Assembly (NCBI GenBank): GCA_039804025.1
Contig: JBDRZP010000010.1
Coordinates: forward strand, 1-64,000
Source of the DNA: a candidate division WOR-3 bacterium
GTDB taxonomy: Bacteria; Hydrothermota; Hydrothermia; Hydrothermales; JAJRUZ01
Direction: 5' to 3'
Length of the DNA stretch: 64,000 nt
Positions 1 through 64,000 of the stretch are shown here, piece by piece. A program made the translations under genes and the position numbers. The notes under the pieces are model-generated. The model saw nothing but the letters and a program-made list of their open reading frames with translations, was not told where the DNA came from and did no database searches. Every line of letters starts with the position of its first letter. Position 1 is the stretch's first letter.

Positions 1-582
1 CTTTGCATGGCATGTATTACAGGCAGGGATTTCAATACTTCCTATCAAACTTACATTATCCAAATTATGACACATTTTACAATTTTTATCACTAAACTTT
101 GCTTCCTCAGAATGTAAAAATCTATAATTCTTGGGGTGAAAAATCGTTAACTTTTCTTCTTTATCAGTATGACAGGTTGAACACAGAAAAGCTACCTTAT
201 TTTCTCTATGACAGTTTATACATTGGCTCATAACAGGATAAGCATAATTTCTCATAGAGAGAAAAACTTCTTCCTCCTTAATTTTTTCGTGACAGATTGA
301 ACAATCAAATTTTGAATGTTTCTTATGAGAAAAATTTGAAATATAAAGAGGGATTCTTTCAATTTTTTCTTTTTTTTCAGTGTGACACTGAGAGCAATTT
401 TCTTCAATTCCGTGACACTGCGAGCATTCCTTATGTCCTGGTAAAAGGTCATCTTTTTGAAACTCAGATTCAATGGCTTTTTCATGGCAGGTTGTGCATA
501 CTATATCCATCTCTATATGTTTTTTGTGGGAAAAGTTAAAATTTTTTTGATTGATCAACAAAAATAAAATTAAAATTTTCAT
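1..582 (-). CDS. Multihaem cytochrome c, partial (C-terminus beyond window)
   Basis: The minus strand is open from an ATG at 582 to the window edge with no stop in the 194 visible codons. It carries eight CxxCH haem-attachment motifs: CTTCH, CSQCH twice, CSICH, CINCH, CSTCH, CKMCH and CNTCH, many preceded by FSHKKH-type distal histidines as in periplasmic multihaem cytochromes. The N-terminus is a short hydrophobic stretch (MKILILFLLI), so export is expected but a cleavage site is not obvious. The ATG overlaps the stop of the upstream barrel gene as ATGA, so the two are probably translationally coupled. Likely role: electron transfer in or across the periplasm together with that barrel. Substrate unknown. 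Confidence 0.9.
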   Translation of the reverse strand, partial: MKILILFLLINQKNFNFSHKKHIEMDIVCTTCHEKAIESEFQKDDLLPGHKECSQCHGIEENCSQCHTEKKEKIERIPLYISNFSHKKHSKFDCSICHEKIKEEEVFLSMRNYAYPVMSQCINCHRENKVAFLCSTCHTDKEEKLTIFHPKNYRFLHSEEAKFSDKNCKMCHNLDNVSLIGSIEIPACNTCHAK

Positions 583-1658
583 TTTTCGTAATTAAATTTT
601 ATACCAAAAAAACCTCTTATATCCTTTTCATAAAGAACATTTTTATAGGCTCTCAATTCAGAAGTAAATTTCAAAAAGCTTGAAAATTTATATTCAAAAC
701 CTAAAATCAAAGAAGAAAGTTTATATATGAGTTCTGAATCATCAAAGGTTTTAAAGGATAATTTAAAGAGAAGATTTTTGTAAGGGTAAAAGAATTCAAG
801 ATAATATAAAACTTCTCTTCTTTCTCCAAGTTTACCGTATCCTCCGCCAAGAGATAAAAACTTATTTCTTAAAATTAAATAAACAAAATCTCTTTTTTCT
901 GAATAATAATTAATTCTATAAAAAAGGGATGGGGTGAAAAATTTTAAACCAGTAAAACTTAAAGAAAGGAAAAATCGCTGATTATTTTTAAGAGGAAGTA
1001 TTTCCTTCAGATATTCAAGAGGTCTTAAAAATGGACTTTCTAAATAGTATTTAAGGTTAAGGAAAATTTTTCTTTTCAGTATTAGATTTGAACTTAACTC
1101 AAATCTCTCAATAGTTTTTTCTTTAAAATTGTAAACTATAGAGACAAAAGGAACTAAATATCTATTCAACTTAAAAGAAATTCCTGCTTCATCTTTATTA
1201 CAAAAAGTTGAAAAAGAAAAATTATTCAATGAAAATTTAATTAAGGTTCCATATAAATAGGGATTATCTTTTAAAAGGACATCCTTTGCTTCAAAGGGCA
1301 ATAAAGCCTTTTTCCCACCATAAAAAGAAAAACTTATTTTTTTAAGAAAAAGGGTTAAGAGAGCACCATCAATAAATGATGAGGCTCCTTCATAAATAAA
1401 GTTTCTTCCAAATTTAAAAGAATATTTTTCTTTTTGATAATTTAAATTGAATCCAAAAATTTTAAATTTTGAAATATCATTTTCATAATAGTTATTTCCA
1501 GAAAAATTTAAAGAGAAACCTTTTAAATAAACATCTTCAAGACCAAAGTTAAGATATGTATATATAGGATAGTATTTTTTTTCATCCACTTCATAAGGAT
1601 AAAGGAAAGAGTTTAAATTTATTCTAAAAGTGAAAAAAATCAAAAAAATAAAATTCAT
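579..1658 (-). CDS. Outer-membrane beta-barrel protein coupled to a multihaem cytochrome
   Basis: A 359-residue protein with a hydrophobic N-terminal segment. The rest is built of alternating hydrophobic/polar strands rich in Phe, Tyr and Leu, ending in a strand close to the C-terminus (FFGIKFNYEK), the usual signature of an outer-membrane barrel. I do not recognise a named family. It sits between a hexahaem lipoprotein gene and an octahaem cytochrome gene and overlaps the latter by 4 bases. By analogy with MtrB/PioB-type porin-cytochrome conduits it could thread haems through the outer membrane. That is inference: there is no sequence match to MtrB that I can see, and no N-terminal CxxC. It could instead be an ordinary porin. 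Confidence 0.75.
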   Translation of the reverse strand: MNFIFLIFFTFRINLNSFLYPYEVDEKKYYPIYTYLNFGLEDVYLKGFSLNFSGNNYYENDISKFKIFGFNLNYQKEKYSFKFGRNFIYEGASSFIDGALLTLFLKKISFSFYGGKKALLPFEAKDVLLKDNPYLYGTLIKFSLNNFSFSTFCNKDEAGISFKLNRYLVPFVSIVYNFKEKTIERFELSSNLILKRKIFLNLKYYLESPFLRPLEYLKEILPLKNNQRFFLSLSFTGLKFFTPSLFYRINYYSEKRDFVYLILRNKFLSLGGGYGKLGERREVLYYLEFFYPYKNLLFKLSFKTFDDSELIYKLSSLILGFEYKFSSFLKFTSELRAYKNVLYEKDIRGFFGIKFNYEK

Positions 1659-1661
1659 ATA

Positions 1662-1700
1662 TTTATAAAAAATAAAAAGGGGAGGATTTGAACCTCCCCC
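1662..1700 (-). terminator. Rho-independent terminator after hexahaem cytochrome gene
   Basis: On the minus strand a perfect 7-bp stem GGGGAGG/CCTCCCC encloses the loop TTCAAAT and is followed by TTTTTATTTTTT. It lies 16 bases past the cytochrome stop. The loop is identical to a canonical tRNA T-loop, but there are no other tRNA arms. Confidence 0.8.
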
Positions 1701-1715
1701 TAATTATTTCTTAAG

Positions 1716-2720
1716 TTATTTTTCTGCGAATCTTTTTTTAGTAAGTGTTGGAAAATTGGCAATTGTATTATCAAGCAAAGAGCGGGCATAAGCTGGGTTA
1801 TGTATAGCCTTACCGTATTCTACAAACTTATAATTCCAGAAAGCACCTGCAAGGGCACGAGAATAAGTTCCTGGAATTGCTCGGTCAGTTGATGGATTTA
1901 AAATACCAGCATTTACAAGCAGTTTTTTAAGTGAATCAAGTTTCGTTTCTATTTCTGCTTCCAAATTCTCAAATTTTGTCTCAGGATCAGAGTGACAACC
2001 AGTACATCCTGATGTTAAAAGTTCGGTTTGACCATGAAATACATAGAAAACATTCATAGTATGTCCTCCTGCTTGAGCACCAAAAGGTTCAGCCATATGG
2101 CACTGAGGACATCCGTCTGTAATACTTGTATAATGGGGATGCTGTTTATTATAAGTTCCAGGGAATTCTTCAAACCCACTATTACCGGAAAGGAGGTTTG
2201 ACATATTGCCATAATGGGGTCCCCAGTAAGGTGAAGTTATATTCACAGGGTCCTGACCGGGCTTAATCATATCAGCATTTCTTGTCTGATGGCAGTTAGC
2301 ACAGAGATTTCCTTCTCCCTGATTATATATTCCTCCACCTGCTCTTAAGGTAACGGGTGATTCTGTTTTAAGTTTAAAATCATCCCATGTGTAAGTTGTA
2401 TGAACATTGTGGCAGGTTCTACAATTTGGGGGTGTGGGATCTATAATTGCTACTGTCGTATCACCACCCTGTAATTTTGTAATAAATCCTTCATGGGTAT
2501 GGCATCCTGCACATGGGTAATTATCCCTTTCAAAATTTCCTCCGAGATAATGGACTGAATTTTCATACTGAATTTCCTTTGCAAGAATTGTGGTATTATC
2601 TGAATGACAGGTTGAACACTTTTCAGTTCCAGCAGGTCCTTGAGGACCCTGTTCGCCTTTACATCCTATTAGTAGGGCAAGGGCAAGGCTTATTAATGCC
2701 CCAGTTATTGTTTTGTGCAT
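1716..2720 (-). CDS. Hexahaem cytochrome c lipoprotein
   Basis: A 334-residue protein starting with a lipoprotein signal (lipobox LLIGC, Cys20) followed directly by a short collagen-like GEQGPQGPAG linker. Six CxxCH motifs follow: CSTCH at about 35, CAGCH at 70, CRTCH at 100, then CANCH, CPQCH and CTGCH. The last 90 residues are haem-free and helical. It resembles the membrane-anchored multihaem cytochromes common in Ignavibacteria and Bacteroidetes metagenomes; acceptor and donor are unknown. A strong Shine-Dalgarno AAGGAGGG precedes the ATG, and the gene has its own promoter and a terminator. It may lie on the outer or inner membrane; the sequence does not decide. Confidence 0.9.
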   Translation of the reverse strand: MHKTITGALISLALALLIGCKGEQGPQGPAGTEKCSTCHSDNTTILAKEIQYENSVHYLGGNFERDNYPCAGCHTHEGFITKLQGGDTTVAIIDPTPPNCRTCHNVHTTYTWDDFKLKTESPVTLRAGGGIYNQGEGNLCANCHQTRNADMIKPGQDPVNITSPYWGPHYGNMSNLLSGNSGFEEFPGTYNKQHPHYTSITDGCPQCHMAEPFGAQAGGHTMNVFYVFHGQTELLTSGCTGCHSDPETKFENLEAEIETKLDSLKKLLVNAGILNPSTDRAIPGTYSRALAGAFWNYKFVEYGKAIHNPAYARSLLDNTIANFPTLTKKRFAEK

Positions 2721-2790
2721 TAAGTCCCTCCTTCGTTTTATATAGGGGGTTATAACCCATTTCCTTGTTTTTAAAATTTATTATTTTTTA

Positions 2791-2820
2791 ATATTAAGAC
2801 AAAAACAAAATGGTTGTCAA
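2791..2820 (-). promoter_or_regulatory. Promoter of hexahaem cytochrome gene
   Basis: A consensus -35 TTGACA (2815-2820) is 18 bases from TAATAT (2791-2796) on the minus strand. The untranslated leader would be about 65 bases, ending in the strong Shine-Dalgarno of the cytochrome gene. Confidence 0.6.
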
Positions 2821-2880
2821 GTTTATGCAATTAATCTTAAATTTTTTAAATTTTCTAAGATTTTAATAAAAAATTAAGAA

Positions 2881-3213
2881 TTATTTTATCTGGTAAAGAA
2901 CTTTACCTTTTTCTGAATATATTTTCATCATTACTTCTCTAACAATCTGAGATGCTTCGAGAACCTCTTTATATTTTAAATTATAGTAAACTATATTACC
3001 TTTTCTTATTTTTTCTAAAATCCCCTTCTCATAAAGTGCTTTAACATGTTGAGAGATATTTGGCGGGGATAATCCCAACTCCTTTGAAAGCTCCTTAATA
3101 GTTTTCGGTCCTTTAGAAAGGGTTTCAAGTATAAGCAATCTTTTTGGCTGTGCTATTGTTTTACAGAACTCTGCCTGCATATAATAAATTTCAGGAAAAT
3201 TTTCATTTTTCAT
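2881..3213 (-). CDS. ArsR-family winged-helix repressor
   Basis: A 110-residue ArsR/SmtB-type protein. The winged helix-turn-helix runs from about residue 22 (PKRLLILETL) through the recognition helix around LSPPNISQHVKALYEKGIL (48-66) to a beta-wing (KGNIVYYNL). The classical ArsR CVC metal site is absent; the only Cys is Cys17 (EFCKTI), so the effector may not be a soft metal. It lies between two cytochrome genes on the same strand, and AT-rich palindromes occur in its own promoter and in that of the octahaem gene, so it probably regulates the cytochromes. The signal sensed is unknown. Confidence 0.88.
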   Translation of the reverse strand: MKNENFPEIYYMQAEFCKTIAQPKRLLILETLSKGPKTIKELSKELGLSPPNISQHVKALYEKGILEKIRKGNIVYYNLKYKEVLEASQIVREVMMKIYSEKGKVLYQIK

Positions 3214-3214
3214 A

Positions 3215-3242
3215 AATTAATAAATTAATTATATTATTAATT
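3215..3242 (-). promoter_or_regulatory. Candidate ArsR operator/promoter (own gene)
   Basis: An inverted repeat AATTAAT (3215-3221)/ATTAATT (3236-3242) flanks the palindrome AATTAATT (3223-3230). A minus-strand -10 TATAAT lies at 3228-3233. ATTAAT elements recur in the octahaem promoter. In DNA this AT-rich such repeats arise easily, so the assignment is tentative. Confidence 0.35.
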
Positions 3243-3246
3243 ATGA

Positions 3247-3300
3247 TAAAAAAACAAAAAGGAGCAAAAAGGGAATTGAACCCAAAATATTTGCCCCTTT
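3247..3300 (-). terminator. Terminator after octahaem cytochrome gene
   Basis: On the minus strand GGGGCAAA (3290-3297) pairs with TTTGCTCC (3261-3268), one G-U pair. It encloses a second small stem GGG-TTCAATT-CCC (3271-3283), and is followed by TTTTTGTTTTTTT. The fold looks like a tRNA acceptor stem plus T-arm without D and anticodon arms. Position just after the cytochrome stop and the T-run favour a terminator. Confidence 0.7.
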
Positions 3301-3313
3301 TAAATAGATACTA

Positions 3314-4357
3314 TCAAAACTGTGGTGGAAGTCTATCAAGCGGTTCAGCAAAAAGAATCTGTTTCAGATCTGCATCATCTTTAAGATGTATCCAATTACC
3401 CTGATTATCTTTTGTTACAAAGGAGAATTTTAAACTCGTTCGCCAATCTTGAGGAACAGGTATAACACCTTTAAAATATTTTAGTTTTAATGAATCAGAA
3501 TTCCACCAGACTGCTGTCATAGTTCCGTTTAAGTTATATTCCTGAACAATTGGGTTATTATGGCATTCATCACATATTGTTGATGGATCAGGTTTATATA
3601 TGGTGTGTCCATAAAAAGGAGCAATTACAACAAAAGCTTTACCCTGATAAGTTATTGACATAATATTACCGGCATGAACCTTTCCATTTCTTTTTACAAG
3701 AAATTTCCAGCCGTGGAATCTGCCATATGCAACTTTCTGACCCTGATTCACTTCAGATTCAAAATGACAGTTATAGCATGTAACAACACTTTTTACATGA
3801 CAGGCTGAACAATCAAGTTTATCATCTTCAAAATTGTCAAGGGCTCCAAGGTGAGAATTATGAGCAGAATTAGATACAATTTGAGTATGACAATCATAAC
3901 ATTTTATATGAATAGCACCTTCAAGCATTGAATTATAAGTTTTACCATCACCATGAACATCTTCCTCTCCATGACATTTAGCACATACAAATCCCATTGA
4001 ACTATGGACATCAGTATAACCCATCAAAATTTCAGCTTTCTGCCTTCCGTGACAATTTAAACAAGAAGCATTAGTAGGAACATCCCCTTCCCTCACATGG
4101 CATGTATTACAGGCATTAGATTCAACATGACAGTTTTTACAGGTCAGGTTATCATAAGGTATATTGGATATATTTTCAAAACCACCATTCTGGGAGGAAT
4201 ACCAGTATGCCATACCAGCTGTTGTTCCATGAAGAGAATTTTTAATTAAATCTGAGGGAGAGGGAGGTGAAGGCTGAAGAGGACATTCCTTTTTTTTACA
4301 ACCACTGAATATAATAAAAACAATTATACCAAGTATTACAGGTATTTTAAACCTCAT
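3314..4357 (-). CDS. Octahaem cytochrome c lipoprotein
   Basis: A 347-residue lipoprotein (lipobox FSGC, Cys20, then a Pro/Ser-rich linker) with eight CxxCH motifs: CKNCH, CNTCH, CLNCH, CAKCH, CYDCH, CSACH, CYNCH and CDECH. Conserved extra histidines (VHSSMGF, VHGDG, AHNSHLG) can act as distal ligands. The C-terminal 90 residues are haem-free. It belongs to the doubled-CXXCH/cytochrome c7-like group; the partner is unknown. Strong Shine-Dalgarno AAGGAGGG. The leader contains a small hairpin, and the promoter overlaps AT-rich palindromes that may bind the neighbouring ArsR protein. Confidence 0.9.
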   Translation of the reverse strand: MRFKIPVILGIIVFIIFSGCKKKECPLQPSPPSPSDLIKNSLHGTTAGMAYWYSSQNGGFENISNIPYDNLTCKNCHVESNACNTCHVREGDVPTNASCLNCHGRQKAEILMGYTDVHSSMGFVCAKCHGEEDVHGDGKTYNSMLEGAIHIKCYDCHTQIVSNSAHNSHLGALDNFEDDKLDCSACHVKSVVTCYNCHFESEVNQGQKVAYGRFHGWKFLVKRNGKVHAGNIMSITYQGKAFVVIAPFYGHTIYKPDPSTICDECHNNPIVQEYNLNGTMTAVWWNSDSLKLKYFKGVIPVPQDWRTSLKFSFVTKDNQGNWIHLKDDADLKQILFAEPLDRLPPQF

Positions 4358-4374
4358 CGCTCCCTCCTTATTTT

Positions 4375-4393
4375 TTAGGGAATTGGACCCTAA
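4375..4393 (-). other. Leader hairpin of octahaem cytochrome mRNA
   Basis: Minus-strand TTAGGG-TCCAATT-CCCTAA is a perfect 6-bp inverted repeat just upstream of the Shine-Dalgarno. Its core is nearly the same as the hairpin in the terminator of the same gene (GGG-TTCAATT-CCC). Role unknown. Confidence 0.45.
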
Positions 4394-4415
4394 AATTCAT
4401 AATGTAAATTTCTTT

Positions 4416-4462
4416 ATTAATATATTAATTAATATTATAACTTATAAATTTCTAAAATTCAA
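4416..4462 (-). promoter_or_regulatory. Promoter and candidate operator of octahaem cytochrome gene
   Basis: Minus-strand -35 TTGAAT (4457-4462) is separated by 17 bases from -10 TATAAT (4434-4439). Overlapping palindromes ATTAATATATTAAT (4416-4429) and ATATTAATTAATAT (4422-4435) cover the start-site side of the -10, where a repressor would block initiation. Confidence 0.5.
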
Positions 4463-4496
4463 AATTCTTTTAAACATATTTTCTAAAAACCGGGAC

Positions 4497-4545
4497 TTGA
4501 AATTTTATTTTTTTAACCCTATATTATTACTATGAAACTTAGTAA
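4497..4545 (+). promoter_or_regulatory. Leaderless promoter with BlaI-type operator
   Basis: TTGAAA (4497-4502), 17-base spacer, TATATT (4520-4525), then only 6 bases to the ATG at 4532, so the mRNA should start at or near the start codon. TACTA (4528-4532)-N7-TAGTA (4540-4544) is a perfect inverted repeat over the start site; the half-sites match those of the BlaI/MecI operator (TACTA-N6-TAGTA). The same TACTA-N7-TAGTA lies at the efflux operon promoter (5801-5817). Confidence 0.65.
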
Positions 4546-4918
4546 ATCTTTAAAACTATTTCTTGGAGAGCTCCAGGCTGAATGTCTTGATATTTTATGG
4601 GATTTAAATAAAGCAACCTGTTTGGATATACTTGAGGTATTTAAAAAAAGAGGGAAAAATTATGCATATACAACTATACTTACTGAAATGCAAAACCTTG
4701 AAAAAAAAGGAATTGTTAAATCAGAAAAAATTGGTAAAAAAAATTTATACTTTCCAGTAATAAGCAAAGAAGAATTTCTAAAGAAAAAAACAGAAGAAAT
4801 ACTTTCCCCACTCCTTGAAGAAGTCCCTCATCTTGTGGCTATGAATTTTATCAAAAAAACTAAATTAAATGAAAAGGAAAAAAGAAAATTAATTGAAATA
4901 TTAAATTTAAAAGAATGA
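4532..4918 (+). CDS. BlaI/MecI/CopY-family repressor
   Basis: A 128-residue winged-helix repressor of the BlaI/MecI/CopY family. Residues 10-75 form the DNA-binding domain, with LGELQAECLDILW and YTTILTEMQNLEKKGIV matching the family's first and recognition helices. Residues 85-128 form the dimerisation helix. Asn105-Phe106 (LVAMNF) aligns with the BlaI/MecI bond cut by BlaR1/MecR1 (Asn101-Phe102), so release by proteolysis is plausible. CopY-type CxC metal sites are absent. It overlaps the protease gene by 4 bases (ATGA). Inferred role: represses itself and the efflux operon through shared TACTA-N7-TAGTA operators. Confidence 0.9.
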   Translation: MKLSKSLKLFLGELQAECLDILWDLNKATCLDILEVFKKRGKNYAYTTILTEMQNLEKKGIVKSEKIGKKNLYFPVISKEEFLKKKTEEILSPLLEEVPHLVAMNFIKKTKLNEKEKRKLIEILNLKE

Positions 4919-5766
4919 ACTTTTTAATAAAAACATTCACACTTTATATTATACTTTCCATCATTATATTAGTTTATAAAGAGCTACCTTTTTCAAAAAT
5001 CAATCTAAGAAAAAAATTCCCTTACCTTCTGATAATAGTTTTTATCCTTTCATTTTTACCATTTTATATTTACTACAAAGCCTTTCTTGACTGTAACTTA
5101 AAATGTCTTATTTTAGGTCCTCTTCCCTTGAATAACAAAATTTTCTTTATCCCCTTAATTTCCTTTACCTTGTTTTTTATTTTATTAACAAAATATCTTA
5201 TAAAAGAACTCAAATACAAAAAATTACCTTTAATTTTGTATGGAAAAAATAAAGAGGGAATCTCTGTAAATGGTATCTTTAAACCCTTTATCTTTATTGA
5301 TAAGACTTTATGGAAATCTCTCTCAAAAAAGGAAAGAAAAATAATCCTTCTCCATGAAATAAACCACATAAGACAGAAAGATACTTTCATAAAGCTTATA
5401 ATTAGCCTTCTTTCAAAAACCTTCTTCTACTTACCCCATTTCTTTTTACTGAGAAAAACCTTTGAAGAAATAGCTGAACTTGCTTCTGATGAATATACAC
5501 TGATAAAAACTTCAGAAAAAGAAAATATTGTTAAAACAATTGCAAAATTATCCCTTATATTAAATTCAAATCTTAATTTTAGTTTTACATCTTCTCCTAT
5601 CTTAAAAAGAATTGACTCCCTGAGTACTAACAGAAAAAGTAAAACAAAATTCTTTTTATTTACTCTTTTCCTTTCCGCTCTTTTTATTACTCTAATATCC
5701 TTCTTCCCCCTTAAAGAAAATTGCGGAATTGACTGCCAAAACCTAAAAACCTTATGCCACTTATAA
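4915..5766 (+). CDS. BlaR1-like M56 membrane metalloprotease (putative metal-sensing antirepressor)
   Basis: A 283-residue M56-family protein with BlaR1 topology: TM1 about 3-21, TM2 36-54, extracytoplasmic loop 55-76, TM3 77-96, cytoplasmic zincin domain with HEINH (147-151) and downstream EIAELASDE, then TM4 about 245-265. The large beta-lactam sensor domain is missing; only an 18-residue tail remains. All five cysteines are in the two predicted extracytoplasmic parts: Cys60-x3-Cys64 in the loop, and Cys270-x3-Cys274 with Cys281-His282 in the tail. I infer a compact metal sensor that cuts the adjacent BlaI-like repressor. The family is clear; the metal role is inference from context and cysteine placement. 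Confidence 0.82.
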   Translation: MNFLIKTFTLYIILSIIILVYKELPFSKINLRKKFPYLLIIVFILSFLPFYIYYKAFLDCNLKCLILGPLPLNNKIFFIPLISFTLFFILLTKYLIKELKYKKLPLILYGKNKEGISVNGIFKPFIFIDKTLWKSLSKKERKIILLHEINHIRQKDTFIKLIISLLSKTFFYLPHFFLLRKTFEEIAELASDEYTLIKTSEKENIVKTIAKLSLILNSNLNFSFTSSPILKRIDSLSTNRKSKTKFFLFTLFLSALFITLISFFPLKENCGIDCQNLKTLCHL

Positions 5767-5800
5767 ATTCCATGAACCTTAAAAATTTTTTAAATTTAAA

Positions 5801-5817
5801 TACTATAATGAATAGTA
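5801..5817 (+). promoter_or_regulatory. BlaI-type operator over efflux-operon promoter
   Basis: TACTA (5801-5805)-N7-TAGTA (5813-5817), extended to TACTAT/ATAGTA. It overlaps a consensus -10 TATAAT (5804-5809). Spacing and half-sites equal those at the repressor's own promoter (4528-4544). The leader to the ATG at 5825 is only about 9 bases. Confidence 0.65.
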
Positions 5818-5824
5818 GAATTGT

Positions 5825-6988
5825 ATGAAAGGCTTAATTTTTTTAACTATTTTTAACTTAACACTTTTTTCTGATACTTTGAAGTTAAAAGAGGCGCTTA
5901 ATATTATCCTTGAGAAGAATCCTGAAATTAAATCTTCATATGAAAAACTGAAGGAAAAAGGTTCAAGAATTCTTCCATCTTTTACTCCACCAAATCCAAG
6001 GATTACTTTTAGAGCAATGTTCATGGAAGAAAATATCTCTATAATGCAAGAAATTCCTCTTCCAACAAAATTAATAACCGAAGGACTTATGGCGAATGAT
6101 GAGTATAAAATGGAATTTTATCTCTATCAGGCAAAAATTCTTGAAATAATAAGAGAGCTCAAGGAGAACTTTTATGAATACTACTTTATAAACAAAAAAA
6201 TTGAAATCACTAAAAATCAAATAGAAATCTTGAATAAAATGAAAGAGATAGCTGAAAGGAAATATGAATCAGGTTCAGCAAGTTTATATGAAGTTCTTAA
6301 AAGCCAGATTGAACTTGAAAAAATTAAAAATGAACTTAGTCTCCTTGAATCAGAAAAAATAAAAATAAGGGAAAATTTAAAGAAACTTTTAAATATAGAC
6401 AAAATTCCTGAAATAACCGAAGAAGTCAATTTTGAAGAAATAAAAATAAATGAAGACTCTTTAATAGAGGTTCTTTATGAAAAAAATCCGCTTTTAAAGG
6501 CAATGGAATTTGATGTAAAAGCAAAAAATAAGGAAAGAATTTTATCTTATCAAAATTTAATTCCTGACCCGATGCCAGAACTTCTTTATAATACAAAAAC
6601 AGGTGAGAAAAAAATTGCTCTCTCTTTTGAAATTCCTCTATTTTTCAGGGAATTTTACGAGATAAAAGAAAAAAATGCAAAACTAAAAAATTCAAAATGG
6701 GAACTTCTAAATACAAAACTTGAATTAAAGCAGGAGTTAGCCTCTCTTATATCCCTTTATAGATCAAAACTTGAAAGATTAAAAATTTTTAAAGATAAAA
6801 TTTTACCAAAAGCTGAAGAATCCTTTATAAGTGCAGAAGCAGGTTACATTTCAGGAAAATTAGACTTTTTATTTTATTTAGAAAGTGAAAAAATGCTTTA
6901 TGAATCAAAAATAGATTACTTTATGATTTTAACTGAACTTTTAAAAATAAAATCAAAAATTGAAGAAATAACAGGAGGTAAATTATGA
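5825..6988 (+). CDS. TolC-family outer-membrane efflux channel (CusC-like)
   Basis: A 387-residue outer-membrane efflux protein with a short N-terminal signal. Two long alpha-helical coiled-coil repeats follow, for example QIEILNKMKEIAERKYESG and KAEESFISAEAGYISGKLD, as in the TolC/CusC fold. It is shorter than E. coli TolC but usual for HME-type CusC-like channels in this group. It is the first gene of the efflux operon, its stop overlaps the next ATG (ATGA), and it carries the BlaI-type operator at its promoter. It should form the outer-membrane exit duct for the CusB/CusA-like pump encoded downstream. Confidence 0.88.
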   Translation: MKGLIFLTIFNLTLFSDTLKLKEALNIILEKNPEIKSSYEKLKEKGSRILPSFTPPNPRITFRAMFMEENISIMQEIPLPTKLITEGLMANDEYKMEFYLYQAKILEIIRELKENFYEYYFINKKIEITKNQIEILNKMKEIAERKYESGSASLYEVLKSQIELEKIKNELSLLESEKIKIRENLKKLLNIDKIPEITEEVNFEEIKINEDSLIEVLYEKNPLLKAMEFDVKAKNKERILSYQNLIPDPMPELLYNTKTGEKKIALSFEIPLFFREFYEIKEKNAKLKNSKWELLNTKLELKQELASLISLYRSKLERLKIFKDKILPKAEESFISAEAGYISGKLDFLFYLESEKMLYESKIDYFMILTELLKIKSKIEEITGGKL

Positions 6989-7323
6989 AAAAATTTATTT
7001 TACTCACAGGGGTTTTAACCCTTTCAATATATATAAATCTATACGGGTTTCAACATGAAACCCATTCAGAAGGTAAAAAGGAAATGCAAAAAACCTGCTG
7101 CCCTTCCAAAGAGAGTAAATGCTCTCCAAAAACTTCTGAAATAAAAGCTAAGGAAGGAGAAATAAAGACTTTATATATTTGCCCCATGCACAAAGAAGTT
7201 ATTATGGAAAAAGAAGGAAAATGTCCGATCTGCGGAATGAAACTTGAACCCAAGAAAATGATTTATAAAAATGGCAAATGGGAAATTTACGAAGGAGAAA
7301 AAAACACCAAAAATAGAGGATAA
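6985..7323 (+). CDS. Small secreted heavy-metal-binding protein (CPMH...CPICGM)
   Basis: A 112-residue protein with a signal peptide (1 to about 21), a Cys/His-rich middle (TCCPSKESKCSP) and a heavy-metal-binding domain with ICPMH and CPICGMKLEPK. The last 55 residues are a near copy of the N-terminal part of the next gene product. It lies between the TolC and CusB genes, overlapping the former by 4 bases and 3 bases from the latter. Probably a periplasmic metal chaperone, comparable in position to CusF but not homologous to it. Metal identity (Cu, Ag or others) is not shown by the sequence. Confidence 0.8.
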   Translation: MKKFILLTGVLTLSIYINLYGFQHETHSEGKKEMQKTCCPSKESKCSPKTSEIKAKEGEIKTLYICPMHKEVIMEKEGKCPICGMKLEPKKMIYKNGKWEIYEGEKNTKNRG

Positions 7324-7326
7324 AAA

Positions 7327-8610
7327 ATGAAAAAAATTTTTCTATTTTTAAGTTTATTTTCAATATTCCTTTACATATCATCCTGCAGGTCTCAGCAAAA
7401 AACTCCAAAGGAAGGTGAAATAAGAACCCTTTACCAGTGTCCTATGCACCCTCAAATTATTCAGGAAAAGAAAGGAGATTGCCCAATATGCGGAATGACA
7501 CTTGTCGAAAGAAAAATGATTTATAAGAATAGTAGATGGGAACCCTATGAGGAAGGGATGGAACATAAAGGACATGAAGAACCCGAAGGAAGCAAAATTG
7601 AGGAGAAAGGAGTTGAAACAGAAACATCCTTAGGACTTGCAGAGGTAAAAATTCCACCTGAAAAACAACTTTTAATTGGTGTTAAAAAGGATACCGTAAA
7701 AATTAAAAATTTAGAAAAACTCATTAAAACTTACGGTAAGGTCGACTACAAGGAAAGTAACATATATGAAATCAACCTTAAATTTGGTGGATGGATTGAA
7801 AAACTTTATGCAGGTTATGAAGGTATGTATGTTAAAAGAAATGATAAACTTTTTGAGATTTACTCGCCTGATATTTATCAGAGCATAAAGGAATTAAAAC
7901 TTGCCTATGAGAAAAAGGATACCTTACTTTTAAAAAATGTTAAACAGAAATTTAACATCTGGGGAATAAGAGATTTTCAGATTGAAGAAATATTAAAAGA
8001 TAAAGAAGATAGAAGAACCATTACATTTTATTCTCCCTATGAAGGTTTCATTATAAAAAAAGAAATCTTTGAGGGAATGGAAGTAAGACCCGGAATGACT
8101 ATATACAGAATCGCAGATTTAAGAGAAGTATGGGTTTACGGTGAAATTTATGAATATGAAGTAAATCTCATAAAAAAAGGGAATGAAGCCTTTATAACTC
8201 TTTCCTATTTTCCAGAAAAGATTTTTAAAGGAAAGGTAAATTATATTTATCCTTATCTCAATCCTGAAACAAGAACAACGAAAGTTAGGGTAGAAATTCC
8301 AAATCAAGATTTTAGTTTAAAACCCAATATGTATGTTAATATTGAAATAAAAGTAAATTACGGGAAAAAACTTGTCATTCCAAAAAGTGCTGTTTTATAT
8401 ACAGGAGAAAGAAATATTGTCTTTGTGGATAAAGGTGGAGGCACGTTTGAACCAAGAGAAGTTAAATTAGGAATATCTGATGAGGATTTTTATGAGGTTA
8501 TAGATGGTGTTAAAGAAGGTGAAGTTGTTGTTACATCTGCTAATTTTTTGATCGATTCTGAATCCAGTTTAAAAGCTGCCCTTTTACAGATGGGCTTAAG
8601 CGGTAAATAA
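7327..8610 (+). CDS. cusB: CusB-like periplasmic adaptor lipoprotein with metal-binding domain
   Basis: A 427-residue RND membrane-fusion protein. It has a lipoprotein signal (YISSC, Cys20), then a heavy-metal-binding domain (YQCPMH, CPICGMTLVER), then barrel-sandwich, helical hairpin and beta-barrel regions typical of CusB: GGWIEKLYAGYEGMYVKRND, YSPYEGFIIKKEIFEGMEV and PGMTIYRIADLREVWVYGEI. The N-terminal module duplicates the preceding small protein. Next to TolC- and CusA-like genes it links the outer-membrane channel to the inner-membrane pump, and the metal domain may load the pump. Confidence 0.9.
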   Translation: MKKIFLFLSLFSIFLYISSCRSQQKTPKEGEIRTLYQCPMHPQIIQEKKGDCPICGMTLVERKMIYKNSRWEPYEEGMEHKGHEEPEGSKIEEKGVETETSLGLAEVKIPPEKQLLIGVKKDTVKIKNLEKLIKTYGKVDYKESNIYEINLKFGGWIEKLYAGYEGMYVKRNDKLFEIYSPDIYQSIKELKLAYEKKDTLLLKNVKQKFNIWGIRDFQIEEILKDKEDRRTITFYSPYEGFIIKKEIFEGMEVRPGMTIYRIADLREVWVYGEIYEYEVNLIKKGNEAFITLSYFPEKIFKGKVNYIYPYLNPETRTTKVRVEIPNQDFSLKPNMYVNIEIKVNYGKKLVIPKSAVLYTGERNIVFVDKGGGTFEPREVKLGISDEDFYEVIDGVKEGEVVVTSANFLIDSESSLKAALLQMGLSGK

Positions 8611-8629
8611 ATCCATAAAAGGCACTGAA

Positions 8630-11600
8630 ATGATAGAAAAAATTATTGAATACTCGGCAAAAAAAAGATTCTTTGTATTCCTTGGTGTAGTTTTTTCAAT
8701 TTTATGGGGAATATGGGCAATAAGAAATATTCCACTTGACGCTTTACCTGACCTCTCAGATACCCAGGTCATAGTTTTTGTAAGATGGGATAGACCACCC
8801 CAGATAGTCGAGGATCAGGTAACTTATCCAGTTGTGACAGCCCTTCTCGGTGCTCCAAAGGTCAAGGATATAAGAGCTTTTTCTGATTATGGTTTTTCCT
8901 TCATTTATGTTATTTTTGAAGACGGAACGGATATTTACTGGGCTCGCTCAAGAGTTCTTGAATACCTTTCCAAAATAATTCCAAGTTTGCCTTCTGATGT
9001 TAAAGTGGAGATAGGTCCTGATGCAACAGGTCTTGGATGGGTATTCGAATATGCACTTGTTGATAAAAGTGGTAAACACTCCCTTGATGAATTAAGAACA
9101 TTTCAGGATTTCCATTTAAAATATGCTTTACAATCAGTTAAAGGTGTTGCAGAAGTTGCATCTGTAGGTGGTTTTGTGAGGCAATATCAGATTATAGTTG
9201 ACCCTGTAAAAATTGCTTCACTTGGTATTTCAATTGATGAAATATCAAGAGCTGTAAAAGCTTCAAACGAGGAGATAGGGGCAAGACTTATAGAATTTTC
9301 CGGCATCGAGTATATGATTACCGTAAGGGGTTATATAAAAGACATTAAAGATATAGAAAATATTGTATTAAAGGTTAGAGAGGATGGTGTTCCTGTTAGA
9401 GTAAAGGATGTTGCAGAGGTAAAGCTTGGTCCTGACATAAGAAGGGGTGTTGTAGAGCTTGATGGAATGGGAGAAGTTGTTGGGGGAATAGTTGTGATGA
9501 GATATAAAGAAAACGCTTTAAATGTAATAAAAAGAGTGAAGGAAAAATTAAAAGAGATAAAATTGCCTGATGGTGTTGAACTTGTAATAACCTATGACAG
9601 GTCAGATTTAATTATTAAAAGTATAGAAACATTAAAAAGAAAACTTTTTGAAGAAATGCTCGTTGTAAGTCTTGTGATAATTATATTTTTATTTCATTTT
9701 TCATCTTCCTTAATTCCTGTATTAACATTACCAATTGCCGTTATTATCTCATTTATTCCCATGTATTACATGAAAATGACCAGTAACATTATGAGTCTTG
9801 GGGGGATTGCAATTGCAATAGGGGCAATGGTAGATGCAGCAATAGCAGTTGTGGAAAATGTTCATAAAAAACTTTCTATTTTAAAAGAAAGTGGAGAAGT
9901 GGCAAATTACAGAGAGGTTATGATAAATGCCATAAAAGAGGTGGGAAGACCTTCTTTTTTTACACTTCTTGTTATAGCAGTTTCTTTTACTCCTATTTTT
10001 GCCCTTGAAGCTTTTGAAGGCAGACTCTTTAAACCACTTGCCTTTACTAAAAACTTTGCCATGTTCTTTTCAGCAATTCTTGCTATTACTCTTTCACCTG
10101 CTCTTATCACTCTTTTAATAAGACTCAAAAAATTTAATTTAAAGCCCATATGGATAAATAAATTATTAAACACTCTTTTTGTGGGTGAAATAAGAACTGA
10201 AGAAAAACACCCAATTTCAAGATTTTTATTCAAAATATATGAACCAGTTTTAAATTTTATTTTAAAAAGACCAAAAATTATTATCTTATCTTCTATTTTA
10301 ATATTTTTAATAACAATTCCCTTTTTTTTATCCCTCGGTAGTGAATTTATGCCTCCTTTAAATGAGGGTTCTATATTATATATGCCCACAACTCCCCCGG
10401 GTATTTCTATAACAGAGGCTGCAAAACTTTTACAGATTCAGGATAAAATATTAAAAACATTTCCTGAAGTTGAAAGGGTTTTTGGTAAAGCAGGAAGAGC
10501 ATTAACTTCCACTGATCCTGCTCCCCTTTCTATGATGGAAACAACTGTTTTATTGAAACCGCAAGATAAATGGAGAGAGAAAAAAAGATGGTATTCAAAT
10601 ATTTTACCTGAATTTTTAAAACCACCTTTCAGAATTATATGGCCTGATAGAATTTCCTGGGAAGAACTTATTGATGAGATGGATAAAGCTTTAAGAATTC
10701 CAGGACAGGTTAATGCCTGGACTATGCCAATAAAAGGAAGAATAGATATGCTTACAACCGGTGTAAGAACACCTGTGGGCATAAAGATTTACGGTGATGA
10801 TTTAAAAAAGATAGAGGAAATTGGTAAAGAGATCGAAAAAATCTTAATAAATTTAAAAGGAACAAGAAGCATTTTTGCTGAAAGGGTTTCAGGTGGATAC
10901 TTTCTGGATATAATTTTAAAAAGAGAAGAAATAGCAAGGTATGGTTTAAAGATTAAAGATGTTCAGATGACCCTTATGTCTGCAATTGGAGGAGAAAATA
11001 TTACACAGATAATAAAAAATAGGGAAAGGTTTCCAGTTAATGTTAGGTATCCCTTTGATCTAAGACAGGATATTGAAAAAATAAAGAAGGTTTATATTAC
11101 TACTCCACAGGGATTTCAGGTTCCCCTTACACAACTTGCAGAAATAAATATTATTCTTGGTCCAAGTATGATAAGGGATGAAAATGGAAGGTTAGCTGGT
11201 TATGTATATATAGATGTTGCTGGAAGAGATCTTGGTTCCTATGTTAATGAGGCAAAAAAAATATTAAGAGAAAAATTAGAACTTCCAGCTGGTTATACTC
11301 TCGTTTTTAGCGGTCAGTATGAGTATATGGAAAGAATAAAAAAGAGAATGACTCTTATAGTTCCACTGACACTTTTTATAATTTTTCTTCTTTTATATAT
11401 AAACACAGGTTCTTATACAAAAACCTTTATAGTTCTTCTTGCTGTTCCCTTTTCCCTTATTGGTGCTGTTTGGGCTTTATATATTTTAGGATACAACTTG
11501 AGTATAGGAGTATGGGCTGGGATAATAGCACTTTTAGGTGTTGATGCTGAAACGGGTGTTTTTATGCTCTTATACCTTGATTTAGCCTATGAAGAAGCGA

Positions 11601-11872
11601 AAAAAAGCGGAAGACTTAAAAATATTTCAGATTTAAAGGAAGCTATTCATTATGGGGCTGTTAAAAGGATAAGACCGAAGATAATGACAGTTTTTACAAC
11701 TTTTATCGGTCTTTTACCCATTATGTGGTCCCAGACTCATGAAATTGGTGCAGATGTTATGAAGAGAATTGCTGCTCCTATGGTAGGTGGAATTTTTACC
11801 TCTTTTTTAATGGAACTTATAGTATACCCTGCAATATATTTTATTTGGAGAAAAAAAGATTTACACAAATAA
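8630..11872 (+). CDS. cusA: CusA-type heavy-metal efflux RND pump
   Basis: A 1080-residue HME-RND transporter of full family length. Seen: TM1 then PLDALPDLSDTQVIV, the RND motif GAMVDAAIAVVENVHK in TM4, and the large periplasmic domain containing the CusA signature WTMPIKGRIDMLTTGVRTPV. The second half carries GVWAGIIALLGVDAETGV and RIRPKIMTVFTTFIGLLPI. The signature region matches the Cu/Ag branch (CusA) rather than the Co/Zn/Cd branch, though specificity by eye is not certain. Last gene of the operon; a hairpin follows its stop. It exports metal by proton exchange from periplasm and cytoplasm through the CusC/CusB parts. Confidence 0.94.
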   Translation: MIEKIIEYSAKKRFFVFLGVVFSILWGIWAIRNIPLDALPDLSDTQVIVFVRWDRPPQIVEDQVTYPVVTALLGAPKVKDIRAFSDYGFSFIYVIFEDGTDIYWARSRVLEYLSKIIPSLPSDVKVEIGPDATGLGWVFEYALVDKSGKHSLDELRTFQDFHLKYALQSVKGVAEVASVGGFVRQYQIIVDPVKIASLGISIDEISRAVKASNEEIGARLIEFSGIEYMITVRGYIKDIKDIENIVLKVREDGVPVRVKDVAEVKLGPDIRRGVVELDGMGEVVGGIVVMRYKENALNVIKRVKEKLKEIKLPDGVELVITYDRSDLIIKSIETLKRKLFEEMLVVSLVIIIFLFHFSSSLIPVLTLPIAVIISFIPMYYMKMTSNIMSLGGIAIAIGAMVDAAIAVVENVHKKLSILKESGEVANYREVMINAIKEVGRPSFFTLLVIAVSFTPIFALEAFEGRLFKPLAFTKNFAMFFSAILAITLSPALITLLIRLKKFNLKPIWINKLLNTLFVGEIRTEEKHPISRFLFKIYEPVLNFILKRPKIIILSSILIFLITIPFFLSLGSEFMPPLNEGSILYMPTTPPGISITEAAKLLQIQDKILKTFPEVERVFGKAGRALTSTDPAPLSMMETTVLLKPQDKWREKKRWYSNILPEFLKPPFRIIWPDRISWEELIDEMDKALRIPGQVNAWTMPIKGRIDMLTTGVRTPVGIKIYGDDLKKIEEIGKEIEKILINLKGTRSIFAERVSGGYFLDIILKREEIARYGLKIKDVQMTLMSAIGGENITQIIKNRERFPVNVRYPFDLRQDIEKIKKVYITTPQGFQVPLTQLAEINIILGPSMIRDENGRLAGYVYIDVAGRDLGSYVNEAKKILREKLELPAGYTLVFSGQYEYMERIKKRMTLIVPLTLFIIFLLLYINTGSYTKTFIVLLAVPFSLIGAVWALYILGYNLSIGVWAGIIALLGVDAETGVFMLLYLDLAYEEAKKSGRLKNISDLKEAIHYGAVKRIRPKIMTVFTTFIGLLPIMWSQTHEIGADVMKRIAAPMVGGIFTSFLMELIVYPAIYFIWRKKDLHK

Positions 11873-11898
11873 TTTATAAACTTTATTTGTCCTTTTCT
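11865..11898 (+). terminator. Possible terminator of efflux operon
   Basis: ACAAATA (11865-11871) and TATTTGT (11884-11890) form a 7-bp stem with a 12-base loop overlapping the cusA stop codon, followed by CCTTTTCT. The stem is AT-rich and the T-run weak. The rest of 11890-12075 holds nothing I can assign. Confidence 0.35.
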
Positions 11899-12075
11899 GA
11901 TATAAAGTATACAATTTTTCTCTCAAAAAAAGCAATGTGTGATGAAGATATACCACATATGAATCAATACGAAAAATATAAAAATATGGAAAGTGATTTT
12001 ATGTCAAAATTCAGAACAAGAAAATAATAACTTAAAATCTGCAAGGTTATTTTTCCCAATTTCACTATTTTGGTA

Positions 12076-12558
12076 TTAAAATTTTCTCAAAGAGTATCTA
12101 TTATCGGGGGGGACAACATTTATTTCTTTTCTAAATATAAGAAAAGGGAAATATGAGCTTCTTATCTCTAATATATATTTTCCATATTTTGGAACTTTTA
12201 TCTCAGCTTCCATTATATATTCACACATACAATCGCATCCCATATCACCTCTGTTATTAATACAATCATCTTCATATAATATAATTGTATCATTATGAGA
12301 AATCAGAGTTAATCGAAGTGTATCAGGACAGCAGTTTAACATTGCATTTTTATGAATCACCTTTAACCTCAAGCCGGAAATTCTTATGTCTACAATTGCT
12401 GTTTCTGGTGAAAAAGTGGAAAAAGAATTAATACACCCTGAATAATTGTAATCTAAAAGTTCAAGTTCATTTTTTATTACCTCTACTCCCCCTTCACAGG
12501 ACATTATGAAAAAAATTATTAAAATAAAAATTATTACACTTAAAAATGCCTTTTTCAT
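12076..12558 (-). CDS. Cys-rich lipoprotein of unknown function
   Basis: A 160-residue lipoprotein: N-terminal hydrophobic segment and lipobox IMSC (Cys about 21). The mature part has many cysteines (SGCIN, NCCPD, DDCIN, MGCDCMCEY) and looks beta-rich. No family recognised. A strong GAGGGGAGGTG Shine-Dalgarno precedes the ATG, and the gene is divergent from the thioredoxin-like gene. The Cys pairs could be disulfides or metal ligands; the metal-efflux neighbourhood makes a metal or thiol role possible but unproven. Confidence 0.65.
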   Translation of the reverse strand: MKKAFLSVIIFILIIFFIMSCEGGVEVIKNELELLDYNYSGCINSFSTFSPETAIVDIRISGLRLKVIHKNAMLNCCPDTLRLTLISHNDTIILYEDDCINNRGDMGCDCMCEYIMEAEIKVPKYGKYILEIRSSYFPFLIFRKEINVVPPDNRYSLRKF

Positions 12559-12623
12559 AATTCACCTCCCCTCTACTTTATAATAAAGTGAAAAAATTTA
12601 AATTTCAATGTTAAAATTATAAT

Positions 12624-12908
12624 ATGAATAAAAGTCATATTATTGAAATTTTTTCAGCAGATTGTCCCTTATGCAGGGATGTTATAAACATTGTGGAATT
12701 AGGAAAATGCTCTTCATGTAAAATGGAAATATATAACCTTAATAAATTAGATAAGGAAATAAAAGAAAAAATTTTAAAATACAGAATAAAAGCAGTTCCT
12801 ACAATTGTGATAGATGGTGAAATAAAAGTTGAAGGAGCTCCTGATTTTCCCTGGTTCTGTGGGGAAGAGTTTTATAAAATGCTTAAGGAAAAATTTCCAT
12901 TAAAATAA
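12624..12908 (+). CDS. Thioredoxin-fold (glutaredoxin-like) protein
   Basis: A 94-residue single thioredoxin-fold domain. Active-site motif CPLC lies at about residues 14-17 (FSADCPLC), and the cis-proline loop is KAVPTIVIDGE. A second pair CSSC follows at about 30-33. It lacks a signal peptide, so it is cytoplasmic. The OsmC-family gene starts 14 bases downstream, so both are probably co-transcribed as thiol/peroxide or metal-stress proteins. The start codon directly follows TATAAT; an alternative -10 TAAAAT six bases further upstream would give a leaderless mRNA. Confidence 0.8.
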   Translation: MNKSHIIEIFSADCPLCRDVINIVELGKCSSCKMEIYNLNKLDKEIKEKILKYRIKAVPTIVIDGEIKVEGAPDFPWFCGEEFYKMLKEKFPLK

Positions 12909-12921
12909 AGAGGATGTAAAA

Positions 12922-13437
12922 ATGAATAACATAAACCTTGATTCTTTAAATAAAACAAGGGAACAGATTTTAAGGGGAGAATTCCCAGACAAAAAATCCT
13001 TTGAAGTTCAGGGTGAATGGATTTTCAGCTTTGAAGGTCAATTTAAATCAGAAATTGAATTTCCTAATGGTAAGCTAAATTTAATAACTGACCAGCCACC
13101 ACCATCAGGAGGTAGGGGTAACGCTCCAAATCCTGTTCAATACTGTGTATTTGCCATGATATCCTGTTATGCTACAACCTTTATGACAATTGCTGCTTCT
13201 AAAGGTGTTGAAATAAAAAAATTAAAGGCAAGAGGTGCTTCAATTGTTAATATGAAATCTGTCTTTGAAATAGAAGAAGGACCTGTTGTTGAAAAAGTGT
13301 GGATTGAATTGGAAGTAGAAAGTGAAGCAGATGCTAAAATTTTACAGGAAATAAAAAATGAAGCTGACAAAAAATGTCCTGCAGCTTATGTTGTTCAGAA
13401 TAAAGTTCCCTTTGAATCTCATCTATATTCTAAATAA
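12922..13437 (+). CDS. OsmC/Ohr-family protein
   Basis: A 171-residue OsmC-like protein. YCVFAMISCYATTFMTIAASKGVEIKKL carries the conserved helix with the first active-site Cys, and KKCPAAYVVQNKVPF carries the second Cys near the C-terminus. Such proteins reduce organic hydroperoxides or act on thiol compounds. It follows the thioredoxin-like gene, which could supply reducing power. Its stop faces the asnB stop 9 bases away (convergent). Confidence 0.85.
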   Translation: MNNINLDSLNKTREQILRGEFPDKKSFEVQGEWIFSFEGQFKSEIEFPNGKLNLITDQPPPSGGRGNAPNPVQYCVFAMISCYATTFMTIAASKGVEIKKLKARGASIVNMKSVFEIEEGPVVEKVWIELEVESEADAKILQEIKNEADKKCPAAYVVQNKVPFESHLYSK

Positions 13438-13445
13438 AAAAATTT

Positions 13446-15263
13446 TTATAACAAATTATTGATTTTTAGATAATGATTTAGAATACAAATTGACCAGACC
13501 TGTGACCAGTTAACTTTCAAATTCTCAAATTCTTCCCATAATTTTACAATTTCTTTTTTATCAAAAAAACTTTCTATGTCAAAAATTCCACCCTTTACAA
13601 AATCCAAAAGGTTTTCCCTTATCCATTTATCCATAGGAAAGGAAAAAGGTCTTTTAGGTTTTTTTACAATTTTTTCCGGTAAATAATTTTTCATAAGCTC
13701 TTTAAGAATCCTTTTTTTAAATTTATACATATCAGAAATTTTAAAAGAAAAATCAACAAGAACATTATCTAATAAGGGAACTCTTACTTCTAAACTGTGA
13801 CACATACTGAAAATATCAGTATCTCTTAAAGGTTGATTATGCATGTAAATTCTCAATTCAAGAACTGAGATTTTATTTTTCAAACTCCATTTGTTTTTTG
13901 TTTCTTCATTTAAAATAAAGGATACATATTTCACAGGGTCAAAATTCAATTCTTTATATTTAATAATTTTTTTCAATTTATAAATTGGGAAAATTGTTCT
14001 TGTTGTTAAAAAAGCACCTTTTAAGTCCGGGTTTGCTATAAAATAGGAAAATTTTTCCTTTTTATCGGGCTTTAAAAATTTTGATAAAAAATTAAAAGGT
14101 AAATTGAATTTTTTCAGTTTTAAAGCTACTGGAATATAAAAAAAAGATGAATATCCTCCAAAAATTTCGTCTCCGCCGAGCCCGGATAAACATACCTTCA
14201 TTCCATTTTCCCTTGCTAATTTTGAAATAAAATATGTATTTAAACCATCAATTGTAGGAGAGTCCATAAAGGTTAAAAATTTTTCTATTTCTTTTCTTAC
14301 TTCATAAGAACTTATTTCATATTCGTAATGCTCTGTTTCAAATATTTTTGAGAGAAATTTTGCATCTTTGCTTTCATCAAATTCTTTTTCTTTAAAAGAT
14401 AGGGAAAAAGTTTTAAAATTGCCGTAATTATTTTTCCTTATAAAATAAAGGACTGTTGATGAATCTAAACCCCCTGAAAGAAAAAGACCTATAGGTATAT
14501 CAGCAATTAAGTGAAGCTTTACACTCTCATCTAAAATATCATATAGATTTTCTTTTAATTTCTTGTAATCCTTTATAGATTTTTCAGGTTTAATTATAAG
14601 GTATTTCTCTTTTTTTATTTCCTTATCCTTTAACACAATATAAGAACCTGGCTCAAGAAATTTTATATTTTTCAAAATTGTATAGGGATAAGGTATAAAG
14701 CCAAAAATTAAGTAACTTTCAATACCTTGAAAATCAATGTTTTTTTCAATAATATTTGAATTTATTATCCCTTTTATTTCAGAAGAAAAAATAAAAAAGT
14801 TATCATCTTTATAATAATAAAGGGGCTTTATTCCCATTCTATCTCTTGCTAAAAATAATTTTTTTTCTCTTTCATCCCATATTGCAAAAGCAAACATTCC
14901 TCTTAATTTATATAATAAGCCCTCTTTTTCCTCCTCATAAAGATGTAATATTACTTCTGTATCAGAATTTGATATGAATTTATGTCCCTTTTTTAAAAGT
15001 TCATTTCTTAACTCTTTATAATTGTATATTTCACCATTAAAGGTTATCCACAAGGACTTATCTTCATTATGCATTGGTTGACGGGCATTAACTGAAAGAT
15101 CAATTATAGAAAGTCTCCTATTACCAAGAAATACATTTTTATCCTTTGAAATGTATATCCCTTTATCATCAGGACCCCTGTGGTAAAGGGCTTCTGTAAT
15201 CTTATAGATTACATCCTCCTCTATTTTTTTATTAAAAGATATTATACCAGTTATTCCACACAT
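13446..15263 (-). CDS. asnB: Asparagine synthase (glutamine-hydrolysing)
   Basis: A 605-residue class-II amidotransferase. Cys2 follows Met1 (MCGITGIIS) as the glutaminase nucleophile; FNGEIYNYKELR and SDTEVILH are glutamine-site motifs. The synthetase half has the ATP P-loop SGGLDSS and DSPTIDGLNT. Length fits AsnB. Its ATG overlaps the stop of the upstream SpoIID-like gene (TAATG), so it is the second gene of that operon. It makes asparagine from aspartate, or could modify an envelope sugar or peptide; sequence alone supports the family. Confidence 0.9.
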   Translation of the reverse strand: MCGITGIISFNKKIEEDVIYKITEALYHRGPDDKGIYISKDKNVFLGNRRLSIIDLSVNARQPMHNEDKSLWITFNGEIYNYKELRNELLKKGHKFISNSDTEVILHLYEEEKEGLLYKLRGMFAFAIWDEREKKLFLARDRMGIKPLYYYKDDNFFIFSSEIKGIINSNIIEKNIDFQGIESYLIFGFIPYPYTILKNIKFLEPGSYIVLKDKEIKKEKYLIIKPEKSIKDYKKLKENLYDILDESVKLHLIADIPIGLFLSGGLDSSTVLYFIRKNNYGNFKTFSLSFKEKEFDESKDAKFLSKIFETEHYEYEISSYEVRKEIEKFLTFMDSPTIDGLNTYFISKLARENGMKVCLSGLGGDEIFGGYSSFFYIPVALKLKKFNLPFNFLSKFLKPDKKEKFSYFIANPDLKGAFLTTRTIFPIYKLKKIIKYKELNFDPVKYVSFILNEETKNKWSLKNKISVLELRIYMHNQPLRDTDIFSMCHSLEVRVPLLDNVLVDFSFKISDMYKFKKRILKELMKNYLPEKIVKKPKRPFSFPMDKWIRENLLDFVKGGIFDIESFFDKKEIVKLWEEFENLKVNWSQVWSICILNHYLKINNLL

Positions 15264-17209
15264 TATCTAAAAACCTCAATTTTTATACTCTCCTTTTCTC
15301 CTTTATCACTTTGAAATATTAAAAAGTAAACTCCTGATTTTAAAAATTTTGTATTGAATGAATAACTATATATCCCTTTTTCAAAACTTCTCTCAAAAAT
15401 ACTTAAAATCTTTGAACCCTTTATGTCAAAAAGTTCAAGCTTAGCTTTTCTTTTTGAGGGAACACTGAAGATAATATTTATTTTCTGCTCTTCTACACTT
15501 GATGAAATATTAATAAATCCAAATTTTCGGGGCAGGTTAGAAATTAAAGAAAAATTGGGTGGCAACTTTTCTTCCATTCCAACAGGCTGTATACTTATTG
15601 CACCTTGAAGAATAAATAAGTAAAGGTCAAGATCATTACCTGTTATATTTCCATCTTCATCCACATCAATCCACAAGGCAGTCCAGAGGTCATATAAGCC
15701 ATAAGGAGTATTCTGTGGAATTACAAATATCCTTGTCCTTGAACTTACTTGAGGTGGAATTATAACAAGAGAATCATTTTGAGGGTCATCTATAAATCCC
15801 ACATCAGGATTATAAAGGGAAGCACCAAGCAAAATATTTTCATGCTTTTTCTCACAATAGGAATAAATGTCATAATAAATTACAAAAGTATCACCAGGTG
15901 TGAGTTGATTCCGTGAAACACTCACTGAATTTATCTTCATCGGTGAGGCTAAATACATATTTCCTGGCTCATAATAGTGATTTGTAATCCATTTCCATAA
16001 CTTTCCCTGATAATAAGCCCATCTTCTTGAACCCCATTGACACATTCCCCTTCCGTGACCATTACAAGTGTATCCCGCACAGACAGGATCGTATATACAT
16101 GGCCAGGTTGTTCCTGTTCCAGTATACCCATCACCACATCCACAGTTGTTGTTTTCAGCAGAATATTCTGAACGAGCATAATCAGAATTTTTTTCTAATA
16201 AAATTCCATTTGTAACATAAGTAGCAAGGGTGCAACTTGAATAAATATCACTTCCATCCCATACCTGACAGCATGTATTATCACATATATCATAATTTTG
16301 ACTGTATGGGTATACAACATAATATGTTCCATAACTTCTATATGGAATTGAGCCAGCCCTTAATGTATGCTGTCCCCAAGAAGCTATCCATTCATCATCA
16401 AGTCCACTTGAAACATAAAATTCTAAATCCATAACAACAACATCGGAACAGGTCCAGCAACTACAGGATTTTCCAACTCTTATTGAAGGAGGCGGATCCA
16501 AAAGGGTTCTGAAAAGTCCTACTTCTTTTTTACCTTCAAATCCTCTATAAGGAGAAGGGGGTAATTCTTCACCTGTTCCTTTTCCTCTTATTTCAGGTAT
16601 TATCTCTTCACCTTTCCCTTTTTTCATCTTTATCTTTAATATTAAATTTTCCGGAATCAAAAGGATTTCCCTTTTAACTTTTTTATAACCTTTAAGTTCC
16701 AAAACTACCGTGTCTCTCGGAATTTCGCCAAGAGAAGAATAATCTCCTTCAGGTAATTCTATCCAGAATTCAAATATTCCTTTTTCATCAGTAATTGTTT
16801 TTAAATCTTTTCCTTTAAAAAGAACTTCAACATCTTTTAAAGGAAAACCCTTCTCATCAGATACATATCCGCGAATTCCTGTTAACCCTTCCCTTTCAGG
16901 TGGAAATAAATTTTCTCTTTTTAACGGGGAAAGATAAACCGTTACATTTAAACTTTCTTGAGGAGTAATGAAAAAATAAGTTTCAATAGGTGAATAACCT
17001 TCTGAGGAAAAATAAAACTCATATTCTCCTGAAGGTAAGGAGAAAGTATATAATCCATCAGTTTTTACCTTAACCTTTAAATTCCCATCTTTAAAAACCT
17101 TTATTTCCGCAGGTATTAAATAACCTGTATATGCATTTTCCGTTCTGAAAACTATTTTACCTTTCTCGAGTTTTGAAGCAAAAGATATAATAATTAAACT
17201 TAAAAGCAT
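15263..17209 (-). CDS. Secreted SpoIID/LytB-like protein with T9SS-type C-terminal domain
   Basis: A 648-residue secreted protein. A signal peptide is followed by two carboxypeptidase-regulatory-like beta domains (about 20-95 and 105-195) and a SpoIID/LytB-like domain (about 225-430), with RAGSIPYRSYGTYYV and the family motif GHGRGMCQWGSRRWA. This domain is unusually rich in Cys (CSCWTCSD, CDNTCC, CGCGDG). The final 90 residues form a T9SS type A-like sorting domain (LELFDIKGSKIL, LKSGVYFLIF). SpoIID enzymes cleave peptidoglycan glycan strands; the acid catalyst is not obvious to me here. TAATG coupling to asnB. Confidence 0.82.
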   Translation of the reverse strand: MLLSLIIISFASKLEKGKIVFRTENAYTGYLIPAEIKVFKDGNLKVKVKTDGLYTFSLPSGEYEFYFSSEGYSPIETYFFITPQESLNVTVYLSPLKRENLFPPEREGLTGIRGYVSDEKGFPLKDVEVLFKGKDLKTITDEKGIFEFWIELPEGDYSSLGEIPRDTVVLELKGYKKVKREILLIPENLILKIKMKKGKGEEIIPEIRGKGTGEELPPSPYRGFEGKKEVGLFRTLLDPPPSIRVGKSCSCWTCSDVVVMDLEFYVSSGLDDEWIASWGQHTLRAGSIPYRSYGTYYVVYPYSQNYDICDNTCCQVWDGSDIYSSCTLATYVTNGILLEKNSDYARSEYSAENNNCGCGDGYTGTGTTWPCIYDPVCAGYTCNGHGRGMCQWGSRRWAYYQGKLWKWITNHYYEPGNMYLASPMKINSVSVSRNQLTPGDTFVIYYDIYSYCEKKHENILLGASLYNPDVGFIDDPQNDSLVIIPPQVSSRTRIFVIPQNTPYGLYDLWTALWIDVDEDGNITGNDLDLYLFILQGAISIQPVGMEEKLPPNFSLISNLPRKFGFINISSSVEEQKINIIFSVPSKRKAKLELFDIKGSKILSIFERSFEKGIYSYSFNTKFLKSGVYFLIFQSDKGEKESIKIEVFR

Positions 17210-17276
17210 ATTTTTACCTCCCCTTTATAAAATATTTATATCTTGTATTTTAAGTATAATCAAGGTAAAATATAAA

Positions 17277-19520
17277 ATGGAAAATAAGAAAAAACAAATA
17301 AAAATTAAAATCGGTGGAATGACCTGTGCAAGTTGTGTAAGGAGAGTGGAGAATTCTTTAAAAAATTTAAAGGGAATTTTAAATGTTAATGTAAATTTAG
17401 CAACTGAAAGCGCAATAATTACTTATGATGAGAATTTTTTAAAAATAGATAACATAAAAAAAAGAATTGATGATATAGGTTATAAATTTCTGGGAATTTC
17501 CTCTGATGAAGGTTATGAAATAGATGAAAAAGAAAAAAAGAAATACATAGATAAACTTAAAAAAAGAGTTTATACAGGATTTGGTGGCGGAATTTTACTT
17601 TTATTCTTAATGTATGGAGAATATCTGGGACTAAACTTCAAAAATTTTAAAGGTTTACTTTTCCTTCAGTTATTAATAGCAGCCCCCCTTATGTTATATG
17701 TAGGTGGTCCAATTTTCAAAAAAGCTTTAAATGGAATTAAAAATAAAGATTTAAATATGGATGTTATGTATGCTATCGGAATAGGCTCAAGTTTTATCTC
17801 AAGCCTTCTTGCTACTTTTAAAATCATTCCAGAAAACTATAATTTTTATGAGGCAAGCGTACTCCTTGCAGCCTTTTTAACCCTCGGAAGACTCCTTGAA
17901 AATTTAGCAAAAAATAGAACAGGGGAAGCCATAAAAAAACTTATAGATTTAAGACCAAAAGAGGCAACAGTTTTGAAAGATGGTAAAGAGTTAAAAATTC
18001 CAATAAAAGAAGTTAAACCAGGAGATATTGTGTTAGTTAAACCTGGTGAAAAAATACCAACAGATGGGATTGTAATAGAAGGAGAGAGTTTCCTTGATGA
18101 ATCAATGGTAAGGGGTGAACCAATTCCTGAATTTAAGAAAAAAGGTGATGAAGTTATAGGTGGAACAATAAATCAGAATGGTTATTTAAAAATTAAAGTT
18201 ACAAAAGATTTTAAAGAAACATTCCTCTCACAGGTTATAAAACTTGTTGAAGAAGCACAGTATACAAAACCACAGGTACAAAAGCTTGCTGACAGAATTG
18301 TGACATATTTTATTCCTGTTGTCCTTATTATAGCAATTTCCTCTTACATTTTCTGGAGATTTTTTGGAAATGCTAATATAATGCCACCTTCCCTATTTGC
18401 CTTTATATCTCTTATATCAGTTCTTGTCATAGCCTGTCCCTGTGCCTTTGGTCTTGCAACTCCTACTGCAATAACTGCAGGAATAGGAAAAGGTGCTGAA
18501 CTTGGAATACTTATAAGAAATGGTGAAGCTCTTGAAACCTTAAAGAAAATTAATACAATAATTTTTGACAAAACCGGAACATTAACAAAAGGAAAACCAG
18601 AAGTTGAAAGTGTTATAACATTTAATAATATAAAGGAGGAAGAACTTATACTTTATGCTGCATCTGCTGAAAAAAATTCAGAGCATCCACTTGCAAAGGC
18701 TATTTTAAATTATGCTGAAAAAATTAAAATAAACTTAATAGAACCTGAAAAATTTGAAAGCTTTCCTGGAAAAGGTATAAGAGCAATAATCAAGGGAAAG
18801 GAAGTTTATATTGGAAATAAAAATTTTTTAAGGGAGATAAAAATTGAAATAAATAAACAAATAGAAAAGGAAATAGAAAAACTGGAAGAAGAGGCAAAAA
18901 CTCTACTTTTAGTAGCAATTGATGGTAAACTAAAAGGAATAATATCAGTTAGTGACAGAATAAAAGAAAACGCAAAAGAAATAATTTCCTATCTCAAAAA
19001 AAAGAAGAAAAAGGTTTATATGATTACAGGTGACACAAAAAAATCTGGTGAAGCGGTTGCGAGAAAACTTTCCATTGATAATGTAATAGCAGAAGTTTTA
19101 CCCCATGAAAAAAGGGAAAAAGTAAAGGAACTTCAGAAAAAAGGAGAAATTGTTGCTTTTATTGGAGATGGTATTAACGATTCACCTGCATTAACACAGG
19201 CGGATGTAGGTATCGCTTTAGGTTCTGGGACTGATATAGCAATTGAAAGTGGTGATATAGTGCTTTTAAGGGATGATTTAAGAGATGTTATAATTGCAAT
19301 GGAACTTTCTATTAAAACCTTAAACAAAATAAAACAGAATATATTCTGGGCTTTGATTTATAATATAATACTAATTCCCTTTGCAGCAGGACTATTTTAT
19401 TTATTATTTAGAGTGCCTTTCAGACCAGAATGGTCAGCAGCAGCAATGGCCTTAAGCTCTATATCAGTTGTAACAAATTCCCTGCTTCTAAAAAAATATA
19501 AACCTTCCTTGAAAATCTAA
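17277..19520 (+). CDS. copA: Copper-exporting P1B-type ATPase
   Basis: A 747-residue P-type ATPase with one N-terminal HMA domain (GMTCASC at about 13-19), membrane-site CPC (CPCAFGLATP, about 386), phosphorylation motif DKTGTLTKG (about 430), SEHPLAKAI (HP motif), and GDGINDSPAL. TM8 contains MALSS (AAMALSSISVVTNS), the P1B-1 signature for Cu(I)/Ag(I). Usual CopA length with a single HMA. It precedes a CsoR-family gene and a Zn/Cd ATPase. A -10 TATAAT at 17255-17260 leaves a leader of about 10 bases. Confidence 0.95.
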   Translation: MENKKKQIKIKIGGMTCASCVRRVENSLKNLKGILNVNVNLATESAIITYDENFLKIDNIKKRIDDIGYKFLGISSDEGYEIDEKEKKKYIDKLKKRVYTGFGGGILLLFLMYGEYLGLNFKNFKGLLFLQLLIAAPLMLYVGGPIFKKALNGIKNKDLNMDVMYAIGIGSSFISSLLATFKIIPENYNFYEASVLLAAFLTLGRLLENLAKNRTGEAIKKLIDLRPKEATVLKDGKELKIPIKEVKPGDIVLVKPGEKIPTDGIVIEGESFLDESMVRGEPIPEFKKKGDEVIGGTINQNGYLKIKVTKDFKETFLSQVIKLVEEAQYTKPQVQKLADRIVTYFIPVVLIIAISSYIFWRFFGNANIMPPSLFAFISLISVLVIACPCAFGLATPTAITAGIGKGAELGILIRNGEALETLKKINTIIFDKTGTLTKGKPEVESVITFNNIKEEELILYAASAEKNSEHPLAKAILNYAEKIKINLIEPEKFESFPGKGIRAIIKGKEVYIGNKNFLREIKIEINKQIEKEIEKLEEEAKTLLLVAIDGKLKGIISVSDRIKENAKEIISYLKKKKKKVYMITGDTKKSGEAVARKLSIDNVIAEVLPHEKREKVKELQKKGEIVAFIGDGINDSPALTQADVGIALGSGTDIAIESGDIVLLRDDLRDVIIAMELSIKTLNKIKQNIFWALIYNIILIPFAAGLFYLLFRVPFRPEWSAAAMALSSISVVTNSLLLKKYKPSLKI

Positions 19521-19531
19521 AAATTTTATAT

Positions 19532-19561
19532 TATAATTACCCTATACCCCTATAAAGTATA
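19532..19561 (+). promoter_or_regulatory. Candidate CsoR-type operator and promoter
   Basis: A consensus -10 TATAAT (19532-19537) is followed at the start site by two near repeats ACCCTATA and CCCCTATA (19539-19554). An inverted repeat TATAC (19543-19547)-N9-GTATA (19557-19561) is present. Runs of C flanked by TA resemble known CsoR/RcnR operators. A strong AAGGAGG Shine-Dalgarno follows before the ATG at 19573. Confidence 0.5.
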
Positions 19562-19572
19562 AGGAGGAAAAA

Positions 19573-19848
19573 ATGAAACTGGATGAAAAAACAAAGGAAG
19601 AAGTGCTTCCAAGAATAAAAAAAATAGAAGGTCAAATTCAAGGAATAATTAAAATGATAGAAGAAAGAAGGGAGTGTCCTGAAATTATAAATCAGATAAA
19701 CGCAGCAAAAAGGGCACTTGAAAAGGTGGCACTTATTATAATGGAATCCCACATAAAGCTTCATGTATCTCAATCTTTTAAAAGGAATATAAATAAAGAG
19801 GAAATTATTGAGGAACTTACGGAAACAATTTTTAAATTTTTAAAATAA
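19573..19848 (+). CDS. CsoR/RcnR-family metal-sensing repressor
   Basis: A 91-residue all-helical DUF156 regulator. Metal positions by family alignment are Cys35, His60 and His64. CsoR (copper) has Cys-His-Cys and FrmR lacks the third ligand, whereas RcnR (Ni/Co) has His3-Cys35-His60-His64. Here residue 3 is Leu, so the set is intermediate. It begins the operon with the Zn/Cd-type ATPase (1-base gap) and follows copA by 52 bases. It may sense the ATPase substrate rather than Cu(I). Confidence 0.88.
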   Translation: MKLDEKTKEEVLPRIKKIEGQIQGIIKMIEERRECPEIINQINAAKRALEKVALIIMESHIKLHVSQSFKRNINKEEIIEELTETIFKFLK

Positions 19849-19849
19849 A

Positions 19850-21724
19850 ATGAAAAGAAAAAACTGTTGCGAAAAATGTGATATTGAAATAAAAAAGGAA
19901 GATTTAGAAGAAAAAAAGAAAAATATAAAGGAGATAATTATAATTTTAATTTCTTTAATTTTATTCGTAACTGGATTACTAATTTTTAAAAAAATAATTC
20001 TTTTAATTGCTTACATAATTTCAGGTGAACCAATAATAAGAAGAGCAATAAAAAATATTTTAAAAGGGAAGTTTTTTGATGAAAATACCTTAATGTCGGT
20101 GGCTACAATTGGAGCAATTTTAATAAATGAAGTAGAAGAAGCTGTTCTTGTTGCCCTTTTTTATAGAGTAGGAGAATTTTTACAAAGTATTTCAATTCAA
20201 AGATCAAAAAGAAGAATAAAAAAGATCCTTGAACTTAAACCAAACTTCGCAAATATTAAAAGGGGTGATAGTGTAGTCAGAATAAAACCAGAAGAAGTAA
20301 AAATTGGAGAAATTATAATTGTTAAACCAGGGGAAAAAGTTCCACTTGATGGAATTATAATTAAAGGTGAATCCTATGTTGATACATCTCCTTTAACAGG
20401 TGAATCAGTCCCTAAATTTTTTAAAAAGGGGGATGAAATAAGTGCAGGTGTTATAAATAAAGAAAGTGTCCTTGAAATTAAAGTTTTAAAAGAATTTAAA
20501 GAATCCAGCATAAATAAGATACTTGATCTTGTTGAAAAAGCAAAGGAAAAAAAGGCAAATCCTGAAAAATTCATAACAAAATTCTCAAAATATTACACTC
20601 CCTTCGTTTTAATTATAAGTTTTCTTATAGCTTTTCTTTTACCCTTAACAACTGATATAACAATAAGAGATTCAATTTACAGAGCCCTTGTCCTCCTTGT
20701 TATATCCTGTCCCTGTGCTCTTGTGATAAGTGTTCCCCTTTCCTACTTTGTCGGAATAGGGACCTGTTCAAAAAATGGAATCCTTGTTAAGGGTTCAAAT
20801 TACCTTGATATTTTAAACGAAATCAAATTTTTTCTTTTTGATAAAACAGGAACACTCACAGAAGGTGTTTTTAAGGTCAGGGATATAAAAAATTTTAATG
20901 GTTTTAGAAAGGAAGAAATTCTTGAGATCTCAGCCTATGCGGAGGCAAACTCAAATCATCCAATTGCAAAAGCAATAAAAGAATATTATGGAAAAGAGAT
21001 AAAAAATATTGAAATGGAAGAATTCAGTGAAAAACCTGGACTTGGAATAAAGGCTAAATTTAAAGGAAGAAATGTTTTAGTTGGAAGTGATAGATTTCTT
21101 CATGAAAATAATATAGGTCATGAAATATGTAAGGGAGACGGAACTACTGTCCATGTAGTTGTTGATAATGTTTATGCTGGATATATAACTATTTCAGATG
21201 AAATCAGAAAGGAAGCAAAATCAGTGATTGAAAATTTAAAAAAACTAAAAATTAAAATAGGTATGCTAACAGGAGATGAAAAATTTGTTGCAGAGGAAAT
21301 AAGTAAAAAACTAAACCTTGACTTTTTTAAAGCGGAACTTTTACCAGAAGAAAAAGTTAAAGAAATAGAAAATTTAAAAAATAGTCACAAAGTTGCTTTT
21401 CTTGGAGATGGAATAAATGATGCTGCTGCCATAGCAATTTCAGATGTGGGAATAGCAATGGGAGCTATTGGACAGGATGCTGCAATTGAAAGTTCAGATA
21501 TTGTTATAATGGATGACAATTTATCAAAAATAAAAAAACTCTTTTCAATCTCAAAGAAAACTAAAAATATAGTTTTTATGAACATCATCTTCGCAATTTT
21601 AATAAAATTACTTTTTATATACTTGGGTTCAATTGGAATTGCCAGAATGTGGGAAGCAGTTTTTGCTGATATGGGTGTCTCTATTATTGCAATTTTAAAC
21701 TCAATGAGAATTATGAAATCTTAG
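19850..21724 (+). CDS. Zn/Cd/Pb-type P1B ATPase
   Basis: A 624-residue P-type ATPase without an N-terminal HMA domain; instead the N-terminus has a short CCxxC (NCCEKCD). Motifs: CPCALVIS in TM6, DKTGTLTEG, SNHPIAKAI, GDGINDAAAI, and in TM8 ADMGVS, whose Asp is the P1B-2 ligand for Zn(II)/Cd(II)/Pb(II). It is co-transcribed with the CsoR/RcnR-type gene. The short N-terminus fits ZntA/CadA-like pumps that replace the HMA domain by cysteines. Convergent overlap of 14 bases with metB. Confidence 0.9.
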   Translation: MKRKNCCEKCDIEIKKEDLEEKKKNIKEIIIILISLILFVTGLLIFKKIILLIAYIISGEPIIRRAIKNILKGKFFDENTLMSVATIGAILINEVEEAVLVALFYRVGEFLQSISIQRSKRRIKKILELKPNFANIKRGDSVVRIKPEEVKIGEIIIVKPGEKVPLDGIIIKGESYVDTSPLTGESVPKFFKKGDEISAGVINKESVLEIKVLKEFKESSINKILDLVEKAKEKKANPEKFITKFSKYYTPFVLIISFLIAFLLPLTTDITIRDSIYRALVLLVISCPCALVISVPLSYFVGIGTCSKNGILVKGSNYLDILNEIKFFLFDKTGTLTEGVFKVRDIKNFNGFRKEEILEISAYAEANSNHPIAKAIKEYYGKEIKNIEMEEFSEKPGLGIKAKFKGRNVLVGSDRFLHENNIGHEICKGDGTTVHVVVDNVYAGYITISDEIRKEAKSVIENLKKLKIKIGMLTGDEKFVAEEISKKLNLDFFKAELLPEEKVKEIENLKNSHKVAFLGDGINDAAAIAISDVGIAMGAIGQDAAIESSDIVIMDDNLSKIKKLFSISKKTKNIVFMNIIFAILIKLLFIYLGSIGIARMWEAVFADMGVSIIAILNSMRIMKS

Positions 21725-22871
21725 AAAAAGCAATTTCTAAATCCTCTATAAGATCCTCAACATCCTCTATACCAACTGAAACTCTTATCAGATTTTCTCC
21801 TATACCTACTTTCTTTTTTTCCTCCTCTGATAGAGAGGCGTGTGTCATAATATAAGGAATTTCTATAAGGGATTCAACACCTCCAAGAGATTCAGCAAGG
21901 GAAAATATTTTTAAACTTTCAACAAATTTTTTTGCATCTTTTAATTTTCCCTTTATCTCAAAGGAAAGCATACCGCCAAAACCTTTCATCTGTTTTAAAG
22001 CAAGTTCGTGTTGTGGGTGGGATTTTAAACCAGGATAATAAACCTCTTCTACTTTAGAATGATTTTCAAGAAACTCAGCAATTTTTTTTGCATTTTCTTC
22101 ATGTTTTAACATCCTTAAAGTTAAAGTTTTTATACCCCTTATTACCATATAGGAATCAAAGGGTGATAGTATTGCACCAATTGCATTCTGATTGAATTTT
22201 AATTTTTCATAAATTTTTTCATCATTAAGCATAATTGCTCCACCAACAGAATCAGAGTGGCCGTTTATATACTTTGTAGTACTGTGAATAACAATATCAG
22301 CTCCAAGTTCAAGTGGTTTCTGAAAAACAGGACTTAAAAAGGTGTTATCAAGGACTGTTATAATATTATTTTCTTTTGCAATTTTTGATATTTCTTTTAT
22401 ATCACACAATTTCATAAGGGGATTTGTGGGGCTTTCAAGCCATATCAATCTTGTATTTTTCTTTATTGCCCTTTTAACATTATCCAAAAACCTTGCATCC
22501 ACATAACTTACTTCAATATTATAATTTTCACTTAAAATTTTAAAAAGCCTCTTTGTTCCACCGTATAAATCATCAAAGGCAATTATATGATCACCTGATT
22601 TTAAAAGAGTTAAAAGTAAGGTGCTTTCCGCAGCCATTCCTGAAGAAAAAGCTAAGGCGAACCTTGCATTTTCAAGAACTGCAAGTTTTTTTTCAAGAGA
22701 ATCTCTTGTAGGGTTACCTGTTCTTGAGTATTCATAACCTGCTGTTGGTTTTTCTGCTTCCTTTCTTGCAAAGGTTGTTGAAAGGTGAATCGGAATAACC
22801 ACGTCACCCGTTCCACCCTCTTTTAAATTTGGTTCCTCACCAATATGAATAAGTTTTGTATTGTATCTCAT
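21711..22871 (-). CDS. metB: Cystathionine gamma-synthase/gamma-lyase family enzyme
   Basis: A PLP-dependent Cys/Met-metabolism enzyme of 386 residues. Motifs: YEYSRTGNPTRDSLE, the PLP lysine in HSTTKYINGHSD, and SLGGVESLIEIP. An upstream in-frame ATG exists at 22895, but the ATG at 22871 is better: it overlaps the cysK stop as ATGA and has GGAGA 8 bases before it. Paired with cysK it may make cystathionine from a homoserine ester, or work in reverse as a gamma-lyase; sequence by eye does not separate MetB from MccB. Confidence 0.85.
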   Translation of the reverse strand: MRYNTKLIHIGEEPNLKEGGTGDVVIPIHLSTTFARKEAEKPTAGYEYSRTGNPTRDSLEKKLAVLENARFALAFSSGMAAESTLLLTLLKSGDHIIAFDDLYGGTKRLFKILSENYNIEVSYVDARFLDNVKRAIKKNTRLIWLESPTNPLMKLCDIKEISKIAKENNIITVLDNTFLSPVFQKPLELGADIVIHSTTKYINGHSDSVGGAIMLNDEKIYEKLKFNQNAIGAILSPFDSYMVIRGIKTLTLRMLKHEENAKKIAEFLENHSKVEEVYYPGLKSHPQHELALKQMKGFGGMLSFEIKGKLKDAKKFVESLKIFSLAESLGGVESLIEIPYIMTHASLSEEEKKKVGIGENLIRVSVGIEDVEDLIEDLEIAFSKIS

Positions 22872-23839
22872 AAAAATTTCTCCTTTTTCATCCATTCATC
22901 GTCATAAAATTTTGAAAGATAATTTCTACCTGTATCGGGTAAAATTACAACAATAATTGAATTTTCATCAAGCTCTTTTGCTACCTTTAAGCTCGCAAAT
23001 ACTGCTGAACCTGATGAACCTCCTGCTAATATTCCCTCTATTCTTGCAAGTCTCCTTGCTGTTTCAAAGGAAGTTTTATCATCAACTACTATAATCTCAT
23101 CTATCAAACTTAAATCACAGGTAGAAGGCAAAAAATCCTCCCCTATACCCTCCACTTTATACTGATGAATCTCACCTTTAGTATTATAAAATAATTCATG
23201 ATAAATAGAGCCTTCCGGGTCAACTCCTATAACTTTTATTCGGGGATTCTTTTCTTTTAAAAATTTTGCAACACCTGTAATAGTTCCACCTGTTCCAATT
23301 CCACAAACAAAATGAGTAATTTTACCATCTGTATCCTCCCATATTTCAGGTCCAGTTGTTAAATAATGGGCCAAGGGATTGAAGGGATTTGCATACTGAT
23401 TGGGCAAAAAAGAATTTTCTATCTCCTTTGCTAATCTTTCTGCAACTTTATAATAACTTCTCTCATCCTCAGGAGGAACTTCTGTTGGGCACCTTATAAC
23501 TTCAGCGCCATAGGCTCTTAAAAGCATTTCCTTTTCTTTACTTACCTTATCAGGCATTGTAAATATCATCTTATAACCCTTTATTGCACAAACAATCGCA
23601 AGACCAACACCTGTATTTCCTGATGTGGGCTCTATAATAGTTGCACCTTCTTTTATAAGTCCTTTTCTCTCCGCTTCCTCAATCATCTTTATTCCAATTC
23701 TATCCTTAACACTTCCACCGGGATTCATAAACTCAAGCTTTAAAAATATTCTCGTCCTTATATCACCTTTAAATCTTTCACTTAGTTCCACAAGAGGAGT
23801 TTTGCCAATAAGTTCTAACAAACTTTTTTTAACATTCAT
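22868..23839 (-). CDS. cysK: Cysteine synthase / cystathionine beta-synthase-type enzyme
   Basis: A 323-residue fold-type II PLP enzyme. The PLP lysine is in NPGGSVKDRIG; the substrate loop is PTSGNTGVGLA; the phosphate-binding GTGGTITGVAKFL and C-terminal GGSSGSA are present. Length fits CysK/CysM. The following metB gene overlaps by 4 bases, so both serve sulphur amino-acid synthesis; a cystathionine beta-synthase role (with MetB as a lyase) is also possible. The promoter implies a leaderless mRNA. Confidence 0.88.
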   Translation of the reverse strand: MNVKKSLLELIGKTPLVELSERFKGDIRTRIFLKLEFMNPGGSVKDRIGIKMIEEAERKGLIKEGATIIEPTSGNTGVGLAIVCAIKGYKMIFTMPDKVSKEKEMLLRAYGAEVIRCPTEVPPEDERSYYKVAERLAKEIENSFLPNQYANPFNPLAHYLTTGPEIWEDTDGKITHFVCGIGTGGTITGVAKFLKEKNPRIKVIGVDPEGSIYHELFYNTKGEIHQYKVEGIGEDFLPSTCDLSLIDEIIVVDDKTSFETARRLARIEGILAGGSSGSAVFASLKVAKELDENSIIVVILPDTGRNYLSKFYDDEWMKKEKFL

Positions 23840-23846
23840 TTTTAGA

Positions 23847-23876
23847 ATTATAAATTATACTCAAAATTCTTTTCAA
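23847..23876 (-). promoter_or_regulatory. Leaderless promoter of cysK
   Basis: Minus-strand TTGAAA (23871-23876), 18-base spacer, TATAAT (23847-23852), then 7 bases to the ATG at 23839. Transcription would begin at the start codon; no Shine-Dalgarno is visible. Confidence 0.6.
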
Positions 23877-23909
23877 AGGTTAGTAATAAATTTTTTAAAA
23901 AATCTAAAT

Positions 23910-23961
23910 TTGAAATTATTATAAATGCATGTTATAATATAGATCAGGTTCAAATCCAGAT
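23910..23961 (+). promoter_or_regulatory. Promoter and T-arm-like leader hairpin of secreted-protein/tpx operon
   Basis: TTGAAA (23910-23915), 17-base spacer, TATAAT (23933-23938). The transcript should start near 23945, inside a small hairpin ATCAGG-TTCAAAT-CCAGAT (23943-23961, one A-A mismatch) whose loop equals a tRNA T-loop. An AAGGAAG Shine-Dalgarno then precedes the ATG at 23980. Confidence 0.6.
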
Positions 23962-23979
23962 TTAATAAAGGAAGTAATT

Positions 23980-24417
23980 ATGAAATTTTTAACATTTTTT
24001 ATTTTCTTTATCTCCTCAAATTTAATTTCCTTAAATTTAATAGCCCAGGAACATCCAGGTGAGCATCCTGGTAGGCTCGAAAAAATAAGACCTGATGATG
24101 TAAAAAGGGCGATAACCGATTATGTAAACACAGATTCAAAACTCAAAGGAGGATACTTTTTAATATGGGATCCAGAACTTAAGCAAGTATGGAAATTGAA
24201 TTTTAAAGAACTTCATAAAGAAGTTAGGGTTCTAAGTGATGGAACGTATTTTATGTGTTCTGATTTTAAAGTAGCAGACGGGGAAACAATACTTGATATA
24301 GATTTCTGGTTAAAAGAAGATATGATGGGTCTTAAGGTTGTTGATATCAAAATTCATAAGATATCTGGCAAAGAAAGATTTAAATATGAGGGAGAAAAAA
24401 TAAAAGAATTAAAATGA
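23980..24417 (+). CDS. Secreted protein of unknown function, coupled to tpx
   Basis: A 145-residue protein with a signal peptide (cleavage near LNLIAQ, about 22-24) followed by a tandem EHPGEHPG motif and a compact alpha/beta domain (FLIWDPELKQVWKLNF, DGTYFMCSDF, LDIDFWLKED). I do not recognise a named domain. Its stop overlaps the thiol peroxidase ATG (ATGA), so the pair is translationally coupled. A role in periplasmic metal or oxidant handling is a guess from context; His in the EHPG repeats could bind metal. Confidence 0.75.
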   Translation: MKFLTFFIFFISSNLISLNLIAQEHPGEHPGRLEKIRPDDVKRAITDYVNTDSKLKGGYFLIWDPELKQVWKLNFKELHKEVRVLSDGTYFMCSDFKVADGETILDIDFWLKEDMMGLKVVDIKIHKISGKERFKYEGEKIKELK

Positions 24418-24917
24418 ATAGAGTTACTTTAAGAGGAAATCCTTTAATTCTTGAAGGGGAGCTTCCTGAAAAGGGAAAAAGCGCTCCTTCATTTATTGCC
24501 CTTGATGAAAATTTTTCTTTAAAATCTCTTAAAAGTTTTGAGGGTAAAATAAAAATAATTTCTTCTGTTCCTTCTCTTGATACTCCTGTTTGCTCAACTG
24601 AAACTAAAAAAATTTCTGAAATGATGAAAAAATTTGAATCTCCTGAATACATTTTCATAACCATAAGTATGGACCTTCCTTTTGCCCAGAAGAGATGGTG
24701 TGGAGCTAATGGAGTAAATAATGTAATTACTCTTTCTGATTTTAAAGATAAATCCTTTGGGAAAAATTATGGTGTTCTTATCAAGGAAAATGGTCTTCTT
24801 GCAAGGTGTGTTTTCATAATTGATAAAGATGATATAATAAGATACATTCAACTTGTCCCAGAAATTTCAAGCGAACCTGATTACTCTGATATTGAAGAAA
24901 ATCTGAAAAAGATTTAA
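24414..24917 (+). CDS. tpx: Thiol peroxidase
   Basis: A 167-residue atypical 2-Cys peroxiredoxin of the Tpx family. The peroxidatic Cys is in SLDTPVCSTET, the resolving Cys in RWCGANGVNN (about 35 residues later as in Tpx), and the conserved Arg in LLARCVFIID. No signal peptide, so it is cytoplasmic. It is coupled to the secreted EHPG protein upstream. It reduces peroxides using thioredoxin. Confidence 0.94.
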   Translation: MNRVTLRGNPLILEGELPEKGKSAPSFIALDENFSLKSLKSFEGKIKIISSVPSLDTPVCSTETKKISEMMKKFESPEYIFITISMDLPFAQKRWCGANGVNNVITLSDFKDKSFGKNYGVLIKENGLLARCVFIIDKDDIIRYIQLVPEISSEPDYSDIEENLKKI

Positions 24918-24945
24918 AAATTTAAAAAAAATTATTAAATAAATT

Positions 24946-25851
24946 ATGCAAAATTTTTTTCTTTTGGTTTTGTTAAATTTAGATTCATTAAAAGTAGAGA
25001 TAAGTTACAGTGTCTCATTATTTGATATCCCTGAGAATTCAGAATTGAATTTATGGATACCTTTACCTTTAGAAAGTTCAGAACAGAAGATTTTAAAAGA
25101 AGAAATAAAATCGGAATTACCTTACAGTATAAATCTGGAAAAAAGGTATAAAAATAGAGTACTCTTTTTAAGAAGTAATAAAAAAAGGGAACTGAATATT
25201 GAATTAAAATTTTTGATTTTGAGATATGAATCAAGGGAAATTAAGAATGAATTTTCTGATTTATCTATTTTTTTAAAACCTGATAGACTGATACCTATTA
25301 ATGACAGCACAATTAAAATCGCAAAAAATATAATTAATGGAAAAAAGGTAGATAATTTTGAAATAGCAAAAATACTTTATAATTATACACTTTTCTATAT
25401 GACCTATGATAAAAGTGGTGAAGGTTGGGGAAGGGGAGACTTCTGGTATGCCTGTAAGTATAAGAAAGGAAACTGCACAGATTTTCATTCCTTTTTTATT
25501 GGACTCGCAAGAAGTTTAAAAATTCCCAGTTTTTTTGAAATTGGATTTTCTATTCCAAGGGAAAAAAAGGAGGGCAAAATAAATGGGTATCATTGCTGGG
25601 CTTATTTTTATAACAAGGGGAAATGGTTTCCGGTTGATATTTCAGAAGCGGATAAAAATAATGAACTAAAGGATTATTATTTTGGTAGACTTGACCCTTA
25701 TAGAATAAGTTTTACAAGGGGAAGGGATATAGTTCTTGAACCTCCTCAAAAAGATGAACCACTCAATTATTTCATTTACCCTTATGTAGAAATAAATGGA
25801 AAAAATTTTAATAACATAAAATACGAATTTAGATATAAAATTTTAAATTAA
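24946..25851 (+). CDS. Transglutaminase-like protein
   Basis: A 301-residue protein with a short hydrophobic N-terminus, a beta-rich N-terminal domain, and a transglutaminase-like cysteine-protease fold. Catalytic Cys in KKGNCTDFHSFFIGLARS, His in NGYHCWAYFY, Asp in WFPVDISEAD. Similar bacterial proteins are predicted extracytoplasmic peptidases or cross-linkers; the substrate is unknown. No clear operon partner: tpx ends 28 bases upstream and the next gene is convergent. Confidence 0.82.
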   Translation: MQNFFLLVLLNLDSLKVEISYSVSLFDIPENSELNLWIPLPLESSEQKILKEEIKSELPYSINLEKRYKNRVLFLRSNKKRELNIELKFLILRYESREIKNEFSDLSIFLKPDRLIPINDSTIKIAKNIINGKKVDNFEIAKILYNYTLFYMTYDKSGEGWGRGDFWYACKYKKGNCTDFHSFFIGLARSLKIPSFFEIGFSIPREKKEGKINGYHCWAYFYNKGKWFPVDISEADKNNELKDYYFGRLDPYRISFTRGRDIVLEPPQKDEPLNYFIYPYVEINGKNFNNIKYEFRYKILN

Positions 25852-25911
25852 TTTTTGATAACCCTGAACTTCCTTACCTATAGGTGGCTATCCAGAACTA
25901 TTTCTTACAAA

Positions 25912-27789
25912 TTAAAGGTTTCTAAAGATTTTCACATAGGATATTCTTTCATCAGAAGGGTTAATATTTTCAGCCTTTTCCCATAAAATTAAAGCATCCT
26001 CATTATTTCCTTGATGAAAAAGTTTAATTGAATATATCATAAGTTCCTCATAAAGTTTAAAATTTCCTTTAAAATTCTCAATAATTCTACTTTCAAGTAA
26101 TTTTGACTCTTCAAGGGGATATGTTTTGACAGATTTTGACACAAGAAGAAGAGCTTCAACTAATTTTTTGTTTTTTTCCATGTTTATAGCCTGTTCATAA
26201 AGAATTTTCGATTTTTCTTTAAGCTTATTTTCTATCCTTGTCTTTGTTACCATCAACTGGGAGGAAATATAACCTTCATTTTCAAGTTCCTGTATAGCAT
26301 CATAAGCTTTTTCGTAATTTTCATTTTTTATGTAAAAATCAAGATCTCTTTCAAGGGATTTAATTTTTCTTTCCCTTTTTTCCTCACACTTTTTAATCCA
26401 GTCTGAAATAATTTCATTCTTTTTAATTTTTCTGAATTCATTTATTGCATCTCTGTATCTTTTATCTGTGTAAAATTTCAAGGCATTAAAAAGAAATTCC
26501 CTTTCCTCTTTAATTTGTGTTTTTCTCAAAATTATCTCTTCTATTTCTTTTAATTTATGACCAAGAATTTCAGGTTTTTCAAGAGTTTCGTAAGAGTTTT
26601 TAATAACAGAATAAGCATCAAGATAATTAGAAGCAGTAAGATTTTTATCATATTCTGATATAGCAAGCTCAATCTTGTTCTTTAAAAGATTACCTTTTAT
26701 TTCAACAAAATAGTTATATGAATTTTTAAATGTTTTATCTATATAAATTATCTCCATAAAAAACTTATAGGAACTTATAAAATTTTTATTTTCATACTCT
26801 TTAACAGCTTTTAAATAAAGTGAATCAAGATTAAAGGGATAAAGGGGTTTAACTTCTTTAACAACAATTTTTTCTGGTTCCGGCTTTGGTTCAATGATAG
26901 GTTCTTTCTTCTTCTCGGGAAATTTTATCTTTAAAGGTTTAAAATTCATTCCAAAGCTTAATCTATGGATATTACCAAAATCTCCATAGGGTTCAAAAGC
27001 ATAATCAAAATTAAAACCAGAATATTTTAGTCCAAAACCAAAAGTTAAACCAGCTAAAGAATAGGCATCTTTATAGCCTGTTTTATAACCCATTCTCAAA
27101 AAAAGTATATCTTTTATGAGATATTCAAACCCTGTATGAAACTCGGTGTTTTCTTTTAATATTTTAAAAACTTCAAGGGCAAATTTTAAATCTTTAAAAT
27201 AAAAACCAGCTCCAAGTCTTAAAGATGAAGGTAATTCATAATTTTCAGATTTCAATTTCAATTTACTTCCAAAATTAGATAAAACACCTCCAATTTCAAA
27301 GAAAGATATTTCAGGTTTATATACAAAACCAAAATCAAAAGCAAAAGAAGAAGAACTGAAAGTATCTATTTTTTCATACACATTTTTTATTGTCAGACCT
27401 AAACTTAAATTTCTATATAAAAAGGAAGCAATTGAAAAATTTGTATTCAAAAAAGATGCCCCGAAGAGAGAAAAAGTTTCTGAAGGTCCAGTTCTCCCTT
27501 CCAGTTCTGAAACAAAAAAACCATAAAAATTTAAACCAGTATGAATTTTGCCAAAAGGATGCGATAAACTGAAAGATTCCAATCTCATATCAAGGAGATA
27601 ATTGCAATGGGAAGCCATAAAATTACCCATATCCTGCATAGAAAGTAGAGCAGGATTGAAATATGTTGCATTTGCGTCTCTCACAAAAACAGAGCCGATT
27701 GAACCCATTGAAATTTCTCTTGCACCTATTCCAAGGGTTAAAAATTTAGCACCAACTAAAAAAAATAAAAAATTAACAAAAATTCCCAT
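25912..27789 (-). CDS. PorV/PorQ-family outer-membrane protein fused to TPR region
   Basis: A 625-residue protein with an N-terminal signal, then a PorV/PorQ-like barrel (about 20-290) with the family's opening NATYFNPALLSM and lengths of FGFGLKYSGFNFDYAFEP near its end. A Pro/Glu/Lys linker (about 300-320) leads to helical TPR-like repeats (325-625). PorV is the T9SS shuttle that carries substrates to the sortase. It starts 3 bases after the stop of the giant T9SS cargo gene, and its Shine-Dalgarno lies in that gene's last codons. The TPR tail probably sits in the periplasm. Dedicated cargo pairing is inferred. Confidence 0.8.
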   Translation of the reverse strand: MGIFVNFLFFLVGAKFLTLGIGAREISMGSIGSVFVRDANATYFNPALLSMQDMGNFMASHCNYLLDMRLESFSLSHPFGKIHTGLNFYGFFVSELEGRTGPSETFSLFGASFLNTNFSIASFLYRNLSLGLTIKNVYEKIDTFSSSSFAFDFGFVYKPEISFFEIGGVLSNFGSKLKLKSENYELPSSLRLGAGFYFKDLKFALEVFKILKENTEFHTGFEYLIKDILFLRMGYKTGYKDAYSLAGLTFGFGLKYSGFNFDYAFEPYGDFGNIHRLSFGMNFKPLKIKFPEKKKEPIIEPKPEPEKIVVKEVKPLYPFNLDSLYLKAVKEYENKNFISSYKFFMEIIYIDKTFKNSYNYFVEIKGNLLKNKIELAISEYDKNLTASNYLDAYSVIKNSYETLEKPEILGHKLKEIEEIILRKTQIKEEREFLFNALKFYTDKRYRDAINEFRKIKKNEIISDWIKKCEEKRERKIKSLERDLDFYIKNENYEKAYDAIQELENEGYISSQLMVTKTRIENKLKEKSKILYEQAINMEKNKKLVEALLLVSKSVKTYPLEESKLLESRIIENFKGNFKLYEELMIYSIKLFHQGNNEDALILWEKAENINPSDERISYVKIFRNL

Positions 27790-27792
27790 AAT

Positions 27793-30700
27793 TTACCTCA
27801 CTATTGCAAATTTCTTCAAAACTGTTTTACTTTCTTTTGTATCAATTGCATCTGCCTTTAATCTGAAAATATAAACTCCTGGAGCAAGATTTCTAAGATT
27901 TAATTTTATAGCATTTGAATTTATCGTATGAGGCTTAACACCTCCTTTGAAAATACCAGAGGACTCCATAATTTTCTTACCTCTTATATCAAAAATTTCA
28001 ACTTGAACCCTTGCATTCTGATTTATATAAAAGTGAAAATTACCTTCAGAATTGACAGGGTTCGGCCATACATAAACCATATTCTCAGGTAAAAACTCAC
28101 CCTTAGCCTGAATTAATACTGTATCCTCAATTTTCTTTAAAGTTCCATAATCCTTATAATGTGCAACAATCCTTGCAATTCCAATATCCGCACCTTCAGT
28201 AATTATTTTACCCCTATATAAATTATTACTAATTTCAAAAAGTGGAAACTCCATTTTTAAACTACCTCTGGAAGTTATGAGACTACAAACAGGTGACTCT
28301 CCAAAAGAAATATTTGCAGAAACTTCAACCTTTAAACTGTCTCCAATGTAAACAATATCAGGTGAATGGCTAAGATTTGCCACCATGGGAACATAAAAAA
28401 TAACCCTAAAAAGCGGGCTCTCACCTTTTTTTCTATCAGCCGCATGCCCTGTATCAAAATCATTATCATGGGCATAAACTTTATAAACAATTTCACCTGA
28501 ATCCTGACCTGGTATCTGAATAAGAGTCTTAAAAGTATCACCAGAAATTCTGTCTAATTGTAACTCATTAAAAGTATTATTAATTTCACCATCACTGTCC
28601 CAGAGGAGATACACTCCCTGACCTAAAGAACCTGTGTTATCATCATAAACTCCTGAAGGATCCTGAATTATCCCCTTTATATAAAAGTTAGTATTGGGAT
28701 TAATATATCCTTGTGTAAATCCAATAAAAGAAGGGGGCAAGGTATCATCATCAGGTGATATAACAAACTTTATTGTATCGTATTTACCAAAATTGTTATT
28801 TATGTCTTTCGCATGAACAAAAATGTAATGGGTTTCACCTGCCTTGAAATTTAAAGGAACTAAATCAATTTTCTTATAAACTTCTTCAAAATTTTCATCA
28901 TAATTCCCATCAGAAGGTTCAAGGGGAATTCCAGACCCACTTTGACCTATTGAATCAATGAAAAACTCAGCATAAGTTATAATTGAATTACCTCTTCCTG
29001 TATCCGAAACTATAACATTTATATCAAGATAATTGAAAGGCTCTGGGGAAAGTGGATTTATGGAAGCAATTGAAACAGGACCTTCTGTGTCAGGCCTTAA
29101 TTCTGTTATAAAGAAGAAATTTCTCTGTCCCGTCAATCTATTTCCTGCAACATCGGTTATATTCTGAGAAACACTGACAAAAACTGTTTCCTGAGAAGAA
29201 AAACCAGTATGAGGGTCAAGAGTTATAACAAAATTGATAGAATCATAAGTTAAATTAAAAGTATGAAAACCACTTATTTTACCTCTTATTTCAAAGTTTG
29301 AATCTGTAACAGTTCTTCTATTTAATTTTTCTGAAAAACTTAATTTTATATTAGTATTATATGGAACATTAAAGGAACCGTGAGATGGAATTATTGAAGT
29401 AATTGTTGGAGCTACAAGGTCAAAAATTACAGAATCCTCCGGAATTGAAGTCTGAACTTCCACATTACCTGCTGAATCCTTTGAAACTACTTCAAAAAAG
29501 TATTTGTGACCATGCTGACCGATAAAAATATAAGAAAGGGAATTTATATCACCTATTAGTAAATTCCACTGACCTTCTCCATCCTTGTAATAAACATCAT
29601 ATCCCTTTATTCCTGATCCTCCAAAATCCTCACCAGAAGTCCAAGTAACAGTAAGAGTATCATTTATAGAGTATAAAGGTGTACTTGCGGTGGCTCCCTG
29701 CGGTGGAATGGGATCATATCTTAAAAGAACAGAATCACTATTGTGATAATCAAGATTCCCTAAACCATTAACAAGCCACATATAAAGTTTAACACCACCC
29801 TGAACTTTTGTATATACTGTGTCAGGAGGATTACCCCTTAAAGAACCTGTGGTATCATAATTACTCTGTGGTCTTGAACCTAATTTGTAGAGAGCCTTTA
29901 CGATACCTGTTGGATCATAAGGATTTTGCCAGGTTAAAACAAAAACTGTATCCCTTGTCCATGGTGAAGGATTTGAACCATTTGCAAGAATATTTTGAGG
30001 CGGAAGAGGAACTACATTCCCCACATAAATAGAATCTTCGGCAATACCAAATAAAATTTCCTTATTACCTGCACTGTCAACAGAAATAACTTCAAAGTAA
30101 TAAAAAGTATCATAAAGTGATGCCTGAAAATTTATAAAAGTATCAACTATACTGTCAGCATATAAACTCCATGTTGAATTCTTTACTCTATAGTAAAGTT
30201 CATAATGCATTATACCCGACAAATTATCAGAACCCTTTGTCCATTTAACAGGGAAAATTGCCTGATTTGTAGATGACTCTATAATATTACAGTTTGCATT
30301 TAAAGGTTTTGTTTTATCATATCTTAGATTACAGGAAGATGAATTGTTGTGAGAAATATTACCAAGAGAATCACTTAGCCAGAGGTATAAAGGAATTATA
30401 CCTTCCTGATCTACACTCAAAGTATCCGGACTTCTATGAAAACTTCCTGTAGTGTCATAAGGATTAAAAGGAGGTGAATTTAACTTATAGAATCTATTTC
30501 TTATACCTGATATATCATAAGGCTCAGTCCATGTTATAATAAATCTATTAATGTTTGTCCAGGGGGAAGGATTTGAGCCATTAGCAAGTAAATTTATAGG
30601 TGGTGATGGTGCTTTAAAATCAACAAATATTGAATCCTCTGCAAACCCTGTTAAAATTTCCTTATTACCTGCGCTATCAACAGAAATAACTTCAAAGTAA

Positions 30701-32904
30701 TAAAAAGTATCAGTAATTGAAAAATTGAAACTTATAAAGGTATCAGGTATATTTGATTGATAGAGATTCCATGTTCCACCTTTAACTTTGTAATAGAGTT
30801 CATAAAATTTTATACCTGATAGATTATCAGAGCCCCTTGACCAGTTTATAATATAATTAATTTGATTCGTAGATTTTTCAGGAATCTTAACTGATGAATT
30901 CAATGGTCTTGTTATATCATATCTCAATTTAACATTTCCACTATTATTATGATTAACATTTGAAGCAGAATCCTCAAACCAAAGATAAAGATCTATTATA
31001 CCCTCTGAAGATATAGTGACAGTATCAGGACTTTTATGAAATGTTCCTGTTGTATCAAAAGAAGAATTTGGCGGAGAACCGAGTTTAAAAAGCCTTTTTC
31101 TTATTCCTGAAAAATCACTTGGTTCAACCCATGTTATAATAAATTGAGGGTTATTTGTCCAGGGTGAAGGTGAAGAACCATTTGCATAAAGATTTTGAGG
31201 AGCAGAAGGAGGAGTTAAATCAAAAGATAAAGTATCCTCAGGGAGAAATGAACTAACTTCTTCATTATAGGCACTATCGAGAGAGGTAACCTCAAAAAAG
31301 TATGTGTGTCCGTCCAATCCGGTGAAAATTTCCTGTGTGTCAGGGTGATTAGAAAGCCATAAAATCCAAGGTCCATTTCCATCTCTGTAATAAACATTAT
31401 AACCCATAATACCTGAAGGTGGATTTCCCAAATCACTTCCTTTTGTCCATGAGATGGTATAGGTGGATGTATTTGAAAATTTTATGCTTATTTTTGTTTT
31501 AGCATTTATAGGTTTAGAAATATCATATCTCAAATAAACAACAGAGTAATTGTTATAATTTAAATTACCTGCATTATCCTGAAGCCATAAATAGAGAGGA
31601 ACAATACCTTCTGTATTAATTTGAACTGTATCAGGAGAATTAGATTTCAATGTCCCTGTTGTATCAAAATTAGAAGTGGGTGGTAAATAAAGTTTATATA
31701 GGGCTCTTTTTATTCCACTTTCATCTTGAGGATTTACCCAGTTTAATTCAAATATTCCTGTATTATTCCAGGGTGAAGGGTTATCACCATTTGCTGTTAA
31801 ATTTAAGGGGGCTGAGGGAGGGTCCACATCTCTGAGTTCTGCAATTTTAAGATCCTGATTTGTAGCATCATAATAACTTATAACTGGTGTTCCATAAGTA
31901 GTGAGAGCAAGAGATGAAGATATACCCAAATCACCTGTTGCATCTATTGTTAATACATTAAAGGTATTATAATTAGGATAATCGGAGGAATAAGCAACTT
32001 TAAGGTCCCCATTATCCCCATTATAATAACTTATCCAAACATTTCTACTTGTTTTATCATATTTTATTGATGTCCATCTTCCATTAAGAGAACCCCCGCC
32101 TGGTAGATCAATCCCCCTTGACTGCCAAGTATTTCCATTAAAAAAATGTAAATAAAGACCTTCTGACCCTGGACCTCCATATTTTCTATGAGAAATAAAA
32201 GGATAATGATTATTATCAAGAGAAATAGAGGTAAAACTACCATACTGATTATTTACAATGGTTTGAATCTGCCAGTTTCCATAATTACCTGTTGCATATT
32301 TCAAAGCATTATTTGTCTGGTCATTATAACTTATATGAACTTTTCCATTTTCATCTACAATAATCGAGGTATATCTTCCTACATTAGCTGAATTATCAAC
32401 TGTCTCTATAATCCATGAGGAAGTAGGTTTATAGGCATACTTAAGAGCAGTATTTGTATTATCAAAATAACTTATATGGGGAACCCCATTTTGATCTACA
32501 TAAATAGAAGTAAACTGCCCCACATTTCCTATATTATCAACTGTTTCTATAACCCAGAATAATCCGTTATAATAAGCATACTTTAAGTCTCCATTACTTA
32601 CATCATAATAAGAAATATGAGGTCTATTATTTAAATCAAGGGAAATTGAAGTCCATTTTCCTACATCTGAGAATAATCCATCAACTGTTTCAATTTTCCA
32701 AATTAAACCATCATAATAAGCAAATTTTAAATCCCCGTTTGTAGAATCATAATAAGAGATATAGTATCTATTTTGATTATCAATTTGAATTGATGTATAT
32801 TTCCCTACATTTCCTGCAGCATCTACCACCTGAGTTTGCCAAGTTAAACTATTTAGAGAACTAAATAATAGAATATATAAAAAAATTTTATATATTCTGT
32901 CCAT
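27793..32904 (-). CDS. Giant secreted repeat protein with T9SS-type sorting domain
   Basis: A 1703-residue exported protein. After the signal peptide come about seven to eight repeats of roughly 45 residues (20-360; consensus VG..TSI..D....P.ISYYD...GDLKYAYY), likely a beta-propeller. Then four FN3-like modules of about 200 residues begin with ANG.NPSPW near 363, 565, 768 and 965. A Big_5/SbsA-like Ig domain follows (about 1165-1280), then further Ig-like domains and a T9SS C-terminal domain (about 1615-1703; WPNPVNSEGN, LAPGVYIFRL, ending FAIVR). Cell-surface adhesin or scaffold is the likely role. First of a two-gene unit with the PorV-like gene. Confidence 0.85.
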   Translation of the reverse strand: MDRIYKIFLYILLFSSLNSLTWQTQVVDAAGNVGKYTSIQIDNQNRYYISYYDSTNGDLKFAYYDGLIWKIETVDGLFSDVGKWTSISLDLNNRPHISYYDVSNGDLKYAYYNGLFWVIETVDNIGNVGQFTSIYVDQNGVPHISYFDNTNTALKYAYKPTSSWIIETVDNSANVGRYTSIIVDENGKVHISYNDQTNNALKYATGNYGNWQIQTIVNNQYGSFTSISLDNNHYPFISHRKYGGPGSEGLYLHFFNGNTWQSRGIDLPGGGSLNGRWTSIKYDKTSRNVWISYYNGDNGDLKVAYSSDYPNYNTFNVLTIDATGDLGISSSLALTTYGTPVISYYDATNQDLKIAELRDVDPPSAPLNLTANGDNPSPWNNTGIFELNWVNPQDESGIKRALYKLYLPPTSNFDTTGTLKSNSPDTVQINTEGIVPLYLWLQDNAGNLNYNNYSVVYLRYDISKPINAKTKISIKFSNTSTYTISWTKGSDLGNPPSGIMGYNVYYRDGNGPWILWLSNHPDTQEIFTGLDGHTYFFEVTSLDSAYNEEVSSFLPEDTLSFDLTPPSAPQNLYANGSSPSPWTNNPQFIITWVEPSDFSGIRKRLFKLGSPPNSSFDTTGTFHKSPDTVTISSEGIIDLYLWFEDSASNVNHNNSGNVKLRYDITRPLNSSVKIPEKSTNQINYIINWSRGSDNLSGIKFYELYYKVKGGTWNLYQSNIPDTFISFNFSITDTFYYFEVISVDSAGNKEILTGFAEDSIFVDFKAPSPPINLLANGSNPSPWTNINRFIITWTEPYDISGIRNRFYKLNSPPFNPYDTTGSFHRSPDTLSVDQEGIIPLYLWLSDSLGNISHNNSSSCNLRYDKTKPLNANCNIIESSTNQAIFPVKWTKGSDNLSGIMHYELYYRVKNSTWSLYADSIVDTFINFQASLYDTFYYFEVISVDSAGNKEILFGIAEDSIYVGNVVPLPPQNILANGSNPSPWTRDTVFVLTWQNPYDPTGIVKALYKLGSRPQSNYDTTGSLRGNPPDTVYTKVQGGVKLYMWLVNGLGNLDYHNSDSVLLRYDPIPPQGATASTPLYSINDTLTVTWTSGEDFGGSGIKGYDVYYKDGEGQWNLLIGDINSLSYIFIGQHGHKYFFEVVSKDSAGNVEVQTSIPEDSVIFDLVAPTITSIIPSHGSFNVPYNTNIKLSFSEKLNRRTVTDSNFEIRGKISGFHTFNLTYDSINFVITLDPHTGFSSQETVFVSVSQNITDVAGNRLTGQRNFFFITELRPDTEGPVSIASINPLSPEPFNYLDINVIVSDTGRGNSIITYAEFFIDSIGQSGSGIPLEPSDGNYDENFEEVYKKIDLVPLNFKAGETHYIFVHAKDINNNFGKYDTIKFVISPDDDTLPPSFIGFTQGYINPNTNFYIKGIIQDPSGVYDDNTGSLGQGVYLLWDSDGEINNTFNELQLDRISGDTFKTLIQIPGQDSGEIVYKVYAHDNDFDTGHAADRKKGESPLFRVIFYVPMVANLSHSPDIVYIGDSLKVEVSANISFGESPVCSLITSRGSLKMEFPLFEISNNLYRGKIITEGADIGIARIVAHYKDYGTLKKIEDTVLIQAKGEFLPENMVYVWPNPVNSEGNFHFYINQNARVQVEIFDIRGKKIMESSGIFKGGVKPHTINSNAIKLNLRNLAPGVYIFRLKADAIDTKESKTVLKKFAIVR
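30061..30710. repeat. 600-bp period internal DNA repeats in surface-protein gene
   Basis: Bases 30061-30110 and 30661-30710 agree at 47 of 50 positions, exactly 600 bases apart, one FN3-like module. Looser similarity extends over the rest of the modules. Such repeats suggest module duplication or recombination within the gene. Confidence 0.85.
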
Positions 32905-33038
32905 AGTTTAGCCTCTTACTTAATTCTTTATAATTATAAAATAAAAAAAATTTTTTGTCAAGTAATTTGTAAAATTTAAATACAATAAAATAAAATAATT
33001 TTATTGGTTCTAATCCTTGTAAAATATAATTTTTAAAA

Positions 33039-33401
33039 ATGAATTTAGGACAAATACTTGAAGAAATTGTTTTAAGAGTTGAAGGAGCAATTTATGCCTC
33101 CTGTGTTGGAAGTGATGGAATAGCTCTTTCACAGCATATTAAGGAAGCTCAATTTGATCCAGCTGTTGCTGATGCTGAAATCGCCAATATAATAGGTGTT
33201 GTCTCAAGAGCTGTAGATAGTATTGAAGGCGGAGAATTAAATGAAATATTATTTACAACCAAAAAATACACAGTTCTTGTTAGACCTGTCAATAATGAAG
33301 TTTACTTTCTTCTTGTTCTTTCAGGAACAATTCAAAATCTTGGATTAGCAAGGATTGAAGCAAAAAAAACTTTATCCAAAATAAAAGAAATACTGGGTTA
33401 A
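33039..33401 (+). CDS. Roadblock/LC7 domain protein
   Basis: A 120-residue single roadblock/LC7 domain: N-terminal helix LEEIVLRVEGAIYASCVGSDGIALS, central helix VADAEIANIIGVVSRAVD, and strand FTTKKYTVLVRPV...YFLLVLS. MglB-like roadblock proteins regulate small GTPases (GAP or scaffold), but no MglA-type GTPase is in this window. It is monocistronic. TATAAT at 33025-33030 is 8 bases from the ATG, implying a nearly leaderless mRNA. The stop overlaps the convergent Omp85 gene by 4 bases. Confidence 0.85.
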   Translation: MNLGQILEEIVLRVEGAIYASCVGSDGIALSQHIKEAQFDPAVADAEIANIIGVVSRAVDSIEGGELNEILFTTKKYTVLVRPVNNEVYFLLVLSGTIQNLGLARIEAKKTLSKIKEILG

Positions 33402-34750
33402 AAGTAATTTTTTATAAAAAAATGAACCTTAGTTGAATGTAAATTCTCTTTATAGGGTATAGCAAAAGAAATTTTAAAATATGTGTTAAATTCTAAACCT
33501 ATAAATCCAAATCCATAACCTATTTTATTTATGTATTCTTCTGAAATTAACTTCATTTTTGAGTAGTCATAAAAGATAAACAAAGAAAAATTTTTAAAAT
33601 TAATATAATTTTCTAAAACTAATGTAAAAAATAATTTTGCGATGAACTCCTCCTCTCTATACCCTCTTGGATATTTTGAACCACCTAAAAAGAAATACTC
33701 AGAAATAATAGTATCCTTTAAAAAATTTAAAAATCCAGAATAAATTTCAAAGGAAGAATAAAAATATCTCATAAAATTTTTCATTAACATTAAATCAGTT
33801 ATTGCTTTATGAGAAACACCTTTTCCCTTTAAAAGAACACCTCTTAAGGAGAAAAAATATATGTTTGAAGGTAAAAAACCCTTTTCTCCAATAACAATTT
33901 CCGAACCACTGGAGCTAATAAATCTTGAAGTTTTCAGAAAGGGAATTTCTTCAAAATAGTCATATATGAGTGAAAATTTTACTCTCTCAAAAAAATAACT
34001 TATTTTTAAGCCAAGATTTTCTTTGATATATAAAGAATCTCTCTGAAATAAATTATAATGGGGTGAAATTGAAATATCAAAATTAAAAATAAAAGGCTCT
34101 TCATACTTCACCTCAAAATCAGCTTTTCCTTCACTAAATTTTTCCCATCTTAAGAAGAAACTCCTTAAATCACCAAATATATTATTTATTTCCGTTTCAA
34201 TCTTACCTGCAAAAGTTTTCCTTTTATTATCGTAAAGGAGAAAACTTTCAAAACTGTTTGAAGGCCTTTCGTGTATATCAAGATAAAGATAATTTAATCC
34301 TCCAAATTTTCTTAATTCAAAATTTCTCACATTTATATAACCAAACCTTTTTAATTTCTCTTTACCTTTTTCAAAATCTTGTATCTTAAAGGGTTTATTT
34401 ATTAAATTAAAAAAATGTAAAAATATTTTCTTTTTGGTCTTTATATTTTTATCAAAAATTATATCATTAATAATAAAATAATTTAAGTCTGAAACATTTA
34501 TAAAAATTTTTAAACCACTTTCATATTCCTCAAAACCAGTAAATCTTATCCTTGCATTAGGATAACCTTCTTTTAAAAAAAACAAAGAAAGTTCTTCTGT
34601 AAGTTTATCAAGGTTTTCTTTGTTTGCTTCTAAATTTTCAAATTTATTTAAAATTTCTCTACACTTTTTCTCAAGAAAAGGGTTAATTCCCTTTATTTCT
34701 ATTTGTTTTATTGGTAAAACAAAAATTAAAGAAATAAATAAGGTTTCCAA
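33398..34750 (-). CDS. Omp85-superfamily outer-membrane protein (BamA/TamA-like)
   Basis: A 450-residue protein with a signal peptide, two POTRA-like domains (about 17-85 and 90-165; IKQIEIKGI, FKIQDFEKGKEKLKRFGY) and a C-terminal beta-barrel. The conserved Omp85 loop-6-type motif appears as GGSKYPRGYREEE. It is shorter than BamA (five POTRA), closer to small TamA-like or surface-antigen proteins, so assembly of barrels or export is a general inference. The start is TTG at 34750 because an in-frame stop lies two codons upstream; it overlaps the HNH gene by 25 bases. Last gene of the TPR-HNH operon. Confidence 0.8.
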   Translation of the reverse strand: METLFISLIFVLPIKQIEIKGINPFLEKKCREILNKFENLEANKENLDKLTEELSLFFLKEGYPNARIRFTGFEEYESGLKIFINVSDLNYFIINDIIFDKNIKTKKKIFLHFFNLINKPFKIQDFEKGKEKLKRFGYINVRNFELRKFGGLNYLYLDIHERPSNSFESFLLYDNKRKTFAGKIETEINNIFGDLRSFFLRWEKFSEGKADFEVKYEEPFIFNFDISISPHYNLFQRDSLYIKENLGLKISYFFERVKFSLIYDYFEEIPFLKTSRFISSSGSEIVIGEKGFLPSNIYFFSLRGVLLKGKGVSHKAITDLMLMKNFMRYFYSSFEIYSGFLNFLKDTIISEYFFLGGSKYPRGYREEEFIAKLFFTLVLENYINFKNFSLFIFYDYSKMKLISEEYINKIGYGFGFIGLEFNTYFKISFAIPYKENLHSTKVHFFIKNYF

Positions 34751-35154
34751 TTTTCATCAGGTATTTCTTCTTCTGAAAAAAGAATATGAAAGTAAGTAGG
34801 TTTTTTAGGCTTTTTTATCAATTTCATTCCAGCCTCCCTTGGAGTTCTGTTTCCCTTTTTTAAATTACATTCCTTACAACAGGTAACAAGGTTCTGCCAT
34901 GTATCCTTTCCTCCCCTATCTTTTGGTATAACATGGTCAATTGTTAGATCACTTCCCTTTTTTCCACAATACTGACAGGTATATTTATCCCTTCTCATAA
35001 TGTTTCTTTTATTAATAGGCACATTGTAAGGTCTGTAATTAATATACCTTTTTATCCTGATTACAGAAGGAACATCTATTTGAATGTACTGGGATCTTAT
35101 CTTTTTATTGTTTTTACTCACAACACATTCTGCTTTCTTTAGTAAAATAAGCAC
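34726..35154 (-). CDS. HNH endonuclease family protein (5' end extends upstream of first usual start)
   Basis: An HNH nuclease-like protein. The zinc/HNH core has YTCQYCGKKGSD, LTIDHVIPKDRGG, WQNLVTCCKECNLKKGNRT, with two CxxC pairs. The first usual start codon in frame is GTG at 35154, but family-typical sequence (KVLVLNQNYEPLSLCSVKRA) continues in frame for 20 to 25 codons further, to about 35229, where only ATA or other non-standard starts exist. The protein probably starts there. The function of this widespread family is uncertain; nuclease activity is predicted. Second-last gene of the operon. Confidence 0.8.
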   Translation of the reverse strand: MLILLKKAECVVSKNNKKIRSQYIQIDVPSVIRIKRYINYRPYNVPINKRNIMRRDKYTCQYCGKKGSDLTIDHVIPKDRGGKDTWQNLVTCCKECNLKKGNRTPREAGMKLIKKPKKPTYFHILFSEEEIPDENWKPYLFL

Positions 35155-35239
35155 AATTGCTCTTTTAACAGAACAAAGAGAAAGAGGTTCATAGTTTTGA
35201 TTTAAAACAAGAACCTTTCCACTTAATATTTTTTTTGAT

Positions 35240-35605
35240 TTAGTCGATACTAACGGGAAGGCGTTTTACCTCCACTTTATAATTTATGGGTTTTACTATG
35301 TAATTTCCAAACCACTTCAAAGTATCAGAAAACTTTGCACTTATTACAATATTTTCACCCTCGTAATAAACACCAACATCTTCTTGATTAAAATAAAATC
35401 TGCTTTTAGAAAGTTCTTCAAGAACTCTGTTTCTCACTTCTTCTATATCTTTCTGCATTTTTGAAAATTTTGCAATTTCATTAAATTTTTCCTTTAAAGA
35501 TAAGTATCCCATATAGGAAAGAAAAGGCTGGTAACCTCCATAGATGATAATTGCTAAAATAAGAACTATAATTAAAATTGACCTTAAAATACCTCCTCTT
35601 TTCAT
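35240..35605 (-). CDS. Small single-span membrane protein of unknown function
   Basis: A 121-residue protein: a basic N-terminus MKRGG, one transmembrane helix (about 8-30), then a helical and beta-strand soluble domain (VRNRVLEELSKSRFYFNQED, GENIVISAKFSDTLKWFG). The layout resembles short DUF4845-type proteins, but I cannot assign it firmly. It overlaps the upstream TPR gene (ATGA) and precedes the HNH gene. Confidence 0.65.
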   Translation of the reverse strand: MKRGGILRSILIIVLILAIIIYGGYQPFLSYMGYLSLKEKFNEIAKFSKMQKDIEEVRNRVLEELSKSRFYFNQEDVGVYYEGENIVISAKFSDTLKWFGNYIVKPINYKVEVKRLPVSID

Positions 35606-36765
35606 CCTTCATCGATTCCAAGTTTAATCCTTTTCACCTTTTCCCATTTTTTACTCGTATAATCAACCATTTTTAAAGAATAATCTCTGTAAGGAGTATC
35701 ACCAAGGGAGTAAATTCTTGAATACCAGGTTTTTGCTTTTTCCCAAAGGTCAAGAGCCTGATCCCAATCCTTTTTCTCTTCTGAATTTAAAGCAAGACCT
35801 TTGTAACTTTCGGCTATTACATAATATACTGCAGATAAAACTTCCTCAGATTTTGGTTGTAAATCAAGAGCTTTTTTACCTTCTATTAAAGATTTATTAT
35901 AATCCTTTAACTCATTATAAAGTAACGCCTTTCTAATATAAACACCCACACTTTTTGGATTCAGACTCTCAGCTTTATTGTAATCGGATAAGGCACTTTT
36001 ATAATTATTAAGTGAAGCATAAGCAGTTCCCCTCATCAGATAATAAACATAATCATCAGGATTTTTCTTAATTAATTCATTTGCAATTTCAATTGCTTTT
36101 TTTGCTTCTCCCATCTGTATGTAAACTTTAAATGCGCTTTCCATAACTGTCTCATCATTTGATAATTTTTCTATAGCTCTATTTGCGTATATAAGAGCCT
36201 CATTAAATCTTTTTTCTTCAACTAAAAAATTTAAATATTTTTTGAGTGCTTCAGGATTTTCAGGATTAATACTTAATATTTTTTTATAATAAAATTCAGC
36301 ACTATCCTTATTTATTTTTTCAAACAAACGAGCAACTACAAGAAGAGTATTTAAATCAGTTTTATCAATATCGTAGGACTTTTTATAAAAATATATACCC
36401 TTTTCATAATTTCTTAAATAAACACCATAAAGAAAACCAAGACCCTGATACCCTCTTTTATCATCAGGAGAAATTTTTGTAGCTTCAAGAAAATTCTCTT
36501 TTGCTTTGAGTGTATCCTTTAAAGATAAATAGGCATTTCCAAGGGCAATATAAGCTTCAACAAAATAAGGGTCAAGTGCTTTTGCATCATTAAGTAAAGG
36601 AATTGCCTCATTATATCTTTCTTGATTGAGATAGGCACTTGCTCTTATATAAAGATGCCTTGCTTTAACTTTATCTTCTTCACTTATATTCTGAACTTTA
36701 ACTTTTTCCTTTGTAGCACAAAAAATTGTTAAAAGTATTAACACAATATTCATGTTTTTAATCAT
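35602..36765 (-). CDS. TPR-repeat exported protein
   Basis: A 387-residue protein with a hydrophobic N-terminus ending in a Cys (LLTIFCATKE), possibly a lipoprotein although Phe before Cys is atypical. It has about eight TPR units (ALDPYFVEAYIALGNAYLSL, ISPDDKRGYQGLGFLYG, KNPDDYVYYLMRGTAYASL, LNPKSVGVYIRKALLYNEL). The start could also be Met5 at 36753. Likely a periplasmic scaffold in the operon with the membrane protein, HNH and Omp85 genes. Confidence 0.82.
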   Translation of the reverse strand: MIKNMNIVLILLTIFCATKEKVKVQNISEEDKVKARHLYIRASAYLNQERYNEAIPLLNDAKALDPYFVEAYIALGNAYLSLKDTLKAKENFLEATKISPDDKRGYQGLGFLYGVYLRNYEKGIYFYKKSYDIDKTDLNTLLVVARLFEKINKDSAEFYYKKILSINPENPEALKKYLNFLVEEKRFNEALIYANRAIEKLSNDETVMESAFKVYIQMGEAKKAIEIANELIKKNPDDYVYYLMRGTAYASLNNYKSALSDYNKAESLNPKSVGVYIRKALLYNELKDYNKSLIEGKKALDLQPKSEEVLSAVYYVIAESYKGLALNSEEKKDWDQALDLWEKAKTWYSRIYSLGDTPYRDYSLKMVDYTSKKWEKVKRIKLGIDEG

Positions 36766-36775
36766 TTTATTAATA

Positions 36776-36848
36776 TGGAGCCGGTGGGATTTGAACCCAC
36801 GACCTGCAGACTGCCAGCCTGCCGCTCTCCCAGCTGAGCTACGGCCCC
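36776..36848 (-). tRNA. tRNA-Ala (GGC anticodon)
   Basis: Full cloverleaf on the minus strand: acceptor GGGGCCG/CGGCTCC with the G3-U70 alanine identity pair, D-arm GCTCAGCTGGGAGAGC, anticodon loop CTGGCAG (anticodon GGC), T-arm GTGGG-TTCAAAT-CCCAC. Discriminator A at 36776; the CCA end is not encoded. A TTGATT/TATCTT promoter precedes it (36857-36886). Confidence 0.97.
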
Positions 36849-36882
36849 TTATTTAAAAGATAAAGTAAAAAAATATAAAAAA

Positions 36883-37830
36883 TCAAGTTTTTTTAACAAA
36901 ATCTATTACCTTTTCAAAAATTCTTTTATAAGAAATTCCAAACTTATCAAATAACTCCTCAGGTTTTCCCGATTCTCCATAAGTATTTTCTATTGCTATA
37001 ATTTTAATTGGAACAGGATTTCTTTCACTTAAGAAACTTGCAATTCTTGAACCAAGACCACCATCCTTTAAATGCTCTTCTACAACTACTATTTTTCCAA
37101 CCTCTTTTGCTACCTTTAAAAGTGTATCCTCATCAAGAGGCTTAATAAAGGGAGCATCAAAAATTAGAGCCTTTATTCCTTTTTCTTTTAATAAATCATG
37201 AGCCTTTAAACACTCAGCAACTGTCAAACCATAGGTAAAAATAGCAATATCCTCTCCATCTTCAAGTTTTATATATTTTCCCCAATCAAAGTTATTTCCA
37301 TTTTCATAAATTAAAGGAGCTTTAGGTCTCTGAGTTCTCACATATACTGGACCTTCTCTTTTTGCTACCTCCCTTATAACCCACTGAGTATAAACTTCAT
37401 CACAGGGAGCAATTACGGTAAAATTTGGAAATGTACACATAAGGGCTATATCCTCTATACTCTGCTGTGTAAATCCATCCTCACCAACTGAAATTCCACC
37501 GTGAGAAGAAACAAATTTAACACTTAAATTACTTCCTGCAACTGAAATTTTTATCTGTTCATAAGCTTTATTAACCATAAAACATGCAAAAGAAGAACAA
37601 AAGGGAATTTTCCCACACCTTGCAAGACCTGCTGCTGCTCCTACCATATTCGCCTCCGCTATTCCAAAATTAAAAAATCTTTCAGGAAACCTTTCAGCAA
37701 AAAGGTAAGTATGGGTTGACTTTGAAAGATCAGCATCAAGAACCACTATTTCTTCAATTTCCTCACCAAGTTTTAAAAGAGCCTCCCCGTAAGCTGCTCT
37801 TGTAGGTTTTCCCAGTTTGAATTCTCTCAT
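36883..37830 (-). CDS. Transketolase, C-terminal subunit
   Basis: A 315-residue transketolase pyrimidine-binding and C-terminal domain protein (MREFKLGKPTRAAYGEAL, LDADLSKSTHT, FGIAEANMVGAAAGLA with the catalytic Glu, FVSSHGGISVGEDGFTQQSIED). Two-gene transketolases are common in archaea and thermophilic bacteria. The ATG directly follows the stop of the N-terminal subunit gene. Interconverts pentose-phosphate sugars with thiamine diphosphate. A DXS-like alternative is unlikely given the split and motifs. Confidence 0.92.
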   Translation of the reverse strand: MREFKLGKPTRAAYGEALLKLGEEIEEIVVLDADLSKSTHTYLFAERFPERFFNFGIAEANMVGAAAGLARCGKIPFCSSFACFMVNKAYEQIKISVAGSNLSVKFVSSHGGISVGEDGFTQQSIEDIALMCTFPNFTVIAPCDEVYTQWVIREVAKREGPVYVRTQRPKAPLIYENGNNFDWGKYIKLEDGEDIAIFTYGLTVAECLKAHDLLKEKGIKALIFDAPFIKPLDEDTLLKVAKEVGKIVVVEEHLKDGGLGSRIASFLSERNPVPIKIIAIENTYGESGKPEELFDKFGISYKRIFEKVIDFVKKT

Positions 37831-38679
37831 TTAAATTTCAGGATTCTCTTCACCAAGTTCCATTAAAGCCCTTATAGCCTCTTCTTTTGTAGGTGCCCTT
37901 CCATGAAACTCATTATTATTTTCCATAAAAGAAACTCCTTTACCCTTAATAGTATGGGCTATAACACACTGTGGCTTTTCAAAATTATTATTCTTTATTT
38001 CTAAAAAAACAGAACTTAACTCTTCAATTGAATGTCCATCAACTTCAAAAACTTCCCATCTAAAACTTTTCCACTTTTCTTTCAAAGGTTCAATATCAAG
38101 TATTTTCTTAATTGGTCCATCAAGCTGAAATTTGTTATAATCCACAATTACCGTTAAATTGGATAATTTGTGGAAACTTGCAAACATAGCTCCTTCCCAA
38201 ACCTGACCCTCTTCCATTTCTCCATCACCCATTATAACATAGACCCTGTAATCTTTTTTATCTATCTTTCCTGCCAGTGCCATACCTATTCCTACAGATA
38301 AACCCTGACCAAGGGAACCCGAGGATATCTCAAGAATAGGGAATTTCCTTCTATCAGGGTGACCTTGAAGTGGCGAATTAATTTTTCTTAAAGTCCATAA
38401 CATATGTTCGGGTATCCATCCAACCTCTGACCATACACTGTAAAGAGCTGGAACTCCATGTCCCTTTGAAAGAATAAGTCTATCCCTTAAAGGCCAGAAA
38501 GGATCCTCTTCTCTGTATCTCAATATATCCCCAAAATAAAGAGTAACAAGAATATCAACTATAGATAAGGAACCACCAGGATGACCACTCCCTGCTTTAT
38601 AAAGCATTTTGATTATCTTTCTCCGTACACTTAAAGCCTTTTCAGTTAAGAGTTCTTTTAAGGTAATTTCCATAAACAC
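37831..38679 (-). CDS. Transketolase, N-terminal (ThDP-binding) subunit
   Basis: A 282-residue subunit with GSGHPGGSLSIVDILVTLYFG, LSKGHGVPALYSVW and the ThDP/Mg motif GDGEMEEGQVWEGAMFAS...DYNKFQLDG. The start may be GTG at 38679 or, better, ATG at 38673, which has TAAAAT 7 bases upstream in the leaderless arrangement seen elsewhere in this window. Forms the complete enzyme with the gene that follows directly. Confidence 0.92.
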   Translation of the reverse strand: MFMEITLKELLTEKALSVRRKIIKMLYKAGSGHPGGSLSIVDILVTLYFGDILRYREEDPFWPLRDRLILSKGHGVPALYSVWSEVGWIPEHMLWTLRKINSPLQGHPDRRKFPILEISSGSLGQGLSVGIGMALAGKIDKKDYRVYVIMGDGEMEEGQVWEGAMFASFHKLSNLTVIVDYNKFQLDGPIKKILDIEPLKEKWKSFRWEVFEVDGHSIEELSSVFLEIKNNNFEKPQCVIAHTIKGKGVSFMENNNEFHGRAPTKEEAIRALMELGEENPEI

Positions 38680-38722
38680 TATTTTAAGTTTCTTTAAAAA
38701 CCTTTTTCAATTTTTAAATTAT

Positions 38723-40705
38723 CTATTCAAGATTAATAGCAATAACCTCCGTTATATCCATAATTTCAAACTCTTCTGCATCTATTTCTTTTTTTCCATC
38801 CTCAAGCATTCTCAAACAAAAGGGGCAGGAAACCAAAACATTTTTCACTCCAAAATCCTTTATCTCCTTCATCCTAACCTGATTCACCTTTTTACCCTTT
38901 TTTGTTTCCATCCACATCCTTCCTCCCCCAGCTCCACAACAAAAAGAAAATTCCCGAGAATTTTTAAGTTCTTTTAACCTTCCAAAAGTTTTTATTATTT
39001 CTCTTGGTTCATCAAAAATACCATTATGTCTCCCAAGATAGCAAGGGTCATGAAAGGTATAATCTTTTTTATCAACTTTTAATTTTAATTTTCCTTTTTT
39101 AATAAAAGAATTCAAAAATTCTGATATATGAATAACTTCCTTTTTAAATCCAAAATCAGGATACTCATTTTTAAAAATATTAAAACAATGGGGGCAGTGC
39201 ACAAGTATTTTATTGAAATCATATTTTTTTAATATTTCAATGTTTGCCTCAACCATAATCTGAAAAAGATATTCATTTCCGGTTCTTCTTGCAGGATCAC
39301 CATTACAGATTTCTTCATCACCTAAACAGGCATAATTAACTTCAAGATGATTTAGAATTTTAACTATACTTCTCGCAATATTATTAAGCCTTTTATCAAA
39401 GGAAGAAGCACACCCAACAAAGTAAAGATACTCAAAATTATTTTTTTCTCTTGCAAGAGGGACATTTAATCCTTCCATCCATTTAATCCTCTCATCACTC
39501 CATAATCCCCACGGATTCTGCTTCTGTTCCATATTCTTGAAGAAAAAGGAAAGTTCTTCAGGAAATTTGCTTTCTGTAAGAACTTCACCTCTTCTCAGAT
39601 TCAATATATATGGAATATGTTTTATATCAAGGGGACAGGCTTCCATACAGGCTCCACAAGTTGTACATGCCCATAAAGCTTCTTCTGAAATAACTGTGTC
39701 CTTTAATTTAATCCCTGTATCTTCTCCCTTTAAAATCTTTTCTCCCTTTTCAAGGAGCAATTCCCTTGTATTCACAACAAGATATTTTGGAGAAAGGGAA
39801 GAGCCGGAAGCATAAGCAGGACAAAGATCCTGACATCTACCACACTCTATACAGGAAAAGGCATCAAATCTCTCTTTAAAAGAAATATCCTCTGGTTTTA
39901 AATAACCAAAAGAAACATCTTCCTTTTCAAAATCAATTTTTTCAATATAAGCATAGGAATTTAAGTCATAAAGAAAAACATTTATTATTCCATTTATAAT
40001 ATGAAAATGTTTTGAAAGGGGAATTAAATTTAAAAATAAAAATACAAGCACAAGATGTAAAAAATAATTGAATTTCCAGAACAAGATACTTTCAGGAACA
40101 AAATTTATAAAAATTAAGGAAAACCATTTTCCTTCAGAAACCCTTTCCTGAATTTTTATTCCTGTTGCACTCTCAAAAAGATAGGTTACCATTAAGGTAA
40201 AAATTAAAAGCAATATTAGAAAAGACTCAAACTGTGGACCCTTTTTTGCTTTACCATAAAGAAGAACCTCATTAGAAGGTTTTGGATTTGTTATTCCTTC
40301 TGGTTTAAAAAGAAATCTTCTTACAAAAAATCCAATCACTCCAAGTATAACAAAAAGAGCAAAAAGATCAAGGAAGAAACGGTAAAAAGAAAAGAATTTA
40401 AGTTCAAGTATAGAAGGTATACCGAAAATAGAAAGTATCATATCAAGAGTTGAAAGTAAAAATACAAAGAAGCCCCAGAAAATAAAGGCATGAAAAATAC
40501 CTGGTAGAGGTCTCTGTTTTACAAGAACATACTGGGTAAAAACTAAAGTCAAAACCCTTTTAATTCCCCTTTTGAAATTTATTTCCGGTTTTTTAGAACC
40601 TTTAAGAACTATCCTGTATCTATATTGAACGGTTCTAATAAAAAAGTAAATTGAACCTACTAAAAAAATTAAAAATAGTATTCTTTCAATTATTGAAAAT
40701 TTCAT
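38723..40705 (-). CDS. Membrane-bound HdrD-like (Fe-S)/CCG-domain oxidoreductase
   Basis: A 660-residue protein. The N-terminal 240 residues hold about six membrane helices of a NarI/cytochrome b-like domain. Two 4Fe-4S motifs follow: CIECGRCQDLCP (about 290) and CTTCGACMEACP (about 347). Two CCG/cysteine-rich domains end the protein (VHCPHCFNIF; DPCYLGRHN; FCCGAGGGRMW; VSCPFCLRML). This is the fused HdrE/D-like architecture. It probably exchanges electrons between quinone and a cytoplasmic thiol or flavoprotein partner; the exact substrate is unknown and no partner gene is adjacent. Confidence 0.88.
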   Translation of the reverse strand: MKFSIIERILFLIFLVGSIYFFIRTVQYRYRIVLKGSKKPEINFKRGIKRVLTLVFTQYVLVKQRPLPGIFHAFIFWGFFVFLLSTLDMILSIFGIPSILELKFFSFYRFFLDLFALFVILGVIGFFVRRFLFKPEGITNPKPSNEVLLYGKAKKGPQFESFLILLLIFTLMVTYLFESATGIKIQERVSEGKWFSLIFINFVPESILFWKFNYFLHLVLVFLFLNLIPLSKHFHIINGIINVFLYDLNSYAYIEKIDFEKEDVSFGYLKPEDISFKERFDAFSCIECGRCQDLCPAYASGSSLSPKYLVVNTRELLLEKGEKILKGEDTGIKLKDTVISEEALWACTTCGACMEACPLDIKHIPYILNLRRGEVLTESKFPEELSFFFKNMEQKQNPWGLWSDERIKWMEGLNVPLAREKNNFEYLYFVGCASSFDKRLNNIARSIVKILNHLEVNYACLGDEEICNGDPARRTGNEYLFQIMVEANIEILKKYDFNKILVHCPHCFNIFKNEYPDFGFKKEVIHISEFLNSFIKKGKLKLKVDKKDYTFHDPCYLGRHNGIFDEPREIIKTFGRLKELKNSREFSFCCGAGGGRMWMETKKGKKVNQVRMKEIKDFGVKNVLVSCPFCLRMLEDGKKEIDAEEFEIMDITEVIAINLE

Positions 40706-40747
40706 AATTTATTTTAAGTAAACCAGAAGAAAAATATAAAATATAAT

Positions 40748-41707
40748 ATGTTAGATTCAAAAACCTTTACCCCAGTTTATTTAAAAACTTATGAGGAAGG
40801 TAAAATTAAAGAAAAAGTTGAAAGGGCTCTAAGTTTACTTGATAAACCCTGTAAGGTATGTCCGAGAAATTGCAAAGTAAAAAGAATTTCAAATGAAAAA
40901 GGGGTATGTAAAATCGGGAGGTATGCAGTTGTATCTTCTTTTTTTGCCCATTTTGGTGAGGAGGATGTTTTAAGGGGATGGAACGGCTCAGGAACAATAT
41001 TTTTTTCCGGTTGTAATTTAAAATGTGTCTTTTGTCAAAACTACGATATTTCACAAAACATTTCAGGTTATGAAGTAAAACCAAAGGAACTTGCAAAGAT
41101 TATGATTTACCTTCAGGAAAGGGGGTGCCACAATATAAACTTTGTAACACCTGAACATGTTGTTCCACAGATAATGGAGGCTATTCCCTATGCAATTGAA
41201 ATGGGACTCAAACTTCCAATTGTTTACAATACAAGTTCTTATGATTCAGCGGAATCCCTTAAAATAATGGATGGAATTGTCGATATATATATGCCAGATT
41301 TTAAATTCTGGGAAAAAGAAAGCTCAAGAAAATACTCCCTTGCACCTGATTATCCAGAGGTTGCAAAAAAATCTATTAAAGAAATGCATAAACAGGTAGG
41401 AGATTTAATTGTTGATGAAAATGGTCTTGCAAAAAGAGGTATTCTCTTAAGACATCTTGTTATGCCTAATTTAGTTGAGGAAAGTAAAAAGATACTTAAA
41501 TGGATTAAAGAGGAAATTTCAGAAAATACCTTTATTAATATAATGGCTCAATACAGACCTGAATATAAGGCAAAAAATTATAAAGAAATTTCAAGAAGAC
41601 CTACACTAAGAGAATTTTTTGAAGTTATTGAATATGCAAGAGAAATAGGACTTAAAAGAATTGATCCGAGAAGTATAGAAAGTGCAAAATATTTTCTTGA
41701 AATATGA
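40748..41707 (+). CDS. Radical SAM protein (PflA-like, COG1313 type)
   Basis: A 319-residue radical SAM enzyme. An N-terminal Cys cluster CKVCPRNCKV...GVCKIG is followed by the SAM cluster motif GCNLKCVFCQNYDIS (CxxxCxxC). Family-typical HNINFVTPEHVVPQI and YMPDFKFWEKESSRKYS follow. These are annotated as putative pyruvate formate-lyase activating enzymes, but no partner glycyl radical enzyme is here. -10 TATAAA (40735-40740) is 7 bases from the ATG. Overlaps the UbiA-family gene by ATGA. Confidence 0.9.
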   Translation: MLDSKTFTPVYLKTYEEGKIKEKVERALSLLDKPCKVCPRNCKVKRISNEKGVCKIGRYAVVSSFFAHFGEEDVLRGWNGSGTIFFSGCNLKCVFCQNYDISQNISGYEVKPKELAKIMIYLQERGCHNINFVTPEHVVPQIMEAIPYAIEMGLKLPIVYNTSSYDSAESLKIMDGIVDIYMPDFKFWEKESSRKYSLAPDYPEVAKKSIKEMHKQVGDLIVDENGLAKRGILLRHLVMPNLVEESKKILKWIKEEISENTFINIMAQYRPEYKAKNYKEISRRPTLREFFEVIEYAREIGLKRIDPRSIESAKYFLEI

Positions 41708-42573
41708 ATTTTCTTTTGAAAATAATTCCTTTTTATTTTAATAAACAGAGAATAAATTTACAGATTCATTATTCTCTTTTAACAACAGGAGGATTTTTGC
41801 TTGGTGTTATAAGGGAAAATATTTCTCTCCTGGAAATTAATTTTTTAAAATTAATTCTTTCTGTAATAACAATACTTATTGCTTTTTATTCCTCACTTGT
41901 ATTTAACGATATAGAAGACTTCGAAGGTGACAGAATTAACTTTAAAATAACACCTCTAACTGCAGAAATAGTTGATAAAAAAACTTATTTCAAATATGGA
42001 ATTTTGTTTCTGTTTCTCTCCCTTTTTTTATCCCTTTTTTTAAATATTTATTTTTTTTTAAATATCCTTATACTTCATATAATTCAGATTATTTATACTT
42101 TTCCACCTTTCAGACTTAAAAGGTTTTACCCCATTTCAATTTTTCTATTGTCACTTGCAGCACTATTTTCAATACTTTCAGGATTTTCAGTTATAGAAAG
42201 TTCTGAGTTTTTAAAAAAATTTCCATTAAAACTTTACCTCATATTTATCCTTGCCTTTCCCTTTGCTATGAATTTCAGAGATGTTCTTGACCTTAAGGGA
42301 GATAAAATTCAGGGTATAAAAACTCTTGCTGTGATAGTTGGAGAAAAAAGAGCACCGATTTTTGCTGGTATATCACTTTTTATAACTTATATCTTAGTTG
42401 CTCTGATTCTCTTTAAGATTATTTTTTTTCTCCTCTCTGTGATTGCAGGAACTTTATGCATTATCTTCTCACTTAGAAAAAAATTTGATGAAACACCTTT
42501 TTTTACCATTTACTTTTCTTATCTTATTATTTTTATATTTATAATTTATTTTAAGCCTAACTATATCTTTTAA
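41704..42573 (+). CDS. UbiA-family prenyltransferase
   Basis: A 289-residue integral membrane protein with about nine helices and the two Asp-rich motifs of the UbiA superfamily: FNDIEDFEGDRIN (NDxxDxxxD) and FRDVLDLKGDKIQGIKTL (DxxxDxxxD). It attaches prenyl chains to an aromatic or polar acceptor, for example in quinone or haem O synthesis; the substrate is not deducible. Coupled to the radical SAM gene (ATGA), which may hint at a joint cofactor or lipid pathway. Convergent with the PorV-like gene. Confidence 0.85.
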   Translation: MNFLLKIIPFYFNKQRINLQIHYSLLTTGGFLLGVIRENISLLEINFLKLILSVITILIAFYSSLVFNDIEDFEGDRINFKITPLTAEIVDKKTYFKYGILFLFLSLFLSLFLNIYFFLNILILHIIQIIYTFPPFRLKRFYPISIFLLSLAALFSILSGFSVIESSEFLKKFPLKLYLIFILAFPFAMNFRDVLDLKGDKIQGIKTLAVIVGEKRAPIFAGISLFITYILVALILFKIIFFLLSVIAGTLCIIFSLRKKFDETPFFTIYFSYLIIFIFIIYFKPNYIF

Positions 42574-42578
42574 ACTTT

Positions 42579-43445
42579 CTATTTAAAATTTATCTTTAAA
42601 GAAATATGATGGGTAAAAAAAGAGGCAGAAGGAGAAAGTGCATAATCAATACCAAAATTTGGATAATTTATTCCAAAACCATATCTAAAAGCCTCTAATA
42701 AACCGTAATCAAAATCTGTTTTAAAGCCGAATCTTAAATCAAGTATATTCTTAATTAAATAAGAGAATCCGAAAGTTAAATATGGAGTATTATCAGAAGA
42801 AAAAACAAAATCTGAAACAATATTAAAACTCTTTTTGCCATAAGAAAACCCGGCTCTTGAAACAATAGGTAAGGAAAAGGACTCATTAATGAACTTAACA
42901 GATGGACCAAGATTTTGTAAAGAAAAACCAATCTTTATATAGGGGTTATTTTTAAATATATATTTAGTTCCAAGGCTGAAAATTATAGAACCTGAAGAAT
43001 ATTTATCAATTTTCTCATAAGGATAACCAAGAACAAAACCAAAACTTAATCTTTCAGTAAAACTCCTTGAAATTCCTAAAGCAAACTCAAAATCATATGC
43101 AGAAAAATTGAAAGTTTTATAACCAAAACTATCCCTTCCTTCAAAGCTTCCATAACTTAGATAAATTAAAGAAATACCAAAATTGAAATAAGGAGTTCTC
43201 CCTGACAAAACAAGAGAGTTATCCTTTATACCAGCCCATAAAATAGAACTGTAAAAAGAAAAATTAAATTTGGAAACCTCAGAAAGAATTGCAGGATTTG
43301 AAAGAAAACTCAAAGCATCAGAAGAAGTAGCACAGGTTTCACCAAGTGCTATATCTTTTGCATTTCTTATGTTTTTTAAAAAAACAAAGGAATTACTCCC
43401 AGGTTCAAACAAATTAATTAATATGAAAAAAACTATACCTTTCAT
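42579..43445 (-). CDS. PorV/PorQ-family outer-membrane protein
   Basis: A 288-residue barrel protein with a signal peptide and the family opening CATSSDALSFLSNPAILSE, then about 14 predicted strands, ending YPNFGIDYALSPSASFFTHHISLKINFK like the barrel of the other PorV-like gene here. No TPR tail. It starts 4 bases after the stop of the T9SS cargo gene, the same order as at 25.9-32.9 kb. Probably the shuttle for that cargo, by analogy with PorV. Confidence 0.82.
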   Translation of the reverse strand: MKGIVFFILINLFEPGSNSFVFLKNIRNAKDIALGETCATSSDALSFLSNPAILSEVSKFNFSFYSSILWAGIKDNSLVLSGRTPYFNFGISLIYLSYGSFEGRDSFGYKTFNFSAYDFEFALGISRSFTERLSFGFVLGYPYEKIDKYSSGSIIFSLGTKYIFKNNPYIKIGFSLQNLGPSVKFINESFSLPIVSRAGFSYGKKSFNIVSDFVFSSDNTPYLTFGFSYLIKNILDLRFGFKTDFDYGLLEAFRYGFGINYPNFGIDYALSPSASFFTHHISLKINFK

Positions 43446-43449
43446 AGCT

Positions 43450-45411
43450 TCACCTCACTATAGCAATTTTACCAATTTTTTTTCTTTTATTTTTATCTAT
43501 TATTGAGTAAATATAAATACCAGAAGCTACATTTCCATCCCATCTTGCAGAACCATCTCCATCTGATTTAAGTTCCTTTATTTTATTTCCATTAACATCA
43601 AAAATAACAATTTCTGAATTGGGGGAAAGATTTGTAAAACTTATATGAGAATGACCCTCTGAAGGCTTAAAAGGATTGGGATAGACAAAAGCTTCGGAGA
43701 GATCAGACTTTGCTTTTCCACCTTTAATTATTACCTTTATACTGTCCTCAACAACCGCTGAATCTCTATCTATCCCACTGATATAAAGTGTTCCATAATA
43801 GGTTCCATAAGGACTTTCATCTCTTATAAAACCTCTTAAAATAACCTCAAATTTTTCCCCAACTCTCAGAGTATCTGGAAATTTATTATATACAAAAACT
43901 TTAGCATATCCACCTTTAGGACCATTTAAAATAAGAGTATCTGCTCTTAAATTAAATATACTTCTCTTTGAAGGACCATCAATGGGGTCAGGATTAAAAA
44001 GAGAATCTGTATTTGCAATTAAAATTTTCTTTTCCAAATAAAGGTCTGAAGGAACTTCACCAAAAAATAGGGTGTCATTTTTTGCATCAAAAGTATCACC
44101 ATGAATATCAAGATCAGAAAGAGATATAATAACTTTTCCCCTTATAAAGTAAATATCTCCGAGAGAATCTTCCTTTAAATCCTGCCATACAAGAAAGAAA
44201 TTAGTAAAACCTTTAACAGTATCAACAAAAAGGGAAGGGGGGTAAAAAGCATTACCGAAATTGGCGTTAGTTGTCCCTGTAAATGTAGTATCAAACTCAA
44301 AAACAAGTTGTGCCTTGCTGAAACTTTGGGTTGTATCAGAAAAAGCACTCATTAAAATAGAATAGTGATCAAGATCAATTAGATTGGAATGCCAGGCACA
44401 AACACCTTTCCCATTAGGTCCAATAAAGAAAATAGGTCTAAAGTTACTCGGACCTGAGGAAATATCAACTCTTATATTTTGAGAAAAGGAATCCAATCTA
44501 ATTCTCCTTGAAAAATAAATATGAGGTTCTTCATCTGGAAAACCCCTTGCGTCTTCCCATACAACAAAAACATCACCAGAACTTGTCACTGTTATTGAGG
44601 GTTGACCTCTATAAGCCTCAAACCCCGGATTATCAACAACAAAAACATCCTGAGGAAGAAAAGTATTCCCAAAATCTTTTGAAATATTATAACCAATATC
44701 AGGATGAGGATCCTGGTTATTTCCAGAATTACCTCTTGCCCATACTATATGAACAAATCCAGAATCATCAACTGCAATATTGGGGTGTCTATTCACACTT
44801 GTGGGATTTTTATCAACTTCTCCAAGATCAGTAAAACTTAAACCACCATCATCTGACCTTGCAATTCTTATTCTTATTATACCTGTTCTGTCATCTGCCC
44901 AAACAACATAGATTCTATTTTCATTTTTTGGGTCTATACAAATTTTGGGTTGTGGACCAAAATTAACATTTGAAAAAGTGCTGTAATATACCTTAATACC
45001 GGGAAGGGTATCAGGTGTAGTAAAAGTATTTCCCTTATCAGAGGATCTTGTAAAATAAACTTTACCAACATTAGCCCTAACACTTTGAAAGACCACATAT
45101 ATTTTGCCTGAAGGGGAAACACTCATCCAAGGGAAATAATCATCTCTATTTAAATCAGGACTTATCAGTTTATTTACTGACCATGTTCTTCCAAAATCCT
45201 GTGATTTAGAAAAATAAATTTCCTTTAATCCATCCTTATCCCTATCATCTTCAAAAACAACATATATGGTTGTATCTATACTGGAATAATAAACGAAAGG
45301 TCTTGATTGATAAGCACTTCCTGTATCATCATTGACCTTTGACTTATATAAAAACTTAAGAGTGCCTCCTGCAAATTGAAAGAATAAAAAAATTGAAAAT
45401 ATCTTTATCAT
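43450..45411 (-). CDS. Secreted sialidase-like beta-propeller protein with T9SS sorting domain
   Basis: A 653-residue exported protein. A signal peptide is followed by a six-bladed-type propeller (about 25-430) with Asp-box motifs SQDFGRTW, SSDKGNTF, SDDGGLSF and SKDFGNTF, then a beta-sandwich region (about 430-560), and a T9SS type A-like C-terminal domain (about 570-653; YPNPFKPSEGHS, GIYIYSI, ending KIAIVR). Asp boxes are structural; sialidase catalytic residues are not evident, so it may be a binding protein. First of a pair with the PorV-like gene. Confidence 0.85.
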   Translation of the reverse strand: MIKIFSIFLFFQFAGGTLKFLYKSKVNDDTGSAYQSRPFVYYSSIDTTIYVVFEDDRDKDGLKEIYFSKSQDFGRTWSVNKLISPDLNRDDYFPWMSVSPSGKIYVVFQSVRANVGKVYFTRSSDKGNTFTTPDTLPGIKVYYSTFSNVNFGPQPKICIDPKNENRIYVVWADDRTGIIRIRIARSDDGGLSFTDLGEVDKNPTSVNRHPNIAVDDSGFVHIVWARGNSGNNQDPHPDIGYNISKDFGNTFLPQDVFVVDNPGFEAYRGQPSITVTSSGDVFVVWEDARGFPDEEPHIYFSRRIRLDSFSQNIRVDISSGPSNFRPIFFIGPNGKGVCAWHSNLIDLDHYSILMSAFSDTTQSFSKAQLVFEFDTTFTGTTNANFGNAFYPPSLFVDTVKGFTNFFLVWQDLKEDSLGDIYFIRGKVIISLSDLDIHGDTFDAKNDTLFFGEVPSDLYLEKKILIANTDSLFNPDPIDGPSKRSIFNLRADTLILNGPKGGYAKVFVYNKFPDTLRVGEKFEVILRGFIRDESPYGTYYGTLYISGIDRDSAVVEDSIKVIIKGGKAKSDLSEAFVYPNPFKPSEGHSHISFTNLSPNSEIVIFDVNGNKIKELKSDGDGSARWDGNVASGIYIYSIIDKNKRKKIGKIAIVR

Positions 45412-45426
45412 AAATTTATTTTAAAC

Positions 45427-46341
45427 CTAAAAATAATTAAAATGCAAATTTGCTTTCGGCAAATTATATTTACTTGCAATATCAATTAACTTCTTTTTAT
45501 TTTCTTCCCCCATTTTTCCAAGAGGAAATCTGAATTCTTCCTCAATCCAGCCAAGATATGAAAGTAAAGTTTTAACAGGTAAGGGATTTGTTTCAATAAA
45601 TAAAGCATTCATCAAAGGTAAAGCATCAAAATGCATCTTCCTTGCCTCCTCTATATTACCCTTTTCAAAAAGATTAATCATCTTTTTTAAATAACCTGGA
45701 TTAATATTTGAATAAACAGAAATAACCCCTTCATAACCAAGGGATAAAAGTGGAAAAGTCCAGGAATCATCTCCTGAAAGAAGAGAAATTTTACCCTTAA
45801 ATAATTTAGCGAGATCCATCATCTGATCAAGATTCTTTGAAGCTTCTTTAATACCAATAATATTTTCAGGAACCTTTTCATAAATTTTTAAAATAGTTTC
45901 AGGTAAAATATTTACCCCTGTCCTTCCAGGAACATTGTAAATTATGATCTTCGCACCTGTATTTTTTGCAAGAAAAACAAAGTAATCAATAAGATTATTC
46001 TGGGTGGGCTTGTTATAATAGGGAATTACAACAAGATGATAATTAATACCTATATCAAGAGCCATTTCAGCATATGAAAGTGTTTTCTTTCCATCATTTG
46101 TCCCAACACCTGTTATTAATTTCATTTTATTTTTTATTTTTTCCTTGGCAAAATTTAAAAGTTCCTTTCTTTCTTCTTTATCTACTGTTGGAGATTCACC
46201 TGTTGTTCCAAGGATAACTATTCCATCAGTTTCTCTTTCCATATGTAAATCTAACAGTTTTCCAAAAGAATCAAGGTCAATTTTACCCCTTTTAAAGGGT
46301 GTAACAATTGCACATATTTCTCCTTTTATTTTATCATTCAT
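45427..46341 (-). CDS. dapA: 4-hydroxy-tetrahydrodipicolinate synthase
   Basis: A 304-residue DHDPS/NAL-family aldolase. Motifs: GTTGESPTVDKEER, GVGTNDGKKTLSYAEMA, catalytic Tyr in YNVPGRTGVN and Schiff-base Lys in GIKEASKNLDQM, LSGDDSWTFPLLSLG. It makes the first lysine/diaminopimelate intermediate from pyruvate and aspartate semialdehyde. The promoter implies a leaderless mRNA. The T9SS cargo gene begins 15 bases downstream and could be read through. Confidence 0.92.
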   Translation of the reverse strand: MNDKIKGEICAIVTPFKRGKIDLDSFGKLLDLHMERETDGIVILGTTGESPTVDKEERKELLNFAKEKIKNKMKLITGVGTNDGKKTLSYAEMALDIGINYHLVVIPYYNKPTQNNLIDYFVFLAKNTGAKIIIYNVPGRTGVNILPETILKIYEKVPENIIGIKEASKNLDQMMDLAKLFKGKISLLSGDDSWTFPLLSLGYEGVISVYSNINPGYLKKMINLFEKGNIEEARKMHFDALPLMNALFIETNPLPVKTLLSYLGWIEEEFRFPLGKMGEENKKKLIDIASKYNLPKANLHFNYF

Positions 46342-46347
46342 AATATG

Positions 46348-46377
46348 ATTTTAATGAAATTTTTTAAAAAGGTTCAA
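46348..46377 (-). promoter_or_regulatory. Leaderless promoter of dapA
   Basis: Minus-strand TTGAAC (46372-46377), 18-base spacer, TAAAAT (46348-46353), then 6 bases to the ATG at 46341. No Shine-Dalgarno is seen. Confidence 0.55.
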
Positions 46378-46402
46378 TTCCTTTATAAAATGAAAAATAA
46401 TC

Positions 46403-47371
46403 ATGATTAAGCTATTAATAATCTCATATTTTTTTTATCACTTTTCTCCTTCCCTTTCTACAAGAAGTAAATCAATTTTAAATAACCCTGCTGGACTTTC
46501 CTTTGAAAAAGGAACAGAATTTTTTTATAGTTTAAGGGAAGAAAGATTCTCCTATTTTGAAAGAGAAAAATTTTACCACTTGTTTGGAATGAGTATGGAG
46601 AATTTGGGTTTTTCTTTTGCACTTCTGGATAAAAATAAGATATATAAAATGGGGACAGGAATACCTCTCAGTGAAAAATTATCCTTTGGAATCTCTTATA
46701 CCTTTGGAGACATTGAAAAATACTATACTTTGGGACTTATGGCAAGACCATTTTCTTTTTTATCTCTCGGCGCAAAAGGTGATTTCTTTAAAAGTGAAAA
46801 TGAATATTTAATGGGATTTGCTTTAAAACCCTTAACAGATAGATTAACTTTTTCAGCTGATATGAAAATAAAAGGTGATAGCATTGATTCTTACTTTTTT
46901 TCCTTTTCAATCGAACCTGTTTCTGGTTTAATTTTTAACTCAAAGATAGAAACATCATCTAAATTTTATAAAGAGGATACAAGATACTTTTTTGGTTTAG
47001 AACTATCCTTTGGTCAGGGATTACTCTCCTATTCAATGGACAAAGAAGACGAAATAAGGAATTATACATTTTTAACTTCAAAGGAATTTTATCCCAAATT
47101 CTTTTCTTATAAAAATAGATGGCTTAATATAAAATTAAAAGATGAATATTCAGAAGAAAGGGAAGAGATAGGATTTTTAAGATTAAAATTAAAACCCTCA
47201 TTTTATGATCTTTTAAAAACTTTTGAAAGGGTATACCAAGATAAGGAAATTGAAGGAGTTATTATACATTTTGAAAATCCTTACTTTTCACCTGCTCAGG
47301 CTGAAGAATTAAGAAAATTGATTAAAAAAATTTCAGAAAAAAAACACAGTTGCCTATGGAGAAAATCTTGA
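46403..47371 (+). CDS. sppA: SppA-type protease, 5' fragment: PorV-like barrel plus start of peptidase domain (frameshifted)
   Basis: 322 residues: a signal-like N-terminus, then a PorV/FadL-like barrel region (about 20-240; STRSKSILNNPAGLSFEKGTEFF, many amphipathic strands), then the beginning of an S49 peptidase domain (about 265-315; DKEIEGVIIHFENPYFSPAQAEELRKL). Reading breaks at an A8 run (47337-47344): the frame goes to HSCLWRKS and stops, while the +1 frame continues SppA homology (VAYGENLDERNYYIASACDK). The gene is therefore split by one base, either by mutation, assembly error or slippage. See the following 3' part. Confidence 0.75.
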   Translation: MIKLLIISYFFYHFSPSLSTRSKSILNNPAGLSFEKGTEFFYSLREERFSYFEREKFYHLFGMSMENLGFSFALLDKNKIYKMGTGIPLSEKLSFGISYTFGDIEKYYTLGLMARPFSFLSLGAKGDFFKSENEYLMGFALKPLTDRLTFSADMKIKGDSIDSYFFSFSIEPVSGLIFNSKIETSSKFYKEDTRYFFGLELSFGQGLLSYSMDKEDEIRNYTFLTSKEFYPKFFSYKNRWLNIKLKDEYSEEREEIGFLRLKLKPSFYDLLKTFERVYQDKEIEGVIIHFENPYFSPAQAEELRKLIKKISEKKHSCLWRKS

Positions 47372-47561
47372 TGAAAGGAATTATTACATTGCAAGTGCCT
47401 GTGATAAGATTATTATCCCCAATGAAGGTTCAATAATACTTACAGGTCCATATGTTGAAAAAATTTACTTAAAAAAATTTTTTGAAAAAATAGGGATTAA
47501 AGCACAAATTGAAAGAATAGCTGAGTATAAATCAGCAGCAGAACCTTTAATTAGAGAAGGC

Positions 47562-48677
47562 ATGAGTAAAGAAGATAGTTCCCAGAGTTACCTTTTTATT
47601 AAGAGAATACTTGAAAAAGAAATTAAGGAAATAAGTGAATCAAGAAATATTAAAGAAGATACTTTATTAAAACTTATGGAAAATGAATCTTATTTTAACT
47701 CAGAGGATGCCTTGAAGTATTCTCTTATAGATACATTTGCCTTTGAAAATGAACTTGAAGATATTATAAAAAAATGGTTCAATAAAAAGAAAATTAAAAA
47801 AATTTCTGAAAAAACTTTAAGTGAAGAAAAATATTTAAAGAGAGAATTTGTTGATACAAGACCCAAAATAGCCCTTTTAACTCTTGAAGGTTCAATTATT
47901 GAGGGTGAAAGTGGAAAAAATCCTCTTCCTTTTATTGGTGGTAAAATGCTTGGCTCAAAAACGGTTCAGGATATCCTTTCAAAAATAGAAAAAGATAAAA
48001 GTATTAAAGCACTTGTTATAAGAGTAAATTCACCTGGTGGTTCTGCTCTTGCTTCTGAAATAATATGGAATGCAATTAAAAGGGTAAAAAGTAAAAAACC
48101 TGTAGTTGTGTCAATGGGTGAGGTCGCAGCTTCAGGTGGATATTATATCTCCTGTCCAGCTCACTATATTTTTGCCAACTATACAACACTCACAGGTTCA
48201 ATAGGAATCCTCGGTGGTAAACTTGTCTTTGGTGATATGTTTGAAAAAATTGGAATAACAAGTAGCAGGGTAAAAACCTTAAAACATTCTGATGCTTTTT
48301 CCATTTTAAGACCCTGGGATGAGGAAGAACTTCAAAAATTAAGAAAGGAACTTAAATGGGGATATAATAATTTTTTAAATAGGGTTGCAAGTTCAAGAAA
48401 TTTGAGTGAATCCTATGTAGATTCCATTGGAAGAGGAAGGATATGGTCAGGCTATGATGCAAAAAATGTTAAAATTGTTGATGAGATAGGTGGAATTTTT
48501 GAGGCAATTGAAAAAGCTAAAGAACTCGCAAAAATAAAAGGTGATGTCAAAATTTTGATTTATCCAGAAAAAAAATTCTTAAAAAGTTTTTATCTCTCAG
48601 AAATAACCTTTAAATCTCCTTTGAATTATTTACTAAAAGATGAGTATATTTATTATGAAACTATAAAATTGAAATAA
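47562..48677 (+). CDS. sppA: SppA signal peptide peptidase, 3' part
   Basis: 371 residues as read from ATG 47562, but homology in this frame begins at about 47345, right after the A8 run. The upstream, ATG-less stretch holds the catalytic Lys (EYKSAAEP, Lys codon 47529-47531). The nucleophile Ser is in EVAASGGYYISC (codon 48131-48133); VNSPGGSALASEIIWNAI and TLTGSIGILGGK are S49 motifs. A product starting at 47562 would lack the Lys and be inactive, so the whole 46403-48677 region is best seen as one gene of about 757 codons with a frameshift. Confidence 0.88.
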   Translation: MSKEDSSQSYLFIKRILEKEIKEISESRNIKEDTLLKLMENESYFNSEDALKYSLIDTFAFENELEDIIKKWFNKKKIKKISEKTLSEEKYLKREFVDTRPKIALLTLEGSIIEGESGKNPLPFIGGKMLGSKTVQDILSKIEKDKSIKALVIRVNSPGGSALASEIIWNAIKRVKSKKPVVVSMGEVAASGGYYISCPAHYIFANYTTLTGSIGILGGKLVFGDMFEKIGITSSRVKTLKHSDAFSILRPWDEEELQKLRKELKWGYNNFLNRVASSRNLSESYVDSIGRGRIWSGYDAKNVKIVDEIGGIFEAIEKAKELAKIKGDVKILIYPEKKFLKSFYLSEITFKSPLNYLLKDEYIYYETIKLK

Positions 48678-48724
48678 AGAAAAACTATAAATACAAAAAA
48701 TATAACATCAAAAGGAGGGATAAA

Positions 48725-49573
48725 ATGAAAAAAAGATTTTTTATTTTAGTTTTCTTAATAATAGCAATAGCAATAATATATATTTTATTTCCAAAAGGTA
48801 AAATAAATTATTCATCAGGAAGAGTAGAGGCAACTGAAATTGAACTTTCAACAAAATATGCAGGAAAAGTTTTAAAAATATACAAAAAAGAAGGAGAAAA
48901 AGTAGAAAAAGGTGAAATTCTTCTTGAGATTGATGCAAGAGAAATAAAAGTTTTAAAAGAAGAAATAGAAGATAAACTGAATTCTTTACAATTTGAAAAA
49001 AAATCTTTTGAAATTGAAATTGAAAACTTAAAAGAAGACTTAGAAAAAACCAAAAAACTTATGGAAATAGGGGCACTTTCAGAAAGAGAATATGAAAAAA
49101 TGAAAACAAAGTATAACTCACTTTTGTATAAAATTAAATCAGTAGAAGAGAATATTGAATCAATCAAAAAAAACCTGGAAAGGCTTTCTATTCAAGAAGA
49201 AGAGTATGTAATAAAGTCACCTGTTAAGGGAATAATAATAGAAAAAAATATTGAAGTTGGTGAATTAACAAAACCTGGCTTTCCCCTTTTCAGAATTGCA
49301 AATCTTGATACTCTTTTTGTTTATGCTTATTTACCTCAGAAAGAATTATACGATTTAAACTTGTCAAAAACTGTAAAGATTATACCTCATACAGATAAAA
49401 AAATAGAATTTACTGGTGAAGTCGTGTGGATTTCGGAGGAAGCAGAATTTACTCCTAAAAATGTTATAACACCAGATGAAAAAGCTTTACTTGTTTTCAA
49501 GTTTAAGATTAAAGTTATTAATAGAGATAACCTTCTAAAACCAGGAATGACTGTTTCTGTCTATTATAAATAA
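48725..49573 (+). CDS. HlyD-family periplasmic adaptor (YbhG-like)
   Basis: A 282-residue membrane-fusion protein: an N-terminal membrane anchor (4-23), split lipoyl domain (GRVEATEIELSTKYAGKVLKIYKKEGEKVEKGEILLEID is its first half), a long helical hairpin (75-165) and a beta-barrel with LKPGMTVSVYYK at the end. AGGAGGG Shine-Dalgarno. Gene order adaptor, double ATPase, two permeases equals E. coli ybhG-F-S-R, an ABC exporter. Substrate unknown. Confidence 0.88.
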   Translation: MKKRFFILVFLIIAIAIIYILFPKGKINYSSGRVEATEIELSTKYAGKVLKIYKKEGEKVEKGEILLEIDAREIKVLKEEIEDKLNSLQFEKKSFEIEIENLKEDLEKTKKLMEIGALSEREYEKMKTKYNSLLYKIKSVEENIESIKKNLERLSIQEEEYVIKSPVKGIIIEKNIEVGELTKPGFPLFRIANLDTLFVYAYLPQKELYDLNLSKTVKIIPHTDKKIEFTGEVVWISEEAEFTPKNVITPDEKALLVFKFKIKVINRDNLLKPGMTVSVYYK

Positions 49574-49574
49574 A

Positions 49575-51185
49575 ATGGAAAATTTTTATCTTCTTCAATT
49601 AAAAAATATTAAGAAAAAATTTAAAGATAAGGAAATTTTAAAGGGAATAAATCTTACATTAAAAGAAAAAGAAATTCTTGCAATTACAGGACCTGATGGA
49701 TCTGGGAAAAGTGTTTTATTAAAAATTATTGCAGGACTTTTAAAACCTGATGAGGGAGAAATAATTTTTTTAGGAAGTGATTTATTAAAAGAAAGAGAAA
49801 AATTCAAAGATAAAATATGTTACTCTTCAGAAAGTTTTTCCCTTTATCCAGACCTCACTGTAGAAGAAACAATGTATTTTTTTGGAGAAATATACGAAGA
49901 TAAAAAAAGAATAGAAGAAAGAATTCAAAAAATTCTTGAATTAACTGAATTAAAGGAAAAAAGGAAAAACAAAGTAAGAGAACTTTCAGGAGGCATGCAG
50001 AAAAAACTTTCCCTTGCTACTTTACTCATATATAGACCAAAGCTTTTATTACTTGATGAACCAACAAGAGGAATTGATCCGGTTTCAAGATCAAAATTAT
50101 GGAACCTTTTTCATAAATTGAAAGAAAATGGAATATCAATAATAATAACAACCCCATATATTCTTGAAACAAAAAGAGCAGATAGATTTTTTTTACTCAA
50201 AGAAGGTTATCTGCAGGGAGGTTTGGAAGAGGAAGAATTTGAAAAGAAAAACTTTTATATTCTAAATAAAAAAGAAAAAATTATAAGGGTAAAAAACTTA
50301 ACAAAAAAATTTGGAAATTTTATTGCTGTTAAAAATTTAAGTTTTGAAATAGAAAGAGGGGAAATTTTTGCCCTTTTAGGTCCAAATGGAGCTGGAAAAA
50401 CAACCACACTAAAAATGCTCCTCGGGATTATTAGTCCAACGGAAGGGGAAATTGAAATTTTAGGAGAAAAATTAAGTAAGGAAAATATAAGAAAAATAAG
50501 AAAAAATATAGGTTACCTTTCTCAGAAGTTTTCTCTTTATCCTGATTTAACCCTTTATCAGAATTTAAAATTTTATTCGGGGTTATATGAAGTTCAAAAA
50601 GAAAAAGAAAGGATAGAAGAACTAATTGAACTTCTTAATATGGGTAATTGGAGGAATAATTTAGCAAGTGAATTGCCTTTAGGAGTAAAACAGAGACTCT
50701 CTCTTGCCTGTGCTATAATAAACAATCCGCCTTTACTTTTTCTTGATGAGCCCACTTCTGGAATGGGTGTTGAGACAAGAAAAGAATTCTGGGAAATTTT
50801 AAGTAATTTAAAGGAGAAAGAGACTACAATGATATTAACTACTCATTATATGGATGAGGCTGAATATTGTGATAGAATTTTACTTATTGATAAAGGAGAA
50901 AATAAAGCACTTGATTCACCTTTCAATTTAAAGAAAAAATTTCTTGAAGAATATAAAATCTACGAGATAAAAGTGGAAAAGGTTTTGGAATTTGAAAATT
51001 TAATAGAAAAGGAGGAAGAAGTTATCTTCACAAGGACAAAAAATGGATTTAAAATTTTTTCAAGAAAAGAAGAGAAAATTTTAGAAATAGTAAAAAAATT
51101 AGAAGAAAGCGGAATAAAAATTATAAATTTTGAAAAAAGTGAACCTGATCTTGAAGAAGTTTTCTATGCAAAAGTGTTAAGTTAA
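49575..51185 (+). CDS. ABC exporter double ATPase (YbhF-like)
   Basis: A 536-residue protein with two ABC ATPase domains. The first has Walker A GPDGSGKS, signature LSGGMQKK and Walker B LLLLDEPTRGID; the second has GPNGAGKT, a degenerate signature LPLGVKQR instead of LSGGxxQ, and LLFLDEPTSGM. The start is 2 bases after the adaptor stop. It powers the two downstream ABC-2 permeases. The altered second signature suggests asymmetric sites, as is common in such fusions. Confidence 0.92.
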   Translation: MENFYLLQLKNIKKKFKDKEILKGINLTLKEKEILAITGPDGSGKSVLLKIIAGLLKPDEGEIIFLGSDLLKEREKFKDKICYSSESFSLYPDLTVEETMYFFGEIYEDKKRIEERIQKILELTELKEKRKNKVRELSGGMQKKLSLATLLIYRPKLLLLDEPTRGIDPVSRSKLWNLFHKLKENGISIIITTPYILETKRADRFFLLKEGYLQGGLEEEEFEKKNFYILNKKEKIIRVKNLTKKFGNFIAVKNLSFEIERGEIFALLGPNGAGKTTTLKMLLGIISPTEGEIEILGEKLSKENIRKIRKNIGYLSQKFSLYPDLTLYQNLKFYSGLYEVQKEKERIEELIELLNMGNWRNNLASELPLGVKQRLSLACAIINNPPLLFLDEPTSGMGVETRKEFWEILSNLKEKETTMILTTHYMDEAEYCDRILLIDKGENKALDSPFNLKKKFLEEYKIYEIKVEKVLEFENLIEKEEEVIFTRTKNGFKIFSRKEEKILEIVKKLEESGIKIINFEKSEPDLEEVFYAKVLS

Positions 51186-51187
51186 AA

Positions 51188-52255
51188 ATGAAAAATATAA
51201 AAAATTCTTTAAGAAAAATTAAATCAATTGCATATAAGGAAATTCTGCACATTATAAGAGATATAAGAACTTTAATTCTTTCTTTAATAATTCCAGTTTT
51301 TTTACTTATAATTTTTGGCTATGCAATCAGACTTGATATCCAAAATGTAAGTTTAAGCTTTTTTGATTTTAAAAACGATTATTTTACAAGGGAGTTAAAG
51401 GAAACCTTAAAAAATTCTTCTGTATTTTCAAAGATCTTTAATGAATATGATTTAAAAGAAGATAAATTTTTGAAAAATGAAATAAAAGGAAAAATTTTTA
51501 TACCCAGCAATTTAAAAGAAATTGTCATCATTATAGATGGTTCTGACCCAACATTATTTTCAACCCTTTCAGGTTATATGATAAGAATGCTTGGAGAAAA
51601 AGAAAATATTTTTGATTTGAGATATAAAATTCTCTTCAATCCTGAATTAAAAAGTGAAATTTTTATTGTTCCCGGAATTATAGCAATTATTCTTGTTGTT
51701 ATCTCAGCTGTTCTTGTAGCAATAAGTATAAGTAAAGAATACGAAACCGGTAGCTTTTATACACTTTTCACCTTACCGTTAAAACCCTATGAAATAATAA
51801 TTGGTAAAGTTATTCCCTATATTTTAATCGGTCTTACTCAATTTACCCTTGTTCTTATTTTTGGTAAAATACTATTTAACATCCCATTAAGAGGTAATTT
51901 TTTATTTCTTTATTTATCCACTATAATTTATATTCTTTCAGGTCTTAGTATAGGAATAATAGTTTCAACTAAATTTAAAAAAACGCAGACTGCGCTCCAA
52001 GTAACATGGTTAACAACAATATTACCTTCCTTTTTATTGTCTGGATTTATTTTTCCAATTGAAAATATCCCGTTTTTATTAAGAATTCTGACATATTTTG
52101 TTCCTGCAAGATATTTTCTTGAGCTTTTAAGAGCTAATCTTTTAAGAAATAGTGAAATCTTTTATATGCTTGATGAGCTTTTCTTTCTTATTCTTTTGTC
52201 CTTCATCTTAATTTTTATAGCTTTAAAATCTATAAAAAAAGAAATATTAACATGA
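51188..52255 (+). CDS. ABC-2 type permease (YbhS-like)
   Basis: A 355-residue ABC-2 permease: TM1 (about 25-47) preceded by IAYKEILHIIRDIRTL, an extracytoplasmic domain (50-155), then five membrane helices with SISKEYETGSFYTLFTLPLKPYEIIIGKV and FLLSGFIFPIENIPFLLRIL, the family's conserved regions. Stop overlaps the next ATG (ATGA). Confidence 0.9.
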   Translation: MKNIKNSLRKIKSIAYKEILHIIRDIRTLILSLIIPVFLLIIFGYAIRLDIQNVSLSFFDFKNDYFTRELKETLKNSSVFSKIFNEYDLKEDKFLKNEIKGKIFIPSNLKEIVIIIDGSDPTLFSTLSGYMIRMLGEKENIFDLRYKILFNPELKSEIFIVPGIIAIILVVISAVLVAISISKEYETGSFYTLFTLPLKPYEIIIGKVIPYILIGLTQFTLVLIFGKILFNIPLRGNFLFLYLSTIIYILSGLSIGIIVSTKFKKTQTALQVTWLTTILPSFLLSGFIFPIENIPFLLRILTYFVPARYFLELLRANLLRNSEIFYMLDELFFLILLSFILIFIALKSIKKEILT

Positions 52256-53337
52256 AAAGACTTTTATTTTTTATTGAAAAGGAATTTATCCAGGTTATGA
52301 GGGATAAAAGAACAAGGTTTATTGTATTTGCAGCACCTATAATACAGCTTATAGTTTTTGGTTATGTAATATCCACTGATGTAAGGAATGTAAAAACAGG
52401 TATACTGGATTACTGTAATAAAAGTATATCAAGAGATTTCATATATTCCCTAACATCTTCTTCATTTTTTAAAATATTGAAAATTTATAACAATCCTAAT
52501 GATATGGAAAAGGACTTTAAAAATGGTAGAATTGATTTTGGTATAATAATAAAAGAGAAATTTAATAAACAAATAAGAAAAGAGAAAAATTTTGAAGTTT
52601 TTGCTCTTTTTGATGGTTCAAGGGCATGGAGTACACAGATTATTCTGGGTTATTTTACAAATTTTCTTTATCAAAAATTAAGGAAAAATGAAGTGGAACC
52701 CAAAATTATTATTCTTTATAATCCTGAAGGCAAGTCAAGTAACTATATGGTTGAGGCAGTAATAGCAATGGTGCTTCTTATAACTTCAATGATTTTAACT
52801 AGTATTTCTGTTGCAAGGGAAAAGGAAATGGAAACAATTGAACTTTTATCCATAAGTCCTATTTCCCATATTGAATTTGTCCTCGGTAAAATTTTACCTT
52901 ATACATTTTTAGGCTTAATTAATGTAACTATTGTTTTTATTTTCTCTCTTATAATTTTCAAATTACCTTTTCGTGGAAATTTAATTCTTTTATATTCAGG
53001 AACATTTCTTTTTCTATTACTTATTCTGGGGATAGGACTTTTATCTTCAATACTTTCTGAAACTCAGGCACAGGCAATGATGCAAGCAGTTTTTTTTGTT
53101 TTACCCATGCTTGTTCTTTCAGGATTTTTTTATCCAATAGAATCAATGCCTTTAATTTTTAGAATTATTGCCTATTTAAATCCTTTGACACATTTTTTGA
53201 TAATATTAAGAAGTATATTTTTAAAGGGTTCAGGTTTTTTTGAATTAAAAATTAACTTTTTAATTATGGGGACACTCTCAATTTTAATATTTACTTATGC
53301 TTTTATTAAATCAAAAAATTTACTTCTGGGAAAGTAA
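52252..53337 (+). CDS. ABC-2 type permease (YbhR-like)
   Basis: A 361-residue paralogue of the preceding permease, same layout: IEKEFIQVMRDKRTR before TM1, extracytoplasmic domain (45-165), then VAREKEMETIELLSISPISHIEFVLGKILP and LVLSGFFYPIESMPLIFRII. Should form a heterodimer with the previous product. TAATG coupling to the mfd gene. Confidence 0.9.
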   Translation: MKRLLFFIEKEFIQVMRDKRTRFIVFAAPIIQLIVFGYVISTDVRNVKTGILDYCNKSISRDFIYSLTSSSFFKILKIYNNPNDMEKDFKNGRIDFGIIIKEKFNKQIRKEKNFEVFALFDGSRAWSTQIILGYFTNFLYQKLRKNEVEPKIIILYNPEGKSSNYMVEAVIAMVLLITSMILTSISVAREKEMETIELLSISPISHIEFVLGKILPYTFLGLINVTIVFIFSLIIFKLPFRGNLILLYSGTFLFLLLILGIGLLSSILSETQAQAMMQAVFFVLPMLVLSGFFYPIESMPLIFRIIAYLNPLTHFLIILRSIFLKGSGFFELKINFLIMGTLSILIFTYAFIKSKNLLLGK

Positions 53338-55946
53338 TGATATCTCTATATGTGGAATTTTTTTCATTAACTAATTTAAAGGAAAATAAATACCCTGTTA
53401 TTTTATCAAAATTTGAAGAAGAATATAAATATTTTAAAAAACTTAAAAACAAGATTCTTCTCTTTAACTTATTTAATGAACCAATTGTAATTAGCGAAGA
53501 AAAAAAAGAAAAAAATTTAATTCTTGAAATTAAAAGGGGAAAAGAGTTAAAAATTTTCCAATTTATAAATTTGCTTATTAATGCAGGTTATAAGGAATAT
53601 GATAAAGTTTATTCAGAAAGGGAATTTGCAAGAAGGGGTTATATTATTGATGTTTTTTTTGAAGAATCAGAACTTCCTTTAAGAATAGAATTATTCGGTG
53701 ATTTTATCGAAGATTTAAGATTTTTTGACCCGGTAACTCAGAAGAGTGTTGAAAAAAAGGAAGTGCTTTATATTTATATTCCAGAAAAATTTAAAAATTT
53801 CTTTTCAAATCTTTTAAAACCATTAGATTTTTATTATATCAATGAAAGGGATTTTTTAGATAAAAAAATAGACCAATTGCCAAAATTTAAAAAATTTATT
53901 GATTTTATTGAGTTTTTAAAAAATAAAAACAAAAAAATAATATATGTGGCAGACAATACACTCAGATACTCCTATTTAAAAAAATTAATAAATAATATTG
54001 AGTTTTTAAAGGGGAACATTTCAGAGAGTTTTGAAATCCCTGATGAAGGAAAAATAATAATATCTGAAAGGGAACTTTATCCTTCTATAAAAACTTCTCA
54101 AAAATTTACATTACCATTCAGAGAAGAGGAATTTTTTGAAATAAATCCTGGTGATACTGTTATTTATGAAGAAGAAGGTATATGCTCAATCAAGGGATTT
54201 AAAAGGATTAAAAGTGAGGAAAGGGAAATAGAAAATATAGAACTTATTTTCCAGGATAATCAAAAACTTTATGTTCCTTTCTGGGAAATTTATAAAATAG
54301 AAAGGTATTTTGGAAAAAGTAAATTTACAGATTATTCAAAAAATTTATGGGCAAAAAATTTTTTAAAAACAAAAATTGAAATTCATGAATTTGCAAAAAA
54401 AATTTTAACCCTAACAGCAAGAAGAAAAGTATTAAAGGGAATTTCATTTAAACTGGATGAGGAGGAAGAAAAAATTTTAAATGAGATTATATTAAGTTTT
54501 CCTTATATAGAAACAGAAGACCAGAAAAGGGCATGGGAAGAAACGAAAAGAGATTTAGAATCTGAAAAAAGGATGGATAGATTAATAATAGGAGATTCAG
54601 GTTTTGGTAAAACTGAAATTGCTTTAAGGGCTCTTGCAATGTGTGCTTTAAAGGGATACCAGGGTCTTTTATTAGCACCAACAACGCCCCTTGTTTTACA
54701 GCATTACAGGAATTTTTGTGAAAGATTAAAAGATTTTCCATTAAATATTAGAATGTTATCAAGACTTATTACAAAAAATGAAGAAAGAGAAATTATTGAT
54801 GGTTTAAGGGAAGGTAAAATTGATATTTTAATAAGCACCCACAGGGCACTTTCTGAGGATGTAAAATTTAAAAAACTCGGTCTTCTTGTCATAGATGAAG
54901 AACAAAGATTTGGAGTTGAACACAAGGAAAAATTAAGACTTTTAAGAGAGGAACTTGATACTTTAATTATTTCTGCAACTCCGATTCCGAGAACCCTTGC
55001 TTTATCAATTTATAACATTCTTGACATCTCAAGAATAAGAACACCACCAAAGGGAAGAAAGGAAACAGAAATAATAATAACAAATTATTCACTTAATAAA
55101 GTAAGAGAAGCTATTGAAAAGGAACTTGAAAGGAACGGACAAGTTATTTATGTAAGAAATAGAATTTCACCTTTAAAGGAAATAAAATCAAAAATTAACT
55201 TAATTTTTCCTGATGTAAGGTGTGAAATATTACACGGTAAAATGAGTAAAGAGGAAATAGAGGATATTTTAATTTCCTTTATCTTGGGAGAAATAAAAAT
55301 TTTAATAACAACAAGTATTCTTGAAACAGGAATGGATTTTGAAAATGTTAATACATTAATAATTGAAAGACCCGATTTATTCGGACTCTCAGAACTTTAT
55401 GCTTTAAAGGGAAGAGTTGGAAGAAGGGATAGAAAATCTTATGTTTATCTTTTATTACCACATAAATTAACCGAAAGAGCAAGAGAAAGGATAAAAATAT
55501 TAAAGAGATACAATTATCCTGGCTCTGGAGAAAAGGTGGCTCTAAAAGATCTTGAAATGAGGGGACCTGGTGAATTTTTTGGAAAAAAGCAAAAAGGATT
55601 TATAAAAAAATTGGGTATAAATTTTTATATAAAATTACTTGAAGAAGAAATAAAGAAATTAAAGGGAGAGAAGGTTATAAAAATAATTCCTAAAATAATT
55701 CCCTATACTTCCTTGTTTTTTCCTTCAAATATGGAAGATGAGGATAAACTTCATATTTCAAGAAGTCTATTTACTGCTGAATCAGAAGAGGAGATAAATT
55801 TAATAATAGAAGAATATAAAGATAGATTCGGGAAACCTGATAAAAATATGGAAAAAATCTTTTTACTTGCTAAAAAATTTTTAGAAGCAAAAATTAAGGG
55901 CAAAAGTAAGGTTAAAGTTTTTGAGAATCTGATCTTTATAGAATAG
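53337..55946 (+). CDS. mfd: Transcription-repair coupling factor Mfd, short form
   Basis: An 869-residue Mfd, versus about 1150 in E. coli. Present: a UvrB-like region with the domain-2 signature REFARRGYIIDVFF (about 95-150), the RNA-polymerase-interacting domain (about 270-330; GDTVIYEEEGICSIKGFK, KLYVPFWEIYKIERY), and the RecG-like helicase with Walker A GDSGFGKTE, DEEQRFG, SATPIPRTL, ETGMDFENVNTLII, RVGRRDRKSY and a C-terminal TRCF domain. The shortening lies before the RNAP domain, mainly in the first UvrB-like subdomain. It removes stalled RNA polymerase at DNA lesions. It is in the ABC exporter operon (TAATG overlap). Confidence 0.93.
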   Translation: MISLYVEFFSLTNLKENKYPVILSKFEEEYKYFKKLKNKILLFNLFNEPIVISEEKKEKNLILEIKRGKELKIFQFINLLINAGYKEYDKVYSEREFARRGYIIDVFFEESELPLRIELFGDFIEDLRFFDPVTQKSVEKKEVLYIYIPEKFKNFFSNLLKPLDFYYINERDFLDKKIDQLPKFKKFIDFIEFLKNKNKKIIYVADNTLRYSYLKKLINNIEFLKGNISESFEIPDEGKIIISERELYPSIKTSQKFTLPFREEEFFEINPGDTVIYEEEGICSIKGFKRIKSEEREIENIELIFQDNQKLYVPFWEIYKIERYFGKSKFTDYSKNLWAKNFLKTKIEIHEFAKKILTLTARRKVLKGISFKLDEEEEKILNEIILSFPYIETEDQKRAWEETKRDLESEKRMDRLIIGDSGFGKTEIALRALAMCALKGYQGLLLAPTTPLVLQHYRNFCERLKDFPLNIRMLSRLITKNEEREIIDGLREGKIDILISTHRALSEDVKFKKLGLLVIDEEQRFGVEHKEKLRLLREELDTLIISATPIPRTLALSIYNILDISRIRTPPKGRKETEIIITNYSLNKVREAIEKELERNGQVIYVRNRISPLKEIKSKINLIFPDVRCEILHGKMSKEEIEDILISFILGEIKILITTSILETGMDFENVNTLIIERPDLFGLSELYALKGRVGRRDRKSYVYLLLPHKLTERARERIKILKRYNYPGSGEKVALKDLEMRGPGEFFGKKQKGFIKKLGINFYIKLLEEEIKKLKGEKVIKIIPKIIPYTSLFFPSNMEDEDKLHISRSLFTAESEEEINLIIEEYKDRFGKPDKNMEKIFLLAKKFLEAKIKGKSKVKVFENLIFIE

Positions 55947-56484
55947 ATTTTATATCTTTTAAAAAGGGAAGGTTTTTGTCCTTCTCTGAAAGAATGGGAT
56001 TTTTTATAGGCCAAGCAATATTTAAATCAGGGTCATCCCATCTAATCCCTGCATCCAGTTCTTTATAATATTCTTCAGATACTTTATAAAGTAAAATAGC
56101 ATAATCACTTAAAACACAAAATCCATGTGCAAATCCCTTAGGAATATAAAGCATATTTTTGTTTTCTTCTGAAAGAATAACAGATGCCCATTTGCCAAAG
56201 GTTTTAGAATCTTTTCTTAAATCACAGGCAACATCAAAGATTTCTCCCTTTATACATCTTACAAGTTTTGCTTGTTCTTTGGGTTTTCTTTGAAAATGAA
56301 GTCCCCGTAAAGTGTTTTTTACTGAATAGGAAATATTATCCTGTTTAAATTTTTCTTTTATACCCCAATTTTTAAATTCTGACTCTTTATAACTTTCAAA
56401 AAAGTATCCTCTTATATCAGGAAAACTCTTTGTTTTTATAAGGACAAGACCATCTATTTCAAGTTCTTCAAAATCAAAAGGCAT
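55936..56484 (-). CDS. rfbC: dTDP-4-dehydrorhamnose 3,5-epimerase family
   Basis: A 182-residue RmlC-like cupin: DIRGYFFESYKESEF, catalytic His in LRGLHFQRKPKEQAKLVRC, FDVACDLRKDSKTFGKW, YIPKGFAHGFCVLSD with Tyr/Asp partners. Matches RfbC length. dTDP-rhamnose synthesis for surface polysaccharide; RfbABD are not in view. Starts 8 bases after the upstream gene's stop. Its 3' end overlaps mfd by 11 bases (convergent). Confidence 0.9.
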   Translation of the reverse strand: MPFDFEELEIDGLVLIKTKSFPDIRGYFFESYKESEFKNWGIKEKFKQDNISYSVKNTLRGLHFQRKPKEQAKLVRCIKGEIFDVACDLRKDSKTFGKWASVILSEENKNMLYIPKGFAHGFCVLSDYAILLYKVSEEYYKELDAGIRWDDPDLNIAWPIKNPILSEKDKNLPFLKDIKSIL

Positions 56485-56491
56485 TTAAATT

Positions 56492-58075
56492 TTATTCTCC
56501 TAAAGCCTTAAGTCTTGCTTCAGTTTTCTTTAAATATTCCTGAGCTTTTTGATTACCTGGATCCCATTTAAGAACTTCCTGTAATAATTTCTTTGCTTCT
56601 TTGTAATTACCTTTCCCAAATTCTTGGATGGCCTTATTTAATGTGTTTTCAATCTGTTCTTTTGAGGGTCTTTTGGGTTCCTCTTTTTTAGTTTCAACTT
56701 TTTTTTCAGATACCGGTGTTACTGTCTCTTTAATTTTCTTTTCCAACTCCTGAATCTTATCTTTTGTCTCTATATCTTCGGGTGAAATTTTTAAAACATC
56801 ATTATAATAACTTAAAGCACTCTTATAGTCTCCTTTTCCTTCAAAGTATTTAGCCCTTGATTTAAGTTCCAGTATTTTATTCTTTATTGCTCTTTCAACA
56901 TTCAAAAGTCTTTCCTGAGCTGTTTTGCTTTCTGGATAGATATTAAGTGCCTCTTTATAAGCATTCATTGCTTCAAGTAATTTCTCTTCTTTTAAGAGAG
57001 CATCACCTTCCTTAATCTTTTGAGCAGCTATGTCTTTTTTACTTACTTTTGGTTCAAGAGCAATTTTAGCAAAGATAGGCTTATCCTTCTTTATATTTAA
57101 TTTAGCTTTCAGATCTTTAAATTCAGGATGAGTTATAGATACCATATAAGTCCCAGGAAGAATATTTAAATAAGCAAATCCTTTCTCATCAGTTATGAGA
57201 CTGGGGATTTCTGTCTGTAAAAATTTTATAACAGCACCTTTAACAAGATTTTTTGTTTCCTTATTTACTATTTCAAACTTTACAAGGACCGGACGAACTT
57301 CAGGAATAACCACTCTGCTTGTAATAGCCAATCCTGCATTAAATCTTGGTTGAAATTTTGGGTAACCTTTAAACATAAAGTGTTCTATTTTTTGACCTTC
57401 AATAACAAACTTAAATTTTTCAACATCAATTAAAAAACCAAGATTGATATCCCTTCCATCAGCTTCAAGGGCTAAATGTAAAGAAGGGGTAAGGTAAAAT
57501 TCAAGGGTTCCAAAGAGACCAAAGGTAAAATATTCATGGGGAGTTTTTAAAAAATAATCAGTATTCAAAAATTTACTTCTCGGACCGTAACCTATAAATT
57601 CACCCCTTCCGAAACCAAGGTGAAGAATAAGGGAGGGATTTATATGTTTTGACAAAACTCCATAAAAGGATAATAATTCAGGACTTCTCAAAATATAGGA
57701 ATTATCGTCAGTAAATCCACCTCCCCTTTCAGGTTCTCCACCAACAGAAGAAATATACTTTTTCCATGATATATTCCTTAAGCCAAAGGAAATACCCAAA
57801 GGCGATTTTTCTCCCTCAGAAATTAAAATTGAACCAAGGTCAAAGGAAATTTCATTTAAGGTAAATATATTCAGTCCTAAAAACCATTTCCCATTAAAGG
57901 AAGCAAAACCATTTAAATCAAAATCAGAGGGATGGAGGTCATATTTTGAGGCAAGAGAAAAAGAAGTAGATGCACCTATTTGCCAGTAAATAGGATCTTT
58001 TGGAAGATTTGCAGTAGGTAATTCTAAAATTGATGTGCTTCTTAATATTTGAGTTAAAATTATTAATTCAATCAT
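56492..58075 (-). CDS. Outer-membrane protein with carboxypeptidase-regulatory-like domain and TPR tail
   Basis: A 527-residue protein: signal peptide, beta-barrel-like region (about 25-265; FASFNGKWFLGLNIF, HLGFGRGEFIGYGPRS), a PEGA/carboxypeptidase-regulatory-like domain (about 270-330; LVKGAVIKFLQ, YLNILPGTYMVSI), then TPR units (350-527; NAYKEALNIYPESKTAQERL, SALSYYNDVLKISPEDIETK). No named family. It links the envelope and periplasmic scaffold. It lies between a membrane glycosyltransferase and rfbC in one minus-strand unit. Confidence 0.75.
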   Translation of the reverse strand: MIELIILTQILRSTSILELPTANLPKDPIYWQIGASTSFSLASKYDLHPSDFDLNGFASFNGKWFLGLNIFTLNEISFDLGSILISEGEKSPLGISFGLRNISWKKYISSVGGEPERGGGFTDDNSYILRSPELLSFYGVLSKHINPSLILHLGFGRGEFIGYGPRSKFLNTDYFLKTPHEYFTFGLFGTLEFYLTPSLHLALEADGRDINLGFLIDVEKFKFVIEGQKIEHFMFKGYPKFQPRFNAGLAITSRVVIPEVRPVLVKFEIVNKETKNLVKGAVIKFLQTEIPSLITDEKGFAYLNILPGTYMVSITHPEFKDLKAKLNIKKDKPIFAKIALEPKVSKKDIAAQKIKEGDALLKEEKLLEAMNAYKEALNIYPESKTAQERLLNVERAIKNKILELKSRAKYFEGKGDYKSALSYYNDVLKISPEDIETKDKIQELEKKIKETVTPVSEKKVETKKEEPKRPSKEQIENTLNKAIQEFGKGNYKEAKKLLQEVLKWDPGNQKAQEYLKKTEARLKALGE

Positions 58076-58093
58076 AACTTCCTCCTCTTTAAA

Positions 58094-59617
58094 TTATATT
58101 TCAATACTATAAAATTTGTCAAGATAAAATAAAATACTTTTTATCTTTAAGCTTGTGTAAAAAATGAGAATTAAAAAAATTAAAATAATTAAGAAAATTA
58201 TAAATTTGGGGACACCAAAAAAAGGAAGGAAAATCCACCAGAAATTTGGAAGAGCAATCGTTGCTTGCTTTTCAAGTCTCTCTTCTACACTGGCATCTTC
58301 CCTGCTAAAAAAATAGTCCTTTGAAGATTCTTTTATATAATTTCTCCAAACCTCTAAGCATCCTGATATCATATTAAAAAGTCTTTCTTCCTGAATAACC
58401 CAACCTGATGGAGGATTCTTTCTATAAATTAGTTCCAGTTTAAGATGAGTGCGATGAGATGAAACATTGATTCCTAAAAAATTTATAATAAATGAAATAA
58501 AAGCAAAAAAATAAAAGAGGAGTTTTAAAAAGTAATTCTTTAATGGATAAAGAGAACAGGATACAAAGATAAAAAGAATAGGTATATGATATCGTGGTCC
58601 CATTTCTACACCTTTTGGACCAATAAAAGTATAAAAAATAACCCAAACAAAAATTACAGAAAGAAATAAAAAGAAAATAGAGCGCTCTTTTTTTAAGAGA
58701 TAATAAAATCCATTGATAAAAAAAACTATAAAGGGAGAATAAGTAAATATCCCCTGCTCAAAACTAAATAATCTTCTGTAAAAACCTTTCCAAGGTGGAA
58801 AAGAAAAAAAATAAGAAAAAAACCACGATAAATTTAAGGAACGTGGTATACCTTCCTCAAAACCCTTAAGTTCTCCATAAGGAAAAAAAGGACTTCCAAA
58901 AATCATATAACTATAAAAGATTCCTAATAAAAAAAGTGGAAAAATTCCAGAGGAGAATAAAAGGATCGGTTTAATTTGGGGAAAGTATTTATAAATAACC
59001 CATATAAATATTGGTAAAAAAAGAATAGCAAACTCCCATCTTGTAAGGTATGCAAGACCAAATCCTAAACCTGATAAAAATAAATCTTTTGGCTTTTTAT
59101 CATTTTTTAGTAAAAAATAAAAGCCAATAAGTGAAAAAAGAGCACAGAGAACTTCATTGGCAGAATACTTTGTATAAAACCAAAAGGGGGTAAAAAAAGA
59201 AAATAAAATAGATGCCATAAAGGATTTTTTATAGTTAAACCTCATTACTTTTAAACAAAATAAGAAAAATATTAAAACAGTAATTGCTCCTAAAATTGGG
59301 GTCATCATAGAAAACATAAATTCTTCAACTCCCCTTTTTTCTAAATTGGTTAAATTGTAAACTGCTTTAGCAATTAGATAGAAGGGTACAGCAAGTAAAG
59401 AAGTAATTGGACCATAAGTATTATAATACCTTCCGTCTTTTCCTTTTCTCGCAAGAAAATAGTCAACTTCTAAACTTCTTTTATCCACCATACTTTTAGT
59501 CATTTCAAATCTTAGTTGTGCATCAATCGATTCAACATGTCCTTCAGCAGTAAAAAGGAAAATTAAAAGATAAAAGAAAAATATTAAAAATAATAGTTTT
59601 TTATTATTATGATTCAC
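58094..59617 (-). CDS. Polytopic membrane glycosyltransferase (GT39/ArnT-like)
   Basis: A 507-residue membrane protein with roughly 11 helices. The first extracytoplasmic loop has GHVESIDAQLRFEMTKSMV, where GT-C enzymes carry the catalytic acidic pair, and NTYGPITSLLAVPFY. The C-terminus has one more helix after a soluble stretch. Probably transfers sugars from a polyprenyl-phosphate donor to envelope acceptors; the specific sugar is unknown. First gene of the unit with the barrel/TPR gene and rfbC. Confidence 0.72.
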   Translation of the reverse strand: MNHNNKKLLFLIFFFYLLIFLFTAEGHVESIDAQLRFEMTKSMVDKRSLEVDYFLARKGKDGRYYNTYGPITSLLAVPFYLIAKAVYNLTNLEKRGVEEFMFSMMTPILGAITVLIFFLFCLKVMRFNYKKSFMASILFSFFTPFWFYTKYSANEVLCALFSLIGFYFLLKNDKKPKDLFLSGLGFGLAYLTRWEFAILFLPIFIWVIYKYFPQIKPILLFSSGIFPLFLLGIFYSYMIFGSPFFPYGELKGFEEGIPRSLNLSWFFSYFFSFPPWKGFYRRLFSFEQGIFTYSPFIVFFINGFYYLLKKERSIFFLFLSVIFVWVIFYTFIGPKGVEMGPRYHIPILFIFVSCSLYPLKNYFLKLLFYFFAFISFIINFLGINVSSHRTHLKLELIYRKNPPSGWVIQEERLFNMISGCLEVWRNYIKESSKDYFFSREDASVEERLEKQATIALPNFWWIFLPFFGVPKFIIFLIILIFLILIFYTSLKIKSILFYLDKFYSIEI

Positions 59618-59634
59618 TATTTTATATCAAAGAG

Positions 59635-59716
59635 TGCGAGGGGCGGGACTCGAACCCGCACGGGTCTCCCCATCAGATCCTAAATCTGACGCGTCTGCCA
59701 GTTCCGCCACCCTCGC
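59635..59716 (-). tRNA. tRNA-Leu (UAG anticodon)
   Basis: Class-II tRNA on the minus strand: acceptor GCGAGGG/CCCTCGC, long variable arm GATGGGGAGACCCGT, anticodon stem TCAGA/TCTGA with loop TTTAGGA (anticodon TAG), T-loop TTCGAGT. Discriminator A at 59635; CCA not encoded. Confidence 0.97.
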
Positions 59717-59717
59717 A

Positions 59718-61061
59718 TCATTTATTTAATAACTCTTTTACCTCTTCAATTTCAAGAAAAACATCAACTAATTCAGGGTCAAATTGAAAACCGGATTTTT
59801 CTCTCAACTCTTTCTCTATAACCTCTGGGGCAAGCCTTTTTCTGTAAGGTCTATCAGAATTCATTGCATCAAAAGAATCAGTAATTGTTATTATTCTTGC
59901 TATTAAAGGAATTTCCTTTCCTTTTAAACCCATAGGATAACCCTTTCCATCCCATCTTTCATGATGATGTAAAACAGCAGGAATTACACTCTTCATACCA
60001 GGAATGGGGTTTAAAATCCTTGCACCATGATAAACATGAGTTTTCATTATCTCAAATTCCTCTTCTGTTAGTTTATCAGGTTTTTTTAATATACTATCAG
60101 GGATAGCTATTTTACCAATATCATGTAAAATTGCTGCAAGTTCACAAGTTCTCAAATCTTCTCCCTTTAAACCTATCCTTTTACCAATCTCAACAGAAAG
60201 TTCTGTAACTCTATTAACATGACCTGAGGTATATGGATCCTTTGCTTCAACAGAATTTGCAAGTGATGTTATTGTTCCTTTAAATAATTCATCAAGTTCC
60301 CTGTATAAAAAAGCATTCTGTAATGCAACGGATGCTGAAGAAGAAATCAGGGAAATAATCTCAAGGTCTCTATTTGTAAATAATCCATTTCTTTTGTTTA
60401 TTACTTCAATTACACCTATTATCTTCTTTTGAACAATTAAAGGATAAGCAATTAAATTTTTTGTCTTAAAACCTGTTTTCCTATCCACTTCAGGATAAAA
60501 TCTTTTATCTTTTGATACATCATTTACAATCAAAGGGGTTTTATGTATAGCTACATAACCCACAATACCTTTACCCCATTCAATTTCTATTGATTTCAGC
60601 TCTTTTTTCCCCTTTGTGAATTCATAAAAGGAAATTTTTTTATCTTTTTCGTCTACTTTAAAAATTGAAACTATTTCAACTTTTAAAACCCTTTTTATTT
60701 CTCTTATGATCCTCTTTATTATTTCTTCTATATTAATAACTTCTGCAAAGAATTCTCCGGTTTTGCTTAAAAGTTCTATTTTATCTTTTAAAAACTCTAT
60801 ATCATCAAAATATTTACTTATCAAAAGATTAGTTAAATGATAGTATATATCTTTCTCTTTAATACTTTTATTATCAGTCTTTAAAAGGTATAAATGACCT
60901 TGAGTTTCTCTAATATCATACTTTCTAACAGAATATCTAACATTATCTATAACTAAAAAATTTTTACCTTCTCTTATCTCAGTCAAAATATCTTGAGCTT
61001 CATCAAAATCACTTATTATATTTCCATTTTTAGAAACAAAAATTCTTTTTATTTTCTTCAT
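59718..61061 (-). CDS. GAF-HD-GYP domain protein (putative cyclic-di-GMP phosphodiesterase)
   Basis: A 447-residue protein from ATG 61061, chosen because it overlaps the upstream stop as ATGA; three codons more are possible from 61070. A short N-terminal domain (1-80) precedes GAF (about 100-250; AEVINIEEIIKRIIREIKRVL, PLIVNDVSKDKRFYPEVDRKTG, IAYPLIVQKKIIGVIEVIN) and HD-GYP (265-435; HDIGKIAIPD, HHHERWDGKGYPMGLKGKEIP, DSFDAMNSDRPYR). The HD and GYP residues are intact, so c-di-GMP hydrolysis is expected. Confidence 0.92.
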   Translation of the reverse strand: MKKIKRIFVSKNGNIISDFDEAQDILTEIREGKNFLVIDNVRYSVRKYDIRETQGHLYLLKTDNKSIKEKDIYYHLTNLLISKYFDDIEFLKDKIELLSKTGEFFAEVINIEEIIKRIIREIKRVLKVEIVSIFKVDEKDKKISFYEFTKGKKELKSIEIEWGKGIVGYVAIHKTPLIVNDVSKDKRFYPEVDRKTGFKTKNLIAYPLIVQKKIIGVIEVINKRNGLFTNRDLEIISLISSSASVALQNAFLYRELDELFKGTITSLANSVEAKDPYTSGHVNRVTELSVEIGKRIGLKGEDLRTCELAAILHDIGKIAIPDSILKKPDKLTEEEFEIMKTHVYHGARILNPIPGMKSVIPAVLHHHERWDGKGYPMGLKGKEIPLIARIITITDSFDAMNSDRPYRKRLAPEVIEKELREKSGFQFDPELVDVFLEIEEVKELLNK

Positions 61062-61918
61062 TTTTCCCATTTAAAAAAAGCATTAACTCTTATTATACCT
61101 TTTTTTACTTTTACATTAAAATTATACCATTCATCAAGCAAAGAACTTGTAGAAGGAGTTATTGTTGTTACAAGAAATAACCTCTCATCATCAGGGAAAA
61201 ATTTACCATTACTTTCCGGAGAATCATAATATTGAGCATCAACAGGTATCCATCCTTTATCTTTTAAAAAAACTTCAACCCATCTGTGAAAAGTTAAATC
61301 TATTCCCCCTTTTCTTTCCATAGTTCCACCGACAAATCTTGTTGGAAGGCCACCAAGTCTCATTAAAGAAGAAAATAAAAAGGAGTACTCAGAACAGGAA
61401 CCATGTCCCTGAAGGAAAGTTTTTTCAGCATTTTGCCAAGATCCATCAACACTATAAAAAAGGGATTTTGAAATTGTGTCAAGAACATCTTTTATATAAT
61501 CTAAATCATCCTTCGTTTTTTTCTTTATATTAAGGGCTACTTTTTTTAAAATATCAGAGTTCATACATAGATAGGGGTCATCTCTGAGATATATTTCCAA
61601 ATTATCTTCCATATTTTTGTTATAAAAATTAATTTTATTTTTAAAATCAAAAATAGCATTAATTTCCATTTTAAAAGATTTTTCTTCATAGGGTTCCATA
61701 TTTTTAATTTTAAAAAGGGCAAGATTTTGACCCCACTCTTCTTTTAAAATTGAATCAGGTTGAGGGTTAAATTTTATATCAAGAATTTTTTGATAATAAA
61801 CATTTTCAGGTATTGCTATATAGATTTTTATATCCTCTGCTTTTAGAAACTGGTTTTGAATATTAAGAAAAAAAATAATCTTTCTTTTTATTAAAAGAAA
61901 AAATAAAAAATTTATCAA
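61058..61918 (-). CDS. Transglutaminase-like protein
   Basis: A 286-residue protein with a hydrophobic N-terminus, a beta-rich domain (25-115) and a transglutaminase core: Cys in GHGSCSEYSFLFSSLMRLGG, His in LTFHRWVEVFL, Asp in GWIPVDAQYYD. Same domain plan as the protein at 24.9-25.9 kb but diverged. Probably extracytoplasmic; substrate unknown. Coupled to the HD-GYP gene (ATGA). Confidence 0.85.
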   Translation of the reverse strand: MINFLFFLLIKRKIIFFLNIQNQFLKAEDIKIYIAIPENVYYQKILDIKFNPQPDSILKEEWGQNLALFKIKNMEPYEEKSFKMEINAIFDFKNKINFYNKNMEDNLEIYLRDDPYLCMNSDILKKVALNIKKKTKDDLDYIKDVLDTISKSLFYSVDGSWQNAEKTFLQGHGSCSEYSFLFSSLMRLGGLPTRFVGGTMERKGGIDLTFHRWVEVFLKDKGWIPVDAQYYDSPESNGKFFPDDERLFLVTTITPSTSSLLDEWYNFNVKVKKGIIRVNAFFKWEK

Positions 61919-61930
61919 TCAAAAAAATTG

Positions 61931-62014
61931 TGCCGGAGGCGGGACTTGAACCCGCACAGGCTTTAGCCTACCGCCTCCTGAAGACGGCGCGTCTGCCAAT
62001 TCCGCCACCCCGGC
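61931..62014 (-). tRNA. tRNA-Leu (CAG anticodon)
   Basis: Class-II tRNA on the minus strand: acceptor GCCGGGG/CTCCGGC, anticodon stem CCGTC/GGCGG with loop TTCAGGA (anticodon CAG), long variable arm TAGGCTAAAGCCTGT, T-loop TTCAAGT. Discriminator A at 61931. The tmRNA ends 6 bases upstream, so both may come from one transcript. Confidence 0.96.
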
Positions 62015-62020
62015 AAATAA

Positions 62021-62363
62021 TGGAGGTGGGGGGAGTTGAACCCCCGTCCGGAAGGATTTGGATACCGGGACTACATGCTTAGCCTGTCTTTTATTTACCC
62101 TTCCTCCCGGACAGGCACAGGAGAAAAGGGGATCCCTTTTTTATTGTCCCCGGTTAAGGAAAAAGGGTAACCTCACCGGGCAAGCTCCTTATCTCTGAAG
62201 GTTTTACCCGGGTAAGGAGCAACCCGGGTAAACCCTGCTACCTTAATTAGGCAGCAAGTGCGTATGCGTTGGCAGTTTTTCTTGCGGGTTTTTACAGGGT
62301 TCCCGCACCCTGGCATGCCCCGGTTACCCGCAATTCCTTCCGTCAAAACCAGTTTTCACCCCC
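62021..62363 (-). ncRNA. ssrA: tmRNA (ssrA)
   Basis: Minus-strand tmRNA of about 343 bases. The tRNA-like ends are GGGGGTG/CACCTCC with the G3-U70 alanine pair and T-arm GGGGG-TTCAACT-CCCCC. The 5' end contains the family sequence AACTGGTTTTGACGGAAGGA. The tag frame (62247-62285) encodes ARKTANAYALAA then TAA, ending in the protease signal ALAA. GC-rich repeats with CCCGGGTAA form the pseudoknots. It rescues stalled ribosomes. Confidence 0.97.
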
Positions 62364-62372
62364 TTTTTATTA

Positions 62373-62401
62373 AATATATATTAAAAATCTCAAATTTTCA
62401 A
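62373..62401 (-). promoter_or_regulatory. Promoter of ssrA
   Basis: Minus-strand TTGAAA (62396-62401), 17-base spacer, TATATT (62373-62378), 9 bases before the mature 5' end of tmRNA. Confidence 0.6.
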
Positions 62402-62408
62402 TAAAAAA

Positions 62409-62422
62409 GTGATTTATATCAC
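62409..62422. promoter_or_regulatory. CRP/FNR-type palindrome
   Basis: GTGAT-TTAT-ATCAC, a 5-bp inverted repeat. On the minus strand it reads TGTGA-N6-TCAC, matching 9 of the 10 CRP consensus half-site bases. It lies between the divergent promoters of ssrA and the gene at 62457, 2 bases from the -35 of the latter. Confidence 0.45.
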
Positions 62423-62423
62423 A

Positions 62424-62451
62424 TTGAAAATTAAAAGTTATAGTATATAAT
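62424..62451 (+). promoter_or_regulatory. Leaderless promoter of the 62457 gene
   Basis: TTGAAA (62424-62429), 16-base spacer, TATAAT (62446-62451), 5 bases to the ATG. Transcription starts at or just inside the start codon. Confidence 0.6.
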
Positions 62452-62456
62452 TTAGT

Positions 62457-62951
62457 ATGTTAGATATTCATATAATATCACAAAATAGAAAACAAGGAGA
62501 AGAATTTTTAAAAAAGACAGAAGAATTTTTAAATACCCTTTGTGTGAATAACCTTACATATCCTGATTTTTCTAATCCAAAAATATTTTCCCATTTTATA
62601 AGAATATTTTATCAGGATCAAAAATTAAGGATAAAATTAAAGCCTATAAATATAAAAGTTAAAATATGCCTTGAGTGTGATAATCTGGAAGATTTTAGAA
62701 TATTATTTAGTGATATTAATGAAGGATTAATTTTAATAGATACTACAAAAAAGGATATTCTTGATAAAATCAAAGAGGAATACAAAAAAAGTGGAAAAAA
62801 TAATGAAATTTATTTTTTTAAAGCAAACACTATAGAGGAAAAATCTTTAATTTTAATATATTTTATCAGTGAAATTTTTAAGATATTACCCTCCCAGAAT
62901 ATACTTGAAACAGAAAATTTTAAGGAAAAATTTTTAATTCAAAAACTTTAA
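62457..62951 (+). CDS. Hypothetical protein, cytoplasmic
   Basis: A 164-residue protein without signal or membrane segments; I do not recognise it. Alternating strands and helices (MLDIHIISQNRKQGEEFL, KVKICLECDNLEDFRILF, EGLILIDTTKKDILDKIKEEY) suggest an alpha/beta fold. A distant likeness to 2-oxoacid:ferredoxin oxidoreductase gamma subunits is possible but weak. It is monocistronic, with a consensus promoter and a CRP/FNR-type palindrome, so it may be regulated by carbon or redox state. Convergent with the heptosyltransferase gene, 2 bases between stops. Confidence 0.6.
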   Translation: MLDIHIISQNRKQGEEFLKKTEEFLNTLCVNNLTYPDFSNPKIFSHFIRIFYQDQKLRIKLKPINIKVKICLECDNLEDFRILFSDINEGLILIDTTKKDILDKIKEEYKKSGKNNEIYFFKANTIEEKSLILIYFISEIFKILPSQNILETENFKEKFLIQKL

Positions 62952-62953
62952 AA

Positions 62954-64000
62954 TCAATAAACTTCCTCAAGCAGTTCTTTAAATTTTTCATAAACATAAT
63001 CCACTTGCATATCTTTCATGCATTTAAAATCAATATTTTTAACACATTTTAAGGGTTTTGGTGAATAAACAAAACAAGGTGAACAGTCAAGATTTAAAAA
63101 GCAAACACGGTGTTTTACACCAAAGGGATAAAGTTTATAGGGTGAAGTGGGTCCAAAAAGAGCAAGCACAGGAACCTGACAAGCTGCTGCAAGATGCATA
63201 AGTCCTGAATCATTTGATATAAAAATTTTGCAATTTTTAATTAAAGAAGCAACTTCCCTTATTTTTTTGTTTCTTATTATAATTCCATCCTTTAAATTTT
63301 TTTCAAGAAATTTATTTACATCTTCATCATCTTTTGAACCGAAAAATAAAAAATAACTATCTTTAATTTTTTCTTTAATTCTCTTTAACAAATCAAGAAA
63401 ATTTTGAGAAGGCCATCTTTTTCCCCTGTGACCTTTAAAAACGCTTGAACCAGCATGAATTCCTATCAAAAATTTATCCTTTATCCCCTTTTCCTTTAAA
63501 AATTCCCTTTCCCTTTCTATTTCATCTTCCTTTAAATAAATTTGAAGTGGTGGAATATCTTTAACATCAATTTTAAAAAATTCCTTCAATAGTCTCACAT
63601 TTTCTAAAACATTGTGAAGTTTTTCATCTTCTTTGATTCTTCTATTTTTTAAAAAATTAAGTTCAATAAAATCCATAACCCTGTAAGAGTGTCCTATTCT
63701 TATTTTTGAACCTGTTAGAAAAGAAAAGATGTTATATTCCTTTCTATTTGTAGGATAAAAATTAATGACATAATCAAATTTTTTCACCCTGATATTTTTT
63801 AATAGATAAAAAAAACTTTTAATTTTATTTTCTAAAAGTGGATAGTAAATAAGATGATCAATATAAGGATTATAGAGGAGTACATCCCTTGTAGATTCAA
63901 ACATTGTAAAAACAAATAGTTCAGAATTTTTTAAATTTTCTTTTAAAATTTTTAAAGCAGGGGTCATCATAAGCGTATCACCTATACCGAAAAGAGGAGT
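62954..64000 (-). CDS. Glycosyltransferase family 9 (heptosyltransferase), partial at N-terminus
   Basis: The minus-strand frame is open to the window edge; the start lies outside. The visible N-terminal part PLFGIGDTLMMTPALKILKE matches the GT9 N-terminal donor-site region (GxGD..M.TPAL). GIHAGSSVFKGHRGKRWP and FISNDSGLMHLAAACQVPVLALFGPTSPYKLYPFG are the C-terminal motifs. A Cys-rich segment (LDCSPCFVYSPKPLKC) is typical too. Adds heptose or a similar sugar to lipopolysaccharide core, in line with the other envelope genes nearby. An internal Met at 63970 is not the likely start. Confidence 0.92.
   Translation of the reverse strand, partial: TPLFGIGDTLMMTPALKILKENLKNSELFVFTMFESTRDVLLYNPYIDHLIYYPLLENKIKSFFYLLKNIRVKKFDYVINFYPTNRKEYNIFSFLTGSKIRIGHSYRVMDFIELNFLKNRRIKEDEKLHNVLENVRLLKEFFKIDVKDIPPLQIYLKEDEIEREREFLKEKGIKDKFLIGIHAGSSVFKGHRGKRWPSQNFLDLLKRIKEKIKDSYFLFFGSKDDEDVNKFLEKNLKDGIIIRNKKIREVASLIKNCKIFISNDSGLMHLAAACQVPVLALFGPTSPYKLYPFGVKHRVCFLNLDCSPCFVYSPKPLKCVKNIDFKCMKDMQVDYVYEKFKELLEEVY

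Follow-up and report, generated by a model that had tools for sequence, protein, structure and literature searches.

To our knowledge, signalling through BlaR1-type membrane proteases and their repressors, which induces penicillin resistance in staphylococci, is described almost only for antibiotics, with a single published case for copper. A stretch of 64,000 nucleotides (hereafter the window) from a bacterium of the WOR-3/Hydrothermota group, with a genome of 2.1 Mb and Candidatus Hydrothermus pacificus as an order-level relative, encodes such a protease and repressor next to a metal efflux pump, which raises the question of what this pair senses and what it controls. A sequence-only reading had proposed that the protease is a BlaR1-like one, apparently rebuilt as a minimal sensor of copper or silver, with all of its cysteines in predicted extracytoplasmic parts. 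Here, we describe the components of the locus, their conservation and their counterparts in distant bacteria, and conclude that the protease and the repressor very probably sense extracellular metal and, in response, induce the pump.

Organization of the locus

The genes of the sensor pair and of the pump lie on the plus strand. The blaI gene (4532..4918) encodes a winged-helix repressor of the BlaI/MecI/CopY family of 128 aa, and overlaps by 4 bp (4915-4918) the gene of a minimal BlaR1-like M56 membrane metalloprotease of 283 aa (4915..5766). Pfam and NCBIfam matches bear out the proposed CusCBA-type neighbourhood, the genes directly downstream coding for a TolC/CusC-type outer-membrane channel (5825..6988; PF02321), a small exported-looking protein with a heavy-metal-binding domain (HMBD; 6985..7323; PF19335, 48.1 bits), a CusB-type adaptor with its own HMBD (7327..8610; PF16576 and PF19335, with TIGR00999 as the best NCBIfam match, under its cut-off) and a CusA-type RND pump (8630..11872). 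The pump belongs to the CusA/CzcA heavy-metal RND family (TIGR00914, 1064.6 bits against a cut-off of 701), and its residues M585, M635 and M707 align with M573, M623 and M672 of CusA (3t51), the methionine triad of the Cu/Ag subtype. This triad has a role in the CusA pumps for copper and silver.

The surroundings hold further genes with links to metals or redox chemistry. On the minus strand beside the switch, two multihaem c-type cytochrome-like genes (CxxCH; 1716-2720 and 3314-4357) are separated by an ArsR-type regulator gene (2881-3213), and the region 12624-13437, downstream of cusA, contains a thioredoxin-like (12624-12908) and an OsmC-like gene. A copper-type P-ATPase (GMTCASC, CPC), a CsoR-like repressor (19573-19848) and a second metal P-ATPase are encoded consecutively in 17277-21724. 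The first two of these (17277-19848) indicate that a cytoplasmic copper sensor is probably present already; sensing on the periplasmic side would fall to the M56 pair, the part played in E. coli by CusRS.

A minimal M56 protease without a beta-lactam sensor

The protease matches Peptidase_M56 (PF05569) with 56.3 bits, well over the curated cut-off of 31, and contains both the HExxH and the ExxxD motif. Its catalytic residues H147-E148-x2-H151, D156 and E188-x3-D192 (5353..5490, plus strand) are invariant in four orthologues and, in the 8exp alignment, have the same spacing as H201ExxH205, D210 and E242xxxD246 of Staphylococcus aureus BlaR1 (reference residues from PMC9834060). At approximately the position of the BlaR1 self-cleavage bond S283-F284 and of R294, whose roles are described in PMC9834060, the window protein has S223-F224 and R232 (5581..5610, plus strand), with F224 and R232 invariant. 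Judged by these residues, the M56 protease looks functional.

Hydropathy predicts membrane segments at about 3-21, 35-53, 78-96 and 246-264, with a weak additional one at 161-179 within the protease region. Inner loop 1 (22-34) contains five K/R and one D/E and the 97-245 region is also basic, so that C60, C64 and the 19-residue tail behind TM4 are predicted to be outside. Hydropathy and charge, with the 8exp alignment over the protease part, thereby yield a four-helix topology with both termini outside and the protease inside, in which the outer loop between TM2 and TM3 measures 24 residues; the BlaR1 topology read from the sequence is retained, as is HEINH at 147-151.

A beta-lactam-binding domain was sought in the M56 protein with Pfam and is absent, and the model NF000326 reaches 36.5 bits against a cut-off of 400. 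Of the claim that the protein was rebuilt from BlaR1 by losing its sensor, the absence of the domain therefore stands, but not the loss as an event. M56 proteins without a beta-lactam domain are common, and this form may be the ancestral one.

Conserved cysteines predicted outside the membrane

The cysteines of the M56 protein are found only at positions 60, 64, 270, 274 and 281, exactly as first read, with H282 adjacent to the last, and hydropathy and charge place all five outside. C60-x3-C64 (5092..5106, plus strand) lies in the outer TM2-TM3 loop, named EL1 in BlaR1, while C270-x3-C274 and C281-H282 (5722..5760, plus strand) lie in the outer tail. Four intact orthologues from one order were aligned, namely those of the window (G000), of G002 (94% identity), of G004 (45%, with the same gene order) and of G003 (40%). 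The five cysteine columns are invariant in these four sequences, compared with roughly one column in four overall, which argues for conservation beyond chance; H282 is variable, and other cysteines (C241 in one orthologue, C152 in another) are not common to the group. The sequence-only reading had made its case depend on such cysteines being kept in homologues beside metal pumps, and they are conserved there; the alignment has them invariant down to 40% identity. AlphaFold2 runs on the M56 protein with 3 and 5 aligned sequences gave a mean pLDDT of 46.9 and 46.1, with a pTM of 0.38, too low to speak for or against a meeting of the two CxxxC pairs.

Several other genomes carry related pairs. 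In G001, of the same genus, stops break both the M56 gene and cusA (L012:5939-12494) and both operator-like dyads are kept, a state that could reflect shared decay or an assembly error. G027 (L049:3210-4390) encodes a BlaI protein and a 268-residue M56 protein whose outer loop is rich in His (HLYHTH) and whose tail contains C-x4-C, the pair adjoining carbon-starvation and glycosyltransferase-like genes; this M56 protein is possibly another metal or redox sensor. The BlaI-M56 pair of G009 (L014:47-1497) has two outer-loop cysteines and Cys/His in a longer tail, and no pump adjoins it. A scan of the sequence collection with the M56 alignment returned only the two known distant relatives and otherwise weak M56/M48 matches.

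The repressor and its candidate operators

The partner of the M56 protease is a BlaI/MecI-type repressor with a Penicillinase_R winged helix (PF03965, 86.9 bits), and it aligns with the MecI/BlaI structures 1sd6 and 1sd4. Its N105-F106 (4844..4849, plus strand) aligns with the N-F (101/102) of S. aureus MecI/BlaI, the cleavage site of those proteins, and is a candidate cleavage site here; H-F replaces N-F in the repressors of more distant relatives.

The best NCBIfam match of the repressor is CopY_TcrY (47.4 bits), ahead of the BlaI models, and this is likewise the case for the repressors of the gammaproteobacterial loci described below. Together with C18, which is common to four repressors, this match could suggest that BlaI itself is the metal sensor, like CopY, and that the M56 protease merely turns it over. 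Such an arrangement is very improbable in our judgement. The score is far under the CopY cut-off of 122, and C18 and C30 are the only cysteines of the repressor, which hence lacks the C-terminal CxC motif of the CopY family (PMC7253601). Moreover, sensing by BlaI would leave the invariant outer cysteines of its partner unexplained, and a CsoR-type cytoplasmic copper repressor seemingly stands beside the copper P-ATPase already. Membership of CopY/TcrY was rejected on the score, the missing CxC motif and the missing operator core.

The best-scoring promoter on the plus strand of the region (10/12) is a sigma-70-like consensus match in front of the blaI-M56 pair (TTGAAA, 17 nt, TATATT; 4497..4525), and comparable sequences are seen by eye at the matching place in relatives. 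An operator-like dyad, TACTATGAAACTTAGTA (4528..4544, plus strand), covers the blaI start codon directly behind the -10 box of this promoter, and a second dyad, TACTATAATGAATAGTA (5801..5817, plus strand), ends 8 bp before the start codon of cusC. Both have the form TACTA-N7-TAGTA, and these are the only two such sites in the genome; G001, G002 and G004 likewise have exactly two each, at blaI and before tolC/cusC. In three relatives, the second dyad sits behind a conserved A/T-rich block. From their place and symmetry, the two dyads would be bound by BlaI. A TACA/TGTA operator of the BlaI/MecI type (reference operator in PMC7253601) was sought and not found, and the core of the CopY/TcrY operator RNYKACANNYGTMRNY (consensus in PMC7253601) is absent from both dyads. 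A relaxed search allowing two mismatches gave matches at noise level and was excluded from the results. Two features of the flanking DNA are worth recording: the A/T-rich block at 5780-5800 (AAAATTTTTTAAATTTAAA) hardly differs between G000, G002 and G004 despite 45% protein identity, and about 6 bp separate the -10 box from the blaI start codon inside the first dyad, a spacing that points to a leaderless mRNA.

The arrangement in G003 differs. Its blaI-M56 pair is away from any pump, and the genome has no close CusA, with RND pumps only at about 30% identity. The blaI gene itself has no recognisable dyad, and the single TACTA-N7-TAGTA site of G003 lies 43 bp before the gene of a Met-rich protein, a 55% homologue of which adjoins cusA in G004. 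The repressor thus appears linked to the handling of soft metals even in a genome where these genes are separated. The cluster behind this dyad (L069:2121-2770) encodes the Met-rich exported protein, a short SHOCT-like protein, and OsmC-like and thioredoxin-like proteins. The last two match the gene pair downstream of cusA in the window, and the same stress response may be involved in both.

The separation of pair and pump in G003 could be taken to mean that their neighbourhood in the window is due to chance and that the pair has no control of the pump. We give this almost no credence, since the gene order is conserved in G000, G002 and G004, the dyads are paired and unique, and eleven parallel loci are found in another phylum. 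A signal other than metal, such as cell-wall fragments, a beta-lactam or a membrane signal, with co-resistance accounting for the adjoining pump, would follow the precedent of BlaR1 and MecR1, and the signals of many M56 proteins are not known. This too we regard as improbable: the M56 protein has no binding domain, the only two dyads in the genome join the pair to the pump, the sole dyad of G003 precedes a Met-rich protein and the arrangement recurs at metal pumps in other bacteria.

Parallel systems in Gammaproteobacteria

Eleven gammaproteobacterial loci combine blaI, a minimal M56 gene and efflux genes (L085-L088, L091 and L097-L102). They come from a search for the family in 399 Pseudomonadota genomes, in which a short reading frame was the only filter, and from tblastn searches in plasmids, where the window M56 protein itself as a query gave weak matches only; two further short candidates, L089 and L090, were set aside as HtpX-like. 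The hosts are Shewanella, Glaciecola, Pseudoalteromonas, Pseudomonas and Salmonella plasmids, and several of the loci are on conjugative plasmids. A CusA/CzcA pump is present wherever the contig reaches, about 3 kb further on in L088, the contig of L085 ending inside tolC. Homologues situated mainly beside unrelated genes would have spoken against a metal switch; G004 and these eleven loci have theirs beside metal pumps.

The outer loops of these sensors are rich in metal-type ligands, reading DHCxVHDxHLHxCLIHPPLP in group B, more loosely in the Pseudomonas protein, and HWHHxD...SWH in group C, and the tails contain HHxxE, reduced to one H in the Pseudomonas protein. Outer-loop cysteines were found in none of 21 M56 proteins taken from other contexts, a comparison uncorrected for kinship and with the pump check mostly within about 1-8 kb, nor at eight other short-M56 loci with no CusA/CzcA within about 8 kb. 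In the tree, the window and gammaproteobacterial sensor groups are separate, a single clade not being rejected (p-AU 0.27).

These loci also have dyads. ACCGAT-N5-ATCGGT, with at most one mismatch, precedes blaI in 11 of 11 loci, has a second copy at the tolC start in most and is nearly unique in the six whole genomes searched. Written as TACTAT-N5-ATAGTA, the window dyad is built on the identical 6-5-6 plan and occurs at the same pair of positions, which lends independent support to the window dyads as BlaI operators. The two sets of loci are therefore alike in gene plan, minimal M56 protease, metal-type ligands in loop and tail, and dyads at blaI and tolC, whereas the gammaproteobacterial ones differ in their His/Cys or His ligands, their CzcA-like pumps and the sequence of their dyad.

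The ligands vary together with the pump. The triad positions hold three methionines in the pumps of the window and of G004 and mostly H, V and E in the CzcA-like gammaproteobacterial pumps, so that five-cysteine sensors pair with a Cu/Ag-type pump, and His/Cys or His sensors with divalent-type pumps. This correspondence is what direct sensing predicts, and it bears on a redox explanation, in which disulfides between loop and tail would set the protease upon oxidation or envelope thiol stress, including that caused by copper, with metal left unbound. Exported CxxxC pairs could indeed be oxidised in an apparently diderm cell and can be disulfides, the odd number of cysteines leaves one free thiol, and the genes downstream of cusA include a thioredoxin-like one. 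Yet the gammaproteobacterial relatives have His or His and Cys at the same two places, and His binds metal and forms no disulfide; a ligand set that follows pump type is equally unlike a disulfide model. We therefore consider a redox sensor unlikely, though worth keeping in mind.

A probable proteolytic switch for metal efflux

The reading that we prefer, and hold to be likely, is a self-contained metal-efflux switch in which metal at the loop and tail activates the protease, BlaI is cleaved and the pump is derepressed. At low metal, the BlaI-type repressor would occupy both dyads, at its own promoter and before cusC, and hold down the expression of both pair and pump. Periplasmic Cu(I) or Ag(I) would be bound by the invariant cysteines of outer loop and tail, in a site that either a single chain or both chains of a dimer would supply. 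In the switch proposed for BlaR1, the sensor excludes the outer loop (PMC9834060); the loop and tail of the window protein hold the only conserved cysteines, which makes a bridging metal the simplest substitute for the contact that the outer loop of BlaR1 makes with its sensor domain. The signal would then reach the zinc site of the M56 protease through the membrane, the repressor would be cut near N105-F106, and the pump operon and the blaI-M56 pair would be transcribed until the metal is exported.

The earlier proposal of a BlaI/BlaR1-type switch for copper or silver gains from the conserved and predicted outer cysteines, the metal-pump neighbours, the paired dyads and the parallel systems; we infer the identity of the metal, its binding, the contact of loop and tail, the cleavage of BlaI and the repression at the dyads.

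With somewhat less assurance, we lean towards a broader view in which M56 proteases form a wide and unrecognised class of metal sensors, whose site in the outer TM2-TM3 loop and short tail is retuned to the neighbouring pump (Cys in the case of Cu/Ag, His with or without Cys in that of divalent metals) and drives BlaI-type proteolysis, some members being plasmid-borne and maybe mislabelled as beta-lactam sensors. If true, a single protease chassis with interchangeable metal sites would be wired to efflux pumps in distant bacteria, providing an alternative to the CusRS/CzcRS kinases. The minimal form, of about 280 residues, would also be a far simpler system than BlaR1 in which to study the control of an inner zinc protease by an outer contact. 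Resistance surveys would be affected, because such M56 genes get called BlaR1-like: a review counts 'blaR1' among the antibiotic resistance genes near nickel/cobalt genes in nickel-resistant Shewanella (PMC11253441), and this gene is possibly a metal-type M56 sensor miscounted as an antibiotic gene.

Comparison with known systems

In the literature searched, with subscription papers mostly outside it, we found neither an M56 protein as a metal-efflux regulator nor a named M56 metal site, and no description of the gammaproteobacterial loci as metal sensors. The closest system is PetR/PetP of Synechocystis (Garcia-Canas et al. 2021, PNAS, doi 10.1073/pnas.2017898118), in which, as described in PMC10141476, copper prompts the protease PetP to degrade a repressor of the BlaI family. 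This published copper-dependent pair means that the novelty implied by the sequence-only reading was set too high. Both systems combine a BlaI/CopY-family regulator with a BlaR-family membrane protease. According to the same description, PetRP switches between plastocyanin and cytochrome c6 and does not take part in the copper-homeostasis response (PMC10141476), whereas an efflux pump is concerned here, petE and petJ are not targets and the dyads are at blaI and cusC only. Compared by description, the window pair possibly works like PetRP and perhaps belongs with it.

With the BlaI/BlaR1 and MecI/MecR1 systems of staphylococci, the window pair shares the M56 catalytic residues, the predicted four-helix topology, the approximate self-cleavage position, the repressor fold and N-F. 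It differs from them in having no beta-lactam sensor domain, 283 instead of about 600 residues, outer cysteine motifs, a metal pump as target and another operator. Likeness to CopY/TcrY extends to the repressor superfamily, the best NCBIfam match and, probably, copper; the repressor CxC and the operator core KACANNYGTM are missing, and sensing has apparently moved to the membrane protease. In E. coli, CusRS senses periplasmic Cu(I) and Ag(I) and controls CusCBA, a pump with the methionine triad. There, a histidine kinase and a response regulator do what a protease and a repressor would do here. The window proteins are thus members of the M56 and BlaI superfamilies, and are neither BlaR1 nor CopY.
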